64,000 nt of DNA from Acidimicrobiaceae bacterium (GTDB taxonomy: Bacteria > Actinomycetota > Acidimicrobiia > Acidimicrobiales > JAUTXP01). Under the pieces are notes generated by a model that was given only the letters and a program-made list of their open reading frames with translations, ran no database searches and was not told the origin of the DNA. Made by a program: the position numbers and the translations under genes. The stretch covers positions 1 through 64,000 of the forward strand of contig JAUTXP010000054.1 of NCBI GenBank assembly GCA_030837965.1, written 5' to 3'. Shown here in pieces: positions 1 to 64,000 of this stretch; position 1 is the stretch's first letter, and every line of letters starts with the position of its first letter.

Positions 1-269
1 AGCCGATAGGCGAGCCCGTGGCCCGAGCGGCCCGGCGGCGAAGCCGCCAAGAGCGGGGAGTGCAGCGGCCATCGCCCGGAGGCGGACGCCGGAGGGCGGG
101 TACGGCGTGACCTATCCGCGCGGCCTCATAGAGGGCGAGCCGATAGGCGAGCCCGTGGCCCGAGCGGCCCGGCGGCGAAGCCGCCTGAGAGCGGGGAGTG
201 CTGCGGCCATCGCCCGGAGGCGGACGCCGGAGGGCGGGTACGGCGTGACCTATCCGCGCGGCCTCATAG
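1..269. repeat. 137-bp direct tandem repeat, two copies (window edge)
   Basis: Copy 1 starts at the first base and copy 2 starts at 138. The two are nearly identical: copy 2 carries about one extra base in the segment after 'gaagccgcc' and one substitution near 211. Both end in the same stretch finishing 'gcctcatag' (to 131 and 269). The array may continue to the left of the window. Open frames across it are repetitive Arg/Pro-rich translations with no recognisable protein, so it is treated as non-coding. Confidence 0.85.
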
Positions 270-363
270 CTACCCGCTCGGTGAGCCCATGCCTCCAGAC
301 GCGGGGGGAGGCACCTGAAATCTCCCCTTGCGCGACCGAGCCGAACGGGGGATGATGACACTG

Positions 364-375
364 TTGTAATTACAA
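364..375. promoter_or_regulatory. perfect 12-bp palindrome upstream of whiB
   Basis: TTGTAATTACAA is a perfect inverted repeat and an AT-rich island in very GC-rich DNA. It lies 58 bp upstream of the WhiB start codon, a reasonable position for an operator or promoter element. No protein partner can be named from the sequence. Confidence 0.4.
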
Positions 376-433
376 GGGTGGGATACCGACGCCAACTGGT
401 ACCCAACCCGGATTACAGCAGAGGGGAGGCCAG

Positions 434-727
434 GTGCCTACGGAACGGCTGTTGCACATGTTGAACCACGACGAGGAACGCAACTGGCAGGACCACGCCA
501 ACTGCTTGGGGGTCGATCCCGACCTCTTCTTCCCCGAGCGGGGAGCGTCCACGAGAGAGGCGAAGGAAGTGTGTCGGGGCTGCGTGGTGCGCGAGGACTG
601 TCTCGAGTACGCGCTGGCCAACGGCGAGAAGTTCGGCATTTGGGGCGGCATGAGCGAACGGGAGCGGCGGCGTATTCGTCGGGCCCGAGCCATGGCCCGC
701 AAAGCCGGCGGCGCGGCCTCGGCCTGA
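434..727 (+). CDS. WhiB-family iron-sulfur transcriptional regulator (WhiB2/WhmD-like)
   Basis: A 97-residue protein with the four WhiB cluster cysteines at C24, C47, C50 and C56 (C-x2-C-x5-C core), the GIWGG turn at 68-72 and a basic tail from 76 (SERERRRIRR). The segment around 'STREAKEVCRGC' and 'CLEYALANGEKFGIWGG' most resembles the WhiB2/WhmD branch, which in other actinobacteria acts in septation and cell-cycle control; that role here is inference. It begins with GTG behind a purine-rich 'gaggggaggc' ribosome site. An ATG eight codons later is an alternative start. The gene is monocistronic, followed by a hairpin and a convergent gene. Confidence 0.93.
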   Translation: MPTERLLHMLNHDEERNWQDHANCLGVDPDLFFPERGASTREAKEVCRGCVVREDCLEYALANGEKFGIWGGMSERERRRIRRARAMARKAGGAASA

Positions 728-859
728 CCAGCCGAGGCAGGCCAACACAGGCCAGGTCAACACAAGCCAGGCCGACAGCAGGCCAGGTCAACCGAACCAC
801 CGCAACCACCAGGGCGGCGGGGCCCACGACCCCTGTCGCCCGCACCAGAACTTCCCCCG

Positions 860-894
860 CCGAGCCCGGCCCGTCCCGAACGGGTCGGGCTCGG
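860..894. terminator. hairpin between convergent genes
   Basis: CCGAGCCCG (860-868) pairs with CGGGCTCGG (886-894), with further inner pairing. No U-tract is present. It sits between the end of whiB and the end of the convergent formimidoyltransferase gene, so it could terminate both. Confidence 0.5.
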
Positions 895-899
895 GCGCG

Positions 900-1709
900 T
901 CACCACCGCGACTCGATGGTCTGTTCGTCCGACAAGCCGAGGTCGGCCCACCGTGCTGCGGGCACGGCCCGCAGCACGGACTCCGGCACCAGGCCGACCA
1001 GCTCGCCGCCCGCCACCGGGGCCAGCCTGGACACTGCGTCGAACACCTCGGCCGGTCCCACCACCTCGGGCGCCAGCAGGTTGCACGACACTTGGGCCCG
1101 GCCGCCCACGTCCAATCCCAGCGCCCGCACCACGTGGGGCGAGCGCACCGCGGCCGCTGCCGACCGGGCCGCCTCCACCCCGACCCCGTCGGCCAGCCAC
1201 ACGTTGTAGGCCACCAGAACGTCCCGTGCCCCGACCGCGCACGCGCCCGCGCTCGCGTGCGGCAAGGGAGGGCCGACGTCGGGCCGCCGGTGCGTGAACG
1301 CGCCCCGGCGCACCTCGGGCAGCGTCGGGGCCGACGGGCCGGGTGGGCCGTAGAGGAAGCAGGGCACGCCCACCTCGTCGCCCATCCAGGCCGCAAACCG
1401 GTCCCGCAGACCGACCGCCGCCTCCATCGAAGAAGCGCGCAGCGGCACGAACGGCACCACGTCGACCACGCCGATGCGCGGGTGCACGCCCTCGTGATCG
1501 CGCACGTCCAACAAGGCCACAGCAGCCGACGCCAGCGCCTGCGCGCCTGCCAACACGGCGTCGTCGGACGACCCGCCCAGGGTGAAGACCGACCGGTTGT
1601 GGTGGGCGTCGCTGTGCACGTCCCACAAGACGGCGCCCGCGGCGTCGGTCAACGACGACACCACGTCCAGCCGCGCCCCCTCGCTGATGTTGACCACGCA
1701 TTCCAGCAC
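900..1709 (-). CDS. glutamate formimidoyltransferase-like protein (FTCD N-domain family)
   Basis: A 269-residue protein that opens with the family signature 'ECVVNISEG' and carries 'GVHPRIGVVDVVPFVPL' at about 96-112, the region of the catalytic histidine in formiminotransferases. Family members transfer the formimino group of N-formimino-glutamate to tetrahydrofolate in histidine breakdown. The length fits a stand-alone transferase without the cyclodeaminase domain. No other hut gene is in the window, so the substrate is uncertain. It starts with GTG, only 20 bp from the divergent oxidoreductase start. Confidence 0.85.
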   Translation of the reverse strand: MLECVVNISEGARLDVVSSLTDAAGAVLWDVHSDAHHNRSVFTLGGSSDDAVLAGAQALASAAVALLDVRDHEGVHPRIGVVDVVPFVPLRASSMEAAVGLRDRFAAWMGDEVGVPCFLYGPPGPSAPTLPEVRRGAFTHRRPDVGPPLPHASAGACAVGARDVLVAYNVWLADGVGVEAARSAAAAVRSPHVVRALGLDVGGRAQVSCNLLAPEVVGPAEVFDAVSRLAPVAGGELVGLVPESVLRAVPAARWADLGLSDEQTIESRW

Positions 1710-1715
1710 CGCCCC

Positions 1716-1721
1716 TACGCT
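1716..1721 (+). promoter_or_regulatory. TACGCT -10 box, leaderless arrangement
   Basis: The hexamer fits TANNNT and ends 8 nt before the GTG of the LLM oxidoreductase. No Shine-Dalgarno sequence lies between, so transcription would begin at or next to the start codon. Confidence 0.5.
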
Positions 1722-1729
1722 CGCACACC

Positions 1730-2710
1730 GTGCAGTTCGGCCTGGCCCTGCCGCAGTACGACTTCTCCGTGCCCGGCCGCGACCGCCTCGACTGGCCCAC
1801 GCTGGCGGCCTACGGGCAGCGGGCCGAGCAGGTCGGCTTCCACTCCCTCTGGCTCTCCGACCACATCGTGTGGGCCATCGACCGCTACGGGGCCCGGCCC
1901 GGGAACCACGAGGGTTATGACCCCATCCCGACCCTCGCCGCCCTCGCCCGCCTCACCACCACGGCCCGGCTGGGCACGCTGGTGTTGGCCGCGCCCATCC
2001 GCCCGGTCACCGTGTTGGCCAAGGCCCTCACCAGCCTGGACCACGTCTCGGCGGGGCGGCTCACCGTCGGCATCGGGGCGGGCTGGTTCGGGCCCGACTT
2101 CGAGCTGACCGACACGCCCTTCCCGTCCCCGGCCCAGCGCCTGGCCGACCTGGGCGCGGCCATCGACCAGCTCAAGGCCTCATTCGACCGCGCCGCGCCG
2201 CCCGGTGCTGCGCCGGCCAATGCCGCCCCGCCCAACCTGCCGCCGCCTGTCCAGCAGCCCCGGCCGCCTATCTGGGTGGGCGGCCGCGGTCCTCGTCTGG
2301 TGCAACTGGCCGCAGCCAAGGCCGATGGCTGGAACACGTGCTGGCAATGGACGCCGCAGGACTACGCGCCCCGCGCCGCCGACGCCCTCGACCTCGCGCC
2401 CGACCCGGACCGCTTCGCCCTGTCCGTCGGCCTCTACACACTGGTGGGCGAGGACGAGGCCGACCTGCGCCGCCGATTCGAGCGCCTCAAGGCCACGTCG
2501 CCCCTCGGCGTGGTCGACCCGGGCACCACGTTGGACGAGTACCGCCAAGGCAGGCTCGTCGGCACGGTGGACCAAGTGCGCGAGCAGGTGCAGGCCTGGG
2601 CCGACCTCGGCGTCACGACCCTCATCGCGTGTCTCGGCGCGGTGCCCTTCTCGGTCACCGACATGGACGACCTCGAAGTCGTCGCCGCCGCAGGAAGCGC
2701 TGTACCGTAG
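1730..2710 (+). CDS. LLM-class oxidoreductase, probably F420- or flavin-dependent
   Basis: A 326-residue luciferase-like monooxygenase (bacterial luciferase/F420 superfamily, TIM barrel). Recognisable parts are the opening 'FGLALPQYDFSV', the strand-turn 'GFHSLWLSDHIVW' near 35-50, 'TARLGTLVLAAPIRPVTVLAK' split near 77-98, 'SAGRLTVGIGAGW' at about 106-118, and 'RPPIWVGGRGPRLVQLAA' at about 178-195. In actinobacteria such enzymes commonly use reduced F420; the substrate cannot be told from sequence. Start is GTG with a TACGCT box 8 nt upstream and no ribosome site. tatA begins 5 bp after its stop but has its own -10 box. Confidence 0.88.
   Translation: MQFGLALPQYDFSVPGRDRLDWPTLAAYGQRAEQVGFHSLWLSDHIVWAIDRYGARPGNHEGYDPIPTLAALARLTTTARLGTLVLAAPIRPVTVLAKALTSLDHVSAGRLTVGIGAGWFGPDFELTDTPFPSPAQRLADLGAAIDQLKASFDRAAPPGAAPANAAPPNLPPPVQQPRPPIWVGGRGPRLVQLAAAKADGWNTCWQWTPQDYAPRAADALDLAPDPDRFALSVGLYTLVGEDEADLRRRFERLKATSPLGVVDPGTTLDEYRQGRLVGTVDQVREQVQAWADLGVTTLIACLGAVPFSVTDMDDLEVVAAAGSAVP
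2703..2708 (+). promoter_or_regulatory. TACCGT -10 box of tatA, leaderless arrangement
   Basis: TACCGT ends 7 nt before the tatA ATG, inside the last codons of the preceding gene. No ribosome binding site follows it. Confidence 0.5.
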
Positions 2711-2715
2711 GCCCA

Positions 2716-2895
2716 ATGTCCGGCATTGGTGCGCCCGAACTCATCATCCTCCTGCTCATCGTCCTCCTGCTTTTTGGCGGCGCCCGTCTCCCGAAGCTGG
2801 CCCGCTCCATCGGCCAGGCGTCCAAGGAGTTCAAGGAAGGCGTCAACCACGGCGGCAAGGACGACCCCGACGAGGACAAGCCCGCCACGCCATAG
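2716..2895 (+). CDS. tatA: Sec-independent translocase subunit TatA/TatE
   Basis: A 59-residue protein with the full TatA plan: short N-terminus, one membrane helix (about 8-20, 'ELIILLLIVLLLFG'), the hinge 'GGARLPKLARSIG', an amphipathic helix (about 25-42) and an acidic, charged tail. TatA oligomers form the variable pore that passes folded twin-arginine proteins across the cytoplasmic membrane. tatB and tatC are not adjacent. Start ATG is set by the homology and by the TACCGT box just upstream. Confidence 0.92.
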   Translation: MSGIGAPELIILLLIVLLLFGGARLPKLARSIGQASKEFKEGVNHGGKDDPDEDKPATP

Positions 2896-2934
2896 CGGCG
2901 GCGGGAACCACTCGGACGCGGCCCGTCGTTCTTC

Positions 2935-3438
2935 GTGAAGGACAACGAGGAGCCGCCGTCGTGGGAGGACGTCGCCCGCGAGCACGCACGCTTCCTCTAC
3001 ACGGTCGCCTATCGCCTTACCGGTGACCACGATGACGCCCAGGACCTGGTCCAAGAGGTGCTCCTCCGAGTCCGACGAGGGCTGGCCACATACCAGCCAG
3101 GGTCGATGGAGGGGTGGTTGAGCCGGATCACGACGAACGCCTTCCTGGACGAGATGCGCCGTCGCCGTCGCCGCCCGGCCGATGCGCTGCCCGCCGATCC
3201 CGAGCGCGTGCTGCCCCGCCACCCGCCCGCCGACGAGGCCTTGGCCGCCGAGACCCTTCCGGCCGACGTCCAAACCGCGCTGCTCGGCCTGCCCGACGAC
3301 TTTCGGGCCGCGGTCGTGTTGTGCGATGTGGCCGGCCTTTCGTACCAAGAGATCGGCGAAGCCCTCGACATCCCGGTGGGCACGGTGCGCAGCCGCATCC
3401 ACCGGGGCCGGGCTCTGTTGCGCGAGGCCTTGGCATGA
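2935..3438 (+). CDS. sigE: ECF RNA polymerase sigma factor, SigE-like
   Basis: A 167-residue sigma-70 factor with only regions 2 and 4. Region 2 spans about 15-80 ('LYTVAYRLTGDHDDAQDLVQ'), and region 4 about 108-165 ('GLPDDFRAAVVLCDVAGLSY', then 'EIGEALDIPVGTVRSRIHRG' as the helix-turn-helix). It overlaps the next gene by ATGA, which encodes its likely anti-sigma factor. In mycobacteria the SigE-type factor directs envelope-stress genes and lies near tat and htrA genes; the same neighbours (tatA, htrA-like) are here, which supports the assignment. GTG start. Confidence 0.88.
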   Translation: MKDNEEPPSWEDVAREHARFLYTVAYRLTGDHDDAQDLVQEVLLRVRRGLATYQPGSMEGWLSRITTNAFLDEMRRRRRRPADALPADPERVLPRHPPADEALAAETLPADVQTALLGLPDDFRAAVVLCDVAGLSYQEIGEALDIPVGTVRSRIHRGRALLREALA

Positions 3439-4568
3439 CCATGCGGCGGCCGGGCGACCACTTGGACGACGAGCTGAGTGGACTGCTGGACGGCGAGCTT
3501 TCGGCCGACGAGACCGTGGCCGCCAGGACCCACTTGGCCGGCTGCGCGTTCTGCATGGCCGAGCTGGCCGCCATCGACCGCACGCGGACCCTGGTGCGGT
3601 CGCTGCCCGCGGTCGACCCGCCGACGTCCCTGCTGGCGCGCGCCGCGGCGGCGCCGACCGACCTCGACGCCCGCCCGCCCGCCCGACGGGCCGCGGTGCT
3701 GGCCTCCATCGTGGCCGCCGCGGCAGTCCTCGTCGTCCTGCTCCAGTGGGCGCCGGCCGACCGGTCCGTTTCCCCCAGCCTGGCGGGCCTGGTGCAGGCC
3801 CACGCCACGTCGGTGGTCAACACCGATCCGGCCGACGTGGCCGCCGATCAGCCGCCTGGCGTCGAGGCCCACGTCCACATCAAGGGCGCGACGGGCGAGG
3901 CCGAGTTCGACGTGGTGCCCGTGGTCTCGCGGGTTCCGGTGGCGGCCAAGTACACGGTCACCACGGCGCCCGGACAGCCGGTGGCGGACCGGCCCACCAT
4001 CGACGTGGAGGTCCGGGAACAGGGGGTGCTGGCCGAGCGCATCGCCCTCGACGCCGAGACCGGCGTCGTCCTGCGCCGCGAGCTGTACGACGTGTCGGGC
4101 GGCGTGGTGCGCATGGCCTTGGTCGAGCGGGTCCGCATGACGCACACGCCTGCCCCCACGCCTGCCCACCGGACCGCGGGCGGCCTGGTCGCGGCACCGT
4201 CGAAGCTGGACGGCGACTACCTGCGGGTGGGCGTGTACCGACGGGGCCGGGTGGTGCACATGCTGTTCAGCGACGGGCTGCACGCCTTGTCCGTCTTCGC
4301 CCAGGCCGGAGCGCTGGCCGCGTCGGACCTGCCGGGCGGGGGGAGGCTGGTGCGCCTCGGGTCGAAGACCGGATACCACTACGACTGGCCGGGCGGCGAC
4401 GTGCTGCTGTGGGAGTCGGGCGGCGTGGTCTACACGGCGGTGGGCGACGCGCCGGTGGAGGACGTGAAGGCGGCCGCGGCATCCATGCCCCAACGATCGC
4501 GGCTGTCCATCGGGGAGCGGGTGCGCAGGCGGTGTCGGGCCTTGGCCGAGGCGGTGACGGGGGGCTGA
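3435..4568 (+). CDS. membrane anti-sigma factor with ZAS zinc motif and large extracytoplasmic domain
   Basis: 377 residues. The N-terminus has the zinc-binding anti-sigma motif H33-x3-C37-x2-C40, followed by a single membrane helix at about 86-105 and then about 270 residues outside the membrane. That outer part looks like an RseB/MucB-type lipid-sensing domain ('VLRRELYDVSG', 'VYRRGRVVHMLFSDGLHALSVF'). It would hold the sigma factor at the membrane and release it on envelope stress. The fusion of the ZAS module and an RseB-like sensor in one chain, instead of separate RseA and RseB, is notable. Translationally coupled to the sigma gene (ATGA). Confidence 0.85.
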   Translation: MTMRRPGDHLDDELSGLLDGELSADETVAARTHLAGCAFCMAELAAIDRTRTLVRSLPAVDPPTSLLARAAAAPTDLDARPPARRAAVLASIVAAAAVLVVLLQWAPADRSVSPSLAGLVQAHATSVVNTDPADVAADQPPGVEAHVHIKGATGEAEFDVVPVVSRVPVAAKYTVTTAPGQPVADRPTIDVEVREQGVLAERIALDAETGVVLRRELYDVSGGVVRMALVERVRMTHTPAPTPAHRTAGGLVAAPSKLDGDYLRVGVYRRGRVVHMLFSDGLHALSVFAQAGALAASDLPGGGRLVRLGSKTGYHYDWPGGDVLLWESGGVVYTAVGDAPVEDVKAAAASMPQRSRLSIGERVRRRCRALAEAVTGG

Positions 4569-4582
4569 GTCGGCTGGTGCAG

Positions 4583-4852
4583 CTACGCCGAAGCGGGCTT
4601 CGACTCGGCCGCCTCTGTCTCGGCGCCGGCCAGCCTGCGGCGCCGGGCGATGCGCCTGCGCTCGCGCTCGGAGCAGCCGCCCCAGACGCCATGGTCGACG
4701 CGGTTGATCAGCGCGTACTCGAGACAGGGGGCCTTGACCGGGCAGTCGGCGCAGATGCGACGAGCCGCCTCCACGCCCACGCCATCATTGGGGAAGAACA
4801 CGGAGGGGGGAACGTCTCGGCATTTCCCTTCCGCCATCCATTCGAGTTCCAT
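4583..4852 (-). CDS. WhiB-family regulator, second paralogue
   Basis: 89 residues with cluster cysteines C11, C34, C37 and C43, the GVWGG turn at 55-59, an additional cysteine at C60 directly after the turn, and a strongly basic tail (SERERRRIARRRR). The start at 4852 is chosen because GGAGGTGTG directly precedes this ATG; an upstream in-frame start would add 22 unconserved residues. It is convergent with the anti-sigma gene and divergent from htrA. The target genes are unknown. Confidence 0.92.
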   Translation of the reverse strand: MELEWMAEGKCRDVPPSVFFPNDGVGVEAARRICADCPVKAPCLEYALINRVDHGVWGGCSERERRRIARRRRLAGAETEAAESKPASA

Positions 4853-4974
4853 CACACCTCCAGGCTCTTGAACGAGCGGAGTGCAGGAGAGGGTTCCCGG
4901 GGCCGCCCAAAGCGACATTGGGGACCAAGGGGACCAAGGTCGCCCGGAAGACCGAGAAGACCAAGGAGACGGCA

Positions 4975-6414
4975 GTGGACGAGTTGAGGCCTGAGCCCGA
5001 GCACGGACCGGTGGGTGCCGCGACTGAGCCCAGTGGGCTGGACGGGGCTGGGACCCCCGATCGCCGCGTCGCCGACGAGGCTGCGCACGCGCATGGCATT
5101 GCTGACGTTACCGCCACTGACGGCGCGTCCGGGTTCACCGACCCCGCGCCCACCGTGGGAGCGGCCGCCTACCTCGGCGTGGACGCCGGGCCCGAGAACG
5201 TCGAAGTACCGCCCGTCGAGTTCCACATGCCGGGCCAGGAGCCGGATGAAGGGGCCCCGGCCACGACCCTTGCGGCCGGGTCGAGCGCGAGCGCCCCGCG
5301 GCCCGGTCCTGGGTGGGTGGTCGTCGCCTTGGTCGCCGCGGTCATCGGCGGCCTGTTGGGCGCCGGGCTCGTGGCCGTCCTCGACCAGCGGGACGAGACG
5401 AGGTCGACCACGGCCACCTTCGCCCGCAACACCAGCTCCATCGCCAAGCCGCAGGACATCCAAGGCATCCTCGAACGGGTCCAGCCGGGCGTGGTGTCGA
5501 TCAAGACGCAGGCCTTCCAGCGGGGCGCGTTCGGCGACGCCATCCCCGCGGCCGGGGCAGGCACCGGCATGATCATCACGTCCGACGGCGACGTGCTCAC
5601 CAACGCCCATGTGGTGCGCGGCGCCACGTCGATCCAAGTCACCTTGTCGAACGAGAAGGACCCTCGCTTTGCCGACCTGGTGGGCTCGGACCCGGCCGCC
5701 GACGTGGCCGTGATCAAGATCCGCGACGTGCACGACCTGCCCACGGTCCGGCTGGGCAGCTCGGCCAGGCTGCGGGTGGGCGACGACGTGTTGGCCATCG
5801 GCAACGCGCTGGCCCTCCCCGGCGGACCCAGCGTGACGGAGGGGATCGTGTCGGCCAAGGACCGGTCCATCGGCGCCGAGGACGAGCAGCTCGAAGGGCT
5901 GATCCAGACCGACGCGGCCATCAACCCGGGGAACTCGGGCGGGCCGCTGGTGAACGCCGACGGCGAGGTGGTCGGGATGAACACGGCCGTCATCCAGTCG
6001 ACCGGCCAGTCGCTGGCCCAGAACATCGGTTTCGCCATTGCCATCGACAACATCAAGCCGCTGTTGGAGCGCTTGAAGAAGGGCGAGGGCGGCGTGGTCG
6101 CCAGCCGGGCCTTCATCGGTGTGCAGACCCAGACCATGACGTCCGAGATCAAGGACCGCTATGGCTTCTCGGTGGACAAGGGCGCCATCGTCACCGACGT
6201 CACGCCCGGCTCGCCCGCCGAGAATGCCGGCCTGCAACAGGGCGACGTGATCACCAAGTTCGGCGACCAGAAGATCGAGTCGGCCGACGAGTTGGTGGCC
6301 GCGGTGCGGGCCCGAAAGCCCGGCGACCGGGTCGAGGCGACCTTCACCCGGGGTCGCGAGGAGCACAAGGTCACGGTGACGGTCGGCGCCCGGCCCGGCA
6401 CGACCGGCGACTGA
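4975..6414 (+). CDS. HtrA/DegP-type serine protease (S1C) with PDZ domain
   Basis: 479 residues: a long acidic cytoplasmic N-terminus, one membrane helix at about 113-135, a trypsin-like domain and a C-terminal PDZ domain (about 385-475). The catalytic triad is complete: H212 in 'TNAHVV', D243 in 'AADVAVIKI' and S321 in 'GNSGGPL'. The protease domain would face the cell wall space and degrade or chaperone misfolded exported proteins. The GTG at 4975 is preferred since AAGGAG lies 6-10 nt upstream; a TTG at 4918 is a weaker alternative. Its nearness to sigE/anti-sigma genes fits an envelope-stress locus. Confidence 0.9.
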   Translation: MDELRPEPEHGPVGAATEPSGLDGAGTPDRRVADEAAHAHGIADVTATDGASGFTDPAPTVGAAAYLGVDAGPENVEVPPVEFHMPGQEPDEGAPATTLAAGSSASAPRPGPGWVVVALVAAVIGGLLGAGLVAVLDQRDETRSTTATFARNTSSIAKPQDIQGILERVQPGVVSIKTQAFQRGAFGDAIPAAGAGTGMIITSDGDVLTNAHVVRGATSIQVTLSNEKDPRFADLVGSDPAADVAVIKIRDVHDLPTVRLGSSARLRVGDDVLAIGNALALPGGPSVTEGIVSAKDRSIGAEDEQLEGLIQTDAAINPGNSGGPLVNADGEVVGMNTAVIQSTGQSLAQNIGFAIAIDNIKPLLERLKKGEGGVVASRAFIGVQTQTMTSEIKDRYGFSVDKGAIVTDVTPGSPAENAGLQQGDVITKFGDQKIESADELVAAVRARKPGDRVEATFTRGREEHKVTVTVGARPGTTGD

Positions 6415-6507
6415 CGGCCCGACCAGTAGGCTTCCCTTCCCCCCCCAAGCCCGCGCCTTTTCCACCTCACCTGCTGATGTGGACGAGGGAACGAGGAGGA
6501 TGTGCCC

Positions 6508-6792
6508 ATGTCGCAGCAGACCGACAACGTCGCGTCGGAGCCCCCGCGCGGGCACGTGCGCATCGTCTACCTCGGCCCGGTGGCCCCGCACTGGGACGTG
6601 CAGTCCGACTTCGGCGATCGCAACCTGATCGAGGAGTTCCGCATGCGGGCCTTGGCCCGGCTGGTCCTGCTCCCGCCCCACGACCCGCAGTTCCGTCGCA
6701 ACCGCGAGCGGGTGGCGCGCGATGCCGAGCGCGAGAACGTGCTGTTGGAGTGGGACCTCGGCATCCCCGAGGAGACCGAAGGGGCCGAGTAG
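6508..6792 (+). CDS. conserved-looking small protein of unknown function
   Basis: 94 residues, no signal peptide or membrane helix. The central part ('HVRIVYLGPVAPHWDV', 'FGDRNLIEEFRMRALARLV') looks folded, with predicted strand-then-helix character, and the tail is acidic. A strong GAGGAGGA ribosome site sits 7 nt before ATG 6508; the in-frame GTG at 6502 is too close to it. It lies between htrA and surE on the same strand and may be co-transcribed with surE. Function not recognised. Confidence 0.7.
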   Translation: MSQQTDNVASEPPRGHVRIVYLGPVAPHWDVQSDFGDRNLIEEFRMRALARLVLLPPHDPQFRRNRERVARDAERENVLLEWDLGIPEETEGAE

Positions 6793-6846
6793 CGGGCGAA
6801 GAGACGGTCGGGCAGGCAGGCCAGCAGGCGGTCGAGTCGCCGGCCA

Positions 6847-7650
6847 GTGCGCGTCCTCATCACCAACGACGACGGGGTCCACCAGCCGGGCATCACCGCC
6901 TTGGCCCAGGCGGTGGCCGGAGCCGGCTACGACACCCTGGTCGTGGCCCCCAAGGAGGACTGGAGCGGGGCGGGCGCGGCCATCGGCCCCGTCCACGTGG
7001 GCCAGACCGTGGAGTACGACACCATCACTGTGCCCGGGCTCGAGGACGTGCCCGTCTACGGCATCGACGGGCCGCCTGCGCTGTGCGTCCTGCTGGCCCG
7101 CATCGGCGGGTTCGGGGCCCCGCCGGACGTGGTGGTGTCGGGGGTGAACCCGGGCAACAACACGGGTCGCTCCATCCTGCACTCCGGCACGGTCGGCGCG
7201 GCCATGACCGCGTCGAGCTTCGGCGTGTCCGGACTGGCCGTGAGCATCGGCGCACCCGATGACGACGGTGGCGCGGTCGAGTGGGAGACGGCCACGTCGC
7301 TGGCTGTCGGCGCCCTCGACTGGCTGATCGGCGCACCGGTTCGGACCATCCTCAACCTCAACGTGCCGAACATCGCCGTGGCCGACGTGCGGGGTGTGCG
7401 CCTGGCCCGGCTGGCCCCGTTCGGCACCGTGCGCACGGCCATCGTGGAGTCGGGCGAGGGCAGGCTCCAGGTCGAGCTGCGGGCCACCGAGGAGGAGCTG
7501 GCCGCGGACACCGACACGGCTCTGGTGCTGGCCGGGTTCGCGGCGGTCACGCCCATCCTCGGGCCCCGTGCCGCGGCCGAGGGGATCGACGTGGCCGAGC
7601 GCTTGGAGGCCGTGTTGGGCGGCCCCGGTCCGCCCCCGACCACGGCCTGA
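6847..7650 (+). CDS. surE: 5'-nucleotidase SurE
   Basis: 267 residues with SurE hallmarks: 'MRVLITNDDGVHQPG' at the N-terminus (metal-binding Asp pair D8, D9), 'VVVSGVNPGNNTGRSILHSG' at about 97-116 and 'TVGAAMTA' following. SurE enzymes are metal-dependent phosphatases that hydrolyse nucleoside 5'- or 3'-monophosphates and sometimes short polyphosphate. GTG start. Downstream is a kinase gene with its own apparent promoter, so surE probably ends its transcription unit. Confidence 0.92.
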   Translation: MRVLITNDDGVHQPGITALAQAVAGAGYDTLVVAPKEDWSGAGAAIGPVHVGQTVEYDTITVPGLEDVPVYGIDGPPALCVLLARIGGFGAPPDVVVSGVNPGNNTGRSILHSGTVGAAMTASSFGVSGLAVSIGAPDDDGGAVEWETATSLAVGALDWLIGAPVRTILNLNVPNIAVADVRGVRLARLAPFGTVRTAIVESGEGRLQVELRATEEELAADTDTALVLAGFAAVTPILGPRAAAEGIDVAERLEAVLGGPGPPPTTA

Positions 7651-7654
7651 CGCC

Positions 7655-7660
7655 TACCGT
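7655..7660 (+). promoter_or_regulatory. TACCGT -10 box of the orphan kinase gene
   Basis: TACCGT ends 6 nt before ATG 7667 with no ribosome site between, matching the leaderless pattern seen at several genes in this window. Confidence 0.5.
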
Positions 7661-7666
7661 TGGGAT

Positions 7667-8932
7667 ATGAGCCTGACCGTTACGGACCAGGCGATTGCGG
7701 GCGGCGCCGCCCTGGTCGTTCTCGTCACCATGTTCCTGGTCTGGCGTTCGCGCCGGGCCCTCAACCGGCGGCTGAGCGCGGTGGTCACCCGGCTGGAGCG
7801 GCCCGCGGGCGCGGCGGGCGACGGCGGCGGCGTCGACCACGGCCGGGGCATGGAGCGGCTGCTGCATCGCCTGGAGCGATCGGCCGACGACGCCGTCACC
7901 CGCGTCACCGAGGCCGACGCGGCCGTGCAGCGCATGACGGCCAGCCTCGAACGGGTCAGCGACGGCGTGGTGGTCTGGGACGATCACGGCCACGTCGTGT
8001 TCCAGAACGGCATGGCCGCGGCCTTGGCCGGCCCCGAGCAGGGTCAGGCGCTGGCCCGGCAGTCCCTTCTCGACCTGCGGGACGCGGCGTTGGCGGGCGA
8101 GGCGCGCACGCAGGGGCTCGACCTGTTCGGCCCGCCCATGCGCACCCTCGTGGTGACGGCGGCCCCGCTCGACGACGGATGGCGCACGGTGGGCGCCGTC
8201 GCTGTGATTCATGACGTCACTGACCGGCGCAAGCTCGAACAGGTGCGGCGCGACTTCGTGGCCAACGTGTCGTACGAGCTGAAGACGCCGGTGGGGGCGC
8301 TGGCGTTGTTGGCCGGATCGCTGGCCGCAGAGGAGGACGTGGTCATCGCCCGGCGACTGGCCGTGCGCATGAAGGAGGAGGCCGAGGGCGTGGGCGCGGT
8401 CATCGACCAGTTGCTCGACCTCGGCCGCGTGGAGGCCGAGGAGCGCCCTGTGCGCGAGCCGGTGCCGGTGGGCGCCATGGTGGCCCAGGCCTTGGAGCGG
8501 GTGCGGGCCCAGGCGCAGCGGGCGGGCGTGCGCATCGAGGTGGCCGACACCGGACCGCAGGTGGACGTGATGGGGGACCGCAGGCAACTCGTCACCGCCC
8601 TCGGGCACCTGCTCGACAACGCGGTGAAGTTCTCGCCCGCGGGCGGCGCGGTGCGGCTGGACGCGGCGAGCGAGGACGAGTGGGTGTCGGTGGTGGTGCG
8701 CGACGCGGGCATCGGCATCGCGCCGCGTGAGCTCGACCGGGTGTTCGAGCGCTTCTATCGGGGCGAGGCCGCCCGCCAGCGCACGTCCGGCACCGGGCTC
8801 GGCCTGTCCATTGTTCGGCACGTGGCCTCGGCCCACGGCGGGTCGGTGGACGTCGAGTCGACCGAGGGCCAGGGCTCGGTGTTCACCCTGCGCCTCCCCG
8901 CCGCGGCCCACGCCGTCCGCTGGTCCGCATAA
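7667..8932 (+). CDS. SenX3/PhoR-like sensor kinase with Tyr in place of the phospho-accepting His
   Basis: 421 residues: one N-terminal membrane helix (about 9-26), a linker helix, a PAS-like sensor region (about 95-185), a HisKA-type dimerisation region and an HATPase_c domain. The ATP-binding N box ('[11 protein letters not shown]'), the G1-type 'DAGIGIAP' and the '[11 protein letters not shown]' G2 box are intact. The H box reads 'FVANVSYELKTPVG', so Y203 occupies the position of the autophosphorylated His; the codon is TAC. No response regulator gene is adjacent. Family relatives next to regX3/phoB keep the His, as does the paralogue at 58549-59595. It may be a pseudokinase partner rather than a working sensor kinase. 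Confidence 0.88.
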   Translation: MSLTVTDQAIAGGAALVVLVTMFLVWRSRRALNRRLSAVVTRLERPAGAAGDGGGVDHGRGMERLLHRLERSADDAVTRVTEADAAVQRMTASLERVSDGVVVWDDHGHVVFQNGMAAALAGPEQGQALARQSLLDLRDAALAGEARTQGLDLFGPPMRTLVVTAAPLDDGWRTVGAVAVIHDVTDRRKLEQVRRDFVANVSYELKTPVGALALLAGSLAAEEDVVIARRLAVRMKEEAEGVGAVIDQLLDLGRVEAEERPVREPVPVGAMVAQALERVRAQAQRAGVRIEVADTGPQVDVMGDRRQLVTALGHLLDNAVKFSPAGGAVRLDAASEDEWVSVVVRDAGIGIAPRELDRVFERFYRGEAARQRTSGTGLGLSIVRHVASAHGGSVDVESTEGQGSVFTLRLPAAAHAVRWSA

Positions 8933-9014
8933 GCCCGCTCGCCCCCGCCCCCCCGCCCCGCCTTCCGCACCACCGGCCTCGGCTGTCCCCGCCCGCCTTT
9001 GACTTTCGGTTCTG

Positions 9015-9051
9015 GGCACCTTTTCTTCGCCATAGGCGAAGAAAAGGTGCC
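9015..9051. repeat. palindromic element family A, copy 1 (possible bidirectional terminator)
   Basis: Perfect 17-bp arms 9015-9031 and 9035-9051 around a 3-nt loop, with partial outer pairing of TTCT and AGAA. It shares the arm core GGCACCTTTTCTT with copies at 57012-57062 and 63536-63586. It lies between the ends of two convergent genes. Confidence 0.75.
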
Positions 9052-9129
9052 AAGAAAGAAAACCCGCGACGCGGTGGGGTCCCGACGAGGTGCGGTCGGG
9101 GCGGCGGCAGGCGGTGGCCGGCTACGCGG

Positions 9130-10119
9130 TTAGGCGGGGGTGATCGTGACCAGGTCGGACGTGGTCGTGGAGTCGGAGTTGAACGGGGCCGCGCTGACGG
9201 CGCGGGACTCGACGTGGACGTCGAAGCCCAACTCCGGCGAGAACAGCTCGGTGCCGGTGAAGGTGAAGGTGAAGTCGCCCTGCTTCGTGTGCGAGGTGGT
9301 CTTGCCCGTGCGCCGGATCTCCCAGACCAGCAGGCTCCGTCCGACGGCGTCGACCTGGCGGGAGCCGACGACGGTCGACGTGGACTCGGAGCGTGAGGTG
9401 CTGGTCGCCCCGTTCGGCCCGTGGAACGTGCACTCGGTGGTGGACTTCCACGTGCTGTCCTTGGCCAGCGGCGTCTTGATGGACAGTTCCTCGGGCGGCG
9501 AGCACGTGGCGCCGTCGGGCAGGGTGGGAGTGGTGTAGAGGCCGTCGACCGCCCACCGCACGTTGGTCTTCATCGTCGGCGCCTTCTCCGAGTCCGCCGT
9601 CTCGTCCTCGAACGTCCGCTTGCTCTCGCGGGTCTGGCGCACCTCGGAACCGGTCCTGCTGTTGGTGGTGATCTGGGTGTCGTCCGTGCCGGTGCGGCGC
9701 CGCTTGCCCTGCGAGGAGTTCACGTCGATCACGATCCTGCTCTCGTACACACCGTCCGCCGGTGCCTTCACGGGCTGGGCCTGTGACTGCGACCCACCCG
9801 GGCCGTTCGAGGCCACGGCCGCTGGCGCCTTGGCTGAGGATGCGGGCGCGCCGGGACGAGCGGCATTCGCAGACGGATTGGGCGATGCGGTGTCGCCCGC
9901 GCCAGAAGCCCCGGCTACCCCGCTTGCGTTGGTGCCCGAGTCGTCGGCCGAGGACTGACTGGCCGTGTTGTCGGCCGACCGGTCGAGGCCGGGTCGGCCC
10001 GCGGCCTCCACATGGGTGGCGGGGCCGATGGTCGAGATCCCGATCAGGCCGCCGATCAGCACGATGACGTTGGCGGCCACGACGGGTCGCAAGGCGCGGC
10101 CCCGCGGCGGTGTGGGCAT
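9130..10119 (-). CDS. membrane-anchored secreted protein of unknown function
   Basis: 329 residues. One N-terminal membrane helix (about 12-33, 'VVAANVIVLIGGLIGIS') is followed by a Ser/Ala/Gly/Pro-rich linker to about 130. The rest is a globular C-terminal domain rich in Thr, Ser and charged residues, with 'TWKSTTECTFHGPNG' and 'LLVWEIRRTGKTTS' among its more structured segments. Two cysteines in that domain could form a disulfide outside the cell. Start ATG 10119 follows AAGGAGC at good spacing. The next gene upstream on the same strand is also unknown. No family recognised. Confidence 0.75.
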   Translation of the reverse strand: MPTPPRGRALRPVVAANVIVLIGGLIGISTIGPATHVEAAGRPGLDRSADNTASQSSADDSGTNASGVAGASGAGDTASPNPSANAARPGAPASSAKAPAAVASNGPGGSQSQAQPVKAPADGVYESRIVIDVNSSQGKRRRTGTDDTQITTNSRTGSEVRQTRESKRTFEDETADSEKAPTMKTNVRWAVDGLYTTPTLPDGATCSPPEELSIKTPLAKDSTWKSTTECTFHGPNGATSTSRSESTSTVVGSRQVDAVGRSLLVWEIRRTGKTTSHTKQGDFTFTFTGTELFSPELGFDVHVESRAVSAAPFNSDSTTTSDLVTITPA

Positions 10120-10207
10120 TCCAGCTCCTTCGGACAAACCAGCGTCCCAGCTCATGGACGCTGACATGCCAGAGGGTACAGCGGCCGGAGCCTCGAAACC
10201 CCGGCGG

Positions 10208-10870
10208 CTACTTGCGTCGGAGTTGGAGGCCGAAGAGCTTCTTGGCCGGCGCCTCCACCTCGGCGGGCGAAGGTTGATCGGCTGCATCGAAGCTGTGCAC
10301 CTGAGGCGCCTGGACGGGCTGTGGGGCCTTGGCCGCCTTGCCTACCTTCGGCGCCTTGAACTTGGGAGCCTTGACCGAGGCCGTCGGGCGGCTCGGGCCA
10401 TGGCCCGGGAAGATGTCGTCGTCGGCTCGGCTCCAAGGGCGCGACACCGCGACAGGCAGGGGTGCGGGCTCGGGGAGCGGCTCGGCTGCGGCTTGCACGT
10501 ACGAGGTGGCCGCCGCCGGGGAGGGCACGGCCTCGTCCTCGAAGGACGCCAGCGAGTAGCTGGGCGCGCCGGCGATGGGCACGTCAGGGTCGTGGTTGTC
10601 GGTGCCTGCGTCGACCAGGGCGGCGCTGAGGGTGGCAGCCAGGTCGTCGTCGAGGCGGCCCGCGGGAACGTGGGGCGTGTCGATCACGACCGACATCTCC
10701 CGCTCGGTGGCATGGGCCTCGGGGGGCGGTCCCGGCGTCCAGTCGGCGAAGGCCTCGTCGAGTCGGGACTCGTCAGCCCATTCGGGGGCAGTCGGACGAA
10801 AGCTCTGGCTGGCGGGGGGCGGCTCGTCGCCGCCGTAAAGGTCTCCCAGGACCTTCGAAAGATCGGACAT
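10208..10870 (-). CDS. low-complexity acidic/proline-rich protein of unknown function
   Basis: About 220 residues with no membrane helix: an acidic first half ('MSDLSKVLGDLYGGDEPPP', 'ADESRLDEAFADW'), an Ala/Pro-rich middle, then a basic Lys/Pro/Ala tail ending 'KKLFGLQLRRK'. The charge reversal suggests an adaptor or DNA/envelope-associated protein, but this is a guess. The ATG at 10870 has a weak GAAGGA nearby; a GTG at 10897 is possible. It is divergent from the MFS gene and probably co-transcribed with the unknown gene at 9130-10119. Confidence 0.6.
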   Translation of the reverse strand: MSDLSKVLGDLYGGDEPPPASQSFRPTAPEWADESRLDEAFADWTPGPPPEAHATEREMSVVIDTPHVPAGRLDDDLAATLSAALVDAGTDNHDPDVPIAGAPSYSLASFEDEAVPSPAAATSYVQAAAEPLPEPAPLPVAVSRPWSRADDDIFPGHGPSRPTASVKAPKFKAPKVGKAAKAPQPVQAPQVHSFDAADQPSPAEVEAPAKKLFGLQLRRK

Positions 10871-10901
10871 GTCCTTCAATCGACCACTGAATGGCACCGC
10901 T

Positions 10902-10907
10902 TAAGCT
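10902..10907 (+). promoter_or_regulatory. TAAGCT -10 box of MFS gene, leaderless arrangement
   Basis: TAAGCT ends 6 nt before GTG 10914, with no ribosome site. Confidence 0.45.
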
Positions 10908-10913
10908 CGCCGT

Positions 10914-12182
10914 GTGGAGGGACGCACCGAGCACGCCCCAGGGTGGCGTCCGCTGCGCAGGCCCACTCCCGCGCCGGGGACGGCCCAGGCTCTGCTCGAA
11001 GCGTCGCCGTTCTCCCGACTGGCCGTAGCCCACGCCCTGTCCCTCGCGGGCGACGCCCTCGTCACCATGGCACTGGCGGGCTCGCTGTTCTTCAGCATCT
11101 CGCCCAGCGCGGCGCGAGGCCGGGTCGCCCTCAGCCTGCTGCTGACCGTGGCCCCGTTCGGACTGGTGGCGCCTTTCCTCGGTCCTGCCATCGACCGCCG
11201 GGAGGGGGGCAGGCGGGGGATGGTCGTGGGTGTGGCCGCGGCCCGCGTGGTGACGTGCCTTTACATGGCGACGGTGGTGGACCGGCTGTTGCTGTTCCCC
11301 GCCGCCTTCGTGTTCCTGGTGCTGTCCAAGACCCACGCCGTATCGAAGAGCGCGTTGGTGCCCGCCGTGGTCGGCTCGGACGACGAACTGGTGCAGGCCA
11401 ACTCCCGGCTGGCCCTGATCGGCGTGGCCATGAGCCTGGTAGCGGCCGTGCCGGGCGTCCCCGTGCTCAGGCTGTTCGGGGGCGAGTGGGTGCTGCGACT
11501 GGCCGCCGTCGTGTTCGGGGCCACCGCGCTGGCGGGCCTGCGGATCACGTCGGCCCGGGCCGATGCCAACGACAAGGCCGTGCCCCTCTTCGGGCGGGAC
11601 CGTGGGGCCAGGGCGGCGTCGGACGGGACGCGGGCCGACGTTCGAGCCCGCAAGGTGCGGGCCGCGGCCGTGGCCATGGGCGGGATGCGGGCGGGCGTTG
11701 GGTTCTTGACCTTCTTGGTGGCCTTCGGCCTGCGTCGGGGGCACGCGCCCGCGTGGCTGTTCGGGGTGGCGCTGGCGGCCAGCATGGGGGGGACGCTGGT
11801 GGGCGCGGCGGCCGCGCCCTCGCTGCGACGATGGTTCGACGAGGAGCGGCTGTTGACCGGATGTCTGGCCCTGATCGCGGTGGTGGGGCTGCTCGGGGCG
11901 CGGGTGCACAGCCGGGCCGCGGCGGTGATCGTGGCCGCGGCGGTGGGCATGGGGGCCAGCGCGGGAAAGCTGGCGTTCGACTCGGTCGTGCAGCGGGACG
12001 CGCCCAGCGCGGTGCGGGGCAGGCAGTTCGCCCGCTTCGAAGCGGCCTTCCAACTCACGTGGGTGCTGGGCGCGCTGGTGCCGGTGGTGGTGCCCATGCC
12101 GACGCGCCTGGGCGTGGCCCTGTTGGGCGTGGGCGCGGCCGCCCTTTGCGTTTTGTACGTGGCGGGTACGAGGCCACGGTGA
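10914..12182 (+). CDS. MFS-type membrane transporter
   Basis: 422 residues with about ten to twelve hydrophobic segments from 33 onward and an MFS-style arrangement, including 'GPAIDRREGGRRGMVVG' between early helices (position of the conserved MFS loop) and a charged central loop near 210-245. The substrate is unknown; an efflux role is the usual guess for such proteins. The final GTGA overlaps the phosphodiesterase start, so the two are translationally coupled. Confidence 0.8.
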   Translation: MEGRTEHAPGWRPLRRPTPAPGTAQALLEASPFSRLAVAHALSLAGDALVTMALAGSLFFSISPSAARGRVALSLLLTVAPFGLVAPFLGPAIDRREGGRRGMVVGVAAARVVTCLYMATVVDRLLLFPAAFVFLVLSKTHAVSKSALVPAVVGSDDELVQANSRLALIGVAMSLVAAVPGVPVLRLFGGEWVLRLAAVVFGATALAGLRITSARADANDKAVPLFGRDRGARAASDGTRADVRARKVRAAAVAMGGMRAGVGFLTFLVAFGLRRGHAPAWLFGVALAASMGGTLVGAAAAPSLRRWFDEERLLTGCLALIAVVGLLGARVHSRAAAVIVAAAVGMGASAGKLAFDSVVQRDAPSAVRGRQFARFEAAFQLTWVLGALVPVVVPMPTRLGVALLGVGAAALCVLYVAGTRPR

Positions 12183-12739
12183 GCACCAACGTGGTCGTCC
12201 TGTCCGACACCCACATCCGCAGGGGTGGCAGCCGTCGCCTGCCCGACGCGGTGTACGCCATGCTCGACCAGGCCGACGTCGTCCTGCATGCGGGCGACAT
12301 CCTCGACGGCGACCTGTTGGCCGAGCTGGGCGGCTTCGGCCCGGTCTACGCGGTGCTGGGCAACAACGACGTCGACCCGTCGTTGAGCCATCTGCCCGAG
12401 CGGCGGCTGGTCGAGGTGGAGGGCGTGCGAATCGGGATGGTGCACGACAGCGGGCCGCGCGAGGGCAGGGCGGCCCGACTGCGGCGCATGTTCCCCGACG
12501 CCGGCGCGGTGGTGTTCGGCCACAGCCACATCCCGTGGAACGAGCCGGGCCTGGACGGCCAACTGCTGTTCAACCCGGGGTCGCCCACCGACAAGCGGGC
12601 CCAGCCCGTCCACACCGCGGGCCGGATGGAGATCGACGGCCCGTCCATCGTGCGGGCCGAGATCATCCCCCTCGAGAACTTTTCCACAGCAGGGGGTGCT
12701 GTGGAAAAGTTGGACGGGGGTGGCTTCAGGGGTCGGTGA
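12179..12739 (+). CDS. YfcE/MJ0936-type metallophosphoesterase
   Basis: 186 residues of the calcineurin-like phosphoesterase fold. Metal ligands are visible in 'VVLSDTHI' (D9, H11), 'HAGDILDG' (D38), 'VLGNNDVD' (N60), 'GMVHDSG' and 'VFGHSHIPW' (H105 region). 'LLFNPGSPTDKR' is the family's C-terminal signature. It hydrolyses phosphodiesters; the natural substrate is unknown. The last 25 or so residues ('ENFSTAGGAVEKLDGG') are encoded by a palindromic element and look like an added tail. The gene end overlaps the convergent gene by 14 bp. Confidence 0.88.
   Translation: MSTNVVVLSDTHIRRGGSRRLPDAVYAMLDQADVVLHAGDILDGDLLAELGGFGPVYAVLGNNDVDPSLSHLPERRLVEVEGVRIGMVHDSGPREGRAARLRRMFPDAGAVVFGHSHIPWNEPGLDGQLLFNPGSPTDKRAQPVHTAGRMEIDGPSIVRAEIIPLENFSTAGGAVEKLDGGGFRGR
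12677..12711. repeat. palindromic element family B, copy 1, inside coding sequence
   Basis: 15-bp perfect arms (12677-12691 and 12697-12711, AACTTTTCCACAGCA and its complement) around GGGGG. It encodes 'NFSTAGGAVEKL' near the end of the phosphodiesterase. The second copy is at 28497-28527 and is read as '[10 protein letters not shown]' in another gene. Confidence 0.8.
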
Positions 12740-13907
12740 CTTCGAGGCGGGCCAGCCACAGGCCGGGCGCGTCGACCTCGGCCGGGGTGGGCAGCGTGTC
12801 CTCGGTGCGCCACAGCCGGCCCAGCCCCTCCTCGCCCGCCCGTTCCAGCACGCCCCGCACGAAGGCCCCGCCCCGCTCGTACTGACGCTGGCCCAGCTCC
12901 AGTCCGAACAGGCGCTCCGCCAGCCGATCGCCGTCGCCCCGCTCGACCCGGCGCCTTCGCAGCGCCTCGGTCAGCGAGTCGTAGGACGAGATGAGCTTGC
13001 GCCCCGCCGAGTCCACCACCCAGTCGACGTAGCCCTCGATGGCCGCGACCAGTGCCTCCAGCCTCGGCGCCAAGGCGCGTTGCTCGTCGCTCTGCACCGC
13101 GCCGAGAAGAGCCTGCGGGTCGCCGAGCATGGCGTTGAGCGAGTCCGGATCGGTGGGATCGAGGTCGCCGAAGCGGCTCTCGAGGGCGTTGGGGTCGGGG
13201 CGAAAGCCGGCCGCGTAGGCCTGCACCAGTTCGTCGAGCCGGGCCCGCACATGGGGCTTGGACAGCACGGCGTGGTGGGCGATGTCGCTGAGGCTGACCC
13301 ACAGGCGCACGTCGTCGGCGGGCAGCGACCAGTCAGTGGCGAACTCGTCCATGTTGGCCGCCACCACCATGATCTCGCCCGAGGGCGGGCGGGGGATGGG
13401 CAGGTCGTACTGGCCGAGGACGCGGCGCGACAGGTGCCCCACCATCGAGCCCGCCTGTCCGCCCATCAGCAAGGGCACCACCAGTTGGCCCAGGCCGCCG
13501 AGCAGCTCGGTCTCGGGGTTGGGCTCGACCACCTCCTCGCCCGCCAGCGCGGTCTGGCCCAGGCTGGTGGCCAGTCGTTCGAGCAGCGGGCGCCAGTCGT
13601 CCAGCGTGCGCATGGCCCACTCGCCACGCGGGACGGGACGGAGGCTGACGGGCCTGCCGGTCGTGGTGGTGGACATGCCCGTCGTGGCCTCCACGTGCAT
13701 CTCGGCGACGCGGGCCACCTCCTCGATGCGGATGCGCAGGACCGGGTCGACGTTGCCCTCGGCCTGTCCCTCGGTCGCCACCCACTGGGCGAGCTGGCGG
13801 GCGAAGTCCCAGTTGAGCGCGCCTTGAGCGGAGAAGAGCTTGGCCAGATCCTTGAAGAACGGCATGCCCTCGAACGGGTTCCCGCCGAATGGACCGGGCG
13901 TGCTCAC
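12726..13907 (-). CDS. zincin-family (DUF2342/F420-associated) protein without an HExxH motif
   Basis: 393 residues resembling the actinobacterial 'zinc-dependent metalloprotease / F420 biosynthesis-associated' family, with 'LLGGLGQLVVPLLMGGQAGS' near 135 and 'LPIPRPPSGEIMVVAANMDE' near 170. Where the family has its metal-binding HExxH helix, this protein reads 'VSLSDIAHHAVLSKPHV', that is, SDIAH: the first His and the Glu are absent. Subfamilies with degraded motifs are known, so a non-catalytic role is plausible. GTG start with TACCAT 6 nt before it. Confidence 0.78.
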   Translation of the reverse strand: MSTPGPFGGNPFEGMPFFKDLAKLFSAQGALNWDFARQLAQWVATEGQAEGNVDPVLRIRIEEVARVAEMHVEATTGMSTTTTGRPVSLRPVPRGEWAMRTLDDWRPLLERLATSLGQTALAGEEVVEPNPETELLGGLGQLVVPLLMGGQAGSMVGHLSRRVLGQYDLPIPRPPSGEIMVVAANMDEFATDWSLPADDVRLWVSLSDIAHHAVLSKPHVRARLDELVQAYAAGFRPDPNALESRFGDLDPTDPDSLNAMLGDPQALLGAVQSDEQRALAPRLEALVAAIEGYVDWVVDSAGRKLISSYDSLTEALRRRRVERGDGDRLAERLFGLELGQRQYERGGAFVRGVLERAGEEGLGRLWRTEDTLPTPAEVDAPGLWLARLEVTDP

Positions 13908-13913
13908 AGGGGC

Positions 13914-13919
13914 ATGGTA
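13914..13919 (-). promoter_or_regulatory. TACCAT -10 box of the zincin-family gene
   Basis: Read on the minus strand, TACCAT ends 6 nt before GTG 13907; no ribosome site is present. The divergent epimerase gene starts only about 18 bp away. Confidence 0.45.
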
Positions 13920-13925
13920 GGCGGC

Positions 13926-14840
13926 ATGCCCCGTTATGCGGCCACGGCCGGCGCCCCGTTCGCAGCCCATGTGACGGTCGATGTATCCGCGTCGGCCGCG
14001 TCGGTGAAGCCCTTGCTCGAAGGGGTGGACGGACTGGTGATCGGTCAGGACGTGGCGCCCGCGTCCGTGCGGGTGCTGCTCGACGCCGCGGGCGACGCCG
14101 CCGTCGGTCACGTCGTGCTGCTGTCGAGCGCCACCGTGTACGGCGCATGGGCCAACAACCCGGTGCCGCTGTCGGAGGACGCTTCGTTGCGGCCCAATCC
14201 CGGCTTCCCGTTCGCGGCCGACCGGGCCGAGGCGGAACGTCTCGTGGCCGAGTGGAAGGACGGGCATCCGGGGGCCACCGCGACGGTGCTGCGGCCGGCC
14301 GTCGTCGTCCGAGGCGGCGCGCTGACCCCGCTCGACCACGCCTTGTCCGGCACGGCCGGGTTGCGGCCGCGGGAGGCGTCGAGGCCGGTGCAGTTCCTGG
14401 CCGAGGAGGACGTGGCGTCCGCGGTTGCGTTGGCGTTGGCCGAACGACTCGACGGGCCGTACAACGTGGCGCCGGACGGCTGGGTGCCGGACGAGACGGC
14501 CCGAGCACTGGCGGGCGGGCCAGCGCGGGTGGCGGTGCCGGAGCGCTTGGCGCGGGTGCTGCGGGCCATGTGGCCGGGTCCTGGCCATTCGCCGTGGCCG
14601 GGCATCGACCCCTACACCCGGCATCCGTGGGTGGTGGCCAACGACCGGCTGCGGGCCGCGGGCTGGACGCCGGCGCAGTCCAACGAGGAGGCGTTCGTCG
14701 ACGTGGCCGCCGGGCGCTGGCCCGAGCTCAGCCCCAAGCACCGACAGGAGGTGGCGCTGGGCGTGAGCGTGGCCGCCTTGGTCGGCGCGGCCGCAGCCGT
14801 GGTGGCCTTTGCCCGCCGCCGCCGCCGCTCTCGTTCCTGA
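13926..14840 (+). CDS. NAD-dependent epimerase/dehydratase-like protein, N-terminus atypical, C-terminal membrane anchor
   Basis: 304 residues. The middle resembles extended short-chain dehydrogenases ('VVLLSSATVYGAWANN', 'TATVLRPAVVVRGG', 'RPVQFLAEEDVASAVALAL', 'GPYNVAPDGW'). The N-terminal glycine-rich NAD motif (GxxGxxG) is not evident, so cofactor binding is doubtful. A hydrophobic helix near 278-297 followed by an Arg cluster suggests a membrane-tethered C-terminus. Start is uncertain (ATG 13926; ATG 13914 also possible). Related proteins in mycobacteria lie near the zincin-type gene. Confidence 0.75.
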   Translation: MPRYAATAGAPFAAHVTVDVSASAASVKPLLEGVDGLVIGQDVAPASVRVLLDAAGDAAVGHVVLLSSATVYGAWANNPVPLSEDASLRPNPGFPFAADRAEAERLVAEWKDGHPGATATVLRPAVVVRGGALTPLDHALSGTAGLRPREASRPVQFLAEEDVASAVALALAERLDGPYNVAPDGWVPDETARALAGGPARVAVPERLARVLRAMWPGPGHSPWPGIDPYTRHPWVVANDRLRAAGWTPAQSNEEAFVDVAAGRWPELSPKHRQEVALGVSVAALVGAAAAVVAFARRRRRSRS

Positions 14841-14886
14841 CTCGTCCCGAGCCCGCTGCGCCCTCCCGGCCCTCCCCCAACTGCGT

Positions 14887-14929
14887 CTGGAGGACATAGG
14901 TACCGCGTGGGTGGGTCTATGTCCTCCAG
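14887..14929. terminator. palindromic element family C, copy 1, between convergent genes
   Basis: CTGGAGGACATAG (14887-14899) and its exact complement (14917-14929) with a 17-nt loop. A longer version of the same stem occurs at 24990-25032. Both sit between the ends of convergent genes. There is no U-tract; I-shaped terminators without one are described in actinobacteria. Confidence 0.65.
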
Positions 14930-14935
14930 TCCGGC

Positions 14936-16228
14936 TTAGAAGCGGCTGGGGCGTTCGACCAGCGTGACGTTGAGCGAGGTGGGCTTGCCGTCGCGCAACA
15001 GCTTCAGCGTCACCGCCTCGCCCGGCCGCCGGTTGCGCAGCTCCAGTTTCAGCGTCGCCATCGACGTGATGTGCACGGCCTCCAAGTCGGTGATCACGTC
15101 GCCCCGATGCACGCCCGAGAGATACGCGGGGCTGTCGTCGCCCACGTCGGTCACCAGGGCGCCGCCGTCGATGCCCAGGTTGGCCGCCATCTCCGAGTCG
15201 ACGTCGTCGCCCTCCACGCCGAGCCACGGGTACACCACCTCGCCGGTGCGGATGAGCTCGTCGGCCACCTTCCTGGCGATGTCGATCGGGGTCGCATAGC
15301 CATGCCCGTCGTGCACGTCGGTCACGCCGATCACCGCGCCCCGCTCGTCGAGCAGCGGCCCGCCCGAGGCCAGCGGGTCGAAGCCCGCCAGCACCTCGAT
15401 CATGTCGACCAGCAGCGGACTGTCCTTGCTCCGCACGACCCGCCCGACCCCGGACACCACCGTGACCGCGGCCCATGTGGGCATGCCCACGGCGATGGCG
15501 GTCTGCCCGGGCTTGACCGTCGTCGCCGTGCCGAGAGGTGCGCTGCTCAACTGCTCGCGATCCACCTTGAGCACGCCGATGGCCGTGTCAGGGTCGGTGC
15601 CGATAATCGATGCCAGGTGCTTCGACGCGTCCGACAACGTCACCGTCACCCGCCGGGCCCCGCCGACGACCCGAGCCGACGTGAGGATGTAGCCGTCCTG
15701 TCGGAACACGAAGCCCGAGCTGTTCAACACGCCCTCGGGCCGCTCGGCCCGCACTTGCACCATGGCCGGATGGACCCGGTCGACAACGGCGGCCGCCGCG
15801 TCGGTCCCCTTCGACTCGGGCGCCACGGCCTCGTATGCGGACACGGCCACCCGCTCCACCGAGCGCACGGGCACGGCCCGGGTGCGAAAGCCTCCGACCG
15901 CGGTCACCAACCCGATGACCAGCAGCGCGCCGGTGGCTCCGGCGAGGAAGGGGCCCCATTGACGGGGCTTCGCCGTGGCGCGGGGAACGGCGAAGGTGCG
16001 GCCCCCCGGCAAGCCGTGCGCGGCGATCTCCGACGGGTGCCGCCACAGCCGGTCGTCGGGGGGCAGGAGCGGGACCGAGGTGAGGCCGTCATCGGCCCGG
16101 TCATCGGCATGGTCATCCGTGGGGTCGACGCCATGGCCACCCCCGTACTCATCGTCGGGCTCGTCGCCGAGGCCGCCGTCGAGCTCCATGGAAGACGAGG
16201 ATAACGACGCCTTTTCGCCCGCAGGCAT
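14936..16228 (-). CDS. HtrA-like (S1C) protein with degenerate catalytic triad, PDZ domain
   Basis: About 430 residues: acidic cytoplasmic N-terminus, one membrane helix (94-113), trypsin-like domain (about 145-320) and PDZ domain (about 330-425). Compared with the intact paralogue at 4975-6414, 'TNAHVV' is 'TSARVV' (R186 for the catalytic His), the Asp position in 'DPDTAIGVLKV' is A216, and only the Ser of 'ASGGPL' (S288) remains. It should therefore be inactive as a protease and may act as a sensor or scaffold. The start is uncertain (ATG 16228 or 16189). Divergent from moaE. Confidence 0.85.
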   Translation of the reverse strand: MPAGEKASLSSSSMELDGGLGDEPDDEYGGGHGVDPTDDHADDRADDGLTSVPLLPPDDRLWRHPSEIAAHGLPGGRTFAVPRATAKPRQWGPFLAGATGALLVIGLVTAVGGFRTRAVPVRSVERVAVSAYEAVAPESKGTDAAAAVVDRVHPAMVQVRAERPEGVLNSSGFVFRQDGYILTSARVVGGARRVTVTLSDASKHLASIIGTDPDTAIGVLKVDREQLSSAPLGTATTVKPGQTAIAVGMPTWAAVTVVSGVGRVVRSKDSPLLVDMIEVLAGFDPLASGGPLLDERGAVIGVTDVHDGHGYATPIDIARKVADELIRTGEVVYPWLGVEGDDVDSEMAANLGIDGGALVTDVGDDSPAYLSGVHRGDVITDLEAVHITSMATLKLELRNRRPGEAVTLKLLRDGKPTSLNVTLVERPSRF

Positions 16229-16252
16229 CGCCCCCCGACCCAATGAGGGCCG

Positions 16253-16258
16253 TAGCAT
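16253..16258 (+). promoter_or_regulatory. TAGCAT -10 box of moaE, leaderless arrangement
   Basis: TAGCAT ends 7 nt before GTG 16266, which makes that GTG the likely start rather than the ATG at 16257 that overlaps the hexamer. Confidence 0.45.
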
Positions 16259-16265
16259 GAGGCGT

Positions 16266-16796
16266 GTGCAGCCTGGTGGTTCACCCGGTGGTTCACACGG
16301 CGCGGCCGGCGCCGCCATCGAGCGCGGCATCGAGCGCGGCATCGAGCGGGACATCACGCTGGCCCCGGCAGGCCAGCGCGACTGGGTGGGCCTGACCACC
16401 GATCCGCTGCCCTTCGACGCCGTGGGCCAATGGGCCGTGCTGCCCGAGTGCGGCGCCGTCGTCGTCTTCGCGGGCACCGTGCGCGACCACGCCGAGGGCC
16501 GGGCGGGCGTGACGTCGTTGGCGTACGAGGCCTACGTCGAGCACGTCGTGCCCCAACTCGCGGCGCTGGCCGCGCGGGCCAGGGCCCGTTTCCCCATGGT
16601 CGGCCGGGTCGCCCTCCTGCACCGCATCGGCAGGCTGGAACTGGCCGACACGGCCGTGCTCGTCGCCGTCTCCACGCCCCATCGACCCGAGGCCTTCGAC
16701 GCGGCCCGGTGGTGCATCGACACGCTCAAAGACACCGTGCCCATCTGGAAGAAGGAGACGTGGGCGGGCGGCGAGGACTGGGGCCATCCGGGATGA
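16266..16796 (+). CDS. moaE: molybdopterin synthase catalytic subunit MoaE
   Basis: About 176 residues. The MoaE core spans about 35-175: 'GAVVVFAGTVRDHAEG', 'SLAYEAYVEHVV', 'VALLHRIGRLELADTAVLVA', 'HRPEAFDAARWCIDTLKDTV' and the active-site 'PIWKKETW'. MoaE transfers sulfur carried by MoaD to precursor Z to make molybdopterin. No moaD or other moa gene is adjacent. The N-terminal 30 residues hold a 15-bp tandem repeat (IERGIERGIERD) and are not part of the family. The stop overlaps the next start (ATGA). Confidence 0.9.
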   Translation: MQPGGSPGGSHGAAGAAIERGIERGIERDITLAPAGQRDWVGLTTDPLPFDAVGQWAVLPECGAVVVFAGTVRDHAEGRAGVTSLAYEAYVEHVVPQLAALAARARARFPMVGRVALLHRIGRLELADTAVLVAVSTPHRPEAFDAARWCIDTLKDTVPIWKKETWAGGEDWGHPG

Positions 16797-16984
16797 GCAA
16801 CCTGGCCTACCTGCTTGTCGCCGTCGCACTGTCCGTACTGGGGTCGCTCATCTTGTGGCTGCGGCATCGCAGGCCGCGCTCGCTCGAGTCCGGCATCGAC
16901 GAGTTCTCCCGCGAGCTGCGGGCCTTGGCGCCCAAGCACCACGCAGGCTCGGACGGCGGCGGCGAGGGCGCGGCCCATGGCTAG
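16793..16984 (+). CDS. small single-pass membrane protein
   Basis: 63 residues: an N-terminal membrane helix (about 3-23, 'LAYLLVAVALSVLGSLILWL'), then a basic stretch 'RHRRPRS' that predicts a cytoplasmic tail with 'SGIDEFSRELRALAP'. It is sandwiched by overlaps with moaE (ATGA) and mreB (8 bp), so it is almost surely translated. Function unknown; the link to mreB suggests an envelope role. Confidence 0.7.
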   Translation: MSNLAYLLVAVALSVLGSLILWLRHRRPRSLESGIDEFSRELRALAPKHHAGSDGGGEGAAHG

Positions 16985-17981
16985 GGACCTGGCCATCGAC
17001 CTGGGCACGGCCAACACCCTCGTCTACGCCAAGGGCGAGGGCATCGTGCTCAACGAGCCGACGGTGATCGCCCTCAACATCCAGACCCAGGACGTGTTGG
17101 CCATGGGCCACGAGGCCTGGCAGATGATCGGCCGCACGCCGGGCTACATCCAGGCCGTGCGTCCGCTGCGCAAGGGCGCCATCACCGACTTCGACATCAC
17201 CCAGCGCATGATCCGCCTGCTCTTGAAACGGGCGGGCGTGTCCCGGTTCAACCGGCCCCGCGTGGTGATCTGCGTTCCGAGCGCCATCACCGAAGTCGAG
17301 CGACGCGCCGTCGAGGAGGCGGCCCGGCGGGCGGGGGCGGCCGACGCCCAACTCATCGGCCAGCCCATGGCCGCGGCCATCGGCGCAGGCCTGCCCATCC
17401 ACGAGCCCCTCGGCAACATGGTCGTGGACGTGGGCGGCGGCACCAGCGAGACGGCCGTCATCTCCTTGGGCGGGGTGGTGGCCTTGCAGGCGATCCGCGT
17501 CGGCAGCTTCGACATCGACGCCGCCATCCAGACCTATGTCCGGCGTGAGTATGGCATCGCCATCGGCGAGCGCACGGCCGAGGAGATCAAGGTCGCCATC
17601 GGCAGCGCCTATTCACTGGCCAACGAGGTCAAGGCCGAGGTGCGCGGCCGCGACCTCATGTCCGGCCTGCCCAAGACCGTCATCCTGTCGCCCGAAGAGG
17701 TGCGGGACGCCATCGACGAACAGGTCAGCGCCATCGTCGACTCGGTCATCAAGTGCCTGGGCCAGGCCCCGCCCGAACTGGCCCAAGACCTCATCGTCCA
17801 AGGCATCCACCTGGTGGGCGGCGGCGGCATGCTGCGCGGGCTCGACCATCGGCTGGCCGAAGAGACGGCCATTCCCGTGCATTTGGTCGACGCGCCGTTG
17901 GAGTGTGTGGTGTTGGGCGCGGGCCGCTGCATCGAGGCCTTCGACTCGTTGAAGGTCATGTTCATGGGCGCCAACCGGTAG
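16977..17981 (+). CDS. mreB: rod-shape determining protein MreB/Mbl
   Basis: 334 residues of the bacterial actin fold: phosphate loop 1 'DLAIDLGTANTLVYAKGEG' (4-22), 'PVRPLRKGAI'-like segment near 60, 'VVICVPSAITEVERRAVEEA' (94-113), phosphate 2 'MVVDVGGGTSETAVISLGG' (144-162) and the adenosine motif 'VGGGGMLRGLDHRLAEE' (281-297). MreB filaments steer peptidoglycan synthesis along the cylinder. mreC and mreD are not next to it. An mreB homologue separated from mreCD is seen in several actinobacteria. Confidence 0.92.
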   Translation: MARDLAIDLGTANTLVYAKGEGIVLNEPTVIALNIQTQDVLAMGHEAWQMIGRTPGYIQAVRPLRKGAITDFDITQRMIRLLLKRAGVSRFNRPRVVICVPSAITEVERRAVEEAARRAGAADAQLIGQPMAAAIGAGLPIHEPLGNMVVDVGGGTSETAVISLGGVVALQAIRVGSFDIDAAIQTYVRREYGIAIGERTAEEIKVAIGSAYSLANEVKAEVRGRDLMSGLPKTVILSPEEVRDAIDEQVSAIVDSVIKCLGQAPPELAQDLIVQGIHLVGGGGMLRGLDHRLAEETAIPVHLVDAPLECVVLGAGRCIEAFDSLKVMFMGANR

Positions 17982-18005
17982 GGCTTGGGGCCCGTCTGCT
18001 CGACT

Positions 18006-18024
18006 GCACCCGTGTGTCGGGTGC
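18006..18024 (+). terminator. short hairpin after mreB
   Basis: GCACCC (18006-18011) pairs with GGGTGC (18019-18024) around a 7-nt loop, in the 82-bp gap between mreB and livF. Confidence 0.3.
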
Positions 18025-18063
18025 CACATCCTCTTTGCCGACGGTGTGCAAGGATGCCGTTGG

Positions 18064-18878
<815 letters not shown>

Positions 18879-18882
<4 letters not shown>

Positions 18883-19694
18883 GCATCGACGCCATGAGCC
18901 CGCCCGTGAGCCAGGCCACGGGCCAGCCGGAGCCCTTGCTCGTGGTGGACGGACTCACCCTGCGCTTCGGCGGCGTGACCGCGCTGTCCAACGTCAGCTT
19001 CGACGTGCATCACGGCGAGCTGTTCGCGGTGATCGGCCCGAACGGCGCGGGCAAGACGTCGATCTTCAACTGCTTGTCCGCCGTCTACCGCCCGCAGGCC
19101 GGCGTGATCCGCTTCAACGACGTGGAGCTGCTGGGCAAGCGGCCCACGGCCACGGCCCAGCTCGGCATCGGCCGCACGTTCCAGAACCTCGGCCTGTTCA
19201 TGAACCTCGATGTGGTCGACAACCTCATGTTGGGGCGCCACCACCGCATGCGCACCGGCTTCATCTCCGGCGCGTTGTGGATCGGGCGGGCCAAGCGCGA
19301 GGAGATCGAGAACCGAGAGCGCGTCGAGCAGATCATCGAGCTGTTGGAGCTGGAGCCGTATCGACGCAGCCACGTGGGGTCGCTGCCCTACGGCATCAAG
19401 AAGCGCATCGAGCTGGGCCGGGCCTTGGCCATGGAGCCGACGCTGCTGCTGCTGGACGAGCCGGTGGCGGGCATGAACCTCGAGGAGACCGAGGACATGG
19501 CCCGCTACATCCTCGAGGTGAAGGCCGAGCTCGACCTGGCCATGATCCTCGTCGAGCACGACATGCACATGGTGATGGACATCGCCGACCGGGTCATGGT
19601 CCTCGACTTCGGCCAGGTGATCGCCACCGGGCCGCCCGCCGACGTACAGGCCGACCCCAAGGTCATCGAGGCCTATCTGGGGCAGTCCTCGTGA
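18879..19694 (+). CDS. livG: Liv-type ABC transporter ATP-binding protein LivG
   Basis: 271 residues: Walker A 'GPNGAGKTS', the LivG-specific 'GIGRTFQNLGLFMNLDVVDN' (Q-loop region near 96-115), a signature of the 'LPYGIKKRIELGRALAME' type in place of LSGGQ, Walker B 'LLLLDEPVAGMN' and 'MILVEHDMHMVMDIADRV' (H-loop). Partner of LivF. GTG 18879 is preferred over GTG 18870, since AAGAGG lies at the right distance and the start overlaps the livF stop. Its own stop overlaps the ligase start (GTGA). Confidence 0.9.
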
Positions 19695-21526
19695 CCGCGG
19701 TGGCCGCGGCCGAGCCGGCAGGCGCGACCTCGGGGGGCGGGGCAGGAACCCTGCCCGCCAAGCTCTTGCGGGTGGCCGCGGCCAGGCCCAAGGCCGTGGC
19801 CATGCGCAAAAAGTCGCTCGGTCGCTGGAAGCAGTACACGTGGGCCGACTACGCCGAGCGGGCCGCCCGCGTCGGTCTCGGCCTGCTGGAGTTGGGCGTC
19901 GAGCCGGGCCAGAGCGTGGCCGTGCACAGCGAGAACCGACCCGCGTGGCTGTTGGCCGACATGGGCATCCAGGGCATCGGCGCGGTAACGGTCGGCATCT
20001 ATCCCACCAGTCCGGCGGCCGAGGTCGAGTACCTCCTGGAGCATTCCGAGTCCGTCGTGCTCATTGCCGAGGACGAAGAGCAGCTCGACAAGGTGTTGAG
20101 CGTTCGGGAGAAGCTCCCGAACCTGCGCCACATCGTGGTCATCGACACGCGAGGCGTGCGCGACCTGCACGACCCGATGCTGTTGACCTTCCACGACCTC
20201 CAGCGGCTGGGCGAGCGCAGGCCGATCGAGGAGTGGGCCAGTCGGGTGGGAGCCCTCGACCCCGACGAGACCGCCATCATCGTCTACACGTCGGGCACCA
20301 CCGGGCCGCCCAAGGGGGCCATGCTCACCCACCGCAACCTGGTGACCGCAGGCGAGATCTTCACCGGGGCCTTCGACGCCCGTTCGTCGGATGAGGCCTT
20401 GTCCTACCTGCCCATGTGCCACGTGGCCGAACGGCTGGGTTCGGCCATCGACGCCTTGGTCGTCGGCTACGTCGTCAACTTCGGCGAGAGCGGCGAGTCG
20501 TTCCTCACCGACATGCAAGAGGTGCAGCCCACCATCTTCCTGGGCGTGCCGCGCGTGTGGGAGAAGATGATGGCGGGCGTGCAGATCCGCATGGGCGACG
20601 CGTCCGTGGTCAAGAAGACGGTGACCCGCTTCTGGTTGGCCCGCGGGGCCAAGCTGGCCCGCAAGCGCATGGAAGGCAAGCTCGGCGTGGGCGGCCAGGT
20701 CATGTCCTGGCTGGGCTGGATCATGGTGTTCCGCAGCCTGCGTCAGAAGCTGGGTCTGGGCCGGGTGCGCATCGCCTTGTCCGGCGCCGCGCCCATCGCT
20801 CCGCAGGTCCTCGAGTTCTTCTGGGCCTTGGGCGTGAACGTGCGCGAGGGCTACGGCCAGACCGAGGGCACGGCGCTGGCCACGTACACGCCTGCGGACA
20901 AGGTGCGCTTCGGCAAGGTGGGGAAGGCCTTGCCGCAGTGCGAGGTGCGCATCGCCGACGACGGCGAGATCCTCGTGCGCGGTCCCGGCGTGTTCAAGGG
21001 CTACTTCAAGAACGACGAGGCCACGCGCCAGACGGTCGACGCCGACGGGTGGCTGCACTCGGGCGACGTGGGCGAGCTGGACGCGGACGGCTTCCTCACC
21101 ATCACCGACCGCAAGAAGGACATCATCATCACCGCGGGCGGCAAGAACATCTCGCCGTCGGAGATCGAGAACCGGTTGAAGGTCTCGCCCTATGTGCGCG
21201 AGGCCATCGTCATCGGCGACCAGCGCAAGCACCTGAGCGCGCTTATCGGCATCGAGGCCGACACCGTGGGCGACTGGGCCACACGGCACCACATCCCCTT
21301 CACCACCTATCACGACCTGTCGGGCAAGACCGAGGTCCGCGACCTCATCAAGGAATGGGTCGACCAGGTCAACGCGGACTTGGCCCAGGTGGAGACGGTC
21401 AAGCGGTTCGAGCTGCTGCCCAAGGAGTTGGACCACGAAGAGGGCGAGCTGACCGCCACCCAAAAGGTCAAGCGCTCGGCCATCGCCAAGGAGTTCGCCG
21501 ACCTCATCGAAGGCATGTATGGGTGA
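19691..21526 (+). CDS. AMP-forming acyl-CoA ligase (FadD15-like) inside the Liv operon
   Basis: 611 residues of the ANL superfamily: P-loop '[11 protein letters not shown]' (199-209), 'YGQTEGTA' (A5 motif, about 392-399), '[20 protein letters not shown]' (A7 region) and '[19 protein letters not shown]' (A8 hinge). It is similar to long-chain fatty acid-CoA ligases. The reaction is carboxylic acid + CoA + ATP to acyl-CoA. Its GTGA overlap with livG and position before livH indicate co-expression with the transporter, so the imported compound is probably a carboxylic acid activated on entry, rather than a branched-chain amino acid. Confidence 0.9.
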
Positions 21527-21528
21527 CC

Positions 21529-21635
21529 CTCGGCTCGCAAGCCCTCGGCTCGCAAGCGGAGCTTGCTCGCCGAGTTCGGCCGGCGCGATGAAAGGCGTCG
21601 GCGCGATGAAAGGCGTCTGCGCGCTGAAAGGCGCG
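21529..21635 (+). repeat. short tandem repeats in the livH leader
   Basis: A 15-bp unit (CCTCGGCTCGCAAG core) occurs twice at about 21530-21557. An 18-bp unit GGCGCGATGAAAGGCGTC occurs at 21582-21599 and 21600-21617, with a diverged third copy at 21618-21635. They fill the gap between the ligase and livH; the frame is open through them but the likely livH start lies after them. Confidence 0.7.
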
Positions 21636-21643
21636 GGGCCGCG

Positions 21644-22540
21644 GTGACGGACTTTCTGCAACTGAGCTTTGCCGGGCTGGCGTTGGGGGCGCTGTACGCG
21701 CTGGTGGCCCTCGGCTTCGTCATCATCTACAAGGCCACCGGCGTCATCAACTTCGCCCAAGGCGGCCTTGTCCTGCTGGGCGGGTACCTGACCTACAACG
21801 TGCACCACACGTGGGGCGTGCCCTTCTACCTGTCCATTCCCGTGGCCATGATCCTGTGCGGGATGGTGGGGGCCGCGGTCGAGCGCGTCGTGCTGCGGCG
21901 CATGGTGGGCCAGCCCGTGTTCGCGGTGATCATGGTGACCATCGGCCTGTTGTTCGTGATCGAGCAGGTCGTCACCGGCACGTGGGGCTTCAACCGGCTC
22001 AACATGGGCGACCCGTGGGGCATCAAGAAGTTCACCGTGGGCGACGTGCAACTGTCAGTCGTGAACCTCTGGACCATCATGCTGGCCGCGCTGGTGATGG
22101 CGGGGTTCTTCCTGTTCTTCCGCTACTCCCGACTGGGGGTGGCCATGCGGGCCACCGCCTTCGACCAGGAGGCGGCCATCGCCAACGGCATCAGCGCCCG
22201 GCGCGTCTTCGCCCTGTCGTGGGCCATCGCCGGCGCGGTAGCCACCTTGGCCGGCGTCATGCTGGCGTCCGGCGGGTCGGGCCTCAGCCCGGAGATCGAG
22301 TTCGTGGCCCTGCTCGCCTTCCCCGCCATCATCTTGGGCGGTCTCGACTCGCCCGCGGGAGCGGTGCTCGGCGGCGTCATCATCGGCCTGACCCAGACCC
22401 TCACCGCGGGCTATCAGCCGCGGTACGCGGACTGGCTGGGCAACGGGTTCAGTTCGGTCATGCCCTACGTGGTGATGATCGTGATCCTGCTCATCCGTCC
22501 CTACGGACTGTTCGGCACCAAAGAAGTCCGGAGGGTCTGA
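21644..22540 (+). CDS. livH: Liv-type ABC transporter permease LivH
   Basis: 298 residues with about eight membrane helices. Family features: 'LSFAGLALGALYALVALGFV' at the N-terminus, 'ATGVINFAQGGLVLLGGYLT' (33-52), 'DQEAAIANGISARRVFALSW' (EAA-like coupling segment near 178-197) and 'LLAFPAIILGGLDSPAGAVL'. Forms the channel with LivM. GTG 21644 is chosen by homology; a longer reading frame extends upstream through the tandem repeats without conserved content. Confidence 0.9.
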   Translation: MTDFLQLSFAGLALGALYALVALGFVIIYKATGVINFAQGGLVLLGGYLTYNVHHTWGVPFYLSIPVAMILCGMVGAAVERVVLRRMVGQPVFAVIMVTIGLLFVIEQVVTGTWGFNRLNMGDPWGIKKFTVGDVQLSVVNLWTIMLAALVMAGFFLFFRYSRLGVAMRATAFDQEAAIANGISARRVFALSWAIAGAVATLAGVMLASGGSGLSPEIEFVALLAFPAIILGGLDSPAGAVLGGVIIGLTQTLTAGYQPRYADWLGNGFSSVMPYVVMIVILLIRPYGLFGTKEVRRV

Positions 22541-22543
22541 GCC

Positions 22544-23647
22544 ATGCCCCGCCTGCGCAACCTCAACATGACGCTGCGGTACGAGGACGACTTGAAGCTG
22601 TTCAAGTCGCGCCAGTCACGATTGGCCATGGTGGCCTTGGCCGTAGTGGCCATCGCCCTGCCCCTGTCGATCACCGACGACTTCTGGCTCTCCGTGCTGA
22701 ACTACGCGGGCATCACTGCCGTGGGCGCCATCGGGTTGAACCTGCTGACCGGCTACACCGGCCAGGTCTCATTGGGCCACGCCTTCTTCCTGGGCGTCGG
22801 CGCCTACTCGGCCGTCTTCTTCGGCGGCACCCACCAGTGGCCGCTGCCGCTGTGGCTGCTGGCCTGCGCGGTGATGGGCGGGCTGATCGGGGCCGTGGTC
22901 GGACCGTTCGCCTTGCGGCTGCGGGGCAACTACCTGGCCGTGGTGTCGCTGGGACTCGTGTTCCTCGGCATCCACGTCTTCACCAACTGGGACTCGGTGA
23001 CGGGCGGGCCGGGCGGCACCAGCGTGGCCGCGCCCTTGAAGCTCGGGCCCATCAACTTCGGCAAGCTCGAAGTGGGCAACTACGCGTATACCAGGAACCA
23101 AGGCTTCTTCTTGTTGGTGTGGGCCATCGTGGCCATCAGCGCGCTGTTCGCCAAGAACATCGTGCGGACTCGGCCTGGTCGGGCCATGCAGGCCGTGCGG
23201 GACAGGGACGTGGCCGCCGAGGTCATCGGTGTCAGCCTGGCCCGGTACAAGGTCGGCGCCTTCGTGATCTCCAGTGCGTTGGCGGCGGTGGCGGGCGGGC
23301 TGTTCGGCGCCTACCAGCAGTTCGTGACGCCCGAGTCGTGGAACCTGTTCCTGTCCATCCAGTACATCGCCATCATCATCGTGGGCGGGGTGGGCACGAT
23401 CTTCGGGTCCATCCTCGGCGCCATGTTCATTGGGGCCGCGCCCCAGATCGTGGACAAGTTCAGCGGCAGCATCCCGCTGGTCAGCCGGTCTCCGGGCGGG
23501 AGCGGTTTCCACCTCACGGTGTTCCAGCTCAACCAGGTGATCTTCGGCGTGCTGATCGTGTTGTTCTTGGTTCTCGAGCCCCGCGGGCTGGCGGCCGTGT
23601 GGCTCAGACTGAAGGCCTACTTCCGGGCCTGGCCGTTCTCTTATTAG
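22544..23647 (+). CDS. livM: Liv-type ABC transporter permease LivM
   Basis: 367 residues, eight to nine membrane helices, preceded by a charged cytoplasmic N-terminus of about 28 residues. Family landmarks: 'GLNLLTGYTGQVSLGHAFFL' (about 66-85), 'LRGNYLAVVSLGLVFL', 'VRDRDVAAEVIGVSLARYKV' (EAA coupling motif) and 'IIIVGGVGTIFGSILGAMFI'. ATG follows GGAGGG from the livH stop 3 bp away. Confidence 0.9.
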   Translation: MPRLRNLNMTLRYEDDLKLFKSRQSRLAMVALAVVAIALPLSITDDFWLSVLNYAGITAVGAIGLNLLTGYTGQVSLGHAFFLGVGAYSAVFFGGTHQWPLPLWLLACAVMGGLIGAVVGPFALRLRGNYLAVVSLGLVFLGIHVFTNWDSVTGGPGGTSVAAPLKLGPINFGKLEVGNYAYTRNQGFFLLVWAIVAISALFAKNIVRTRPGRAMQAVRDRDVAAEVIGVSLARYKVGAFVISSALAAVAGGLFGAYQQFVTPESWNLFLSIQYIAIIIVGGVGTIFGSILGAMFIGAAPQIVDKFSGSIPLVSRSPGGSGFHLTVFQLNQVIFGVLIVLFLVLEPRGLAAVWLRLKAYFRAWPFSY

Positions 23648-23668
23648 GTATCCAGAAAGAGGAGGAGC

Positions 23669-24952
23669 ATGAAGCGAAACAACCGTGTCCGACTGTTGGC
23701 GGTCCTAGGCGTTCTCGCCTTGGTCGCCGCCGCGTGCGGTGGGACGAAGAAGGACAGCAGCAGCAGCACCACCACGGCGAAGAAGACCCTCAGCCCCGGG
23801 CCGGGCTTCGACGGCACTACTATCCACGTCGGCGTCATCACGCCGCTGACCGGACCAGTGGCCGTCATCGGCAACCCGCTCACGTCCGGGACTGAGACCT
23901 GGTTCAAGTACATCAATGAGGAGAAGGGCGGCATCGGCGGCAAGTACAAGGTCGTCGTGGACAAGGAGGACAGCCAGTACAAGCCCGACCTCGGCGTCCA
24001 GGCCTACAACAAGATCAAGGCCAACGAGGTCGTGTTCGCCCAGTTGCTCGGCACGCCGGTGACCAAGGCCGTGCTCCAGCAGTTGCGGGCCGACCAGATC
24101 GTCGCCGCGCCCGCGTCCTTGGACGCCGACTGGGTGCGGGACAAGAACCTGCTGCCGGTGGGCGGCCCGTATGAGATCCAGATGATCAATGCGGCCGACT
24201 ACCTCGTCAACGAGGGCGGGTTCAAGGGCAAGACCATGTGCACCATGATCCAGGACGACGCCTACGGCCAGTCCGGCCAGCGCGGTGTCGACTTCGCAGC
24301 CAAGGACCTGGGCTTCACCGTGAAGACGACGGCCAAGTACGCGGCCGGCAACCCGGACTTCACGGCCCAGATCCAGCAGCTCAAGTCGTCTGCATGCGAG
24401 GTCGTGTTCCTCGTGGGCACGCCCAGCGACACGGCCAAGCTCATGGGCACGGCGGCTCAGTTGCAGTTCGTGCCGCAGTGGGTCGGCCAGTCGCCCACGT
24501 GGACGGGCGCCTTCGCCAAGTCCCCCCTCGCCCCGTACCTCCAGGCCCATTTCATGCTGGCCGCCGAGGGCACGGAGTGGGGCGACACGTCGGTGAAGGG
24601 CATGGCCGACATGCTCGACCGCATCCAGAAGTACACGCCCAGCCAGCAGCCGGACATCTACTTCGTCTTCGGCTACTACCAGGCCCGGGCCGTGACCGCG
24701 CTGTTGGAGAAGGCGGTGGAGTTGGGCGACTTGTCCCGCGCCGGCGTCCTGGCCGCGGTGGACAAGATGCAAAAGACCAGCTTCGACGGCCTGACCGGTG
24801 ACTACGAGTATGGCCCTCCGGGCACTCGCAACCCACCGCGCCAGACCACCATCTACAAGGTGGACCCGGCCAAGCCGGGCGGACTGGCCAAGGTCAAGTA
24901 CGAGTACACCTCGGCCTCGGCCAAGAAGTACGAGTTCAAGTCCCTGCCGTAA
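23669..24952 (+). CDS. livK: Liv-type ABC transporter substrate-binding lipoprotein
   Basis: 427 residues: lipoprotein signal with lipobox LVAAAC (C23), a Thr/Ser/Lys spacer, then a type I periplasmic-binding fold (HAAT family) from about 48, starting 'IHVGVITPLTGPVAVIGNPL'. It includes 'MCTMIQDDAYGQSGQRGVDF' near 190 and 'YTPSQQPDIYFVFGYYQARA' near 330. It would capture substrate outside the membrane and hand it to LivHM. A strong GAGGAG ribosome site precedes ATG. Last gene of the operon, followed by a long hairpin. Confidence 0.92.
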   Translation: MKRNNRVRLLAVLGVLALVAAACGGTKKDSSSSTTTAKKTLSPGPGFDGTTIHVGVITPLTGPVAVIGNPLTSGTETWFKYINEEKGGIGGKYKVVVDKEDSQYKPDLGVQAYNKIKANEVVFAQLLGTPVTKAVLQQLRADQIVAAPASLDADWVRDKNLLPVGGPYEIQMINAADYLVNEGGFKGKTMCTMIQDDAYGQSGQRGVDFAAKDLGFTVKTTAKYAAGNPDFTAQIQQLKSSACEVVFLVGTPSDTAKLMGTAAQLQFVPQWVGQSPTWTGAFAKSPLAPYLQAHFMLAAEGTEWGDTSVKGMADMLDRIQKYTPSQQPDIYFVFGYYQARAVTALLEKAVELGDLSRAGVLAAVDKMQKTSFDGLTGDYEYGPPGTRNPPRQTTIYKVDPAKPGGLAKVKYEYTSASAKKYEFKSLP

Positions 24953-24989
24953 CCCACGGCTTGCGTCTGTAGCTCGCTGCCACACACGT

Positions 24990-25032
24990 CTGGAGGACAT
25001 AGCCCGTCGAATCCGCGGGCTATGTCCTCCAG
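24990..25032. terminator. palindromic element family C, copy 2, between convergent genes
   Basis: 17-bp perfect arms (24990-25006 and 25016-25032) around a 9-nt loop. It shares the CTGGAGGACATAG arm and the preceding CGT with the copy at 14887. It sits between the livK end and the convergent HEAT-protein gene. Confidence 0.7.
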
Positions 25033-25039
25033 TTCGCGT

Positions 25040-25654
25040 TCAGGGCTCGGTGGTGCGGAGGTCTTCGGCCGCTTGGCGGACCTGCCAGTCCCGATCGGTG
25101 AGCGCGGCCTCGAGGGCGGCGTCGACCTCGGGCCCCTCGAAGGGGGCCAGGGCCAGCACGGCCCGGCGGCGCACCGCGGGCTTGTCCTTGGTCGCGGCCA
25201 GGATGGCCGCCAGTCCGTCGGGGTGCCCGATGGCGCCCAGCGCGGCCACGGCCGACTCCCTGCACAGCGGATCGTCGTGGTGCCGGGCCATGGCGGACAG
25301 GGCCGACACCGTCTCGGCGTCGTCGCGCTCCTGCTCGCCCAAGGCCCACGCCGCCGTCTCGGCCACGGTCGGGTCGACGTCGTGGAGCAGCGGGAGCAGG
25401 TCGACGTCCGACATGCGGTCGGCGACCTGGCAGGCCCGCCTGCGCACGACGGCGTCCGAGTCGACCAACGCGGCCCGGATGTCGTCGGCCGTGAGCCGCT
25501 CCATCCGGCGCAGCGCCCCCAGCGCGGTGGCCCGAACCGACCCAGCTTCGTCATCCAACGCGGCGCGCGCCGTCAACTCATCGGCGGCGTGCCCGGCCAG
25601 CGCCACGGCGCGTCGCCTCCGAGCCGCCTCGGCTAGGTTCGAGGGGTCCTGCAT
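25040..25654 (-). CDS. HEAT-repeat protein
   Basis: 204 residues almost entirely of HEAT/PBS-lyase-type helical repeats of about 30 residues ('SVRATALGALRRM', 'AVVRRRACQVADRM', 'TVAETAAWALGEQ', 'PLCRESAVAALGAIG', 'PAVRRRAVLALAPFEG', 'WQVRQAAEDL'). No catalytic site. Such proteins serve as protein-protein scaffolds. It starts 26 bp from the divergent TetR gene. Confidence 0.82.
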   Translation of the reverse strand: MQDPSNLAEAARRRRAVALAGHAADELTARAALDDEAGSVRATALGALRRMERLTADDIRAALVDSDAVVRRRACQVADRMSDVDLLPLLHDVDPTVAETAAWALGEQERDDAETVSALSAMARHHDDPLCRESAVAALGAIGHPDGLAAILAATKDKPAVRRRAVLALAPFEGPEVDAALEAALTDRDWQVRQAAEDLRTTEP

Positions 25655-25680
25655 GTCTGGGGGAATGGTTGACGGAGCGG

Positions 25681-26304
25681 ATGGGCAAGCGCCAGCAACG
25701 GGCCGCAGCCACGGCCGAGCACCTGCTGGCCTCGGCTCGTGAGGTCTTTGAGACCAAGGGCTATCAGGCCACGACCGTCGGCGCCATCACCAAGCACGCG
25801 GCCACGGCCCACGGCACGTTCTACCTCTACTTCAAGAACAAAGAGGACGTCTTCGCCAAGGTGATGGCGTCGGTGGCCCAGGAGATGTACCGCGAGGCGG
25901 GCGCGCCGTGGAGCAACGACCCCCGTGAGACGCTGGCCCGAGCGACGCTGCGCTTCCTCGAGGTGTTCGAGGCCCACAAGGGTCTGTGGCGCTGCCTGCT
26001 GGAGGGCATGCATCAGAGCAAGGCCATCGAGGAGATGTGGCTCGACCTGCGGCGGCCCTTCATCGACCGCATCGCCCGCAACCTCGACCGCTCGGTGGCC
26101 ACCGGACAGGCCCGGCCCATCAACACCCGGCTGGCCGCCCACGCCCTCGGGGCCATGACCGAGTGGTCGGCCTTCGCCCACTTCGAGTTGCAGGAGCCGG
26201 GCCCGTCCGAGGCCACGCCGAGGGAGTTGGCCGACACCATCACCGACCTGTGGTACCACGCCGTCTACGCCGGGGTGTACGACGCGCCGAGACAGCCGGC
26301 GTGA
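25681..26304 (+). CDS. TetR-family transcriptional regulator
   Basis: 207 residues. The N-terminal helix-turn-helix domain is typical ('LLASAREVFETKGYQATTVG', then 'ITKHAATAHGTFYLYFKNKE', about 16-60). The ligand-binding part holds 'EVFEAHKGLWRCLLEGMHQS'. The ATG at 25681 has CGGAG upstream; TTG 25669 is an alternative. The GTGA overlap couples it to a sortase gene. The target and ligand are unknown; its position next to the liv/acyl-CoA ligase operon makes that operon a candidate target, on context only. Confidence 0.88.
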   Translation: MGKRQQRAAATAEHLLASAREVFETKGYQATTVGAITKHAATAHGTFYLYFKNKEDVFAKVMASVAQEMYREAGAPWSNDPRETLARATLRFLEVFEAHKGLWRCLLEGMHQSKAIEEMWLDLRRPFIDRIARNLDRSVATGQARPINTRLAAHALGAMTEWSAFAHFELQEPGPSEATPRELADTITDLWYHAVYAGVYDAPRQPA

Positions 26305-26963
26305 GGCCGTCGCGACTCGGGCTGTCCGCGCCCGACACCCGGCGGCTGCTGATCATCTTGTTGGCAGGCGTGCTCGTGTCGGCGGGCGGGCTGGTCTGGC
26401 TGGAGCAGACCGGTCCGGCCGGGGCCCAGACCAAGGACAACCCGTCGGTGCGCGGGATCCGTCCGGTGGCGACCACGACCACCTCGACGGCAGCCGGGGC
26501 CGGGGCGGGGGCGCCGACGACGGCCCGTCCGATCGACGTGCCCGAGGACCCGTACGCCGAGGAGCCGGTGCAGGAGATCGGGACCATCGACATCCCCAAG
26601 ATCGGCCTCCACCATCCGGTGTTCCACGGCATCACCCTGCGCAACATCGACCACGGCCCCAGCCACTGGCCGGGCACGGCCCTGCCGGGCGAGAACGGCA
26701 ACACCGTGTTCGCAGGCCATCGAGTCACCCACACCCATCCGTTCCGACGCATCGACGAGTTGGTCCCCGGCGATCAGGTCATCTTCACCGTGGCCGGCGT
26801 GCGGTCGGTGTACGTCGTGACCGGGCACGAGGTGGTCACGCCCGCAGCCGTGCACATCGCCGACCAGACCTCGACGCCGACCGGGACGCTGTTCGCCTGC
26901 CATCCGCCCCACTCGGCCCGGTACCGGTTTGTGGTGCATTTAGCCCTGTTGGCGGGCGGCTGA
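26301..26963 (+). CDS. sortase, class E-like
   Basis: 220 residues: N-terminal membrane helix (about 13-35), a Thr/Ala/Pro-rich spacer, and a sortase barrel from about 92 ('EIGTIDIPKIGLHHPVFHGI'). The catalytic residues are in place: H140 in 'FAGHRVTHTHPF', C200 in 'TLFACHPP' and Arg in 'SARYR' (R207/R209). Class E sortases of high-GC actinobacteria typically show TLxTC; here it is TLFAC. They attach LAxTG-type proteins to the wall. No sorting substrate was seen in the window. Confidence 0.88.
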   Translation: MRPSRLGLSAPDTRRLLIILLAGVLVSAGGLVWLEQTGPAGAQTKDNPSVRGIRPVATTTTSTAAGAGAGAPTTARPIDVPEDPYAEEPVQEIGTIDIPKIGLHHPVFHGITLRNIDHGPSHWPGTALPGENGNTVFAGHRVTHTHPFRRIDELVPGDQVIFTVAGVRSVYVVTGHEVVTPAAVHIADQTSTPTGTLFACHPPHSARYRFVVHLALLAGG

Positions 26964-27015
26964 GGCTCAAGGTGCCCCTCGGGCACGCCGATCACCCTGC
27001 GGGAAAGGAGTCGGC

Positions 27016-27423
27016 ATGCCGCACATGGTCATCTTCCGTAGCGCCGAGGGAAAGCCCGGCTATCACCAGGCTGAGTCTCTCGACGAGGCGGTCCGTTTCG
27101 TGGAGCACCTCCGCAATCAGGAGAACGTGCCCGAATCGCGCATCTTCCGCATGCAGGAGGTGCCGATCGAGTTCAAGACGTACGTCAAGGTGGAGGTCAC
27201 CGGGATGGACGCCGGGCCTGTCGCTGCGCCTACTCATGCGCCCGCGCCTGCTGTTGCTGAGGCCGCCCCGGCTGCCCCTGCGCCGGTCGCGGCCGCTGCG
27301 CCCGTGGTCGAGGAGCCTCGTTCGGCTCCGGCCGACAAGGGCGACGACGTGGTCGTCGACCCCATGCCTGTGGGTCAGGGAGCCAACGCCTCCAACCGGT
27401 TCGGGCGCTTCAACCGGGGCTAG
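27016..27423 (+). CDS. conserved-looking protein with Ala/Pro-rich tail, unknown function
   Basis: 135 residues. The first 65 form a compact alpha/beta-looking domain ('MPHMVIFRSAEGKPGYHQAE', 'EAVRFVEHLRNQENVPESRI', 'EVPIEFKTYVKVEV'). The remainder is an Ala/Pro/Val linker ending in an acidic patch and 'SNRFGRFNRG'. AAAGGAG at 7 nt marks the ATG. No family named with confidence. Confidence 0.75.
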   Translation: MPHMVIFRSAEGKPGYHQAESLDEAVRFVEHLRNQENVPESRIFRMQEVPIEFKTYVKVEVTGMDAGPVAAPTHAPAPAVAEAAPAAPAPVAAAAPVVEEPRSAPADKGDDVVVDPMPVGQGANASNRFGRFNRG

Positions 27424-27468
27424 CAAACCCGGCCGCGGTTGTCCCGGCCGACCCGCCGACTTGGCATT

Positions 27469-27509
27469 TGGGCGTCGTTCACCACCGCCAAGGTGGGTGA
27501 CGACGCCCA
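27469..27509. terminator. hairpin between convergent genes
   Basis: TGGGCGTCGTTCACC (27469-27483) pairs with a near-complement ending at 27509, with one bulged base. It lies between the convergent genes at 27423 and 27525. Confidence 0.6.
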
Positions 27510-27524
27510 CATGCGCGTCCGCGC

Positions 27525-28607
27525 TCAGCCCACGGCACGCTGGATGGCCATGCCCGCCAAGGCCAGGGCCATGACGATCATGGCTGCGGCCAAGGCCCCG
27601 ACCAGCACGGCCACGAAGAGCAGGGCCGCGGCCGAGCGCAGGCGCCGGGCCGCGCTCTGCGACTCCACCAGCCGAGGTCGCTCGTGCCCTCGCGTCTGCG
27701 GACGGGGCGTGGTCCGGGTGACCGTGGTCGTCGTTCGGGCGGGTGCGGCAGGCCACGGTTCTTGGGTCGGCGCGGCCGGCGGCGGGGGCGGGGGCGGGGG
27801 CGAGATGCCTGCCGGTGGGACCGACAGCGAGGCGGCGGTGGGCATGACCGGCGGCTCGGCCACGACCGGGGCGGGCGAGGGCACGGTCACCGGCGGCGGG
27901 GTCACCTCCAACGACGGCGGACTCCACCGAGCCGCGGGCTCCTCCACCGAGGGCTCGGGCGCAGGCGTAGGCGCCGTCTCCGGCGCAGGCTCAGTCTCGG
28001 CCACCGGCTCGGGCCGGCGCAGCCAGGACGGCGGCTCTGGCACTGGGTCGGGTTCCGGCTCCGGCTCGGGCTCCGGGTCCGGCTCGACCACGGCCACGGC
28101 CTCAACCACCGGCTCCGGCTCGGGCTCGACCTCCGGCTCCGCTTCGGCGATCGGCTCGGGCTGGCGCAGCCAGAACGGCGGCGCTGGCTCCGGGTCCGGC
28201 TCGCGTTCCGGCTCGACGTCGGGCTCGCGTTCCGGCTCTTCGTCCTCGATGCGCCACGTGCCGGTTGCATCCGGGTCAGGCGCAGGCACCGGCTCGGGCT
28301 CGGCGACTGGCTGTGGTTCGGACTCCCGCTCGACCGCGCCGACCGGTTCAGGCTCAGGCTCCGGCTCGCGCTCAGCGGGTCGCAGCCAACTGGGCACGTC
28401 GGGCTCGGGCACGTCGGGCTCGGGCTCGCTGCGCAGCCACGACATGGCGGCCTCGGCCGGCGGCGTGACCGGCGGCGTCACCTCGCCCTCCTCGCGCTTT
28501 TCCACAGCAGCAGGTGCTGTGGAAAAGTCGGAAGGGGGCGGGCCGGGTGGGTTTTCGGCTGGCTCCTCGGCGGTCTCGCTGTCGCCCGAGTCGTCGAAGC
28601 TGCTCAC
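27525..28607 (-). CDS. tail-anchored Pro/Glu-rich protein with repeated SWLR motifs
   Basis: About 360 residues. The body is a highly biased Glu-Pro-rich region with repeats built on 'SWLRPAE' / 'FWLRQPEP' / 'SWLRRPEP' spaced by EPEPEP stretches, followed by a Pro/Thr-rich region and an Arg-rich segment. A single membrane helix close to the C-terminus (about 330-352, '[20 protein letters not shown]') makes it tail-anchored or type II-like. The GTG at 28607 is a best guess since no ribosome site is clear. A palindromic element contributes '[10 protein letters not shown]' near the N-terminus. A spacer or scaffold role is inference. Confidence 0.65.
28497..28527. repeat. palindromic element family B, copy 2, inside coding sequence
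   Basis: 13-bp perfect arms CTTTTCCACAGCA (28497-28509) and complement (28515-28527) around GCAGG. Same core as at 12677-12711. On the minus strand it encodes '[10 protein letters not shown]' in the Pro/Glu-rich protein. Confidence 0.8.
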
Positions 28608-28709
28608 GGCCGGCAACCGTTTGGGCGCGCAAACCTGGCACGCTGTGACAGACGGGCCCTGCGCCACGAAGGGGCGCCGCCCCCTCGGCTGGAGGAGCGA
28701 GTCACGGGA

Positions 28710-29816
28710 GTGAACACGATCGACTCGATGGTAGTCCGGGGCCCCTTGGCCTGGGACGAACCAGAGCCTCAGCCCAGCCGTCGATGGCTGGCCGCGGTCA
28801 TCGCGGCCATGCTCGTGGTCGGGCTGCTCGTCGCGTCGGTCACCGTCCAGCTCCCGTACTACGCCCTGGCCCCGGGGTCGGCCAAGCAGGTGAACGACCT
28901 CATCAACGCCGACTCGCCCATCTACACCCCGAAGGGCCGGGTGCTGATGGCCACCGTGAGCCTGCGCCGGGCCCAGCCCATCGACGTGATCGAGGGCTGG
29001 TTCGACGACGACATCGAGATCGTCAAGGAGGAGCAGATCGTCGGGCGCACCCCGCCCAAGCAGTACCACCAGCTCAACCTCCAGGCCATGGACGAGTCCA
29101 AGCGCACAGCCATCGTGGTGGCCCTGCGCAGACTGGGACACGACGTGCCTGCCCATGGCCAGGGCTCGCTGATCACCAACGTGATCCCTGGCCGCGGTTT
29201 TCCTGCGGAGGGCCACCTCCAGCAAGGAGACGTCATCACCGAGGTGGACGGCCAGCCCGTGCAGTTCGTGGAGGACGCGGTCAGGCTTCTGCACCAGCAC
29301 AAGCCGGGCGATGCCGTCCGGCTGCAAGTGACCGGCGTGGACGGGGCCAGCCGCATCGAGCAACTGGTGATGGCCCGCAACGACGACGGCACCGCGGTGC
29401 TCGGCATCGAGCTCCAGACGTTCAAGCTCGACTACGACGTGCCCTTCAAGGTGGACATCGACTCGGCTGACATCGGCGGCCCGTCGGCCGGGCTGGCATT
29501 CACCCTCGGCGTGCTCGACGAACTGACGCCGGGAGAGTTGACCGGGGGCAAGGTGGTGGCCGCCACCGGGACGATCGGCATCGACGGGGCCGTGGGCGAT
29601 GTGGGCGGCGTCCCCCAGAAGACGGCCGCGGTGATCGACGCGGGGGCCAAGGTCTTCCTCGTGCCGCCGGGCGAGTACGAGCAAGCCAGGAAGCGGGCGG
29701 GCAAGCGGCTCCAGGTCATCAAGGTCGCCACGTTGGACGAGGCCCTCGCTGTCCTGGGCAGGCTGGGCGGCAACGCCAGCGCGCTCGGGCCCGGCTCGGG
29801 CGGGGCGCCCGGCTAG
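28710..29816 (+). CDS. membrane PDZ / Lon-type (S16) serine protease
   Basis: 368 residues: N-terminal membrane helix (about 27-48), a PDZ domain (about 150-225, '[20 protein letters not shown]') and a C-terminal Lon-like proteolytic domain. The Ser-Lys dyad is present: S259 in 'GGPSAGLAF' and K304 in '[11 protein letters not shown]', 45 residues apart, close to the spacing in Lon. Homologues (YlbL/SdrC-type) process or turn over membrane proteins. Start GTG 28710 is uncertain; GGAGGAG lies 13-19 nt upstream and ATG 28728 is possible. Confidence 0.88.
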
Positions 29817-29838
29817 CCGGGGAGACGGGACGACGCCC

Positions 29839-32409
29839 ATGTCCGCATCGGCCGCCGAGATCCATTTCGCCGCCGAGTTCGTCACCTTTCTGGCCGCGGC
29901 CGTGGGCCTGGCCGTCGCCCTGCTCCGGGGTGACCTGCTCACCGCGCCCCGCAGCCGGGTGCCCCTGGCCGTGGGCTTCTGCGCCCTGGGCACGTCCGCC
30001 TTCCTCCACGGGTCGCTGCTGCTCGACGCGGCCGACGACCGGGCCATCCTCGTCGCCCTGCGGGCCATCGCGGTGGCGGGCATCGCCTTCGGCGCGTCCC
30101 GTTGGGCGGGGCCGCGACAGGCGGGCGGTCTGCTGTGGGGAGGGGTGGCCGTGCTGGCCGTGGCCGCGGCCATGGGGTTGGGCCACTGGACCCTCGCCAC
30201 CAGTGCGGTGTTGGCCGCGGGCAGCCTGGCCATCGGGTTCGCGGTGGTGGTTTCGGCCCGTCGATCCATCGCCTCGCGCGTGGCGGCCAGCGCGTCGCTG
30301 ACGCTGTTGCTCGTCGTGCTGGTCCTGGCCGTCGGCATCTCGGCCGTGCTCAGCAACACGGTTGAGGACCAGGCCCGGCAGCGCCTGGCCACGCGAGCGG
30401 GAAGCGAGGCCAAGTTCGTGGCCGACCCGGCCCGCGTCCGCCTGGTCGAGGCCAGGTTGGCCGCGGCCTCGCTCAAGACCGACCGGCTCGCGGACCTGCA
30501 AAAGGTGCGCCAGAACCCGAACGACGCGGGCGCCGCCAGTGCGGTCGCCGCTTCGCTCGACATCCTCAGTGGCAACTTCTTCGAAGGCCGCGAGATGCTC
30601 TACATCGACGCGGCCAGCAAGGCCCCCGTGGCCACGACCGCGGGCTTCCCGGTGGCCACCACCGCGCTGGCCGGCTCGCCGGCGGTCAGCGAGTCGATCA
30701 CCCAGCAGCACCCGGTCGGCTCCATCACCGAGGTGAGCGGCAGGCTGGTGGTCTTCGGCACGTTCCCGTTGAAGGACAGGGTGAATGGCGTGCCCGTGGT
30801 GATCGGCGTGGTGGTCACCGTGTCGCCGGTGGACGCGGGCTACTTCCAGACGCGCATCGCGGGGGAGACCGGCGTGGGGGTGGCTGCGGCCGACCGCCAC
30901 GGGTTCCTGGCCGCGTTCGCGGCCCAGCCACCGTTCGGCCGGGTGGCGCCGCTCATCGCGGACGTGTTCAAGGACACGGGCAAGCGGCCTACTGGTGAGG
31001 CGTCGGGACGCTTCTTCGCCGCCGCGCCGGTGCTCGACAGCGCGCAGCGCCCGGTGGCCGCAGTCGTGGTGTCCCAGCCCACATCGGTAGTGGCCGACAC
31101 GCGCGAGGAGCTCTACCGGGTCCTGTTCCTCATCGCCTTGGGGGGGACGCTGCTGGCCTTGGCCCTGGCTGCACTGGTGGGCAGCAGGATCGGCGCCGGG
31201 CTTCGACAACTGACCCTCGCGGCCGAGGCCATCCAAGGCGGCGACTTCAGCACCCGCGCCGACGTGCAGGCCGACGACGAGGTGGGCATGCTGGGCGCGG
31301 CCTTCGACTCGATGGCGGGCTCCATCCAGGAGAAGACGGGCGAACTGCAACACGCGCGCATCCGGTTGGAGGCCGTGGTCGCGGGCATGGGCGAGGCCCT
31401 CGTCGCCACCGACGAGGACGGCAACATCACCGACTTCAACCGGTCGGCCGAGGAGCTGTTGGGCATCAGCGCGGCCGAGGCCAAGGGGCGGGGCGCCGAC
31501 AGCGTCGTGTTGCTTCGCGGCGACGACGGCGCGTCGCTCGCCGAGCGCCTGCGCAAGCCCTCGCCTCGGCGCTGGTCGGCCGAGGGCACGATCGAGACGG
31601 CCGACGGCAGCGAGGTCCCTGTGGCCGTGTCGGCCGGCGCCCTGCGGGGCTTGGAGGACGAGTTGGCGGGCCAGGTCTTCGTGCTGCGCGACCTGCGCGG
31701 CGAGCGCGAGGTCGAGCGCATGAAGACCGAGTTCCTCTCGCGCATCGGGCACGAGCTGCGCACGCCGCTGACCGGCATCACCGGCTATGCCGAACTGCTG
31801 ACCCGCAAGGACCCGCCGCCCGACCTGGCCCGCCAATGGCACCACGAGATCCTCAAGCAGTCGCGCAACCTGTTGCGGATCGTGCAGATGCTCGAGTTCT
31901 TCGCGTCGACCGGCGCCAACCGGGCCATCCTGCGCCCCGAGGTGGTCGACGTGCGCGAGGTGGTGGACGAGGCCGTGAACCGGCGGTCGGCCAAGCTCGA
32001 CGGGCAGTGGTCCATCAAGCGGCGGGTGGCGCGTGGCGTCCCCAAGATCGTGGCCGACGAGCGCTGGCTCAGGCTGGCCATCGACGAGCTGGTCGACAAC
32101 GCGGTGAAGTTCTCGCCCGATGGCGGCACCATCTCGGTGACGGCGTCGACGGAGGGCAACCGGGTGGAGATCGCGGTGGCCGATCGGGGCAAGGGCATGA
32201 CCAGGGAGGAGCAGGCCAGGGCCTTCACCGAGTTCGTGCAGGGCGATACGTCCGATACGCGCATGTTTGGCGGGCTCGGCCTTGGTCTTAGCCTGGTACA
32301 GCGGGTGGCCGAGGCCCACGGGGGCTCGGTGGCCTGCACCTCAACCCCCGGAAAGGGGTCGAAGTTCTCGATCTTCCTCCCAGTCGGGCCGATAGAAGAA
32401 CGACGATGA
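29839..32409 (+). CDS. membrane sensor histidine kinase with 7TM-like region, extracytoplasmic sensor, HAMP and PAS
   Basis: 856 residues. An N-terminal set of several membrane helices (to about 175) is followed by a roughly 240-residue extracytoplasmic sensor and a membrane helix near 430-450. Then come HAMP (about 450-505), PAS (about 510-620, '[20 protein letters not shown]'), HisKA and HATPase_c. H638 in '[12 protein letters not shown]' is the phosphorylation site; '[14 protein letters not shown]' and '[19 protein letters not shown]' complete the catalytic part. ATG follows GGGGAGACGGG. It overlaps the lipoprotein gene by ATGA, and a response regulator follows. Confidence 0.9.
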
Positions 32410-33578
32410 GACGCGCCTTCGCCGTGGGCCTGGCCGTGGTGGTCGGGCTGCCCCTGCTCGCCGGGTGCAGCCGGACTCCCGTGCGCCCGGGCGAGGCCCG
32501 CGTCGATCCGCACGGCGTGGTCGAGGTCATGGAGGCGGGCGGTCAGTACCAGGCCTTGAAGTCGGCCAAGACGGTTCACAACGGCGACAGCGTGCGGGTC
32601 AAGTCGGGCCAGGCCGACGTGCGCCTGCCCGCGGCCGAGCTGTCCATGCGCGACGGGGCCGAGTTGGTGATCGGCGCATCGCCCGACCTGCGCTCTGGCG
32701 ACTTGCTGGTCGTGCCGTTGCGGCGGGTGACGGTGACCAGTGCGGGGACTGACTTCGAGGTGGCGGGCGCGGCCCGGTTGACCCGCCTCTACGCGGTCAC
32801 GGCGGCCAGCTATGTGGGCTCGGTGTCGGTGCGCTCGGCCGGGTCCAGCCTCGATGTGAAGGCGTTGCGCCAGACCACGGTGGCCGCCCTCGGAAGCGTG
32901 GCCCAGGCGGCCGAGCCCCTGCAGTACAAGGAGAACGACCCGTGGGACCGGCGCTTCCTGGCCGACGCCATCGACTTGGGCGCCGAGTTGCAGGCTCGCA
33001 GCGACGGCGCCAACAACCAGTTCCGGGGCCAGGGTTCGACCCCCGGCTTCTACCGCAACCTGCTGCCCCAGTTGGCCCGGGTGCCCGAGTTCGACGCCGC
33101 CCTGCTGGACGGGGCCCGCCCGCCGGGCGAGCACATCGTGGGCGCGGGCATCGCGTTGGCGGGCGCCCATGGCGGGTTCGTGGAGCGGTGGCGGCGGGTG
33201 TTCTCGTTCCGCAGCGAAGGGGCCACGTGGGGGTTGGTGGCCATGGACGAGCAGGTCCAGCAGGTTGCAGGGCTGGTGCGTTCCATCGACGACGCCCTCG
33301 GCCGGGCCCCGCTGCCGGGCGTGGCCAGGCAGTTGGCGCTGAGCCCGCCCGGGGCGCCCTCGGGCCCAGGCCCGGCGGCGCCCACGACCCCGGGAACGAC
33401 GCCGTCCAACCCGCGCAATCCGGGCCCAGGCGACAACCCGAGTCCGCCGCCTCCCACCACCGTCCCGCCGCAACCGGGCATCATCCCTTCGCCGCCTGAC
33501 ACCGGGCTGCCCATCGATCCGCTGGCCGACGACGCGGTCGACACCATCAACGGGCTGTTGCCCAAGCCGGGCGGCTGA
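32406..33578 (+). CDS. FecR-like domain lipoprotein
   Basis: 390 residues: lipoprotein signal with LLAGC (C21), a FecR-type beta domain (about 35-165: 'HNGDSVRVKSGQADVRLPAA', 'SMRDGAELVIG', 'VSVRSAGSSLDV'), a helical region (about 175-300) and a Pro-rich tail from 310. FecR domains usually bind or sense sugars or peptides at the cell surface. Position between a sensor kinase (ATGA overlap) and a response regulator suggests it feeds the kinase a signal; that is inference. Confidence 0.8.
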   Translation: MRRAFAVGLAVVVGLPLLAGCSRTPVRPGEARVDPHGVVEVMEAGGQYQALKSAKTVHNGDSVRVKSGQADVRLPAAELSMRDGAELVIGASPDLRSGDLLVVPLRRVTVTSAGTDFEVAGAARLTRLYAVTAASYVGSVSVRSAGSSLDVKALRQTTVAALGSVAQAAEPLQYKENDPWDRRFLADAIDLGAELQARSDGANNQFRGQGSTPGFYRNLLPQLARVPEFDAALLDGARPPGEHIVGAGIALAGAHGGFVERWRRVFSFRSEGATWGLVAMDEQVQQVAGLVRSIDDALGRAPLPGVARQLALSPPGAPSGPGPAAPTTPGTTPSNPRNPGPGDNPSPPPPTTVPPQPGIIPSPPDTGLPIDPLADDAVDTINGLLPKPGG

Positions 33579-33585
33579 GCATGGG

Positions 33586-33591
33586 TACCCT
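33586..33591 (+). promoter_or_regulatory. TACCCT -10 box of the response regulator gene
   Basis: TACCCT ends 7 nt before ATG 33599. Its position inside the longer possible reading frame favours 33599 as the real start. Confidence 0.45.
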
Positions 33592-33598
33592 TTCCGAC

Positions 33599-34066
33599 AT
33601 GTCGTCTTCGGCCCCTCCGTCGCCGCCTCGCCGGGTGCTGATCGTGGACGACGAGGCGGGCATCCGCGAGCTGTGCCGGGTCAACCTGGCCCTGGCCGGC
33701 TTTGACGTGTGCGAGGCGGCCGACGGGTTCGCGGCTGTGGAGCAGGCCCGCACGGCCAAGCCCGACCTCATCTTCCTCGACGTGCTGATGCCGGGCATGA
33801 GCGGGTGGGAGGTGCTGGCCAAGCTGCGTGAGGACGAGGCCACCGCGTCCATTCCGGTGGTCATGCTCACGGCGCTCACCAGTGAGGACGACCAGATCCG
33901 GGGCTGGGAGGGCGGCGTGGTCGACTATTTAACCAAGCCCTTCAACCCGCTGTCGCTGGCCGACTGGGCCACTGCGGCCTTGGCTCCGCGGGACCCGGCC
34001 GAGGACGACGAGCGCCGCAAGCGAGCCGTGGCCAAGGTCAGCATGGTCCGCGCCCTGCGCCAGTAA
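33599..34066 (+). CDS. single-domain response regulator (REC only)
   Basis: 155 residues: a receiver domain with acidic pocket 'IVDDEAG', phospho-acceptor D61 in 'LIFLDVLMPGMSGWEV', the Thr/Ser switch 'VVMLTALTSEDD' and Lys in 'DYLTKPFNP', then a short basic helix and no output domain. It would signal by protein-protein contact, with the kinase two genes upstream as likely donor. An ATG at 33581 would add six residues. Confidence 0.88.
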   Translation: MSSSAPPSPPRRVLIVDDEAGIRELCRVNLALAGFDVCEAADGFAAVEQARTAKPDLIFLDVLMPGMSGWEVLAKLREDEATASIPVVMLTALTSEDDQIRGWEGGVVDYLTKPFNPLSLADWATAALAPRDPAEDDERRKRAVAKVSMVRALRQ

Positions 34067-34069
34067 GCC

Positions 34070-34116
34070 GTCTTGTCGCGCTGACGCCGGCTATTTGGCA
34101 AATCACGCGACAAGAC
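34070..34116 (+). terminator. hairpin after the response regulator
   Basis: GTCTTGTCGCG (34070-34080) and its exact complement (34106-34116), with some inner pairing in the 25-nt loop. Confidence 0.55.
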
Positions 34117-34156
34117 CGGACCGACGGCGGTCCACGACTGCGGCGACGGCCCGTCC

Positions 34157-34162
34157 TAACCT
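34157..34162 (+). promoter_or_regulatory. TAACCT -10 box of the DivIVA-domain gene
   Basis: TAACCT ends 6 nt before ATG 34169. Confidence 0.5.
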
Positions 34163-34168
34163 CAGGGG

Positions 34169-36271
34169 ATGGCCGACGATCGACGCCTTTCGGCCGATGA
34201 GGTCGCCTCCCGCGCCTTTTCCACCGGCTTTCGAGGGCTGGACGCCAACGAGGTCCGCGCCTACCTGCAACGGGTGGCCGACGACCTGCGGGCTGGGGCC
34301 GAGCGCGAGTCGGCGCTGGCCACGCGACTGGCCGAGGCCGAAGAGCGCGCCGCCCATCCCGAGATCGACGAGGACACGCTCCTGCGTCTGCTGGGCGAGG
34401 AGACGGCCCGGGTCATGCGCAGCGCCAGGGAGGCGGCCGCCGACCTGAAGGCCCACGCCGAGGAAAGCGTCCAGCAGATCCTCAAGGACGCCCACGACGA
34501 GGCCAAGCGCGTCCGGTCCGCAGCCGAGTCAGTGCTGGCCGAGCAGACGGAGTTGGCCGAGGCCGAGGCCCAAGCCCTGCGCGAGCAGGCCCGCAGGGAC
34601 GCGGCGGCCATGATCGAGTCGGCCACGGCCGAGGCCGAAGCCGCTCTGGACCAGGTGCGGGAACGGGCCAAGGCCATGGTGGTCGAGGCCCAGTCGGCGC
34701 GCGAGCGCATCTTGTCGGACCTGGCCCGGCGGCGGCGCGTGGCCCACGTGCAGGTCGAGCAGTTGCGGGCAGGCAGGGACCGGCTGCTCGACGCCTACCG
34801 CATGGTGCGGTCCACGTTGGAGGACGTCACCGACGAGTTGCAGCGGGCTGAGGCCGAGGCCCGACAGGCGGCCGAGGCCACGGCCCGGCGGCTGGCCGCA
34901 GAGGGCGACGATGCCCTGGCCGAGCAAGCGGACGACGAGGCCGGCGAGGATGGCGGGGCCGACGAGGCGGGCCAGGCGGGCGGCGAAATCGAAGATGCCG
35001 AGGTCGGGCCGGACGTCGAGGTCGCCGTCGAAGAAGAAGCCGACCAGCCGGTCGCAGTGGAGTCGGCCGCTATCGGGTCGGCCGCTATCGGGTCGGCCGC
35101 AGGGGGGTCGGCCGCAGTCGAGCAGGTCGCGCCCCGGTTGGTGACCACCACGGTCGAGGCCGCGTCCCCCGCCCCGGTGACCGCAGCCCCATCCCGGCCT
35201 GCGTCGGTGCCCGTGGAGGAGCGGCGGCTCTCGTCGTTGCGCATCATCCGCCGCGAGCGCGAGCGCGAGCGCGAGCGCGAGGCCGGGTCCGACCCGCCGC
35301 AGCCCGAGCCCGTCGCGGCCGTGTCGGAGTTGGACGTGGTCGAGCCTGCGGCACCCGATGAGGCGGTGCGCATCCTCGCTCCGGTCGCGGCCGAGGTCGA
35401 GGCCGCGCCCGCGCCCGACGTCGAGGCGGCCAAGCCCGCGGTGGAGGATGTGTTCGCCCGTCTCCGGGCCTCGCGGGAGGAGTCGGTGGCCAAGGCCCGC
35501 GAGGTCCTGGCCGAGCCCGAGCCCGAGGCAAAGTCCGAGCCGGACCCGGAGCCGGAGTCAAAGTCCGAGCCGGACCCGGAGCCGGAGCACAGGGAAGCCG
35601 TCGAAGGCGAGCCCGCGGTCAGCAACGAGGACGAGCGGGCCCTGCAAGAGCGCGACGAGGCGGTGGCCGACATCGAGGCCCGCTTGGCCCGCAAGCTCAA
35701 GCGGTCGTTGCAGGACGAGCAGAACGACGTGCTCGATCGACTGCGCAGCCGGCGCTCGCGCTCGACGGAGGGCGTTCTGCCCGCGCTGGACGAGCACCTG
35801 GCCCGCCACGTTGCCGTGGCCCTGCCCTTTTTGGAACAAGCCGGTCCGGGCGTGGACGTGGCCGCGGTCGCCCACGAGTTGGCCGACGCCATCGTCGGCC
35901 CCTTGCGCCGCCAGTTGGAGCCTGCCCTCCGCGGTGGTTCCAACGAGGGCGATGACGGAGAGGGCGACGACGCCGAGGAGTCGGACCCGGCCGATCGCAT
36001 CGGCGCGGCCTATCGGGAGTGGAAGGGCGACCGCATCGAGCGGCTGGCGTCGCACGCGGTGGTGTCGGCCTGGTCGCGCGCCGCCTATCGCTCAGTGGCC
36101 GAGGGCACCGTCCTGCGGTGGGTCGTGGACGACCAAGGCGCCCCCTGCCCCGACTGTGACGACAACGCCTTGGCCGGTCCCACGGCCAAGGGCGACGAGT
36201 ACCCCACCGGCCAGCAGCATCCGCCCGCCCACGCCGGCTGCCGATGCCTTCTGGTGCGGGCCTCGACGTAG
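34169..36271 (+). CDS. DivIVA-domain coiled-coil protein with phage minor-head-like C-terminal domain
   Basis: 700 residues. The N-terminus carries a DivIVA-type motif ('SADEVASRAFSTGFRGLDAN', 'EVRAYLQRVADDL'), followed by a long coiled coil to about 245, then a low-complexity acidic/Ala region with in-frame repeats (AIGS/SAAIGS near 304, RERERERERE near 355, EPDPEPESK repeats near 455). The last 90 residues form a separate domain ending with C660-x2-C663 ('CPDCDDN') and 'PPAHAGCRC' (C691, C693). That is the Cys/His signature found in SPP1 gp7-like phage head-morphogenesis proteins. The N-terminal part suggests polar or septal localisation; the role of the tail is unknown. Confidence 0.8.
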   Translation: MADDRRLSADEVASRAFSTGFRGLDANEVRAYLQRVADDLRAGAERESALATRLAEAEERAAHPEIDEDTLLRLLGEETARVMRSAREAAADLKAHAEESVQQILKDAHDEAKRVRSAAESVLAEQTELAEAEAQALREQARRDAAAMIESATAEAEAALDQVRERAKAMVVEAQSARERILSDLARRRRVAHVQVEQLRAGRDRLLDAYRMVRSTLEDVTDELQRAEAEARQAAEATARRLAAEGDDALAEQADDEAGEDGGADEAGQAGGEIEDAEVGPDVEVAVEEEADQPVAVESAAIGSAAIGSAAGGSAAVEQVAPRLVTTTVEAASPAPVTAAPSRPASVPVEERRLSSLRIIRREREREREREAGSDPPQPEPVAAVSELDVVEPAAPDEAVRILAPVAAEVEAAPAPDVEAAKPAVEDVFARLRASREESVAKAREVLAEPEPEAKSEPDPEPESKSEPDPEPEHREAVEGEPAVSNEDERALQERDEAVADIEARLARKLKRSLQDEQNDVLDRLRSRRSRSTEGVLPALDEHLARHVAVALPFLEQAGPGVDVAAVAHELADAIVGPLRRQLEPALRGGSNEGDDGEGDDAEESDPADRIGAAYREWKGDRIERLASHAVVSAWSRAAYRSVAEGTVLRWVVDDQGAPCPDCDDNALAGPTAKGDEYPTGQQHPPAHAGCRCLLVRAST

Positions 36272-36274
36272 TCT
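36269..36274 (+). promoter_or_regulatory. TAGTCT -10 box of the UPF0182 gene
   Basis: TAGTCT overlaps the stop of the DivIVA-domain gene and ends 7 nt before ATG 36282. Confidence 0.45.
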
Positions 36275-36281
36275 GCGGCAT

Positions 36282-39251
36282 ATGCGTACTCCCGCCGATT
36301 TCCCGGCTCGTCGCCGCACCCAAGGACGGGCCCGGGTCTGGCTCGTCGGTGCCGTCGTCCTCGTCGTTCTGCTGGTGACGTGGCTGCGTGGGATCGCAGG
36401 CTTCTACACGACGTACCTGTGGTTTCAGGAGCTGCACTTCACGCAGGTCTGGCGGACGATGCTGGGCACCAAGGGGATGCTCGCCACTGGGTTCACCGTG
36501 TTGTTCTTCGTGGCCCTGTGGCTGAGCCTGGCCATTGCCGACCGCATCGCCCCGCGCTTTCGTCTGGCGGGCGACGACGAGTTGGTAGCCAGGTATCGGG
36601 AGACGGTGGGTCCGCACGCGGGCAAGGTGCGCGTGGTGGTGGCGGCCCTGTTCGCCTTGTTGGTGGGGACCAGCGCGGGCGGACAGTGGCAGAACTGGCT
36701 GTTGTTCAGGCACGGCGTGTCGTTCGGGACGAAGGACCCGCAGTTCCACAAGGACATTGGCTTCTACGTGTTCAAGCTGCCGTTCCTCGGGTTCTTGGTG
36801 AACTGGGTCTTCGTGGCCTTGGTGATGATCGCCGTGGTCACGCTGGTGGCCCACTACCTCAACGGCGGCATCCGTCTGCAAGCCCCGGGCCAGCGGGTCA
36901 CGCCCGCGGTCAAGGCCCACGTCTCCGTCCTGCTCGGGGCCATGGCATTGGTGAAGGCGGCCGGGTACTACCTCCAGCGCTTCGAGCTGATGTCGTCGCG
37001 CTCGGGTGTGGTCGACGGGCCCACGTACACCGTCATCCACGCCCGGCTGCCTGCGCTCACGCTGCTGTCGGTGATCTCGTTGGTCGCCTTCGCCCTGTTC
37101 GTGGTCAACATCCGGCGTCAAGGCTGGGTGCTGCCCGTCATCGCCGTCGGCCTGTGGGCGTTCATCAACGTGGTGGTCGGCAGCCTGGTTCCGGCCTTCA
37201 TCCAGAAGTTCCGCGTGGAGCCGTCGGAGATCCAGCGCGAGCGGGCTTACATCCAGCGCAACATCAAGGCCACCCAGGCCGCCATGGGCATCCAGGGCGT
37301 GGCGCCCGACCAGTACGAGTACACGACGTCGTTGACGGCGGACGACCTCAACGAGAACTCCGAGACGATCCGCAACATCCGGCTGTGGGACCCCAGCCTG
37401 AGCGACATCAACACGACCTACCAGAAGCTGCAGGAGATTCGTGGCTACTACAGCTTCGAGGACATCGACGTCGATCGCTACACCATCGACGGCCGCGTGA
37501 CCCAGGCCATCGTGTCGGTCCGCGAGCTGAACGCGGCCGAGCTGCCCGGCAAGTCGTTCGTGAACCGGCGGCTCCAGTTCACGCATGGATACGGCGCCGT
37601 GGTGTCGCCCGCCAACGCGGTGACGGCCGACGGAAAGCCCGAGTTCGTGGTGAAGGACGTGCCGCCGGTGTCGACCGCGCCCGAGATCACCATTGCCCAG
37701 CCCCGCATCTACTACGGCGAGTCTGACTCCGGTTACGCCATCGTCGGCACCAAGCAGGCCGAGCTCGACTTCCAGGCCCAGTCCGGCCAGACCAAGACCA
37801 GTCAATACGAGGGCGCGGGGGGCGTGCCCATGAACTCGTTGCCCCGCAAGGCCGCCTTCGCCCTGCGCTTCGGCGACATGAACCCCCTCATCTCCGGGCT
37901 GGTGACCTCGAAGTCGCGCGTGATGTACGTGCGCAGCATCGGCGCCCGCGTGCGGGAGGCGGCGCCTTTCTTGCGTTACGACGCGGACCCGTATCCCGTG
38001 CTGGTCGGCGGGCGCATCAAGTGGGTGCAGGACGCGTTCACCACCACGTCTCGGTATCCGTACGCGCAGCGGGCCACGGTGGACAGGCTGGAGGACCGCA
38101 GCGGCCTGAAGACCGATTTCAACTACGTGCGCAACTCGGTCAAGGCCGTGATCGACGCGTACGACGGCACCGTCACCTTCTACGTCATCGACGACACCGA
38201 CCCGATGGCCAGGGCCTACCGCAAGATGTTCCCGAACCTGTTCACGGCCGGCTCGCAGATGCCGCAGGAGCTGCGTGAGCACCTGCGCTATCCCGAGGAC
38301 CTGTTCCGGGTGCAGACGTCGATGTACGGCCGGTACCACATCAACGACCCGAGCGACTTCTACCTGCGGGCCGACGAGTGGGACCTGTCGCAGGACCCGG
38401 GCTCGGGCGACCCCACTAAGGAGCTGCGCCAGATCCAGCAGCGCGACCCGCGCACCGGCGTGGTGTCGGGCTCCGGCCGAGCGGCCCGCATGGACCCGAC
38501 CTACGTGCTCATGCGCCTGCCCCATGAGCAGCAGGAGCGGTTCTTGATCCTCCAGCCCTTCGTGTTCCACTCCGAGGGGGACAAGCAGCAGAACCTGTCG
38601 GCCTTCGTGACGGCCAAGTCGGACCCGGGGCCGGACTACGGCAAGCTCCAGGCCTTCGTGATGCCAAGGGACATCCAGGTCGACGGGCCCTTGCTCGTCC
38701 ATGCCCGGATGCTGTCGAACAGCGCCGTGTCCGAGGCCATCTCGTTGTTGGGGCGGACCAGTTCCGAGGTGCGCATGGGCAACCTGTTGGTGCTGCCCAT
38801 CGGCGACTCGCTGTTATACGTCCGGCCCATGTACGTGCTGGCGTCGGCCAACAAGGTGCCCGAGTTGCAACGGGTCATCGTGGTGTCGGGGACCAAGGTG
38901 GTGATGGGCCGCACCCTGTCCGAGGCGCTCACGCTGTCGTTCGGCTCGGCGCCGCCCACGCTGGAAGAAGACCGCAGTGGCGTGGATGGTGTCACGCCCG
39001 GCCCCAGCCCGCCCCAACCCGGCGTCGGCGGGCCCGCGCCCAATGCCACCGTGCAACAGTTGCTCGACCAGGCCCAGGCTGCGTACGACGCGGCCAAGGC
39101 CGCATTGGCCAAGGGGGACTTGGGCGAGTACCAGCGCCAGGTCAACCTCATGGCCGACCTGATCAACCGGGCCCGCACGTCCAGCGGGGCCGGTGGCGCA
39201 GGCGGCGGCGCAGGTGGCGGCGGGGCCGGGGCCAGCGGCGGCGGCGCGTAG
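36282..39251 (+). CDS. UPF0182-family large membrane protein
   Basis: 989 residues, the usual family length. About seven membrane helices lie in the first 310 residues (first at about 20-37), followed by a very large extracytoplasmic part with 'FTHGYGAVVSPANAVT', 'VGGRIKWVQDAFTTTSRYPY' and 'DPGPDYGKLQAFVMPRDIQV', which are typical UPF0182 landmarks. The C-terminus has a Pro spacer, a helical segment ('LLDQAQAAYDAAKAALAKGD') and a Gly/Ala tail. The family is widespread in actinobacteria and cyanobacteria and has no settled function. Ends before a 19-bp-arm hairpin. Confidence 0.92.
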   Translation: MRTPADFPARRRTQGRARVWLVGAVVLVVLLVTWLRGIAGFYTTYLWFQELHFTQVWRTMLGTKGMLATGFTVLFFVALWLSLAIADRIAPRFRLAGDDELVARYRETVGPHAGKVRVVVAALFALLVGTSAGGQWQNWLLFRHGVSFGTKDPQFHKDIGFYVFKLPFLGFLVNWVFVALVMIAVVTLVAHYLNGGIRLQAPGQRVTPAVKAHVSVLLGAMALVKAAGYYLQRFELMSSRSGVVDGPTYTVIHARLPALTLLSVISLVAFALFVVNIRRQGWVLPVIAVGLWAFINVVVGSLVPAFIQKFRVEPSEIQRERAYIQRNIKATQAAMGIQGVAPDQYEYTTSLTADDLNENSETIRNIRLWDPSLSDINTTYQKLQEIRGYYSFEDIDVDRYTIDGRVTQAIVSVRELNAAELPGKSFVNRRLQFTHGYGAVVSPANAVTADGKPEFVVKDVPPVSTAPEITIAQPRIYYGESDSGYAIVGTKQAELDFQAQSGQTKTSQYEGAGGVPMNSLPRKAAFALRFGDMNPLISGLVTSKSRVMYVRSIGARVREAAPFLRYDADPYPVLVGGRIKWVQDAFTTTSRYPYAQRATVDRLEDRSGLKTDFNYVRNSVKAVIDAYDGTVTFYVIDDTDPMARAYRKMFPNLFTAGSQMPQELREHLRYPEDLFRVQTSMYGRYHINDPSDFYLRADEWDLSQDPGSGDPTKELRQIQQRDPRTGVVSGSGRAARMDPTYVLMRLPHEQQERFLILQPFVFHSEGDKQQNLSAFVTAKSDPGPDYGKLQAFVMPRDIQVDGPLLVHARMLSNSAVSEAISLLGRTSSEVRMGNLLVLPIGDSLLYVRPMYVLASANKVPELQRVIVVSGTKVVMGRTLSEALTLSFGSAPPTLEEDRSGVDGVTPGPSPPQPGVGGPAPNATVQQLLDQAQAAYDAAKAALAKGDLGEYQRQVNLMADLINRARTSSGAGGAGGGAGGGGAGASGGGA

Positions 39252-39273
39252 CCACCCGCTGCTCGCCCCCTCC

Positions 39274-39319
39274 TTCTTGTCAGCCTCAGTTCGAGATATG
39301 GAACTGAGGCTGACAAGAA
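39274..39319 (+). terminator. very strong hairpin after UPF0182 gene
   Basis: Perfect 19-bp arms (39274-39292 and 39301-39319) around an 8-nt loop. It is followed directly by the initiator tRNA region and insulates it from upstream transcription. Confidence 0.7.
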
Positions 39320-39431
39320 CCTGAGCACGAGAGACGAGAGGCACGACAGAGGCGAGGTGGGCCGAACCCGGCTCTACGGGCGCCCCGTTTTCGACGGAGC
39401 CTGCTGCGGTTGCTACATTGTCCGTCCACGC

Positions 39432-39486
<55 letters not shown>

Positions 39487-39508
<22 letters not shown>

Positions 39509-39765
39509 CTTAGCTGCAACCGAGCCTCGACCCGGTTTCCGACCGGGTCGAGGAGCAGCTGAAGCCCGAGGGTCCGGTACAACCGGGCCCTCGCTTCGCG
39601 CTCGGCGTCCTTCAGGATCTTGGCCAGATCACCGGCGTGATCGAGCGCAGCGGCGACATCGGTGGCGCTGAGGGAGCGCACGGTGCGGTGCTGCTGCTCC
39701 CACGCGATGACCGTGCTCTCTGCGCTGGCGAGATCGAGCTGGATCTGCTTCGTCGTCGCAACGCC
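39487..39765 (-). pseudogene. out-of-frame C-terminal remnant of the serine recombinase
   Basis: After about 39765 the natural C-terminus of the recombinase continues in another frame ('VATTKQIQLDLASAESTVIA', 'SLSATDVAAALDHAGDLAKI', 'LYRTLGLQLLLDPVGNRVEA'), consistent with loss of one base close to 39763. The last codons ('SGGGGRI', stop) are read from the complement of the tRNA 3' end, so the intact ancestral gene overlapped the attachment site. Confidence 0.65.
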
Positions 39766-41141
39766 ACGATCGCGTCCATCCCGGCGCGGATGGCGGCCAG
39801 CACGCGGTCGAGCTCGACCGGCAGCGTCGCAAGCGCACGCCGAGCGGTCCGCACCTCCGGCGGCTCCGGCGAGCCAGCGGCATCGGCGGCGAGCACGGAA
39901 GCGATCGTGGCGTTGCGGTGCCTGGCGTCGGCCAGCTGGTTCAGCCAGTCGTCGACAGCGTCGAGGATCCGTTCCTCCCGCACGGCCGTCGTCTTCGGGT
40001 GCTCCGTATCGGCGTAGTCGGGACGCTGGGCGTTGCACCGGTAGTACGGCTTGTTCTTGAGCGTCGCGCCGTGCATCGAACGGCCGCAGGCAGCGCAGCG
40101 AAGGAGGCCGGCGAGGACGTACTTCCCCTCGACGGCACGCGGCCGCCGTCGTCCGGGGCCGCGGGTGTTCTGGATCCGGTCGTTGACCCGCTCGAAGAGC
40201 TCGCGGTCCACGAGGGCCGGCCACGTCGGCTCGTCGGACAACACCCATTCGTCTTGCGGCTGCCAGTGCTGACGGCTGGTCGTGCCCGCGGCGGGGTCGA
40301 GCGGGTCGAGCAGCTCGTCCTTTCGCTTCTGTCGACCGACGACCTGGTGGCCGAGGTAGCGCGGGTTCGTCAGGATCGTGCGCACGACCGAGCCGCCCCA
40401 CACGCCGGCGGAGCGAGGATGTCGCACCGGGCCGATCTCGCCGGGGCTCGGATGCCCCTCGCTCTCGAGCGTCGTGGCGATCGAGCGGTAACCGATGCCG
40501 TTGTCGTACATCTCGAAGATGCGCTGGACGATCGGCGCCGTGTCCGGATCGGGCACGAGCGTCCGCAACTTGATGCCGGCGGAGGCCTTCTGGGGCTGCG
40601 GGTGCGGGATGTCGGTGTCGATGAGCCGATAGCCGTAGTTCGGCCGACCACCGAGCCACCGACCGGCGGCGCCATGCGCGCGCATCGCGTTGCGCGTGCG
40701 CGTCTGCAGCCGGCGACGCTCCGCCTTCGACAGGCCGCCGAAGAGTCCCATGAGCATCTCGTGACCTTCGCTGTCGGGGTCGACGCGACCGCCGAGCTCG
40801 GGCACCCACAGCTCGACGCCGTAGTGCGTCAGCGTCGGGAAGACGAGCTGGAACTGACCGCCGGAGAACGCCCGCTGCGGCTCGGCGATGACCAGCGCCG
40901 TCCAACCTCGGTGCGGGTCGGCCGCATCGAGAAGGACGCGTGACGCCTCTGGTCGGCGGGTCCACGGCAGCTCACGCGTGACATCGATGTCGTGGTAGAT
41001 CGCGACGATCTTCCCGCTGGCGGGAGCGACGAGGCGCGTGGCGATGTCGAGCTGCCAGCGCTTCGAGTCCTCAGGCGACTGCTGATCGTCGGTGCTGGTC
41101 CGGATGTAGGCGGCGCACGCCAGGATCGGTGAGCTGCTCAT
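39612..41141 (-). CDS. large serine recombinase, frameshifted near its C-terminus
   Basis: 509 residues as now read. The N-terminal resolvase domain holds 'AAYIRTSTDDQQS' with the catalytic Ser at S16, and the Arg-rich 'GLFGGLSKAERRRLQTRTRN' helix follows near 150. The recombinase domain includes 'VPDPDTAPIVQRIFEMYDNG' and 'TILTNPRYLGHQVVGR'. A zinc ribbon follows ('LLRCAACGRSMHG', 'YYRCNA'), then part of the coiled-coil region. A frameshift at about 39763 replaces the natural last 90 residues with 51 unrelated ones, so activity is doubtful. ATG 41141. It reads toward the tRNA attachment site, the expected place for the element's integrase. Confidence 0.82.
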   Translation of the reverse strand: MSSSPILACAAYIRTSTDDQQSPEDSKRWQLDIATRLVAPASGKIVAIYHDIDVTRELPWTRRPEASRVLLDAADPHRGWTALVIAEPQRAFSGGQFQLVFPTLTHYGVELWVPELGGRVDPDSEGHEMLMGLFGGLSKAERRRLQTRTRNAMRAHGAAGRWLGGRPNYGYRLIDTDIPHPQPQKASAGIKLRTLVPDPDTAPIVQRIFEMYDNGIGYRSIATTLESEGHPSPGEIGPVRHPRSAGVWGGSVVRTILTNPRYLGHQVVGRQKRKDELLDPLDPAAGTTSRQHWQPQDEWVLSDEPTWPALVDRELFERVNDRIQNTRGPGRRRPRAVEGKYVLAGLLRCAACGRSMHGATLKNKPYYRCNAQRPDYADTEHPKTTAVREERILDAVDDWLNQLADARHRNATIASVLAADAAGSPEPPEVRTARRALATLPVELDRVLAAIRAGMDAIVALRRRSRSSSISPAQRARSSRGSSSTAPCAPSAPPMSPLRSITPVIWPRS

Positions 41142-41289
41142 CGGCAGAGTTTCCCAGTGCTTCGTTCGCCATGTCGGCGAGGTCGTGGGCGTCGAGGTAG
41201 GAGCGAACGATCGACGCGAGCACCGCGGCTGCGGGTGCTGGTAAGGATACGAGCGCGCCAGTTCCCTCAGGAGGTCGTTCGGACGCCAC
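41071..41289 (-). CDS. possible small protein upstream of the recombinase
   Basis: 72 residues overlapping the recombinase start by 71 bp in another frame. The central stretch 'SIVRSYLDAHDLADMANEAL' looks helical and protein-like. Its 5' part lies over an inverted relaxase fragment, which weakens the case. It could be an old coding start for a recombinase partner or a chance frame. Confidence 0.3.
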   Translation of the reverse strand: MASERPPEGTGALVSLPAPAAAVLASIVRSYLDAHDLADMANEALGNSADEQLTDPGVRRLHPDQHRRSAVA

Positions 41290-43456
41290 GTCGACTGCTC
41301 CGCGCTGAGCGTTGCGAGGGCCTGGTCGACCATCGCTACCTGGACTTCTGCCGTTAGGCGGCCGGGTGCGGGGAGTCCCCCAATGGCATCGTCGACCACT
41401 CCCCGACGACGACGCGCCCGACGATCGACGGCAGGGTCCAGAACGTCGACGTCAACGGCCTCGCCATCGCCATCTTCCGGCAGCACACGAGCCGGATGCT
41501 CGACCCGCAGCTGCACAGCCACGCCGTCGTGGTCGCCAAGGTCCGCATCCCGGACGGACGGTGGCTCGCGCTCGACGCGCGGATGATCAAGTGCGACCAA
41601 CGCACACTCTCCGACGGGTCGAAGCCGACTCCCTCGACGCGCTCGGCCCACTCCCCGCGCAGGTCGACGTGCTCCCCGACGCGCTGCTTGGCCGGCCGGG
41701 AGTCGAGCACCGCTTCACGCTCGAGTCGCCACAGCTCGCGCTGGGTCGGTTCGCGGTCGAAGGTGTCGCGGAACCGGCCGAGCTTGTGGTCGAGCCTCGC
41801 CTCGACCTGGCGCGTGCGCTGCGACAGCTCGTCGAGCACAGCATCCGGCATGTCGTCGATCTCGGCGATGCCGTGCTCCGGCGTTTGCCACCGCACGCCG
41901 AGCCGCTCCGTGAGCTCGCTCCGGAGTGTCGCGTGGTACAGCGTCGGGCGGTCCCAACCGCCGTGCACGTGCCGCCAGCGGAGCTGGTCGCGACGTTGGA
42001 ACACCTCACCGAGCGCGTTCTGGACGAGGACTGCGTAGACCTCACTCTGACCGGCGCCGGACCGCTCCGGGCGTCTGACGGCCGTCCGACGACCGAGTCG
42101 GTCCTCGACCGCCGCTACACCACGCAGGCGATCCTCGATGAGGAGCTCGCCATCGCCGACTGGGCCGATGAGCGCTGGTCACGACCCGGCACGCCAGCCC
42201 GCCTCGCCGGCGCGGACGGGCTCGATCCGGCACAGGTGAACGCTGCCGCGTTCGCCGCCGGTACCGACCCCCTGGTCGCCATCGTCGGGCCCGCCGGCAC
42301 CGGCAAGACAACGATGCTGCGCGCCGCCGTCAACCACCTCGTCTCCGACGGGCGCCCGGTGTTCGGCGTGGCGCCATCAGCCGCCGCAGCCGAGGTCCTC
42401 GGCCACGAGACAGGCGTCGACGCCGACACCATCGACAAGTTGCTCGTCGAGTACTCGACGCCGCGACGACTCCCCGAGCCCAGGTACCTCCTTCCGGCGG
42501 GCACGACGGTTCTCGTCGACGAAGCCGGCATGCTCGCCACGCCCAAACTCGCCGACCTGACCGCGCTCGCTGACCACCTCGACTGGCGTGTCGTGCTCGT
42601 CGGGGACCCGCTGCAGTTCTCCGCGGTCGGACGAGGCGGCATGTTCCAGCACCTACTCGACCACGCGCCCGACGGCGCCGCGATCGAAAACCTCGACCGC
42701 GTCCATCGCTTCTCCGCCGAGTGGGAAGCCGACGCCAGCCTCCGCCTCCGCCGCGGCGACATCACCGCGCTCGACGACTACGACGAGCACGGCCGCATCC
42801 ACGGCGCACTGACCGCGGCGGACGCTCGACGCCAGGTCATCGGACGATGGCGCGACCTTCGGGCACGCGGCGACGACGTCGTCATGCTCGCCGCCACCAA
42901 CGACTCCGTGACCGAACTCAACCGCGCAGCCCAGCGACTCCGGCTCGCCGCTGGCGAAGTCGTCCGACCCCTCCGACGAGTCACGCTCGGCGACGGCACC
43001 CAGGTGTTCATCGGCGACGAGGTCCAGACCCGTCAGAACGACCGGTCGCTCAGCACCGACGCCGGTGTCTCGGTGAAGAACCGCCACCGGTGGATCGTGG
43101 ACGAGGTCGGCACCGACGGCTCCGTCACCGTCGGCGACGACGAACGCGGCCGCGTGACCCTCCCACGCAGCTACGTCGCTGAGTCCCTGGACCTCGCCTA
43201 CGCATCTACCGCCATGGCCGCGCAGGGCCGCACCGTCGACCACTCGCTCCTCCTTGTGGAGGGCCCCATCGATGCGGCCGGGCTTTACGTCCCGATGACC
43301 CGAGGGCGCGAGGGGAACGACGTGTGGGTGGTCACCGAATCGGGCTCGCCGTCCCATCCGGTCGACGTCCTTGCAGACGTGATGCACCGCCGTTGGATCG
43401 ACGACCCAGCGATCAACCACACGGTCCTCGACGATCCCGTTGACCTGGGGTTCTAA
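41222..43456 (+). pseudogene. TrwC/TraA-type relaxase-helicase, N-terminal part scrambled
   Basis: Pieces of one relaxase family protein lie here on both strands. Plus 41391-41605 encodes the HUH-region end ('NGLAIAIFRQHTSRMLDPQL', 'HSHAVVVAKVRIPDGRWLAL'). Minus 41608-41962 encodes the segment that should follow it ('LYHATLRSELTERLGVRWQT', 'RFRDTFDREPTQRELWRLER'). Minus 41222-41360 encodes the next segment ('ATLSAEQSTWRPNDLLRELA'). Plus about 41975-43456 encodes the RecD2-like helicase with Walker A 'GPAGTGKTTML', 'VDEAGML' and 'GDPLQFSAVGRGG'. Expected order is first, second, third, helicase; observed order and orientation differ. The helicase half is an intact open frame but lacks its nicking domain. 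Confidence 0.75.
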
Positions 43457-43605
43457 TCAGATCACGCCGTCGCGGGCCGCCGATTCGCGCAGAGTGTCAC
43501 ACCCTGCGCGGATACTTGCCTCAGCCGCGCCGTGCGCGGCCTCGTCACCGCCCTTGAGCGTGACCTCGATTTCGGCCAATCAGGCCACGCTCTTGGAGGA
43601 ACCTC

Positions 43606-44802
43606 ATGCCGGTGGAAGTACCCGAGGAGTCCACGGCTCCCGAATCTGACCCGACTACCGTCGACGACGTGCCGCCCAAGCGCCCGAAGCCCCAGCCCCC
43701 GCTTCGGGCGGCGGAGTTCTTTGCCGGTATTGGGCTAGTTCGTTCAGCGCTCTCTGAAGCGGGCGTCGAGGTCGCGTGGGCGAACGACATCGAGCCAATC
43801 AAGGCGCAGATGTACGGCGCGAACTTCGGCCTCGAGCACTACGTGCTCGGTGACGTGCGCGAAGTCACCGGCGACGATCTTCCGCCGGTCGACCTCGCGA
43901 CCGCCTCGTTCCCGTGTACTGACCTCTCGCTCGCCGGCTGGCGACGGGGCCTCGCAGGCGAGGACTCGGGGATGTTCTGGGAGTTCGCGCGAGTCCTTGA
44001 CGAGATGGCAACTCGCCGACCGGCTGCTGTGCTGCTCGAAAACGTCTCCGGCTTCGCGACGTCGCACGGAGGCCGGGACATGCACGACGTTGTCCAGAGG
44101 CTCAACGAGCTCGGCTACTCGTGCGATGTCTTCCAGGTGGACGCGAAGCACTTCGTCCCGCAGAGTCGACCGCGCTTGTTCATCGTTGGTACGACGACGC
44201 CCGTCGGCGACCACCCCTTCTGGCCCGACGCCCTTCGTCCACAGTACCTCGTCGACTTCGCAACGCGGAACCCCTTGCTCGATCTGCACGCGTTTCCGCT
44301 ACACCTTCCTGCGCCCGACACGCGGACGCTGGCGGACGTTGTCGAGCGAGTCCCGCCTGAGTCGGACATGTGGTGGGACGACGATCGCTCACAGCGATTC
44401 ATCGACTCCCTGTCGCCGCTGCAGGCCGAGCGTCTTCGCCAACTTCAGCACGGCGAGACCACATGGCGGACTGCGTATCGTCGAACGCGGAACGGCGTGG
44501 CCGTCTGGGAGATCCGAGCCGACTCGATCTCTGGCTGCCTGCGTACAGCGCGCGGTGGGTCGAGCAAGCAGGCGCTCGTTGAGGCGGGCGGCGGCCGCGT
44601 CGCCGTGCGTTGGATGACGGGTCGGGAGTATGCCCGCCTCCAAGGGGTGCCGGATGACTTCGACCTTGGCGGTCTGAGTCGCAACAAGGCCATGTTCGGC
44701 TTCGGTGACGCGGTGTGTGTGCCAGTGGTCGCGTGGATCGCGCGCAGCTACTTGCTGCCGGTCCTGCGCGGTCAGGCGCAGATCTGCGCTGAGGCGGGAT
44801 GA
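43606..44802 (+). CDS. DNA (cytosine-5-)-methyltransferase of a type II R-M system
   Basis: 398 residues with the ordered C5-MTase motifs: I 'AAEFFAGIGLVRSALSEAG' (about 34-52), II/III around 'WANDIEPIKAQMYGANFG', IV 'ASFPCTDLSLAG' with catalytic C104, VI 'AVLLENVSGF', VIII 'QSRPRLFIVG', a target-recognition region at about 230-320, IX near 'RMTGREYARLQGVPDDF' and X 'MFGFGDAVCVPVVAWIA'. It transfers a methyl group from SAM to cytosine C5. GGAGGAACCTC precedes ATG. The GIY-YIG gene and vsr follow on the same strand. Confidence 0.92.
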   Translation: MPVEVPEESTAPESDPTTVDDVPPKRPKPQPPLRAAEFFAGIGLVRSALSEAGVEVAWANDIEPIKAQMYGANFGLEHYVLGDVREVTGDDLPPVDLATASFPCTDLSLAGWRRGLAGEDSGMFWEFARVLDEMATRRPAAVLLENVSGFATSHGGRDMHDVVQRLNELGYSCDVFQVDAKHFVPQSRPRLFIVGTTTPVGDHPFWPDALRPQYLVDFATRNPLLDLHAFPLHLPAPDTRTLADVVERVPPESDMWWDDDRSQRFIDSLSPLQAERLRQLQHGETTWRTAYRRTRNGVAVWEIRADSISGCLRTARGGSSKQALVEAGGGRVAVRWMTGREYARLQGVPDDFDLGGLSRNKAMFGFGDAVCVPVVAWIARSYLLPVLRGQAQICAEAG

Positions 44803-44822
44803 CCGTGGGCGCGGAGTAGCCG

Positions 44823-45599
44823 TTGTCGCCTCGTCCCGGTCGAGAACAGCTCTCCGCACCCGACGTCCGCGGATTTCGCAGGATGATCGAAGCCGCGTTG
44901 CGGGCACCAGTGCCTGGCGCGCCGGCCGGCAGTCTGGCCATCAGCACGACGCGTTGGGGCGTTTACGCGTTCTACGACTTCGAAGACGAGCCCATCTACG
45001 TTGGCCAGACGAACGAGAGCTTGCGCGTCCGCATTCGTCGACACCTGACGAACCAGCGGACCGATGCTGTCGGCATGCGCGTGCTCGATCCCTACGAGAT
45101 CATGTCGATAGAGATGTGGCCCCTCGTGGGTCTTGACACGGACGCAACCCTCACCGTCGCTGAGAAGCGCCACCATCTCAACCGACTCGAGCGGACCGTC
45201 TACGAGCGAGCAATTGATGCCTCCAGGTTCGGCGTCATCCTGAACGAGAAGATCCCGCCGGACGTTCCGCTGCTCGGCGACGACGAGCTTCCGACGCCAT
45301 ATCGCTTCCCGGTCGTTCCCGACGAGGTCCTCGAGGAGCGACGGCACCCGGACAACCGCATCGCGCGGCGAGCCGAAACGCTAGGACGGCTCGCAAATGT
45401 GATCCGGGAGCGCGGCTCCGTGTCGACCGGCCTCCGCCGAGTCGTGGTTGTCCAGGCCGCTCGGCTTGCCTGGCTTGGCGCCGTTCGCTTGGCCGAGGCG
45501 GAGGGCCGGCCGGCTCCCAACCTCGACGACACCATCGACCTCCGGGCGCTCGTCGCCGGCGCGCTCGGCCCCGATGACGACGAGGACGACGCCGAGTAA
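44823..45599 (+). CDS. GIY-YIG nuclease, Eco29kI-like restriction endonuclease
   Basis: 258 residues. The GIY-YIG core is 'GVYAFYDFEDEPIYVGQT' at 46-63, with the catalytic-type Arg in 'RVRIRRHL' (68-75) and a Glu/His-rich helix 'AEKRHHLNRLERTVYERAI'. The size, the position right after a C5 methyltransferase and the short loops match Eco29kI-family type II enzymes, which cut CCGCGG; that specificity is not shown here. TTG 44823 is the tentative start; ATG 44883 would shorten it by 20 residues without touching the core. Confidence 0.78.
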   Translation: MSPRPGREQLSAPDVRGFRRMIEAALRAPVPGAPAGSLAISTTRWGVYAFYDFEDEPIYVGQTNESLRVRIRRHLTNQRTDAVGMRVLDPYEIMSIEMWPLVGLDTDATLTVAEKRHHLNRLERTVYERAIDASRFGVILNEKIPPDVPLLGDDELPTPYRFPVVPDEVLEERRHPDNRIARRAETLGRLANVIRERGSVSTGLRRVVVVQAARLAWLGAVRLAEAEGRPAPNLDDTIDLRALVAGALGPDDDEDDAE

Positions 45600-45609
45600 A
45601 CCTGACCGG

Positions 45610-46023
45610 GTGGACGATCGTGATCCGGCCGCTCGCAGCCGCACGATGGCGGCGATCAAGTCTCGCGACACATCAGCAGAACGCCGGATCCGATCGGCGC
45701 TCCATCGCGCCGGGGTCCGCTATCGACTTGGCCAACAGATCGTCACGGATGGGCGGCCAGTACGACCCGACATCGTCTTCCGGGGGGCCAAGGTCGCCGT
45801 GTTCATCGATGGCTGCTTCTGGCACGGCTGCGCCGAGCACTGTCGAATGCCGAGCACGAACGTCGACTACTGGAAGCCCAAGATCGAACGCAACCAGACA
45901 CGTGACCAGAGGACCGACGATGAGCTCGTCTCCGCCGGCTGGACAGTCGTCCGAGTATGGGAACACGACGACCCTGCCGAGGTGGTCGAGCGCGTCGCGG
46001 CTGCGATCAAACGGGCGCCGTAA
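45610..46023 (+). CDS. vsr: very short patch repair endonuclease Vsr
   Basis: 137 residues with Vsr landmarks: 'RSRTMAAIKSRDTSAERRIR' (N-terminal), 'RPDIVFRGAKVAVFIDGCFW', 'HGCAEHCRMPSTNVDYWKPK' (zinc His/Cys and catalytic region, D in 'RPDIVF') and 'AGWTVVRVWEHD'. Vsr nicks 5' of the T in T:G mismatches that arise when 5-methylcytosine deaminates, protecting sites methylated by the neighbouring C5 enzyme. Start GTG, 10 bp after the nuclease stop. Confidence 0.92.
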   Translation: MDDRDPAARSRTMAAIKSRDTSAERRIRSALHRAGVRYRLGQQIVTDGRPVRPDIVFRGAKVAVFIDGCFWHGCAEHCRMPSTNVDYWKPKIERNQTRDQRTDDELVSAGWTVVRVWEHDDPAEVVERVAAAIKRAP

Positions 46024-46033
46024 CGTTCGTCAC

Positions 46034-46264
46034 GTGGCAGAGCACGGCACCGTGGGGATGTACGGAAACCACAAGTGTCGTTGCGAAGAGTGCCGAGCAG
46101 CCAACGCCGCCTATCAGCGGGAGCTGATGCAGCGCTATCGAGCCGTTGGTGGGCGCGGCGAGCACGGCACGCCGTACAGGTACGACACCGGCTGTCGCTG
46201 CGGCGACTGCCGCGCCGCGCACAACGAGAAGAGCCGCGAGTGGAAGCGGAAGCGCCGTGCGTAG
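46034..46264 (+). CDS. small protein with two CxC-CxxC zinc-knuckle-like repeats
   Basis: 76 residues made of two related halves: 'EHGTVGMYGNHKCRCEECRA' and 'EHGTPYRYDTGCRCGDCRAA', each followed by a basic helix ('AYQRELMQRYRA', 'EKSREWKRKRRA'). Each half offers CxCxxC plus a His, enough for one zinc ion or a shared site. The architecture suggests nucleic-acid binding. It follows vsr by 10 bp. Function unknown. Confidence 0.65.
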   Translation: MAEHGTVGMYGNHKCRCEECRAANAAYQRELMQRYRAVGGRGEHGTPYRYDTGCRCGDCRAAHNEKSREWKRKRRA

Positions 46265-46402
46265 CGTCGAGGGTCCGACGGATCCCTTGAGCACGGGACG
46301 GTGCGGCCGAGAGGACGAGGACGGCCCAGTCGTCTGTACACGAGCGCCGAGTTGCTCGGCCTCACCGGTTCGAACCCGTTGCGGGCCTGAACCACGAGAG
46401 CG

Positions 46403-46491
46403 TTCTCGGCGGCTTTTCTTCCGTAATCCGGTGCTCTCGGCGGAGTTTCTTCCACTATCCGGTCTCTCAGCGGTTTTTCTTCCGAATCGGT
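46403..46491. repeat. three degenerate 30-bp direct repeats near the island's right end
   Basis: Copies at 46403-46432, 46434-46463 and 46464-46491 share CTCTCGGCGG-TTTCTTCC-AT-CCGGT. Period is 30-31 bp. They lie about 220 bp inside the right attachment repeat in otherwise empty DNA. Confidence 0.7.
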
Positions 46492-46517
46492 GGAACGACG
46501 AGGGGCATCCTGACCGC

Positions 46518-46655
46518 GTGATCCGCGCTGTCGTCGACGCTGCTCGGTACCGGCGCGCGAGGCGACGAGCCCTCCGAGCGACTCGCACTGCTCTCGACCG
46601 CGGTGGACGCAACTGGACCCGCGATGACCTGAACGAGCGCGTGCGCACGCGGTAA
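46518..46655 (+). CDS. possible 45-residue basic protein
   Basis: GTG-started frame encoding an Arg-rich helix ('RAVVDAARYRRARRRALRAT', 'RDDLNERVRTR'). It follows the triple repeat directly. Composition alone supports it; it may be chance. Confidence 0.25.
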   Translation: MIRAVVDAARYRRARRRALRATRTALDRGGRNWTRDDLNERVRTR

Positions 46656-46708
46656 AAAAGAGCAGGTCACCGGGGCAATTCGAGTGTGGCCGCTAATGGG
46701 CATATCTC

Positions 46709-46721
46709 GCCCCCGCCACCA
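46709..46721. repeat. attR: 13-bp direct repeat of the tRNA-fMet end
   Basis: GCCCCCGCCACCA, identical to 39496-39508. There is no tRNA around this copy, as expected for the distal end of an integrated island. Confidence 0.7.
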
Positions 46722-46832
46722 AGTAGAAGTACCTGCTCACGAGGGGTTTCCGGTTGTTCCGGGAGCCCCTCCGGCGCGTCTGACGTTGACCGTTGACCGT
46801 TGGCATCACGATGTCCGCGCAACAACCGAAGG

Positions 46833-46935
46833 TCAGTCCGTTCGGCGACGCGGGAGTAGGTCTCCGATCGCGTCATTGAACGTGGGGTGCGTGAAGTCGA
46901 AGCCCGCATCGAGCAAGCGCCCCGCGTTGCAGATC
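46833..46935 (-). pseudogene. C-terminal fragment of an epimerase-like gene
   Basis: The minus strand encodes about 33 residues, 'CNAGRLLDAGFDFTHPTFND' and onward to a stop, resembling the C-terminal tail (DUF1731-like) of TIGR01777-type NAD epimerases. Nothing upstream continues it. It probably marks a gene cut by rearrangement next to the island end. Confidence 0.4.
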
Positions 46936-46936
46936 G

Positions 46937-47737
46937 ATGGTGCTGCCGGAGCGTTCGTCTGCCGCTGACGCCCCCGCCGCTATCGACCATCATGCGGGGG
47001 TGGAGCAGGTCGAAGTCGTCCTTGCCAACAACGACCGAGTCACATTGCGTGTCGGGGACGTGTTCCTCAAGGTCGATGCCGATAAGCGCCGCAGCGACGT
47101 CGAGGTCGCGGCGATCGAGATGGCACCCGTCCCGACGCCGGAGGTCCTGTGGCGCAAGCCACCGGTCCTAGCGCTTGGCGCGCTGCGGGGTCGGGCCCTC
47201 GGTCGACTCGACGAGGCCTCGACTGCCTCACCTGGAGCTTGGGCCGCAGTAGGCGCTGCCCTGCGTGCCCTGCACGAGGCACCGCTGCCGCCGTGGTCGG
47301 GACCGACTGTCGACGAGCTCGCGGGCCGGCTCGCCCGGGAATGCGAGTGGCTCGTCGCGAACGACGTCGTCCCGGCTGGCGTGGTCACACGGAACCGCCG
47401 CCTCGCCGAGACCGCATTACGTCCGTGGACACCTGCTTTCATCCACGGCGACCTGCACATCGAGCACGTCTTCGTCGAGGCTGACGAGCTCACCGGCATT
47501 ATCGACTGGTCGGAGGCCTCACAGGGCGACCCGCTGTTCGACCTCGCCACGCTGACGCTCGCGCACCAAGAGCATCTCGACGACGTCGTCGCCGGCTACG
47601 GCGTCGAGGTCGACCGCGACGTGATCAGTGCTTGGCGTTCCTTGCGCTGCCTGCTCGGCATCCGATGGTTGTTCGAGAACGGTTACGGCACGCCCGACAC
47701 GTTCCCCGAAGTCGCCGTGCTGCGCTCGCAAGCCTGA
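46937..47737 (+). CDS. aminoglycoside phosphotransferase-family kinase
   Basis: 266 residues (or 245 from GTG 47000, which sits closer to the conserved start 'VEQVEVVLANNDRVTLRVG'). The kinase core shows 'VGDVFLKVDADKRR' with the ATP-binding Lys, 'FIHGDLHIEHVFV' as the Brenner motif (catalytic Asp; the usual Asn is His) and 'IIDWSEASQGDPLFDLATL' with the metal-binding Asp. It phosphorylates an unknown small molecule; drug resistance should not be assumed. Confidence 0.82.
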   Translation: MVLPERSSAADAPAAIDHHAGVEQVEVVLANNDRVTLRVGDVFLKVDADKRRSDVEVAAIEMAPVPTPEVLWRKPPVLALGALRGRALGRLDEASTASPGAWAAVGAALRALHEAPLPPWSGPTVDELAGRLARECEWLVANDVVPAGVVTRNRRLAETALRPWTPAFIHGDLHIEHVFVEADELTGIIDWSEASQGDPLFDLATLTLAHQEHLDDVVAGYGVEVDRDVISAWRSLRCLLGIRWLFENGYGTPDTFPEVAVLRSQA

Positions 47738-47914
47738 GCACCGCAGCCCCGAGGCCCAAGCCGCCATCGCCCGTCGGTCATGCCGGATCGCTCAAAGGCG
47801 GGGTGGTGCGACGACACGGATGCTGGTCATCAGATTTGTCATCAGACAGGTCTCGACGCCGAGGAGGTTGGCGGCGAACCATGATGGTCCGGTTCGGGTC
47901 GAAAGGAGCGGTCT

Positions 47915-48157
47915 GTGGATGACCTCGAAGTCGTACGTCGCATCAACGAGCTCGCCGACGAGGAGCACCAGCTAGAACGCGCCCATGCGGGCACCCCGCT
48001 GGGCGACGATGATCTGCAACGCCTGCGGGAAGTCGAGGTCGCTCTCGACCAGTGCTGGGACCTCCTGCGTCAACGCCGCGCCCGGCGCGGCGCCGGCGCC
48101 GACCCCGACGACGCTTCGGCGCGTCCCGCGGAGACGGTCGAGGGCTACCAACAGTGA
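47915..48157 (+). CDS. DUF2630-family small protein
   Basis: 80 residues matching DUF2630: 'INELADEEHQLERAHAGTPL' then 'DDLQRLREVEVALDQCWDLL' and 'RQRRARRGAGADPDDASARP'. It is a helical hairpin-like protein of unknown function, common in actinobacteria. GTG with AAAGGAG upstream. Overlaps the DUF5996 gene by GTGA. Confidence 0.85.
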   Translation: MDDLEVVRRINELADEEHQLERAHAGTPLGDDDLQRLREVEVALDQCWDLLRQRRARRGAGADPDDASARPAETVEGYQQ

Positions 48158-49074
48158 CACCGGCCGGGGCCGGCGCCCCGGACGTGTGGCCGGAGCTGAC
48201 CCTGCCCGAATGGGCCGACACTCGCGACACCCTGCACCTGTGGACCCAGGTGGTCGGAAAGGTCCGCTTGGCGTTGGAGCCGATGGTCAACCACTGGTGG
48301 CAGGTCCCCCTGTACGTGTCGGCCCGAGGCTTGACGACGTCACTGATGCACGCCGGCGACCGGGGCCTGGAGATCGAGTTCGACTTGTCCGAGCACACCC
48401 TGCGGATCGACACCACCGACGGCGTCCATCGCCGCCTGGCGCTCGAACCACGTTCCGTCGCCGACTTCTACCGCGAGGTCATGGCCACGCTCGGACAACT
48501 CGGTGTCGACGTTGCGATCCGGGCCCGGCCGGTCGAGGTGGTCGACGCGATCCCGTTCGCGGAAGACGAGGGGCACTGCGCCTACGACCCCGCAGCGGCC
48601 CGGCGGTTCTGGACGGCGCTGGTGCACGCGGATCGGATCCTGCGCCGCTTCCGGGCTGGGTTCGTGGGCAAGGTCAGTCCGGTGCATTTCTTCTGGGGCT
48701 CGTTCGACCTGGCGGTCAGCCGCTTCTCGGGCCGGCCCGCGCCGAAGCACCCGGGCGGCGTCCCCAACTGTCCCGACTGGGTCCAGCACCTCGCCTACAG
48801 CCACGAGCTGAGCAGCTGCGGGTTCTGGCCGGGGGGCAGCACCGAAGGCTCGTTCTACGCCTACGCCTACCCGACACCCGAAGCGTTCGGCGACTGGCCG
48901 GTCGAGCCACCGGCGTTCTTCGACACCCGGCTCGGCGAGTTCCTCCTGCCCTACGCCGACGTCCGCGCCGCCGCCGACCCGGACGCCGTCGTCGCCGCCT
49001 TCTTGCAGTCCACCTACGACGCCGCCGCCGAGCTCGCCCACTGGGACCGTGCGGCCCTCGAGGTGCGCACATGA
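48154..49074 (+). CDS. DUF5996-family protein
   Basis: 306 residues. Recognised by 'LHLWTQVVGKVRLALEPMVN', 'HWWQVPLYVSARGLTTS', 'FFWGSFDLAVSRFSGRPAP' and 'SHELSSCGFWPGGSTEGSFY', which define this conserved actinobacterial and proteobacterial family. No enzymatic function is established. Middle gene of a tightly overlapped run (DUF2630, DUF5996, GNAT, zinc finger). Confidence 0.85.
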   Translation: MTPAGAGAPDVWPELTLPEWADTRDTLHLWTQVVGKVRLALEPMVNHWWQVPLYVSARGLTTSLMHAGDRGLEIEFDLSEHTLRIDTTDGVHRRLALEPRSVADFYREVMATLGQLGVDVAIRARPVEVVDAIPFAEDEGHCAYDPAAARRFWTALVHADRILRRFRAGFVGKVSPVHFFWGSFDLAVSRFSGRPAPKHPGGVPNCPDWVQHLAYSHELSSCGFWPGGSTEGSFYAYAYPTPEAFGDWPVEPPAFFDTRLGEFLLPYADVRAAADPDAVVAAFLQSTYDAAAELAHWDRAALEVRT

Positions 49075-49406
49075 ACGCGACCACACCCGAGGTGCGCAAC
49101 GATCCCGAGGAACTCCGCTTCGTCGTCGAAGTAGACGGCGCGCTCGCCGAGCTCGTCTACGAGCTCCAACCGAGTCGACTGGTCCTCGTGCACACCGAAG
49201 TCCCCGACGCGCTCGCCGGCCGCGGCATCGGCGGCCGCCTCGTCCGCGCCGCTGTCGAGCGATCCGCCGCCGAACATCTCACGGTCGTGCCCTGGTGCCC
49301 GTTCGCCCGCCGCTGGCTCGCCGAGCATCCCGACGTCGCCTCCACCCTCACCATCGACTGGGGCACGCCGCCCCCCGACCACGACAACGAGGACACTGAT
49401 GGCTGA
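49071..49406 (+). CDS. GNAT-fold N-acetyltransferase (NATD1/YidJ-like)
   Basis: 111 residues of the compact GNAT type: 'LRFVVEVDGALAELVYELQP', 'LVLVHTEVPDALAGRGIGGR' with the acetyl-CoA loop 'GRGIGGRL', and 'TVVPWCPFARRWLAEHPD' as the conserved C-terminal segment. The substrate is unknown. ATGA overlap upstream, 8-bp overlap downstream. Confidence 0.85.
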   Translation: MNATTPEVRNDPEELRFVVEVDGALAELVYELQPSRLVLVHTEVPDALAGRGIGGRLVRAAVERSAAEHLTVVPWCPFARRWLAEHPDVASTLTIDWGTPPPDHDNEDTDG

Positions 49407-49695
49407 CACCTGCACCCACCTCGACACCCTTAGCGACGTGACCCCTTCCAGCAACGGCTGCGAGGACTGCCTGCGCATCGGCGGCAAGTGGGTCCACCTG
49501 CGCCTGTGCATGCACTGCGGACACGTCGGCTGCTGCGACAACTCCCCGAACCGTCACGCCACCGCCCACTGGCACGCCCATGGGGACCATCCGGTGATCC
49601 GCTCCTATGAGCCGGGCGAGGACTGGTGGTGGTGCTACGCCGATGACCTGTTCTTCGAGATCGATGGTGCCCCACCGTCGCCCTCGCATCCATGA
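49399..49695 (+). CDS. UBP-type zinc-finger protein
   Basis: 98 residues matching the ZnF-UBP fold: C5, H7, C21, C24, C37, C40, C45/C46 and H53/H57/H61 ('CTHLDTL', 'GCEDCLRIGGKWVHLRLCMH', 'CGHVGCCDNSPNRHATAH'). Bacterial members cannot bind ubiquitin in cells that lack it; they often accompany redox proteins. It overlaps the acetyltransferase gene. Confidence 0.88.
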   Translation: MADTCTHLDTLSDVTPSSNGCEDCLRIGGKWVHLRLCMHCGHVGCCDNSPNRHATAHWHAHGDHPVIRSYEPGEDWWWCYADDLFFEIDGAPPSPSHP

Positions 49696-49741
49696 CCAGC
49701 GCCCGTCGCGACGACCGTCGGCCCTCGGAGGTGAACGCCCC

Positions 49742-49876
49742 GTGAAGCACGACAGTCATACCGCGGAGGAAGTGGCCGAGGCGTTGGGCGTCGCCATCCT
49801 TATGAACGGCGGACCGGGCACGGTGCACGCGCCCCGCGCCTTCGCCGCCTATGAAGAGTTCGCCGCCAAGACATGA
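49742..49876 (+). CDS. 44-residue protein of unknown function
   Basis: A short frame with a strong GGAGGTGA ribosome site ahead of its GTG, and an ATGA overlap with the dioxygenase gene. The sequence 'AEEVAEALGVAILMNGGPGT' looks folded rather than random. No family recognised. Confidence 0.55.
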   Translation: MKHDSHTAEEVAEALGVAILMNGGPGTVHAPRAFAAYEEFAAKT

Positions 49877-50541
49877 GCATCGGCGAGCCCGTGAGCGGAG
49901 AGCTCGCTGCCCTGCTGAACCGATGCGCGGTGCGACGGCTGTGGGCCGAGCAGGACGAAGGGCCGTACCACCGCGAGGCGCAACCCGTTCGTCGCAACAT
50001 CGTCGAAGACCGCGACGGGGTGGCACTCCAGCTCGGCATCCGACTCGTCCTCGACGACGGCGCGTTGCCCAACGCAGAGGTGGAGATCTGGCAGTGCGAC
50101 GCGCCCGGCCGCTACTCGGGCTTCCCGCCGCCCGACTCGTCTGCCGCGGTGACCGCCGCCACCGCTCCACGAGCGGAGTACCTGCCTGGCGAGACCTTCC
50201 TGCGGGGCCGCCAGACCACTGACGCCGACGGCATGGTCGAGTTCGGCACCATCTATCCCGGCTGGTATCCCGGCCGCACCGTGCACATCCACCTCATCGT
50301 GCACACGCCGGCAGCGGTGCTGACCAGCCAGCTCTACTTCCCCGATGACATAAGCGACGCCGTCCTCGCGCTGCCGCCCTACCGCGACCGGCCGCTCCGG
50401 GACACGACCAACGACACCGACACAATCCTCCCAACCGGCGGCGAACCGGCGATCCTCGACCTCGTAACCGTCGACGGCGGTTACCAAGCCGGGATCTGCC
50501 TCGTCGTTCCCGCGGCGGCTTCCGGCCAGCAACGCGCATGA
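49873..50541 (+). CDS. intradiol ring-cleavage dioxygenase-like protein (protocatechuate 3,4-dioxygenase family)
   Basis: 222 residues with the non-haem Fe(III) ligand set of intradiol dioxygenases: Y81 ('APGRYSGF'), Y132 ('PGWYPGRT'), H138 and H140 ('VHIHLIV'). The family cleaves catechols between the hydroxyls to give muconates. It is shorter than classic PcaH and has no PcaG partner, so it likely belongs to the stand-alone group of uncertain substrate. ATGA overlaps on both sides; the pirin gene follows. Confidence 0.87.
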   Translation: MSIGEPVSGELAALLNRCAVRRLWAEQDEGPYHREAQPVRRNIVEDRDGVALQLGIRLVLDDGALPNAEVEIWQCDAPGRYSGFPPPDSSAAVTAATAPRAEYLPGETFLRGRQTTDADGMVEFGTIYPGWYPGRTVHIHLIVHTPAAVLTSQLYFPDDISDAVLALPPYRDRPLRDTTNDTDTILPTGGEPAILDLVTVDGGYQAGICLVVPAAASGQQRA

Positions 50542-51470
50542 GTGGACCGGTCACCGCTGACGACGCGACAGCCGACGCCGCGTGCGGTGCTCCCGACGCC
50601 GAGACAGTAGAAATCACCGAGAGCCGCGAGAGCCACGTCGGCGCGTTCGCCGTGCGTCGGGCGCTTCCACGACGGGGACGGCGCACCGTGGGCGCGTGGT
50701 GCTTCGTTGATCACATGGGCCCGGCTGCCATCACCGAGGATCGGGGGCTCGACGTCGCGCCCCACCCGCACATCGGGCTGCAAACCGTCACCTGGCTGTT
50801 CGAGGGCGAGGCGGTGCACCGCGATTCGCTCGGCACGGAGCAGGTCATCTCGCCGGGCCAGCTCAACCTGATGACCGCCGGCCACGGTGTCGCCCACTCC
50901 GAGGAGGGCACCGGCAGCTACCGCGGCAACCTCCAGGGTGTCCAGCTCTGGGTCGCCCAACCGTCCGCCACCCGGAACGGTGCGCCGGCGTTCGAACACC
51001 ACGGCGACCTTCCACGCGTCGACCTCGACGACGCCGTCGCGACGGTGCTCGTCGGCGAACTCGACGGCGTCGCCTCGCCAGCCCGGCGCGACACCGACCA
51101 CCTCGGCATCGACCTCGACCTTCGGCCCGGCGCGACGACTGTGCCGCTCCGAGCCGACTTCGAACACGCTCTCGTCGTGTTCACCGGCGCCGTCAACATC
51201 GCCGACCAGACCGTCACCCCCGGCCACCTCGCCTATCTCGGTCTCGGCCGCGAACAGATCACGCTGTCGACCGTCGAGACGTCGCGGGCGTTGTTGTTCG
51301 GCGGCGTCCCATTCGACGAGCCCGTGCTGATGTGGTGGAACTATGTCGCCCGCGACCGACAAGAGATCGTGCAGGCACATGCCGACTGGATGGCGGCGAG
51401 TGAACGGTTCGGCCGCGTCGAGTCGACGCTCCCACGGATCGAGATCGGACCGCCGCCATGGACGCGCTGA
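50538..51470 (+). CDS. pirin-family bicupin
   Basis: 310 residues: N-terminal cupin with metal-site motif 'PHPHIGLQTVTWLFEGEAVH' (His pair near 74-76) and 'NLMTAGHGVAHSEE', then the pirin C-terminal cupin ('AVNIADQTVTPGHLAYLGLG', 'LLFGGVPFDEPVLMWWNYVA'). Some bacterial pirins have quercetinase activity, others act as regulators. Coupled to the dioxygenase, which hints at aromatic or flavonoid oxidation. Confidence 0.88.
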   Translation: MSGPVTADDATADAACGAPDAETVEITESRESHVGAFAVRRALPRRGRRTVGAWCFVDHMGPAAITEDRGLDVAPHPHIGLQTVTWLFEGEAVHRDSLGTEQVISPGQLNLMTAGHGVAHSEEGTGSYRGNLQGVQLWVAQPSATRNGAPAFEHHGDLPRVDLDDAVATVLVGELDGVASPARRDTDHLGIDLDLRPGATTVPLRADFEHALVVFTGAVNIADQTVTPGHLAYLGLGREQITLSTVETSRALLFGGVPFDEPVLMWWNYVARDRQEIVQAHADWMAASERFGRVESTLPRIEIGPPPWTR

Positions 51471-51701
51471 CCCCCGCCGCGTTCATCGGCCATGGCTGCC
51501 GGAGATCGTCCTGCCGAACAGGACGTGTGGAGCGGATGGCGGCGGATGACGCCGGACGTGTCAAACGCACGACGACGAACTGACGAGGAGAACGTCGGAC
51601 GAGCGCAGCCACGCGAGAAATCGCTGGTCACAGCATCGGACAGCCGGCCTCGTCCAGGTGAGGCGCGACACAATCGTCGCGTCGTAACCGGAGGAGACGA
51701 G

Positions 51702-52211
51702 ATGGAACGCGAAGAGATCGACGGGGAGTTGGCCGCGGGGCAGGAGCTGCTGGCGTCGACTTCGGCGGCTCACCTGGGGTACACCGCGATCGACGGGACG
51801 CCGCGTGTGGTTGTGGTCGGGGTCTACTGGACCGGCGACGAGTTCGTGATCTCGACTGCGGCGACCGCACCGAAGGTCTCCGCGCTGGCAGCGCGCCCGG
51901 AGGTTGCGCTGGCCATCGATGCGGGCGACACACCGGGCGGAGCGCGGTCGTTGTCGGTGCGGGGTCAGGCGAGTGTCGAGATCGTTGACGGTGTCGTGCC
52001 GGAGTATCTGGCTGCCGCGAGACGGTCGATGGACGCCGACGCGGCGGCGGAGTTCGAGCACAACGTGCGCCGCATGTACGACCAGATGGCCCGCATCGCG
52101 ATCACGCCGACGTGGGTGCGCTTCTACGACTTCGGTGCCGGCCGGATGCCGCGCTTCCTGCAGGAGCTGGCGGCGCGGAGCCAGATGACCGAGGCGGACT
52201 GGGCTGACTGA
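51702..52211 (+). CDS. pyridoxamine 5'-phosphate oxidase-family protein
   Basis: 169 residues of the FMN/F420-binding split barrel: 'LASTSAAHLGYTAIDGTPRV', 'VYWTGDEFVISTAATAPKVS' and 'ALAARPEVALAIDAGD'. Likely an FMN- or F420-dependent reductase rather than true PdxH. Start ATG has GAGGAGA at proper spacing. The 230 bp upstream hold no other gene. Confidence 0.83.
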   Translation: MEREEIDGELAAGQELLASTSAAHLGYTAIDGTPRVVVVGVYWTGDEFVISTAATAPKVSALAARPEVALAIDAGDTPGGARSLSVRGQASVEIVDGVVPEYLAAARRSMDADAAAEFEHNVRRMYDQMARIAITPTWVRFYDFGAGRMPRFLQELAARSQMTEADWAD

Positions 52212-52542
52212 GGGCGACTTGGCGGCATGGCCGTCGGGCGGTCCGCGTTGCCGAGACGTACGCCGACCACGTCGCGCCCCCACCCGGCGAAGAAGAGGGG
52301 GGTCCCATCTGCCGGAAGGCAATGACCTCATCGTCGGGCGCCCGCAAGGTGAGCACCGTGAGCGGCCCTTCACCTCCTACTTGGCGAGCGTGAGCCTGTG
52401 GCTTCCCGTCGATGATGCTCAGCACATGCGCGGAGGTCCTGGACCTCACCCACTCGCGCACGCCCACCCACGCCGCTTCCTCGTAGCCTCCCGCCGCGTC
52501 TGGGTCCGATCGTTGTCGAAGACTCTGGGTCCGGCCCAGCAC
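52212..52542 (-). pseudogene. frameshifted MmcQ/YjbR-like gene
   Basis: Minus-strand frame 1 encodes 'GGYEEAAWVGVREWVRSRTS' and 'VLTLRAPDDEVIAFRQMGPP'. After a run of six G/C at 52297-52302 the family sequence continues only in the next frame as 'LFFAGWGRDVVGVRLG'. Together they match YjbR-type proteins. It is either a real frameshift or a homopolymer error. This fills the gap between two convergent genes. Confidence 0.6.
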
Positions 52543-52561
52543 GCCGGGAGGCCATCGCGAG

Positions 52562-53629
52562 TTACGGGTGCCGTCCGGTGAACGCGATGAGCCTGGTCTG
52601 CTCGTCGGCGTTGGTCGGGACGTCGACCTTGGGGCCGTATTGGCCGCTCGGTCGCAGCATCTCGTCCAGAGGTTCCATGCCGATGAGCATGTCGTGCACG
52701 ATGTCGGCGTCGAGCGTCTCGTCGAGGCCCGCAGCGCGAGCGATGTCCCAGGTGTGGACGACGATGTCGCCCATGAAGAACATCGCGATGGCGTCGTCGA
52801 GTCGGTGGGTGCCGGCCATGGGGTGGGTGATCGTCGTCGCCAACGCCGTCGGGTCGTTGAGTAGAGCTTCGATGCCGTCGTTCAGGGCGGCCCATGCTCC
52901 GGCGGGATCGTCATCGACTGACGGACCGGTCGGCAGCGTTGGACCACCAGCCGCCGACAGGAACGCCGGTACCCACTCCACGAGGTGACGCACCACGTCG
53001 CGGGCCACCCAACCTTCACAAGGCGCGGGGTTGTCCCATGCCTGCGCGGGAACTTCGTTCACGCGGGCGCTGAAGCGGGCCGCGACCCGGCGGTAGCGCT
53101 CGGCGATCCCGCTTGCCGGCCCGCCGCCGGCGACGAGGTCCTCGAGGCGGTCGTACGAGACCTGCATGCCGCCCTCCATGCCAGAGGCCAGCACCGTGTC
53201 GCGCTCTTCGTTCGTCGTGTGCTGGACGAGAAGCGTCATGGTCGTGACGCTGTCGACTTCGTCGAGGGTCATGGTGTTTACCGGATAGGCGTCAGGGGGC
53301 GGAAGCTCGGGGACACCTTCGTACATCTCGGTGAAGACCAGGCGGTGGGGGCGCGTGATCTCTCGATACTCGCCGTGGAAGCCGACGTCGTCATCGCCAT
53401 GGCGGATCAGGTAGCGCCACTTGCCGCCGACGCGCAGATCGATGTCGCAGACGACCCACGCATCTTCTGCGAATCCCCACCAGCGCCTGACGAGCTCTGG
53501 GGTCGTGGTCGCCTTGAAGACGAGCTCGGCGGGAGCATCGAAGGTCCGGGTGATGAGGTACGACGTGTCCGACGGCAACGTGATGACGGCCGAGCCGTGC
53601 CGGTTGGCGATGGTCGTGTTCTTGGTCAA
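52562..53629 (-). CDS. fusion of SRPBCC (AHSA1-like) domain and mycothiol-type maleylpyruvate isomerase / TIGR03086 domain
   Basis: 355 residues. Domain 1 (about 1-160) is SRPBCC: 'ITRTFDAPAELVFKATTTPE', 'WWGFAEDAW', 'VGGKWRYLIRHGDDD', 'LEDLVAGGG'. Domain 2 (about 170-350) is a DinB/TIGR03086 type: 'ERYRRVAARFSARVNEVPAQ', 'NPAPCEGWVARDVVRHLVEW' with the metal His, 'GDIVVHTWDIARAAGLDETL'. The TTG start overlaps the arsR stop (TTGA). Such fusions are usually separate genes. Substrate unknown; one transcript with its ArsR regulator. Confidence 0.85.
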   Translation of the reverse strand: MTKNTTIANRHGSAVITLPSDTSYLITRTFDAPAELVFKATTTPELVRRWWGFAEDAWVVCDIDLRVGGKWRYLIRHGDDDVGFHGEYREITRPHRLVFTEMYEGVPELPPPDAYPVNTMTLDEVDSVTTMTLLVQHTTNEERDTVLASGMEGGMQVSYDRLEDLVAGGGPASGIAERYRRVAARFSARVNEVPAQAWDNPAPCEGWVARDVVRHLVEWVPAFLSAAGGPTLPTGPSVDDDPAGAWAALNDGIEALLNDPTALATTITHPMAGTHRLDDAIAMFFMGDIVVHTWDIARAAGLDETLDADIVHDMLIGMEPLDEMLRPSGQYGPKVDVPTNADEQTRLIAFTGRHP

Positions 53630-53967
53630 GGTGTTCCCTCTGTGGTTTGGAGCTCGGCGAGGAGGTCGTCGAGCCGATCGAGACGCGCGTTCCAGGTGTG
53701 CTCGAACGAACGCACCCAGTCGTGCACGGGTTGCAGTGCCGGCCCGTTGAGTCGGTACCAGCGGCGACGGCCATCCACGCGGACCGACACCAAGTCGACA
53801 GCGCGGAGCACGCCGAGGTGCTTGGACACCTGCGGTTGGGTGAATCCGAGCCGCTCCACCAACTCTCCGACAGTTGCCTCACCATCAGCGAGGGCGTCGA
53901 GGAGCTGACGTCGGCCCGCCTCGGCGACGGCGTTGAACGCGTCCGTCGTCGTCGCCGTGCGAGCCAT
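53626..53967 (-). CDS. ArsR-family transcriptional regulator
   Basis: 113 residues: winged helix with 'DALADGEATVGELVERLGFT' and recognition helix 'QPQVSKHLGVLRAVDLVSVR', then 'VDGRRRWYRLNGPALQPVHD'. No cysteine metal site is present. This belongs to the group commonly paired with SRPBCC genes. ATG 53967 follows a TATGGT box with a 6-nt gap. Confidence 0.9.
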   Translation of the reverse strand: MARTATTTDAFNAVAEAGRRQLLDALADGEATVGELVERLGFTQPQVSKHLGVLRAVDLVSVRVDGRRRWYRLNGPALQPVHDWVRSFEHTWNARLDRLDDLLAELQTTEGTP

Positions 53968-53973
53968 GGGATC

Positions 53974-53979
53974 ACCATA
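53974..53979 (-). promoter_or_regulatory. TATGGT -10 box of the arsR-SRPBCC operon
   Basis: Read on the minus strand it ends 6 nt before the arsR ATG. The flanking AT-rich stretch (53977-54000) with imperfect symmetry around CCGATATC could be the ArsR operator. Confidence 0.5.
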
Positions 53980-54047
53980 TACCGATATCAGAATATTTTC
54001 ACGGAAATCTTCTGGCTCGCCCTCTCGCACGGTTGACGTCCGGCTGC

Positions 54048-54070
54048 CATACCTAGATGATCTAGGTATG
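54048..54070 (+). promoter_or_regulatory. perfect palindrome over the padR start codon, probable PadR operator
   Basis: CATACCTAGA (54048-54057), TGA, TCTAGGTATG (54061-54070): 10-bp perfect arms. The second arm ends in the ATG of padR itself, so binding would block both promoter and start in a leaderless transcript. Autorepression is the usual mode for PadR proteins. Confidence 0.7.
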
Positions 54071-54373
54071 GCTCACGGGCATCTCGACCTGCTGCTCCTC
54101 GCCGTGCTCCGCCGCGGTGGTCCTCAGCACGGCTATGCCGTCATCGCCGGCCTACGGGAAGCCTCTGACGGTGCGTTCGACCTGCCTGAGGGCACGGTGT
54201 ATCCGGCGTTGCACAAGCTCGAGCGCGACGGCCTCGTACAGAGCGAGTGGTCGAGCGAGGACGGTCGCAAACGGCGTGTGTATGCGCTCACCGGGGCCGG
54301 GCGAACGGCACTGGTCGCCAGGAAGACGGAATGGGCGATGTTCAGGAGCGGCGTCGAGGCGGTGCTGGCATGA
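54068..54373 (+). CDS. PadR-family transcriptional regulator
   Basis: 101 residues: PadR winged helix 'LDLLLLAVLRRGGPQHGYAV' followed by 'GAFDLPEGTVYPALHKLERD' and 'GLVQSEWSSEDGRKRRVYAL'. It lacks a long C-terminal helix domain, so it is a subfamily-2 (short) member. ATGA overlap with the downstream membrane protein, its typical partner. Confidence 0.92.
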   Translation: MAHGHLDLLLLAVLRRGGPQHGYAVIAGLREASDGAFDLPEGTVYPALHKLERDGLVQSEWSSEDGRKRRVYALTGAGRTALVARKTEWAMFRSGVEAVLA

Positions 54374-55137
54374 CCGACCATGAGGCCATAGAGCGGTACC
54401 TCGATGAACTGCTGGTGCAGCTTCGAGGGTCGCCTCGGACCGTACGCCGCGCGCTCGCCGAAGCCGAGTCCCATCTCCACGAAGCCGTCGCCGCCGGGAT
54501 GGATGCGGACGAAGCGATCGGCCGGTTCGGCGGCGCGTCTGTCGTCGCAGCCGCGTCGAACCATGCCAGCGGGACGCCGCTGTCGGTCGTGATGCGCCAG
54601 CTCCTCTTGGCCGCGTGCCTGCTCTCCGCGATCGGGTTCACCGCCATCGGCGCCAGCGCGCTGATCAGCGGAGCCATGGACGCAGCGTTCGGACCGAGCT
54701 TCGTGGCCGGAGACCTGCCATCCATCACCTACACCGCAGCGCGGTGCGACGAGTACCGGCGTCTCGCACCCACGGAGCCCTCGTGCCGCGCCGCGGCGGC
54801 TCGTCACCACACCGACGAGGTGGAGACCACCGGGATCGCCAGCGGCGTAGTCGGCCTGGCGGGCTTCGGAGCGTGGGCGTTCCTCCGGCGCCGGTGGAGG
54901 GCCACACCGGCTACTGGCGCCCTTCCGCCGGCGCTGGTGCCTGGCGCCGGGGTGGCGGTGTTCGGCGTCGGCGCACTCGCCTTGGCAATCCAAGCGATGC
55001 AGAGCATCGGGTGGCACTCCACCTCGGGGCTCGGTCAATGGTTGAGCCAGGCCATGGTGTCGGGCGCCGTCGCTGCCGGGTTCTGCGTCACCCTGATCCG
55101 GACCTTGCGCCGATCGCCGGTCACCATCCTCGAATAG
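54370..55137 (+). CDS. HAAS-domain membrane protein, PadR partner
   Basis: 255 residues. The N-terminal helical part 'IERYLDELLVQLRGSPRTVR', 'ALAEAESHLHEAVAAGMDAD', 'EAIGRFGGASVVAAA' matches the HAAS/DUF1700-type signalling module often encoded after padR. Four membrane helices follow (about 78-100, 155-172, 190-212, 225-245) with an extracytoplasmic loop containing three Cys or charged positions. Probably acts with PadR in an envelope response; substrate unknown. Confidence 0.75.
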   Translation: MTDHEAIERYLDELLVQLRGSPRTVRRALAEAESHLHEAVAAGMDADEAIGRFGGASVVAAASNHASGTPLSVVMRQLLLAACLLSAIGFTAIGASALISGAMDAAFGPSFVAGDLPSITYTAARCDEYRRLAPTEPSCRAAAARHHTDEVETTGIASGVVGLAGFGAWAFLRRRWRATPATGALPPALVPGAGVAVFGVGALALAIQAMQSIGWHSTSGLGQWLSQAMVSGAVAAGFCVTLIRTLRRSPVTILE

Positions 55138-55519
55138 CGCGTTCAGCGCCGACCGGGCGCAAACGGCTGGCGTCTCACAGCGCGGCGGGTGAGACGTCCT
55201 CGACGTGGCGACTCCAAGCTGTCGGCGGGACTGTGCACGGATCGGTTCCACGAACGCACCTTCGAGCATGGCGCCGCCAGCGTGGGGCACTCTGTCGCGC
55301 AGCTCGGCCTTGTCCGGTGAGCACCACGAACCAACGCCGCCACTAGCAACATACCGCCAGGACGGGGGCTTGCCGCAAGCGACCCAAACGTGCTGACCAT
55401 GACTCGTCCGCTGCGCCGGTGACAGCCGGAACCTACGAAGCCAGGAGTTGTGGAATGCGTGTGGCGCCTTCGGCAGTCAGGTCCAACGGGTTCGGTGCCG
55501 CGTTCGCCGGGGAGCGGCG
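55138..55519. other. intergenic stretch without recognised gene
   Basis: Short frames on both strands give Arg/Pro/Ser-rich translations with no family resemblance. I see no strong hairpin. A GGAGCGG ribosome site at its end belongs to the monooxygenase. Confidence 0.5.
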
Positions 55520-56986
55520 ATGACCGAGCATGCGGTGGTAGTCGCAGGAGGGGGACCGACCGGGCTGATGTTGGCGGGCGAGCTGGCGTTGGCGGGTGTC
55601 GACGTTGTCATCGTTGAACGACGCGCCAATCAGGACGTCGACGGGTCTCGAGCTGGCGGGCTTCACTCCCGCAGCATCGAGGTGCTGGATCAGCGCGGCA
55701 TCGCGGAACGATTCCTCTCGGCCGGGCAGACGCATCCGGCCGTGGGCTTCGGCGGGAGCGTCTTGGACATCAGCGACTTTCCCACCCGCCACAACTATTT
55801 GCTCGCGCTCTGGCAGAGCCAGTTCGAGCCCATCCTGGCCGACTGGGTCGAGGAGCTCGGGGTTCCAACCCTTCGAAGCCGCGAGGTCGTGGGCTTGGCG
55901 CAGGACGACGCCGGCGTCGACGTGGAGTTGTCCACGGGCACGTCGCTCCGGGCCGAGTACCTCGTCGGCTGCGACGGCGGACGCAGCCTGGTCCGCAAGG
56001 CAGCGGGCATCGACTTCACCGGGCTGGACCCTTCGACGAGCTGGATGATCGCCGAGGTCGAGATGGACGAGGAGCCAGAGCCGGGCTTTCGTCGGGACAG
56101 CGTCGGCCAGCATGCCATCGGTCGCAGGCAGGACGGCGAGCAGGTTCGCGTCGTCCTCACCGAGCGGGACGTCGAACACTCCGGCGACCCCAGCATGGAC
56201 GAGCTTCGCGACGCGCTGGTCGCCGTCTACGGCACTGACTTCGGGCTTCGCCGCGCCAGTTGGATTTCTCGCTTCACGGACATGACGCGGCAGGCCGTTT
56301 CCTATCGCCGCGGCCGAGTCCTGCTGGCCGGGGACGCGGCCCACGTGCATCCCCCGCAGGGCGGCCAGGGCCTCAACACCGGCGTGCAGGATGCCGTGAA
56401 CCTGGGATGGAAGCTGGCCCAGGTGATCAAGGGGACGTCACCCGAGAGCCTGCTCGACACCTACCACGCCGAGCGGCATCCGGTCGGTGCGCGGGTGTTG
56501 CACAACACCAGGGCGCAAGTCGCACTCGGCAGCCCCGACGATCGTCACCAGGCCCTCCGCGACATCATGACCACGCTGCTGGGCATGGACGAGCCGCGCC
56601 GGCACATCGCGGCCATGCTCTCCGGCCTCGATATCCATTACGACCTCGGAGAGGGACACCCGCTGCTCGGGCGGCGCATGCCCGACCTCGACGTGCACAC
56701 TGCCGACGGGCCCACGCGCGTGTTCGCCCTGCTGCATGACGCCCGGCCCGTCCTCCTCAACCTCGGCGAGCGCGGGGACTTCGACATGTCTCCTTGGGCG
56801 GACCGAGTCCGGTTGGTCGACGCCCGGCACGACGGCGTGTGGGAGCTTCCGGTCCTTGGCGAGATCGCTGCGCCGCCGGCCGTGTTGATCCGGCCCGATG
56901 GACATGTCGCATGGGCAGGGGCCCTCACCGACGAAGCGCTGCCGCGGGCCTTCGCCACCTGGTTCGGAGCCGCGACTCCGGCCTAA
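55520..56986 (+). CDS. FAD-dependent aromatic monooxygenase (PheA/TfdB, rifampicin-monooxygenase-like)
   Basis: 488 residues, the length of group A flavoprotein hydroxylases. Motifs: FAD Rossmann 'VVVAGGGPTGLMLAGELALA' (5-24), 'GCDGGRSLVRKAAGIDF' (DG motif, about 151-167) and 'LLAGDAAHVHPPQGGQGLNT' (about 272-291, GD motif), with a thioredoxin-like C-terminal domain (about 390-485). They hydroxylate aromatic rings with NAD(P)H and O2. Rifampicin-inactivating enzymes are close relatives, but the substrate here is unproven. Start ATG 55520 follows GGAGCGG. Confidence 0.87.
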   Translation: MTEHAVVVAGGGPTGLMLAGELALAGVDVVIVERRANQDVDGSRAGGLHSRSIEVLDQRGIAERFLSAGQTHPAVGFGGSVLDISDFPTRHNYLLALWQSQFEPILADWVEELGVPTLRSREVVGLAQDDAGVDVELSTGTSLRAEYLVGCDGGRSLVRKAAGIDFTGLDPSTSWMIAEVEMDEEPEPGFRRDSVGQHAIGRRQDGEQVRVVLTERDVEHSGDPSMDELRDALVAVYGTDFGLRRASWISRFTDMTRQAVSYRRGRVLLAGDAAHVHPPQGGQGLNTGVQDAVNLGWKLAQVIKGTSPESLLDTYHAERHPVGARVLHNTRAQVALGSPDDRHQALRDIMTTLLGMDEPRRHIAAMLSGLDIHYDLGEGHPLLGRRMPDLDVHTADGPTRVFALLHDARPVLLNLGERGDFDMSPWADRVRLVDARHDGVWELPVLGEIAAPPAVLIRPDGHVAWAGALTDEALPRAFATWFGAATPA

Positions 56987-57011
56987 CCCCGTCCCGCCGC
57001 GGCGGGGTTTC

Positions 57012-57062
57012 CGTTCTGGGCACCTTTTCTTGTCGTATGGCAAAGAAAAGGTGCCCAGAACG
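57012..57062. repeat. palindromic element family A, copy 2 (possible bidirectional terminator)
   Basis: 20-bp perfect arms (57012-57031 and 57043-57062), loop GTCGTATGGCA. Nearly identical to 63536-63586, including the loop. Between the convergent monooxygenase and phoU genes. Confidence 0.8.
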
Positions 57063-57125
57063 GTGGGGCTGCGGGCGGCGTGGGGGCTGGGGGCTGGGGG
57101 CTGGGGGGGGTCGCAGGCGGACGCG

Positions 57126-57842
57126 TCACCCCTCCGGCGCGGACGGCCCGGGCGGGGCGGGCGGAGCGGGTTGCATGCGGTGGGGGTCGTCCGCGAACTC
57201 GCCGGTGACCATGAAGGCGACGCGCTCGCCGGTGTTCACAGCGTGGTCGGCGATGCGCTCGAAGTAGCGCCCCACCAGCGCGATCTGCACAGCGCGCTGC
57301 AACGCGGCCTCGTCGTGAACCTCGGTGGCGAAGATCACGCGGAACAGGTCCTTCTGGAGGTCGTCCATGGCGTCGTCCATGTCCCCAAGGGCGGCGGCGC
57401 GCGCCGGGTCGCGGCCGGCGAAGGCCTCGGTGGCCAGCTTGAGCTGGGCCGCGGCCTGCTCGCGCATGCGATGGATGAGGCCGCGCACCTTGGGCGCCAA
57501 CTCGTAGGGGTAGAGCCGTCGGGCTGCCTTGGCCACATTGACCATGAGGTCTCCGGCCCGCTCCAGCTCGTGGATGATGCGCAGGATGGTGACGAGGGTC
57601 CGCAGGTCGACGGCCATGGGCTGCTGACGGGCCAGCAGCAGGTACGTGCGCGACTCGATCGAGTGCATCAGGTCGTCGAGGGCGGCGTCGCCCGCGATGA
57701 CCCGCTCGGCCACGTTGAGGTCGGCGTCGAGGAAGGCGTCGGTCCCCTGCTGCACGGCCTCGCCGGCCATGGCCCCCAGCCGCACCACGTCCTCCTGAAG
57801 CTCTTGGAGCTCGTCGTGGAATGCCTTTCGCGTCTCGGTCAC
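57126..57842 (-). CDS. phoU: phosphate signalling regulator PhoU
   Basis: 238 residues of two PhoU three-helix repeats, each with an E/DxxxD metal motif: 'AVQQGTDAFLDADLNVAERV', 'LRTLVTILRIIHELERAGDL' and in repeat two 'RAVQIALVGRYFERIADHAV'. PhoU links the Pst transporter to the sensor kinase and lowers signalling when phosphate is plentiful. The tail (last 15 residues) is Pro-rich. Its GTG overlaps the response regulator stop (GTGA). Confidence 0.92.
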   Translation of the reverse strand: MTETRKAFHDELQELQEDVVRLGAMAGEAVQQGTDAFLDADLNVAERVIAGDAALDDLMHSIESRTYLLLARQQPMAVDLRTLVTILRIIHELERAGDLMVNVAKAARRLYPYELAPKVRGLIHRMREQAAAQLKLATEAFAGRDPARAAALGDMDDAMDDLQKDLFRVIFATEVHDEAALQRAVQIALVGRYFERIADHAVNTGERVAFMVTGEFADDPHRMQPAPPAPPGPSAPEG

Positions 57843-58552
57843 TCGCGCCCCTCTGCCCTGGTCTCGTAGCGGTAGCCCACGCCGCGGATGGTGGTGAGGC
57901 GGGTGGGCTTGCCCGGGTCCGATTCGATCTTGCCGCGGATGCGCTTGACGTGGACGTCGAGCGTCTTGGTGTCGCCCACGTAGTCCGGCCCCCACACCTC
58001 GTCGATGAGCTGCTCGCGGGTCAGGACCCGTCCTGCGTACTGCATCAGCAGATCGAGCAGCTCGTACTCCTTGCGAGGCAGCGCCACCAGCTCACCCCGC
58101 ACCGTCACCTCGCGGCGGGCGCCGTCGACGCGCACGTCGCCGATCTCCACCGTCTCACCCTCGATGGAGCCGACGCCCGCAGGCGCCCTTCGGAGCACGG
58201 CGCGCATGCGGGCCACCAGCTCGCGCAGCCCGTACGGCTTGGTGACATAGTCGTCGGCCCCCACCTCCAGGCCCACGACCGTGTCCAGCTCGGTGTCCTT
58301 GGCCGTCACCATGATCACCGGCGTGCGCGACTTGAGCCGGATCTGGCGACACACGTCGACGCCGGACATGCCGGGGAGCATGAGGTCGAGCAGGACGATG
58401 TCGGGCTGCACCACCTGGAAGAGGAGGAGGGCCTCGGGCCCGTCGCGGGCGACCTTGGTGATAAAGCCCTCACGCTTCAAGCCGACTTCCAGCGCCTCGA
58501 TGTAGGACTCCTCGTCCTCCACGATCAGGACCACAGGGCTCGACGCGCTCAT
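57839..58552 (-). CDS. regX3: OmpR/PhoB-family response regulator (RegX3-like)
   Basis: 237 residues: REC domain with 'LIVEDEESY', D56 in 'VLLDLMLPGMSG', Thr in 'VIMVTAKD' and Lys in 'DYVTKPYG'; winged-helix output from about 140 ('LPRKEYELLDLLMQYAGRVL', 'YVGDTKTLDVHVKRIRGKIE', 'IRGVGYRYE'). It would activate phosphate-starvation genes, starting with pstS. Overlaps the kinase and phoU by four bases each. Confidence 0.92.
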   Translation of the reverse strand: MSASSPVVLIVEDEESYIEALEVGLKREGFITKVARDGPEALLLFQVVQPDIVLLDLMLPGMSGVDVCRQIRLKSRTPVIMVTAKDTELDTVVGLEVGADDYVTKPYGLRELVARMRAVLRRAPAGVGSIEGETVEIGDVRVDGARREVTVRGELVALPRKEYELLDLLMQYAGRVLTREQLIDEVWGPDYVGDTKTLDVHVKRIRGKIESDPGKPTRLTTIRGVGYRYETRAEGRE

Positions 58553-59595
58553 GTCGACGGGCGCTGGGGCAGTCGAAGGGTGAACGTCGAGCCTTGGCCC
58601 TCCACCGACTCGACGAAGACCTCGCCACCATGGTTGACGGCGACGTGGCGCACGATCGACAGCCCGAGACCCGACCCGCCCGTGCGCCGGTCGCGGGCCC
58701 GGTCGACGCGGTAGAACCGCTCGAAGACGCGGTCGAGGTCCTTGGCCGGGATGCCCGCGCCGTGGTCCCGCACGGTTATCTCCACGAACAGCCCGTCCGT
58801 GCGCGACCCGACTTCGACGGACGAGCCCGCCTCTGAATACTTCACCGCATTGTCGAGCAGGTTGCCGATAGCGGACACCAGCTCGGTCGGTTCACCCCAC
58901 AGCGAGTCGCTCGAGGCTGTTACTTCGATGGCCACCTGGCGGCCCTCGGCCAGGGCTTGAACCCGTTGGGCCGCGGCATCGAGGATCTCGCCGACGGCAA
59001 TCCAGTCGGACGCCCGCTCGGCCGCGTGCTCGATTCGGCTGAGGTCGAGCAGGTCCTCGATGAGCGCTTGGGCGCGCGCCACCTCGGCCAGCATCCGGTC
59101 GGTGAGTCGGCCCACGACGTCAGGGTCGGTCTCGCCCTGGACCGCCTCGGCCAGGACGCCGAGCGCGCCGATCGGCGTGCGCAGTTCGTGGTTCACGTTG
59201 GCGACGAAGTCCCGGCGCACGCTTTCCAGTCGGGTGCGCTCCGATGTGTCCTCCAGGATGGCCACGGCCCCGCCCGCAGGCAGCGGCTCGGCCCGCACTT
59301 CGACCGTGCGCGGCGGCGGCCCGTGGAGCGTCACCACCTCGCGGCGGGGCCCGGCCACCGGCGGAGACAGGAGCGTGGCGAGGGCCCCCGTGATGATGGC
59401 GTCCGAGCCAACGTCGCCGACCGGGGCCGCGGCCCGCCGGTTGCGGAAGGACTCCACGCCCTTGTCGTCAACCACCACCACGCCGATGGGCAGGACGTCG
59501 AGCGCGGCCCGGAGCCGGCCGACGTCGGCGGCCAGTCTCTCAGCGCGGGCCAGGGCCACACCTCGTTCGTACTCCAAGTCGCGACGTCGCCTCAT
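58549..59595 (-). CDS. senX3: SenX3/PhoR-like sensor histidine kinase without membrane helices
   Basis: 348 residues: PAS-like sensor (about 28-120), HisKA with H136 in '[14 protein letters not shown]', and HATPase_c with '[15 protein letters not shown]', '[20 protein letters not shown]' and '[19 protein letters not shown]'. Unlike mycobacterial SenX3, which has two N-terminal helices, this protein begins with '[20 protein letters not shown]' and has no hydrophobic helix, so it should be cytoplasmic. It would sense phosphate through PstB/PhoU contact. ATGA overlap with pstB. Confidence 0.9.
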
Positions 59596-60368
59596 CCGAA
59601 CCGCCCGGTGATGTACGCCTCGGTGCGCTCGTCGTCCGGCTTGGTGAAGATCTTGGACGTGGCGCCCATCTCCACGACCCGGCCCGGCTCGCCGGGCCCG
59701 CCGATGTTGAAGAAGGCGGTGACGTCGCTCACCCGCGCCGCCTGCTGCATGTTGTGGGTGACGATGACGATCGTGTAGTCGTCCTTGAGGTCGGTGATGA
59801 GGTCCTCGATGGTGAGGGTGGACACCGGGTCGAGGGCCGAGCAGGGCTCGTCCATCAACAGCACGTGGGGCTCCACGGCGATGGCGCGCGCGATGCACAG
59901 GCGCTGCTGTTGGCCGCCCGACAGGCCGGCGCCCGGGCGATTCAAGCGCGTCGACACCTCGTCCCACAGGCCCGCCAGCCGCAGCGACCGCTCCACCGCA
60001 TCGTCTATGGCGGACTTGCCCCGCACGCCGTTGAGCTTGAGGCCTGCGGCCACGTTGTCCCTGATCGACATGGTGGGGAACGGGTTGGGCCGCTGGAAGA
60101 CCATGCCGATGGAGCGGCGCACGTCGGTGGCGCTCACGCCGTCGCCGTAGATGTCCTCGCCGTCGAGCAGGACCTTGCCCTCCATGCGCGCCCCGGGCAC
60201 CACCTCGTGCATGCGGTTCAGCGTGCGGATGAACGTCGACTTGCCGCACCCCGACGGCCCGATCAGCGCGGTCACCTGTTTGGGCTCGATGGCCACGCTG
60301 ACGGATTCGATGGCCTTGTGAGACCCGAACCAGGCCGTGACGCCCTCCGCTTCGATCCGCTTGGACAT
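59592..60368 (-). CDS. pstB: phosphate ABC transporter ATPase PstB
   Basis: 258 residues: Walker A '[20 protein letters not shown]' (34-53), '[20 protein letters not shown]' Q-loop, signature '[19 protein letters not shown]', Walker B '[13 protein letters not shown]' and '[15 protein letters not shown]'. It powers PstAC. Four bases separate it from pstA. Confidence 0.95.
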
Positions 60369-60372
60369 TGGC

Positions 60373-61272
60373 TCAGTTCGCTTTCAACTGGCTGCGCCCG
60401 GCGACGACACGGGCCACGACGGTGAGGACGAGGACGATGGCGATGAGGGTGAGCGCGCCGGCCCAAGCCCGGCGCACGGCGACGTCGAAGGCCGACCCCG
60501 CCTGCTGGAACACGAACAGCGGCAGGCCGGACTGCGGCCCCTTGGCGGGCGACGTGCGGATGGCGTCGTAGCCGAAGGCGGTGAGCAGCAGCGGCGCCGT
60601 CTCCCCGGTGACGCGGGCCACGGCCAGCATGACCCCCGTGGTGATCCCGGCGGACGCGGTGGGCAGCACGACAGACACGACGGTCCGCCACCGGGGAATG
60701 CCCAGCGCGTAGCTCGCCTCCCGCAAGTTGTCGGGCACCAGCTTGAGCATCTCCTCGGCCGAGCGCACCACGACCGGCAGCATGAGCACGGCCAGCGCCA
60801 GACCCGCGGCCAGCCCGGAGAAGCCTCGGTGCAGGCCGAGCACCCAGAAGGCGAAGATGAATAGCCCGGCCACGATGGACGGGATGCCCGTCATGACGTC
60901 GATGAGGAACCGGACGGCGCTGCGCAGCGGGCCACGGCCGTACTCCACGATGTACACCGCGACCAGCAGGCCCAGCGGGATGGCGATGAGGCTGGCGATG
61001 AGCACCTGCTCCAGCGTGCCGATGATGGCGTGGTACGCGCCGCCGGTGCCATCCAGCGGCCCCACGCCCCGCATCGAGTGGGTGAGGAAGCTGCCGGTGA
61101 GCGCCTTCGACCCCTTCGAGATGGTGTAGCCCAGCACCAGCGCCAGCGGGATGAGGGCGATGACCACCGATGCCCCCAGCGCCGTGCAGGCGATGGCGTT
61201 GACCACGCTGCGGCGGCGTCGCGTCGAGGCGCTGACCACCCCGCCGAGGCCCACGCCCAGGGCCGCGCTCAC
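60373..61272 (-). CDS. pstA: phosphate ABC transporter permease PstA
   Basis: 299 residues, six membrane helices; family signs are '[20 protein letters not shown]', '[20 protein letters not shown]' and the EAA loop '[20 protein letters not shown]'. GTG start overlaps the pstC stop (GTGA). Pairs with PstC to form the channel. Confidence 0.93.
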
Positions 61273-62240
61273 GGCCTGCCCTCGGCCGCGATGGCGCTGC
61301 GGTAGACCACGCCCCGGGCCACGACGTTCACGACCAGGGTGATGGCGAACAGCACCAGCCCGCTGGCGATGAGGGCCTCGCGCCCGTGGGCGCCCGACTC
61401 GCCGAACTTGGTGGCGATGTTGGCGGCGATGGTGTTGCCGCCCGGCTCCAGCACGTGGATGTCGACCTTGAAGCTGGCGGCCAGGACGAGGGCGATGGCG
61501 ATGGTCTCTCCCAAGGCCCGGCCCAGGCCGAGCATGACGGCGCCGACCACGCCGCCTCGGCTGTAGGGCAGCACGGCCAGGCGGATGGCCTCCCACCGGG
61601 TGGCGCCCAGGGCCAGCGCCGCCTCCCGGTCGGCGGTGGGCACCTGGCGGAACACCTCGCGGGCGATGGCGGCCACGATGGGCAGCACCATGATGGCCAG
61701 CACCACCGCGGCCGCGAACAGGGACCGGCCGTAGGTGTTGTTGCGGCTGTCGAACAGCGGGATGAACCCCAGCGTCCGGTCGAGGAAACGGCTGACCGGG
61801 ATGAGCCGGGGGACGAGGTAGTAGACGCCCCAAAGCCCGTACACCACGCTGGGCACGGCGGCCAGCAGGTCGACCAGATGGCCGACCCAGCGGCCCAGCG
61901 CCGGCGGCGCCAGCTCGGTGAGGAACAGGGCGGAGCCGAGGGCCACGGGCACGGCGAGGATGAGGGCGAGGACCGCCGACACGATGGTGCCGAAGGCCAG
62001 GGCGAGGATGCCGAAGGCCCTGCTCGGGTCGTCGGGGAACCACTCGCGCTCGGTCAGGAAGCGCCAGCCCGCCCGGTGGTAGGCGGGCGCGGCCCGGGCG
62101 ATCAAGAAGGCGGCGATGGCAACGATCAGCAGGAGCACCGCCACGCCCGCGGCGGTGGCGGCGGCGTGGAAAACCTGGTCGCCTCGTGGGTTCTGCCGGC
62201 GCGGCCGAACTGGCACGGCGGTGGCGTCGGTGGTCGTCAT
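61269..62240 (-). CDS. pstC: phosphate ABC transporter permease PstC
   Basis: 323 residues, six helices after a basic N-terminus. Signs: 'VFHAAATAAGVAVLLLIVAI', 'VDLLAAVPSVVYGLWGVYYL', the EAA loop 'TADREAALALGATRWEAIRL' and 'MLGLGRALGETIAIALVLAA'. The leader between pstS and pstC is 68 bp. Confidence 0.93.
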   Translation of the reverse strand: MTTTDATAVPVRPRRQNPRGDQVFHAAATAAGVAVLLLIVAIAAFLIARAAPAYHRAGWRFLTEREWFPDDPSRAFGILALAFGTIVSAVLALILAVPVALGSALFLTELAPPALGRWVGHLVDLLAAVPSVVYGLWGVYYLVPRLIPVSRFLDRTLGFIPLFDSRNNTYGRSLFAAAVVLAIMVLPIVAAIAREVFRQVPTADREAALALGATRWEAIRLAVLPYSRGGVVGAVMLGLGRALGETIAIALVLAASFKVDIHVLEPGGNTIAANIATKFGESGAHGREALIASGLVLFAITLVVNVVARGVVYRSAIAAEGRP

Positions 62241-62308
62241 GCGCGGGCAAACCTCTCGCCCGGAACGCTACCGGACGAGAGGTGCGAGGTCTCGGGTCGG
62301 GTCAGTGC

Positions 62309-63427
62309 TCAGGCGCCGATCGACTGGGCCGCCGTCTTGGCCTGCTCGCGCAGCGAGGAAGGCAGCGGCGCGTAGTACAGGCTCTCAGCCGTGGTCTGCC
62401 CGGCGGTGAGGGCATACAGGACGAAGGACTTGAGCAGCTTGGCCTTGGCCGCGTCGGCGGGCTTGCGGGGCACGATCACGAACGTGGTGGTCGAGATCGG
62501 GTAGGCCGACGCATCGGTGGGCTTGTAGTTGATCTTGACCTTGAGGTCGGACGGGACCTCGGCACCGGCCAGGGCGGCGGCGACCGCCGCGCCGTCGGGG
62601 CCGACGAACTGCCCCGCCTCGTTCTTGATCCTGGCGATGCCCAGCCCCGCGCCCTTGGCGAAGGAGACCTCGGAGTAGCCGATGGCCCCGTCCGTCTGCT
62701 TGACCGCACCACTCACGCCGTCGGAGCCCTTGGCCCCCTGGCCGGTGGGCCAGGGAACGTCCTTGCCCGAGCCCGCCGTCCACGTGCCGGGTCCGGCCGC
62801 GGTCAGGTAGGCGGTGAATGCGGCCGTCGTGCCCGAGCCGTCGGAGCGGTGGACGACCTGGATACCGGTCGAGGGCAGGCTGGCGCCGCTGTTGTCGGCC
62901 TTGATGGCGGCGTCGTCCCACTTGGTGATCTTGCCTGCGAAGATGCCCGCCAGCGTCTCAGGCGAGAGCTTCAGGTCCTTGACCGTGCTGAGGTTGTACT
63001 CGACCGCGATGCCGCCGGCCGACCACGGGATGTGGAGGACGGCGCCCGTCTTGGCGCTGGCCGCGGCCTCCTCGTCGGGCTTCATCGTGACATCGGAGCC
63101 CGCGAAGTCGACGGTGCCCGCGATGAACTGCTGGATGCCCGCGCCCGAGCCGACGCCCTGGTAGTTGACGGTCGCCCCCGGGCAGGCCGTCGCGTAGTCC
63201 TTGATCCACTGCTGGGCGATGGTCTGGACGAACGTGGAGCCCGCGCCCGAGATCGACCCGCTGGCGCAGTCGACCGTGGCCTTGGGCTCCGTGGTCGATC
63301 CCGACCCGGCCGCGCTGCCCGAGTTGTTGTCGCTGCCGCACGCGCCCGCGACCAGGGCGAGCAGCACCGCGGCGACGACGGCGGTGACGGGCGGCCGGCC
63401 ACGTCGTGAGATGAGGTTGTTGTTCAC
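62309..63427 (-). CDS. pstS: phosphate-binding lipoprotein PstS
   Basis: 372 residues: lipoprotein signal with LVAGAC (C30), then the phosphate-binding fold. Ligand motifs: 'ISGAGSTFVQTIAQQWIKDY', 'VGSGAGIQQFIAGTVDFAGS' (Ser/Asp of the phosphate site) and 'VVHRSDGSGTTAAFTAYLTA'. It is the first gene of the pst operon. GTG start is set by the lipoprotein signal and a TACGGT box 7 nt upstream; a longer frame reaching 63568 lies over a palindrome and is not coding. Confidence 0.93.
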   Translation of the reverse strand: MNNNLISRRGRPPVTAVVAAVLLALVAGACGSDNNSGSAAGSGSTTEPKATVDCASGSISGAGSTFVQTIAQQWIKDYATACPGATVNYQGVGSGAGIQQFIAGTVDFAGSDVTMKPDEEAAASAKTGAVLHIPWSAGGIAVEYNLSTVKDLKLSPETLAGIFAGKITKWDDAAIKADNSGASLPSTGIQVVHRSDGSGTTAAFTAYLTAAGPGTWTAGSGKDVPWPTGQGAKGSDGVSGAVKQTDGAIGYSEVSFAKGAGLGIARIKNEAGQFVGPDGAAVAAALAGAEVPSDLKVKINYKPTDASAYPISTTTFVIVPRKPADAAKAKLLKSFVLYALTAGQTTAESLYYAPLPSSLREQAKTAAQSIGA

Positions 63428-63434
63428 GCCGCCG

Positions 63435-63440
63435 ACCGTA
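63435..63440 (-). promoter_or_regulatory. TACGGT -10 box of pstS, leaderless arrangement
   Basis: On the minus strand TACGGT ends 7 nt before GTG 63427. No clear RegX3/Pho-box direct repeats were resolved by eye just upstream. Confidence 0.45.
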
Positions 63441-63535
63441 CGAAGGCAAGGTGGCGCGTCGGCATCGGCTGAGCAAACAACGGGTGAACACCCCGCAAAC
63501 AGTTGCGTCCGCCCCCCCGGCGCCCCCCGCCTTTC

Positions 63536-63586
63536 CGTTCTGGGCACCTTTTCTTGTCGTATGGCCAAGAAAAGGTGCCCAGAACG
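63536..63586. repeat. palindromic element family A, copy 3
   Basis: 20-bp perfect arms (63536-63555 and 63567-63586), loop GTCGTATGGCC. Between the GNAT gene end and the pst operon promoter, so it can stop read-through into pstS. Confidence 0.8.
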
Positions 63587-63610
63587 CTGTCCGGGGAGGG
63601 CTCGGCGGCG

Positions 63611-64000
63611 CTACGGGACGCTGTCCACCGCGCACCGATCTGCCAACGGCATCTTGAGTTCGACGACGCCGTGCCCGTAGGTGCGTTCCGACACGAGGCC
63701 GGTGCGGGTGAAGAGGTCCAGCATCTTGCGGTTGTCGGCGAGGGTCTCCGCCACGAACCGCGTGATGCCCACCTCCCTGGCCGCGGTGGCGAGGTGGTGG
63801 AACAGCAACGTGGCGATCCCGAGCCTTTGGTGGTCGTCGCGTGTGACGAACGCGACCTCCGCGTCGGTGCCGTCAAGCCGGTCGTAGCGACCGACGCCGA
63901 CGAGGTCCGAGCCCGCGAGCGCTACGAATGCCTGTCGGTCTCTGTGGTCGACCGTCGTGAACCGCTCTACTTCGTGCGCGCTGAGGTGCGGATGCATTGC
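63611..64000 (-). CDS. GNAT-family N-acetyltransferase, partial (5' end beyond window)
   Basis: At least 129 residues. GNAT motif A is 'VTRDDHQRLGIATLLFHHLA' and motif B follows near 'RFVAETLADNRKMLDLFTRT'. The first visible residues ('HPHLSAHEVERFTTVDHRDR') are normally internal in this subfamily (preceded by an RFF-type segment), so the gene almost surely starts outside the window. Substrate unknown. Confidence 0.8.
   Translation of the reverse strand, partial: AMHPHLSAHEVERFTTVDHRDRQAFVALAGSDLVGVGRYDRLDGTDAEVAFVTRDDHQRLGIATLLFHHLATAAREVGITRFVAETLADNRKMLDLFTRTGLVSERTYGHGVVELKMPLADRCAVDSVP

Follow-up and report, generated by a model that had tools for sequence, protein, structure and literature searches.

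A DivIVA protein with a MuF-derived C-terminal domain at a fixed chromosomal locus of Acidimicrobiia

The fusion gene and its locus

The window, i.e. the whole stretch of 64,000 nucleotides analysed here, comes from an Acidimicrobiaceae bacterium and encodes a protein of 700 amino acids, delimited by ORF calling and translation, in which a DivIVA domain is joined through a coiled-coil-like stretch and a disordered linker to a MuF-derived domain. This reading frame is kept in dozens of genomes, which excludes an accident of gene calling. The genes and features of the locus are the following.

27684..29816, + strand: PDZ-Lon-like membrane protease gene (PDZ_2, Lon_C), conserved upstream flank in the class, with a homologue in 62-63 of 80 loci
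29839..32409, + strand: HAMP/PAS histidine kinase (Pfam); 10 out-of-class loci also have a homologue upstream of the fusion
32406..33578, + strand: lipoprotein-like protein with an LAGC motif, no Pfam match, with homologues at the same position in 6 out-of-class loci
33581..34066, + strand: single-domain response regulator (PF00072, E 1.2e-27), at the same position in the out-of-class locus L192
34169..36271, + strand: DivIVA-MuF fusion gene, 700 aa (ORF), with homologues in most sampled Acidimicrobiia genomes
34187..34534, + strand: DivIVA domain, residues 7-122 (PF05103, E 1.7e-13; TIGR03544, 3.4e-9)
34535..34900, + strand: coiled-coil-like stretch, residues ~123-244 (heptad-like Ala/Glu/Arg-rich sequence in the translation)
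34901..35647, + strand: acidic/Pro low-complexity linker, residues ~245-493 (from the sequence), containing VFARLR as a motif close to its C-terminal end
35648..36259, + strand: MuF-derived domain, residues 494-697 (alignments, phrog_2662, hhalign against viral MuF, AlphaFold2 pLDDT 92.8, Foldseek BFVD)
35699..35746, + strand: helix-1 motif KRxLxDEQNxxLDxLR, residues 511-526 (conservation of K511, R512, N519 and L522)
36146..36247, + strand: putative metal-binding knuckle CPDC...HAGCRC, residues 660-693 (conservation of H688, C691 and C693)
36282..39251, + strand: UPF0182 membrane protein, constant downstream neighbour (PF03699, E 9e-269)

The initial annotation had called the N-terminus DivIVA-like, and profile scans bear this out, with 51.1 bits against PF05103 in the Pfam scan (cut-off 28) and a match to TIGR03544 DivI1A in the NCBIfam scan. 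PF05103 is also found in 65 of 68 class homologues (E <= 0.001), and the RGYD-type lipid-binding motif, a known DivIVA feature that reads FSTGFRGLDANEV in the window, has a similar counterpart in 54 of 68 homologues by strict regular expression. Most out-of-class homologues start with a DivIVA-type motif; two (L190 and L194) are apparently without it and a third (L202) ends at a contig edge. As in DivIVA/Wag31 proteins (PF05103, TIGR03544, NF050102), a DivIVA domain with the F-x4-RG[YFL]D-x2-EV motif precedes a coiled coil. The fusion differs from these proteins in its far greater length, in its additional C-terminal domain of 200 residues and in its position, which is next to UPF0182 and not within the ftsZ-sepF cluster, and its score of 24.4 bits against the canonical Wag31/DivIVA equivalog NF050102 falls below the cut-off of 260. 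The canonical DivIVA of the window genome is a separate gene on contig C5, beside genes identified from their sequence as SepF, FtsZ and IleRS. Its retention in the ftsZ-sepF cluster marks the fusion as a second scaffold and not as a remnant of a prophage. Two further adjacent DivIVA-domain ORFs lie on contig C28 of this genome (L233, ~3.7-5.0 kb), which together with the canonical gene and the fusion makes four DivIVA-domain genes in one genome.

The fusion occupies a fixed chromosomal locus. In the class, its gene is placed between the PDZ-Lon gene and UPF0182; for 105 of 111 MuF matches, the first match encountered downstream in the same orientation is UPF0182, with a median gap of 117 bp between domain matches. 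All 13 out-of-class loci that were examined likewise have UPF0182 beside the fusion, and no other neighbour is constant in the class as well as beyond it. Being present in 143 of 149 class genomes, against 110 for MuF, UPF0182 is the more widespread of the two and is therefore not strictly dependent on the fusion. At the out-of-class locus L192, the kinase, lipoprotein-like gene, response regulator, fusion and UPF0182 are arranged as in the window, apart from an additional ORF ahead of the regulator; the shared order of the first three genes (29839-34066 in the window) suggests an old signalling module. In one genome (G070), the whole locus, comprising PDZ-Lon, a knuckle-less DivIVA-MuF and UPF0182, is duplicated (L206 and L207), each copy having its own UPF0182 and PDZ-Lon.

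Further downstream, in the segment 39432-46726, a tRNA-Met precedes a large serine recombinase, a TraI-like helicase ORF, a C5 cytosine methylase and a GIY-YIG protein, and a 26-nt sequence at 39488 is repeated imperfectly at 46701. The segment is probably a small integrative element in a tRNA gene. With such an element and its recombinase nearby, the fusion could be read as a prophage remnant or as a chance read-through product beside integrated DNA, a reading that is hardly credible: the fusion lies outside the element, which is situated beyond the tRNA-Met at 39432, none of its immediate neighbours was seen to be a portal, terminase or capsid gene, and it is the sole MuF match in the window genome. 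Synteny and conservation of the fusion at a single locus, both class-wide and in further classes, led to the rejection of this reading.

Relationship to viral MuF proteins

A signature of SPP1 gp7-type proteins had initially been recognised in the last 90 residues. CPDC (residues 660-663) and PPAHAGCRC (685-693) do lie there, the tail reading CPDCDDNALAG...PTGQQHPPAHAGCRC, but the homology to MuF proteins spans some 200 residues (494-697), twice the extent claimed. Profile searches against gp7 families and fold prediction, both proposed at that stage, came out in favour of the relationship. The isolated C-terminal 206 aa match Phage_Mu_F (PF04233) at 2.1e-4, with 22.4 bits for a cut-off of 29.6, and the C-terminal region matches TIGR01641 (phageSPP1_gp7) at 2.7e-4, with 21-23 bits for a cut-off of 39.65; as both scores remain under the curated cut-offs, the domain is described as MuF-derived and not as a member of a curated family. 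The same 206 aa match phrog_2662, a portal protein profile, at 1.3e-8, profile positions 525-706 corresponding to query residues 27-202. This profile is found in 29 of 30 relatives from the order (best 9.1e-14), a support that far exceeds chance. Thirty C-terminal domains could be aligned over ~200 residues, with conserved blocks consisting of KRxLxDEQNxxLDxLR, a YREWK helix and the knuckle CPDCDDN..LAG..G..FPTG..HPPAHPGCRC.

A profile built from cellular sequences only recovers viral MuF proteins with E-values down to 5e-20, values that are optimistic on viral contigs since these were first retrieved by conserved motifs of the cellular domain; reversed decoys gave zero matches. The PHROG match and three named viruses are independent of this motif-based selection. 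The whole cellular model could be aligned with gp11 of the archaeal Methanoculleus virus L4768, a head-region protein (9e-16), and the profile also matches gp18 of Arthrobacter phage Kovu (1e-7) and Thermus phage Lalka27b (1e-4). Comparing the cellular and viral MuF profiles with hhalign gave a probability of 99.7% over 200 columns. Some of the viral homologues are portal-MuF fusions and some are encoded after a portal gene. A tblastn search of INPHARED phages with the window domain returned zero matches, so that the link between cells and viruses needs profiles or intermediate viral sequences. The relation concerns the knuckle-bearing types of MuF, as divergent MuF proteins (Mu gp30, RHEph05 gp6, Pam3_04 and JustaPhage gp5) were missed by the cellular profile.

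AlphaFold2 predicts the fold of the domain with confidence (88 cellular sequences, pLDDT 92.8, pTM 0.89). A Foldseek search of BFVD with this model gave 19 matches with E < 1e-3, the named ones being mostly portal, minor capsid, head morphogenesis and capsid maturation proteins. Searches of the PDB, by sequence profile and by Foldseek, found no MuF structure and no significant match, and the fold comparison therefore uses predicted viral structures. An N-terminus unlike DivIVA and a C-terminus devoid of gp7-like profile or structural similarity were both looked for, and neither was found.

Like the MuF superfamily with SPP1 gp7 (PF04233, TIGR01641) and the portal-MuF proteins (phrog_2662), the cellular domain combines a helical body with a C-x2-C ... 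PPxHxxCRC knuckle, and its ~200 aa align end to end with viral proteins, gp7 itself being compared through its family profile. Unlike them, it belongs to a DivIVA fusion encoded at a cellular locus, has a cell-specific helix-1 motif (KRxLxDEQNxxLD), is without the invariant viral T-E pair and stays under the Pfam and NCBIfam cut-offs; its gene neighbours are PDZ-Lon, the histidine kinase, the response regulator and UPF0182, and not a portal gene. MuF polymorphic toxins also contain a MuF domain within a multidomain protein. In these toxins, MuF is N-terminal, the toxin or a domain of unknown function is C-terminal and the genes lie in phages or prophages (PMC5576092), whereas in the fusion MuF is C-terminal, no toxin domain was detected and the gene is chromosomal.

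Distribution, origin and loss

The survey of Acidimicrobiia suggested in the initial annotation recovered the fusion in 110 of 149 class genomes with a class-wide profile search. Within the order, sampled with one genome per family, the domain is present in 46 of 59 genomes, and a survey of the phylum added 14 fusion genomes outside the class. In a scan of all species, the best 80 loci were Acidimicrobiia-like, with some doubtful labels including two 'Acidobacteria' and one 'Bifidobacterium breve'. The carriers form a large bacterial group of soils and waters, composed of Acidimicrobiia and some related Actinomycetota.

In a maximum likelihood tree of 61 domains, a branch with support 100/99 separates the cellular sequences, as one clade, from diverse viral ones, and this grouping makes a single ancient capture likely. 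The capture apparently took place once, before the sampled carrier classes of Actinomycetota diverged, and was followed by vertical inheritance. MuF proteins are almost confined to phages and prophages, and published work describes the MuF domain as one of unknown function (PMC5576092). Given this wide occurrence in phages and the narrow cellular range, we infer a transfer from phage to cell. The fixed non-prophage synteny, the class-wide presence and the origin in a single clade together support the original suggestion of a domesticated phage domain.

Homology to portal-binding MuF proteins would also suit an anti-phage decoy, which would bind the portals of infecting phages and either poison procapsid assembly or sequester it at the membrane. 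Defence genes have a patchy pattern, with which the housekeeping synteny and the class-wide, apparently vertical inheritance of the fusion disagree, and we regard such a role as very improbable.

The domain was not kept everywhere. In at least two lineages (L210 and L215), DivIVA is kept at the locus and MuF is absent, and two reduced genomes (L213 and L223) have PDZ-Lon and no DivIVA gene ahead of UPF0182. The knuckle is absent from lineages L203-L209, and is thus not essential everywhere. Lineages devoid of the knuckle or of the whole MuF domain represent later losses.

A possible docking role

Conservation is strongest in the first helix of the domain. K511, R512, N519 and L522 are found in 76 of 76 class rows of the alignment and in 10-11 of 12 out-of-class rows, and the polar residues K511, R512, Q518 and N519 are near-invariant across 88 sequences. 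For the knuckle, H688, C691 and C693 are present in all 76 class rows, while the full C-x2-5-C...H-x2-C-x-C pattern occurs in 70 of 76 class and 10 of 12 out-of-class rows, which were partly collected by these very motifs. The helix-1 motif persists better than any other part of the domain, being retained in several knuckle-less copies, and this persistence points to a functional surface.

The N-terminal domain of DivIVA proteins is expected to bind curved membrane and to polymerise. Computation shows the fusion together with its homology, conservation, synteny, origin in one clade and predicted fold; the localisation, docking function and partner proposed here are inferred. An ancient DivIVA paralogue would have been fused once to a phage C-terminus of the portal-MuF type, and would now act as a chromosomally encoded membrane scaffold docking a cellular partner, a proposal to which we give slightly less than an even chance. 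The DivIVA end and the coiled coil would polymerise in association with the membrane, where it is curved or septal, and from this polymer the flexible linker would present the MuF-derived domain as a docking head, made of a four-helix body capped by the Cys/His knuckle. In phages, MuF/gp7 attaches to the portal, according to a review (PMC6316719); this attachment to a portal ring would have been exchanged for docking of a cellular partner. As constant neighbour inside and outside the class, the adjacent UPF0182 membrane protein is the best candidate, although the adjacency of two genes speaks for an interaction only indirectly, and helix 1 (KRxLxDEQNxxLD) would be the likely contact surface.

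Alternatively, the domain would have no dedicated partner and would serve the scaffold only as a structural cap or for oligomerisation, with a knuckle that just stabilises the fold. Such a role, which we consider unlikely but worth retaining, would fit the disappearance of the knuckle or of the entire MuF domain in several lineages where DivIVA remains at the locus, as well as the highly variable length of the linker and coiled coil among homologues; the near-invariant polar residues of helix 1 and the fixed UPF0182 adjacency suggest, on the contrary, a specific contact. An improbable role is that of a DNA tether anchoring the chromosome at the pole or septum. The same review cites work on SPP1 gp7 titled as a DNA-binding protein interacting with the portal oligomer (PMC6316719), and Mu gp30 carries the annotation of a DNA pilot, but with a median net charge of -10 and a pI of 4.9 the cellular domain is acidic, no segment is clearly basic and even helix 1 reaches a median net charge of no more than +2, which makes DNA tethering less likely.

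More tentative than the docking proposal is its extension, in which a portal-docking domain captured once in an early actinobacterial ancestor would have become part of a second envelope scaffold system composed of the histidine kinase, the response regulator, DivIVA-MuF and UPF0182. If true, a viral head-assembly interaction would have been re-used to place a cellular membrane complex. A search of open-licence papers found no description of a DivIVA-MuF fusion; a study of DivIVA motifs mentions acidimicrobial DivIVA sequences and makes no mention of a phage domain (PMC9858780). With the fusion, an old viral domain that has been inherited vertically joins the components of bacterial cell organisation, and the uncharacterised UPF0182 family gains a candidate scaffold. 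As a conserved cellular MuF protein, the fusion also offers a route to study the MuF domain outside virions, and the proposals can be tested in isolates carrying it, such as Aquihabitans sp. G128, Aciditerrimonas ferrireducens MV1 and Acidiferrimicrobium sp. IK.

The linker itself contains a short motif, [ILVM]F[ASGE]x[ILMV][RK], in 28 of 68 homologues, against 0.15% of shuffled linkers. In the form [LV]FAx[IL]R, it recurs just N-terminal to the MuF domain (homologues L031-L110) and is kept in the DivIVA-only copies L210 and L215; it is possibly a binding motif.
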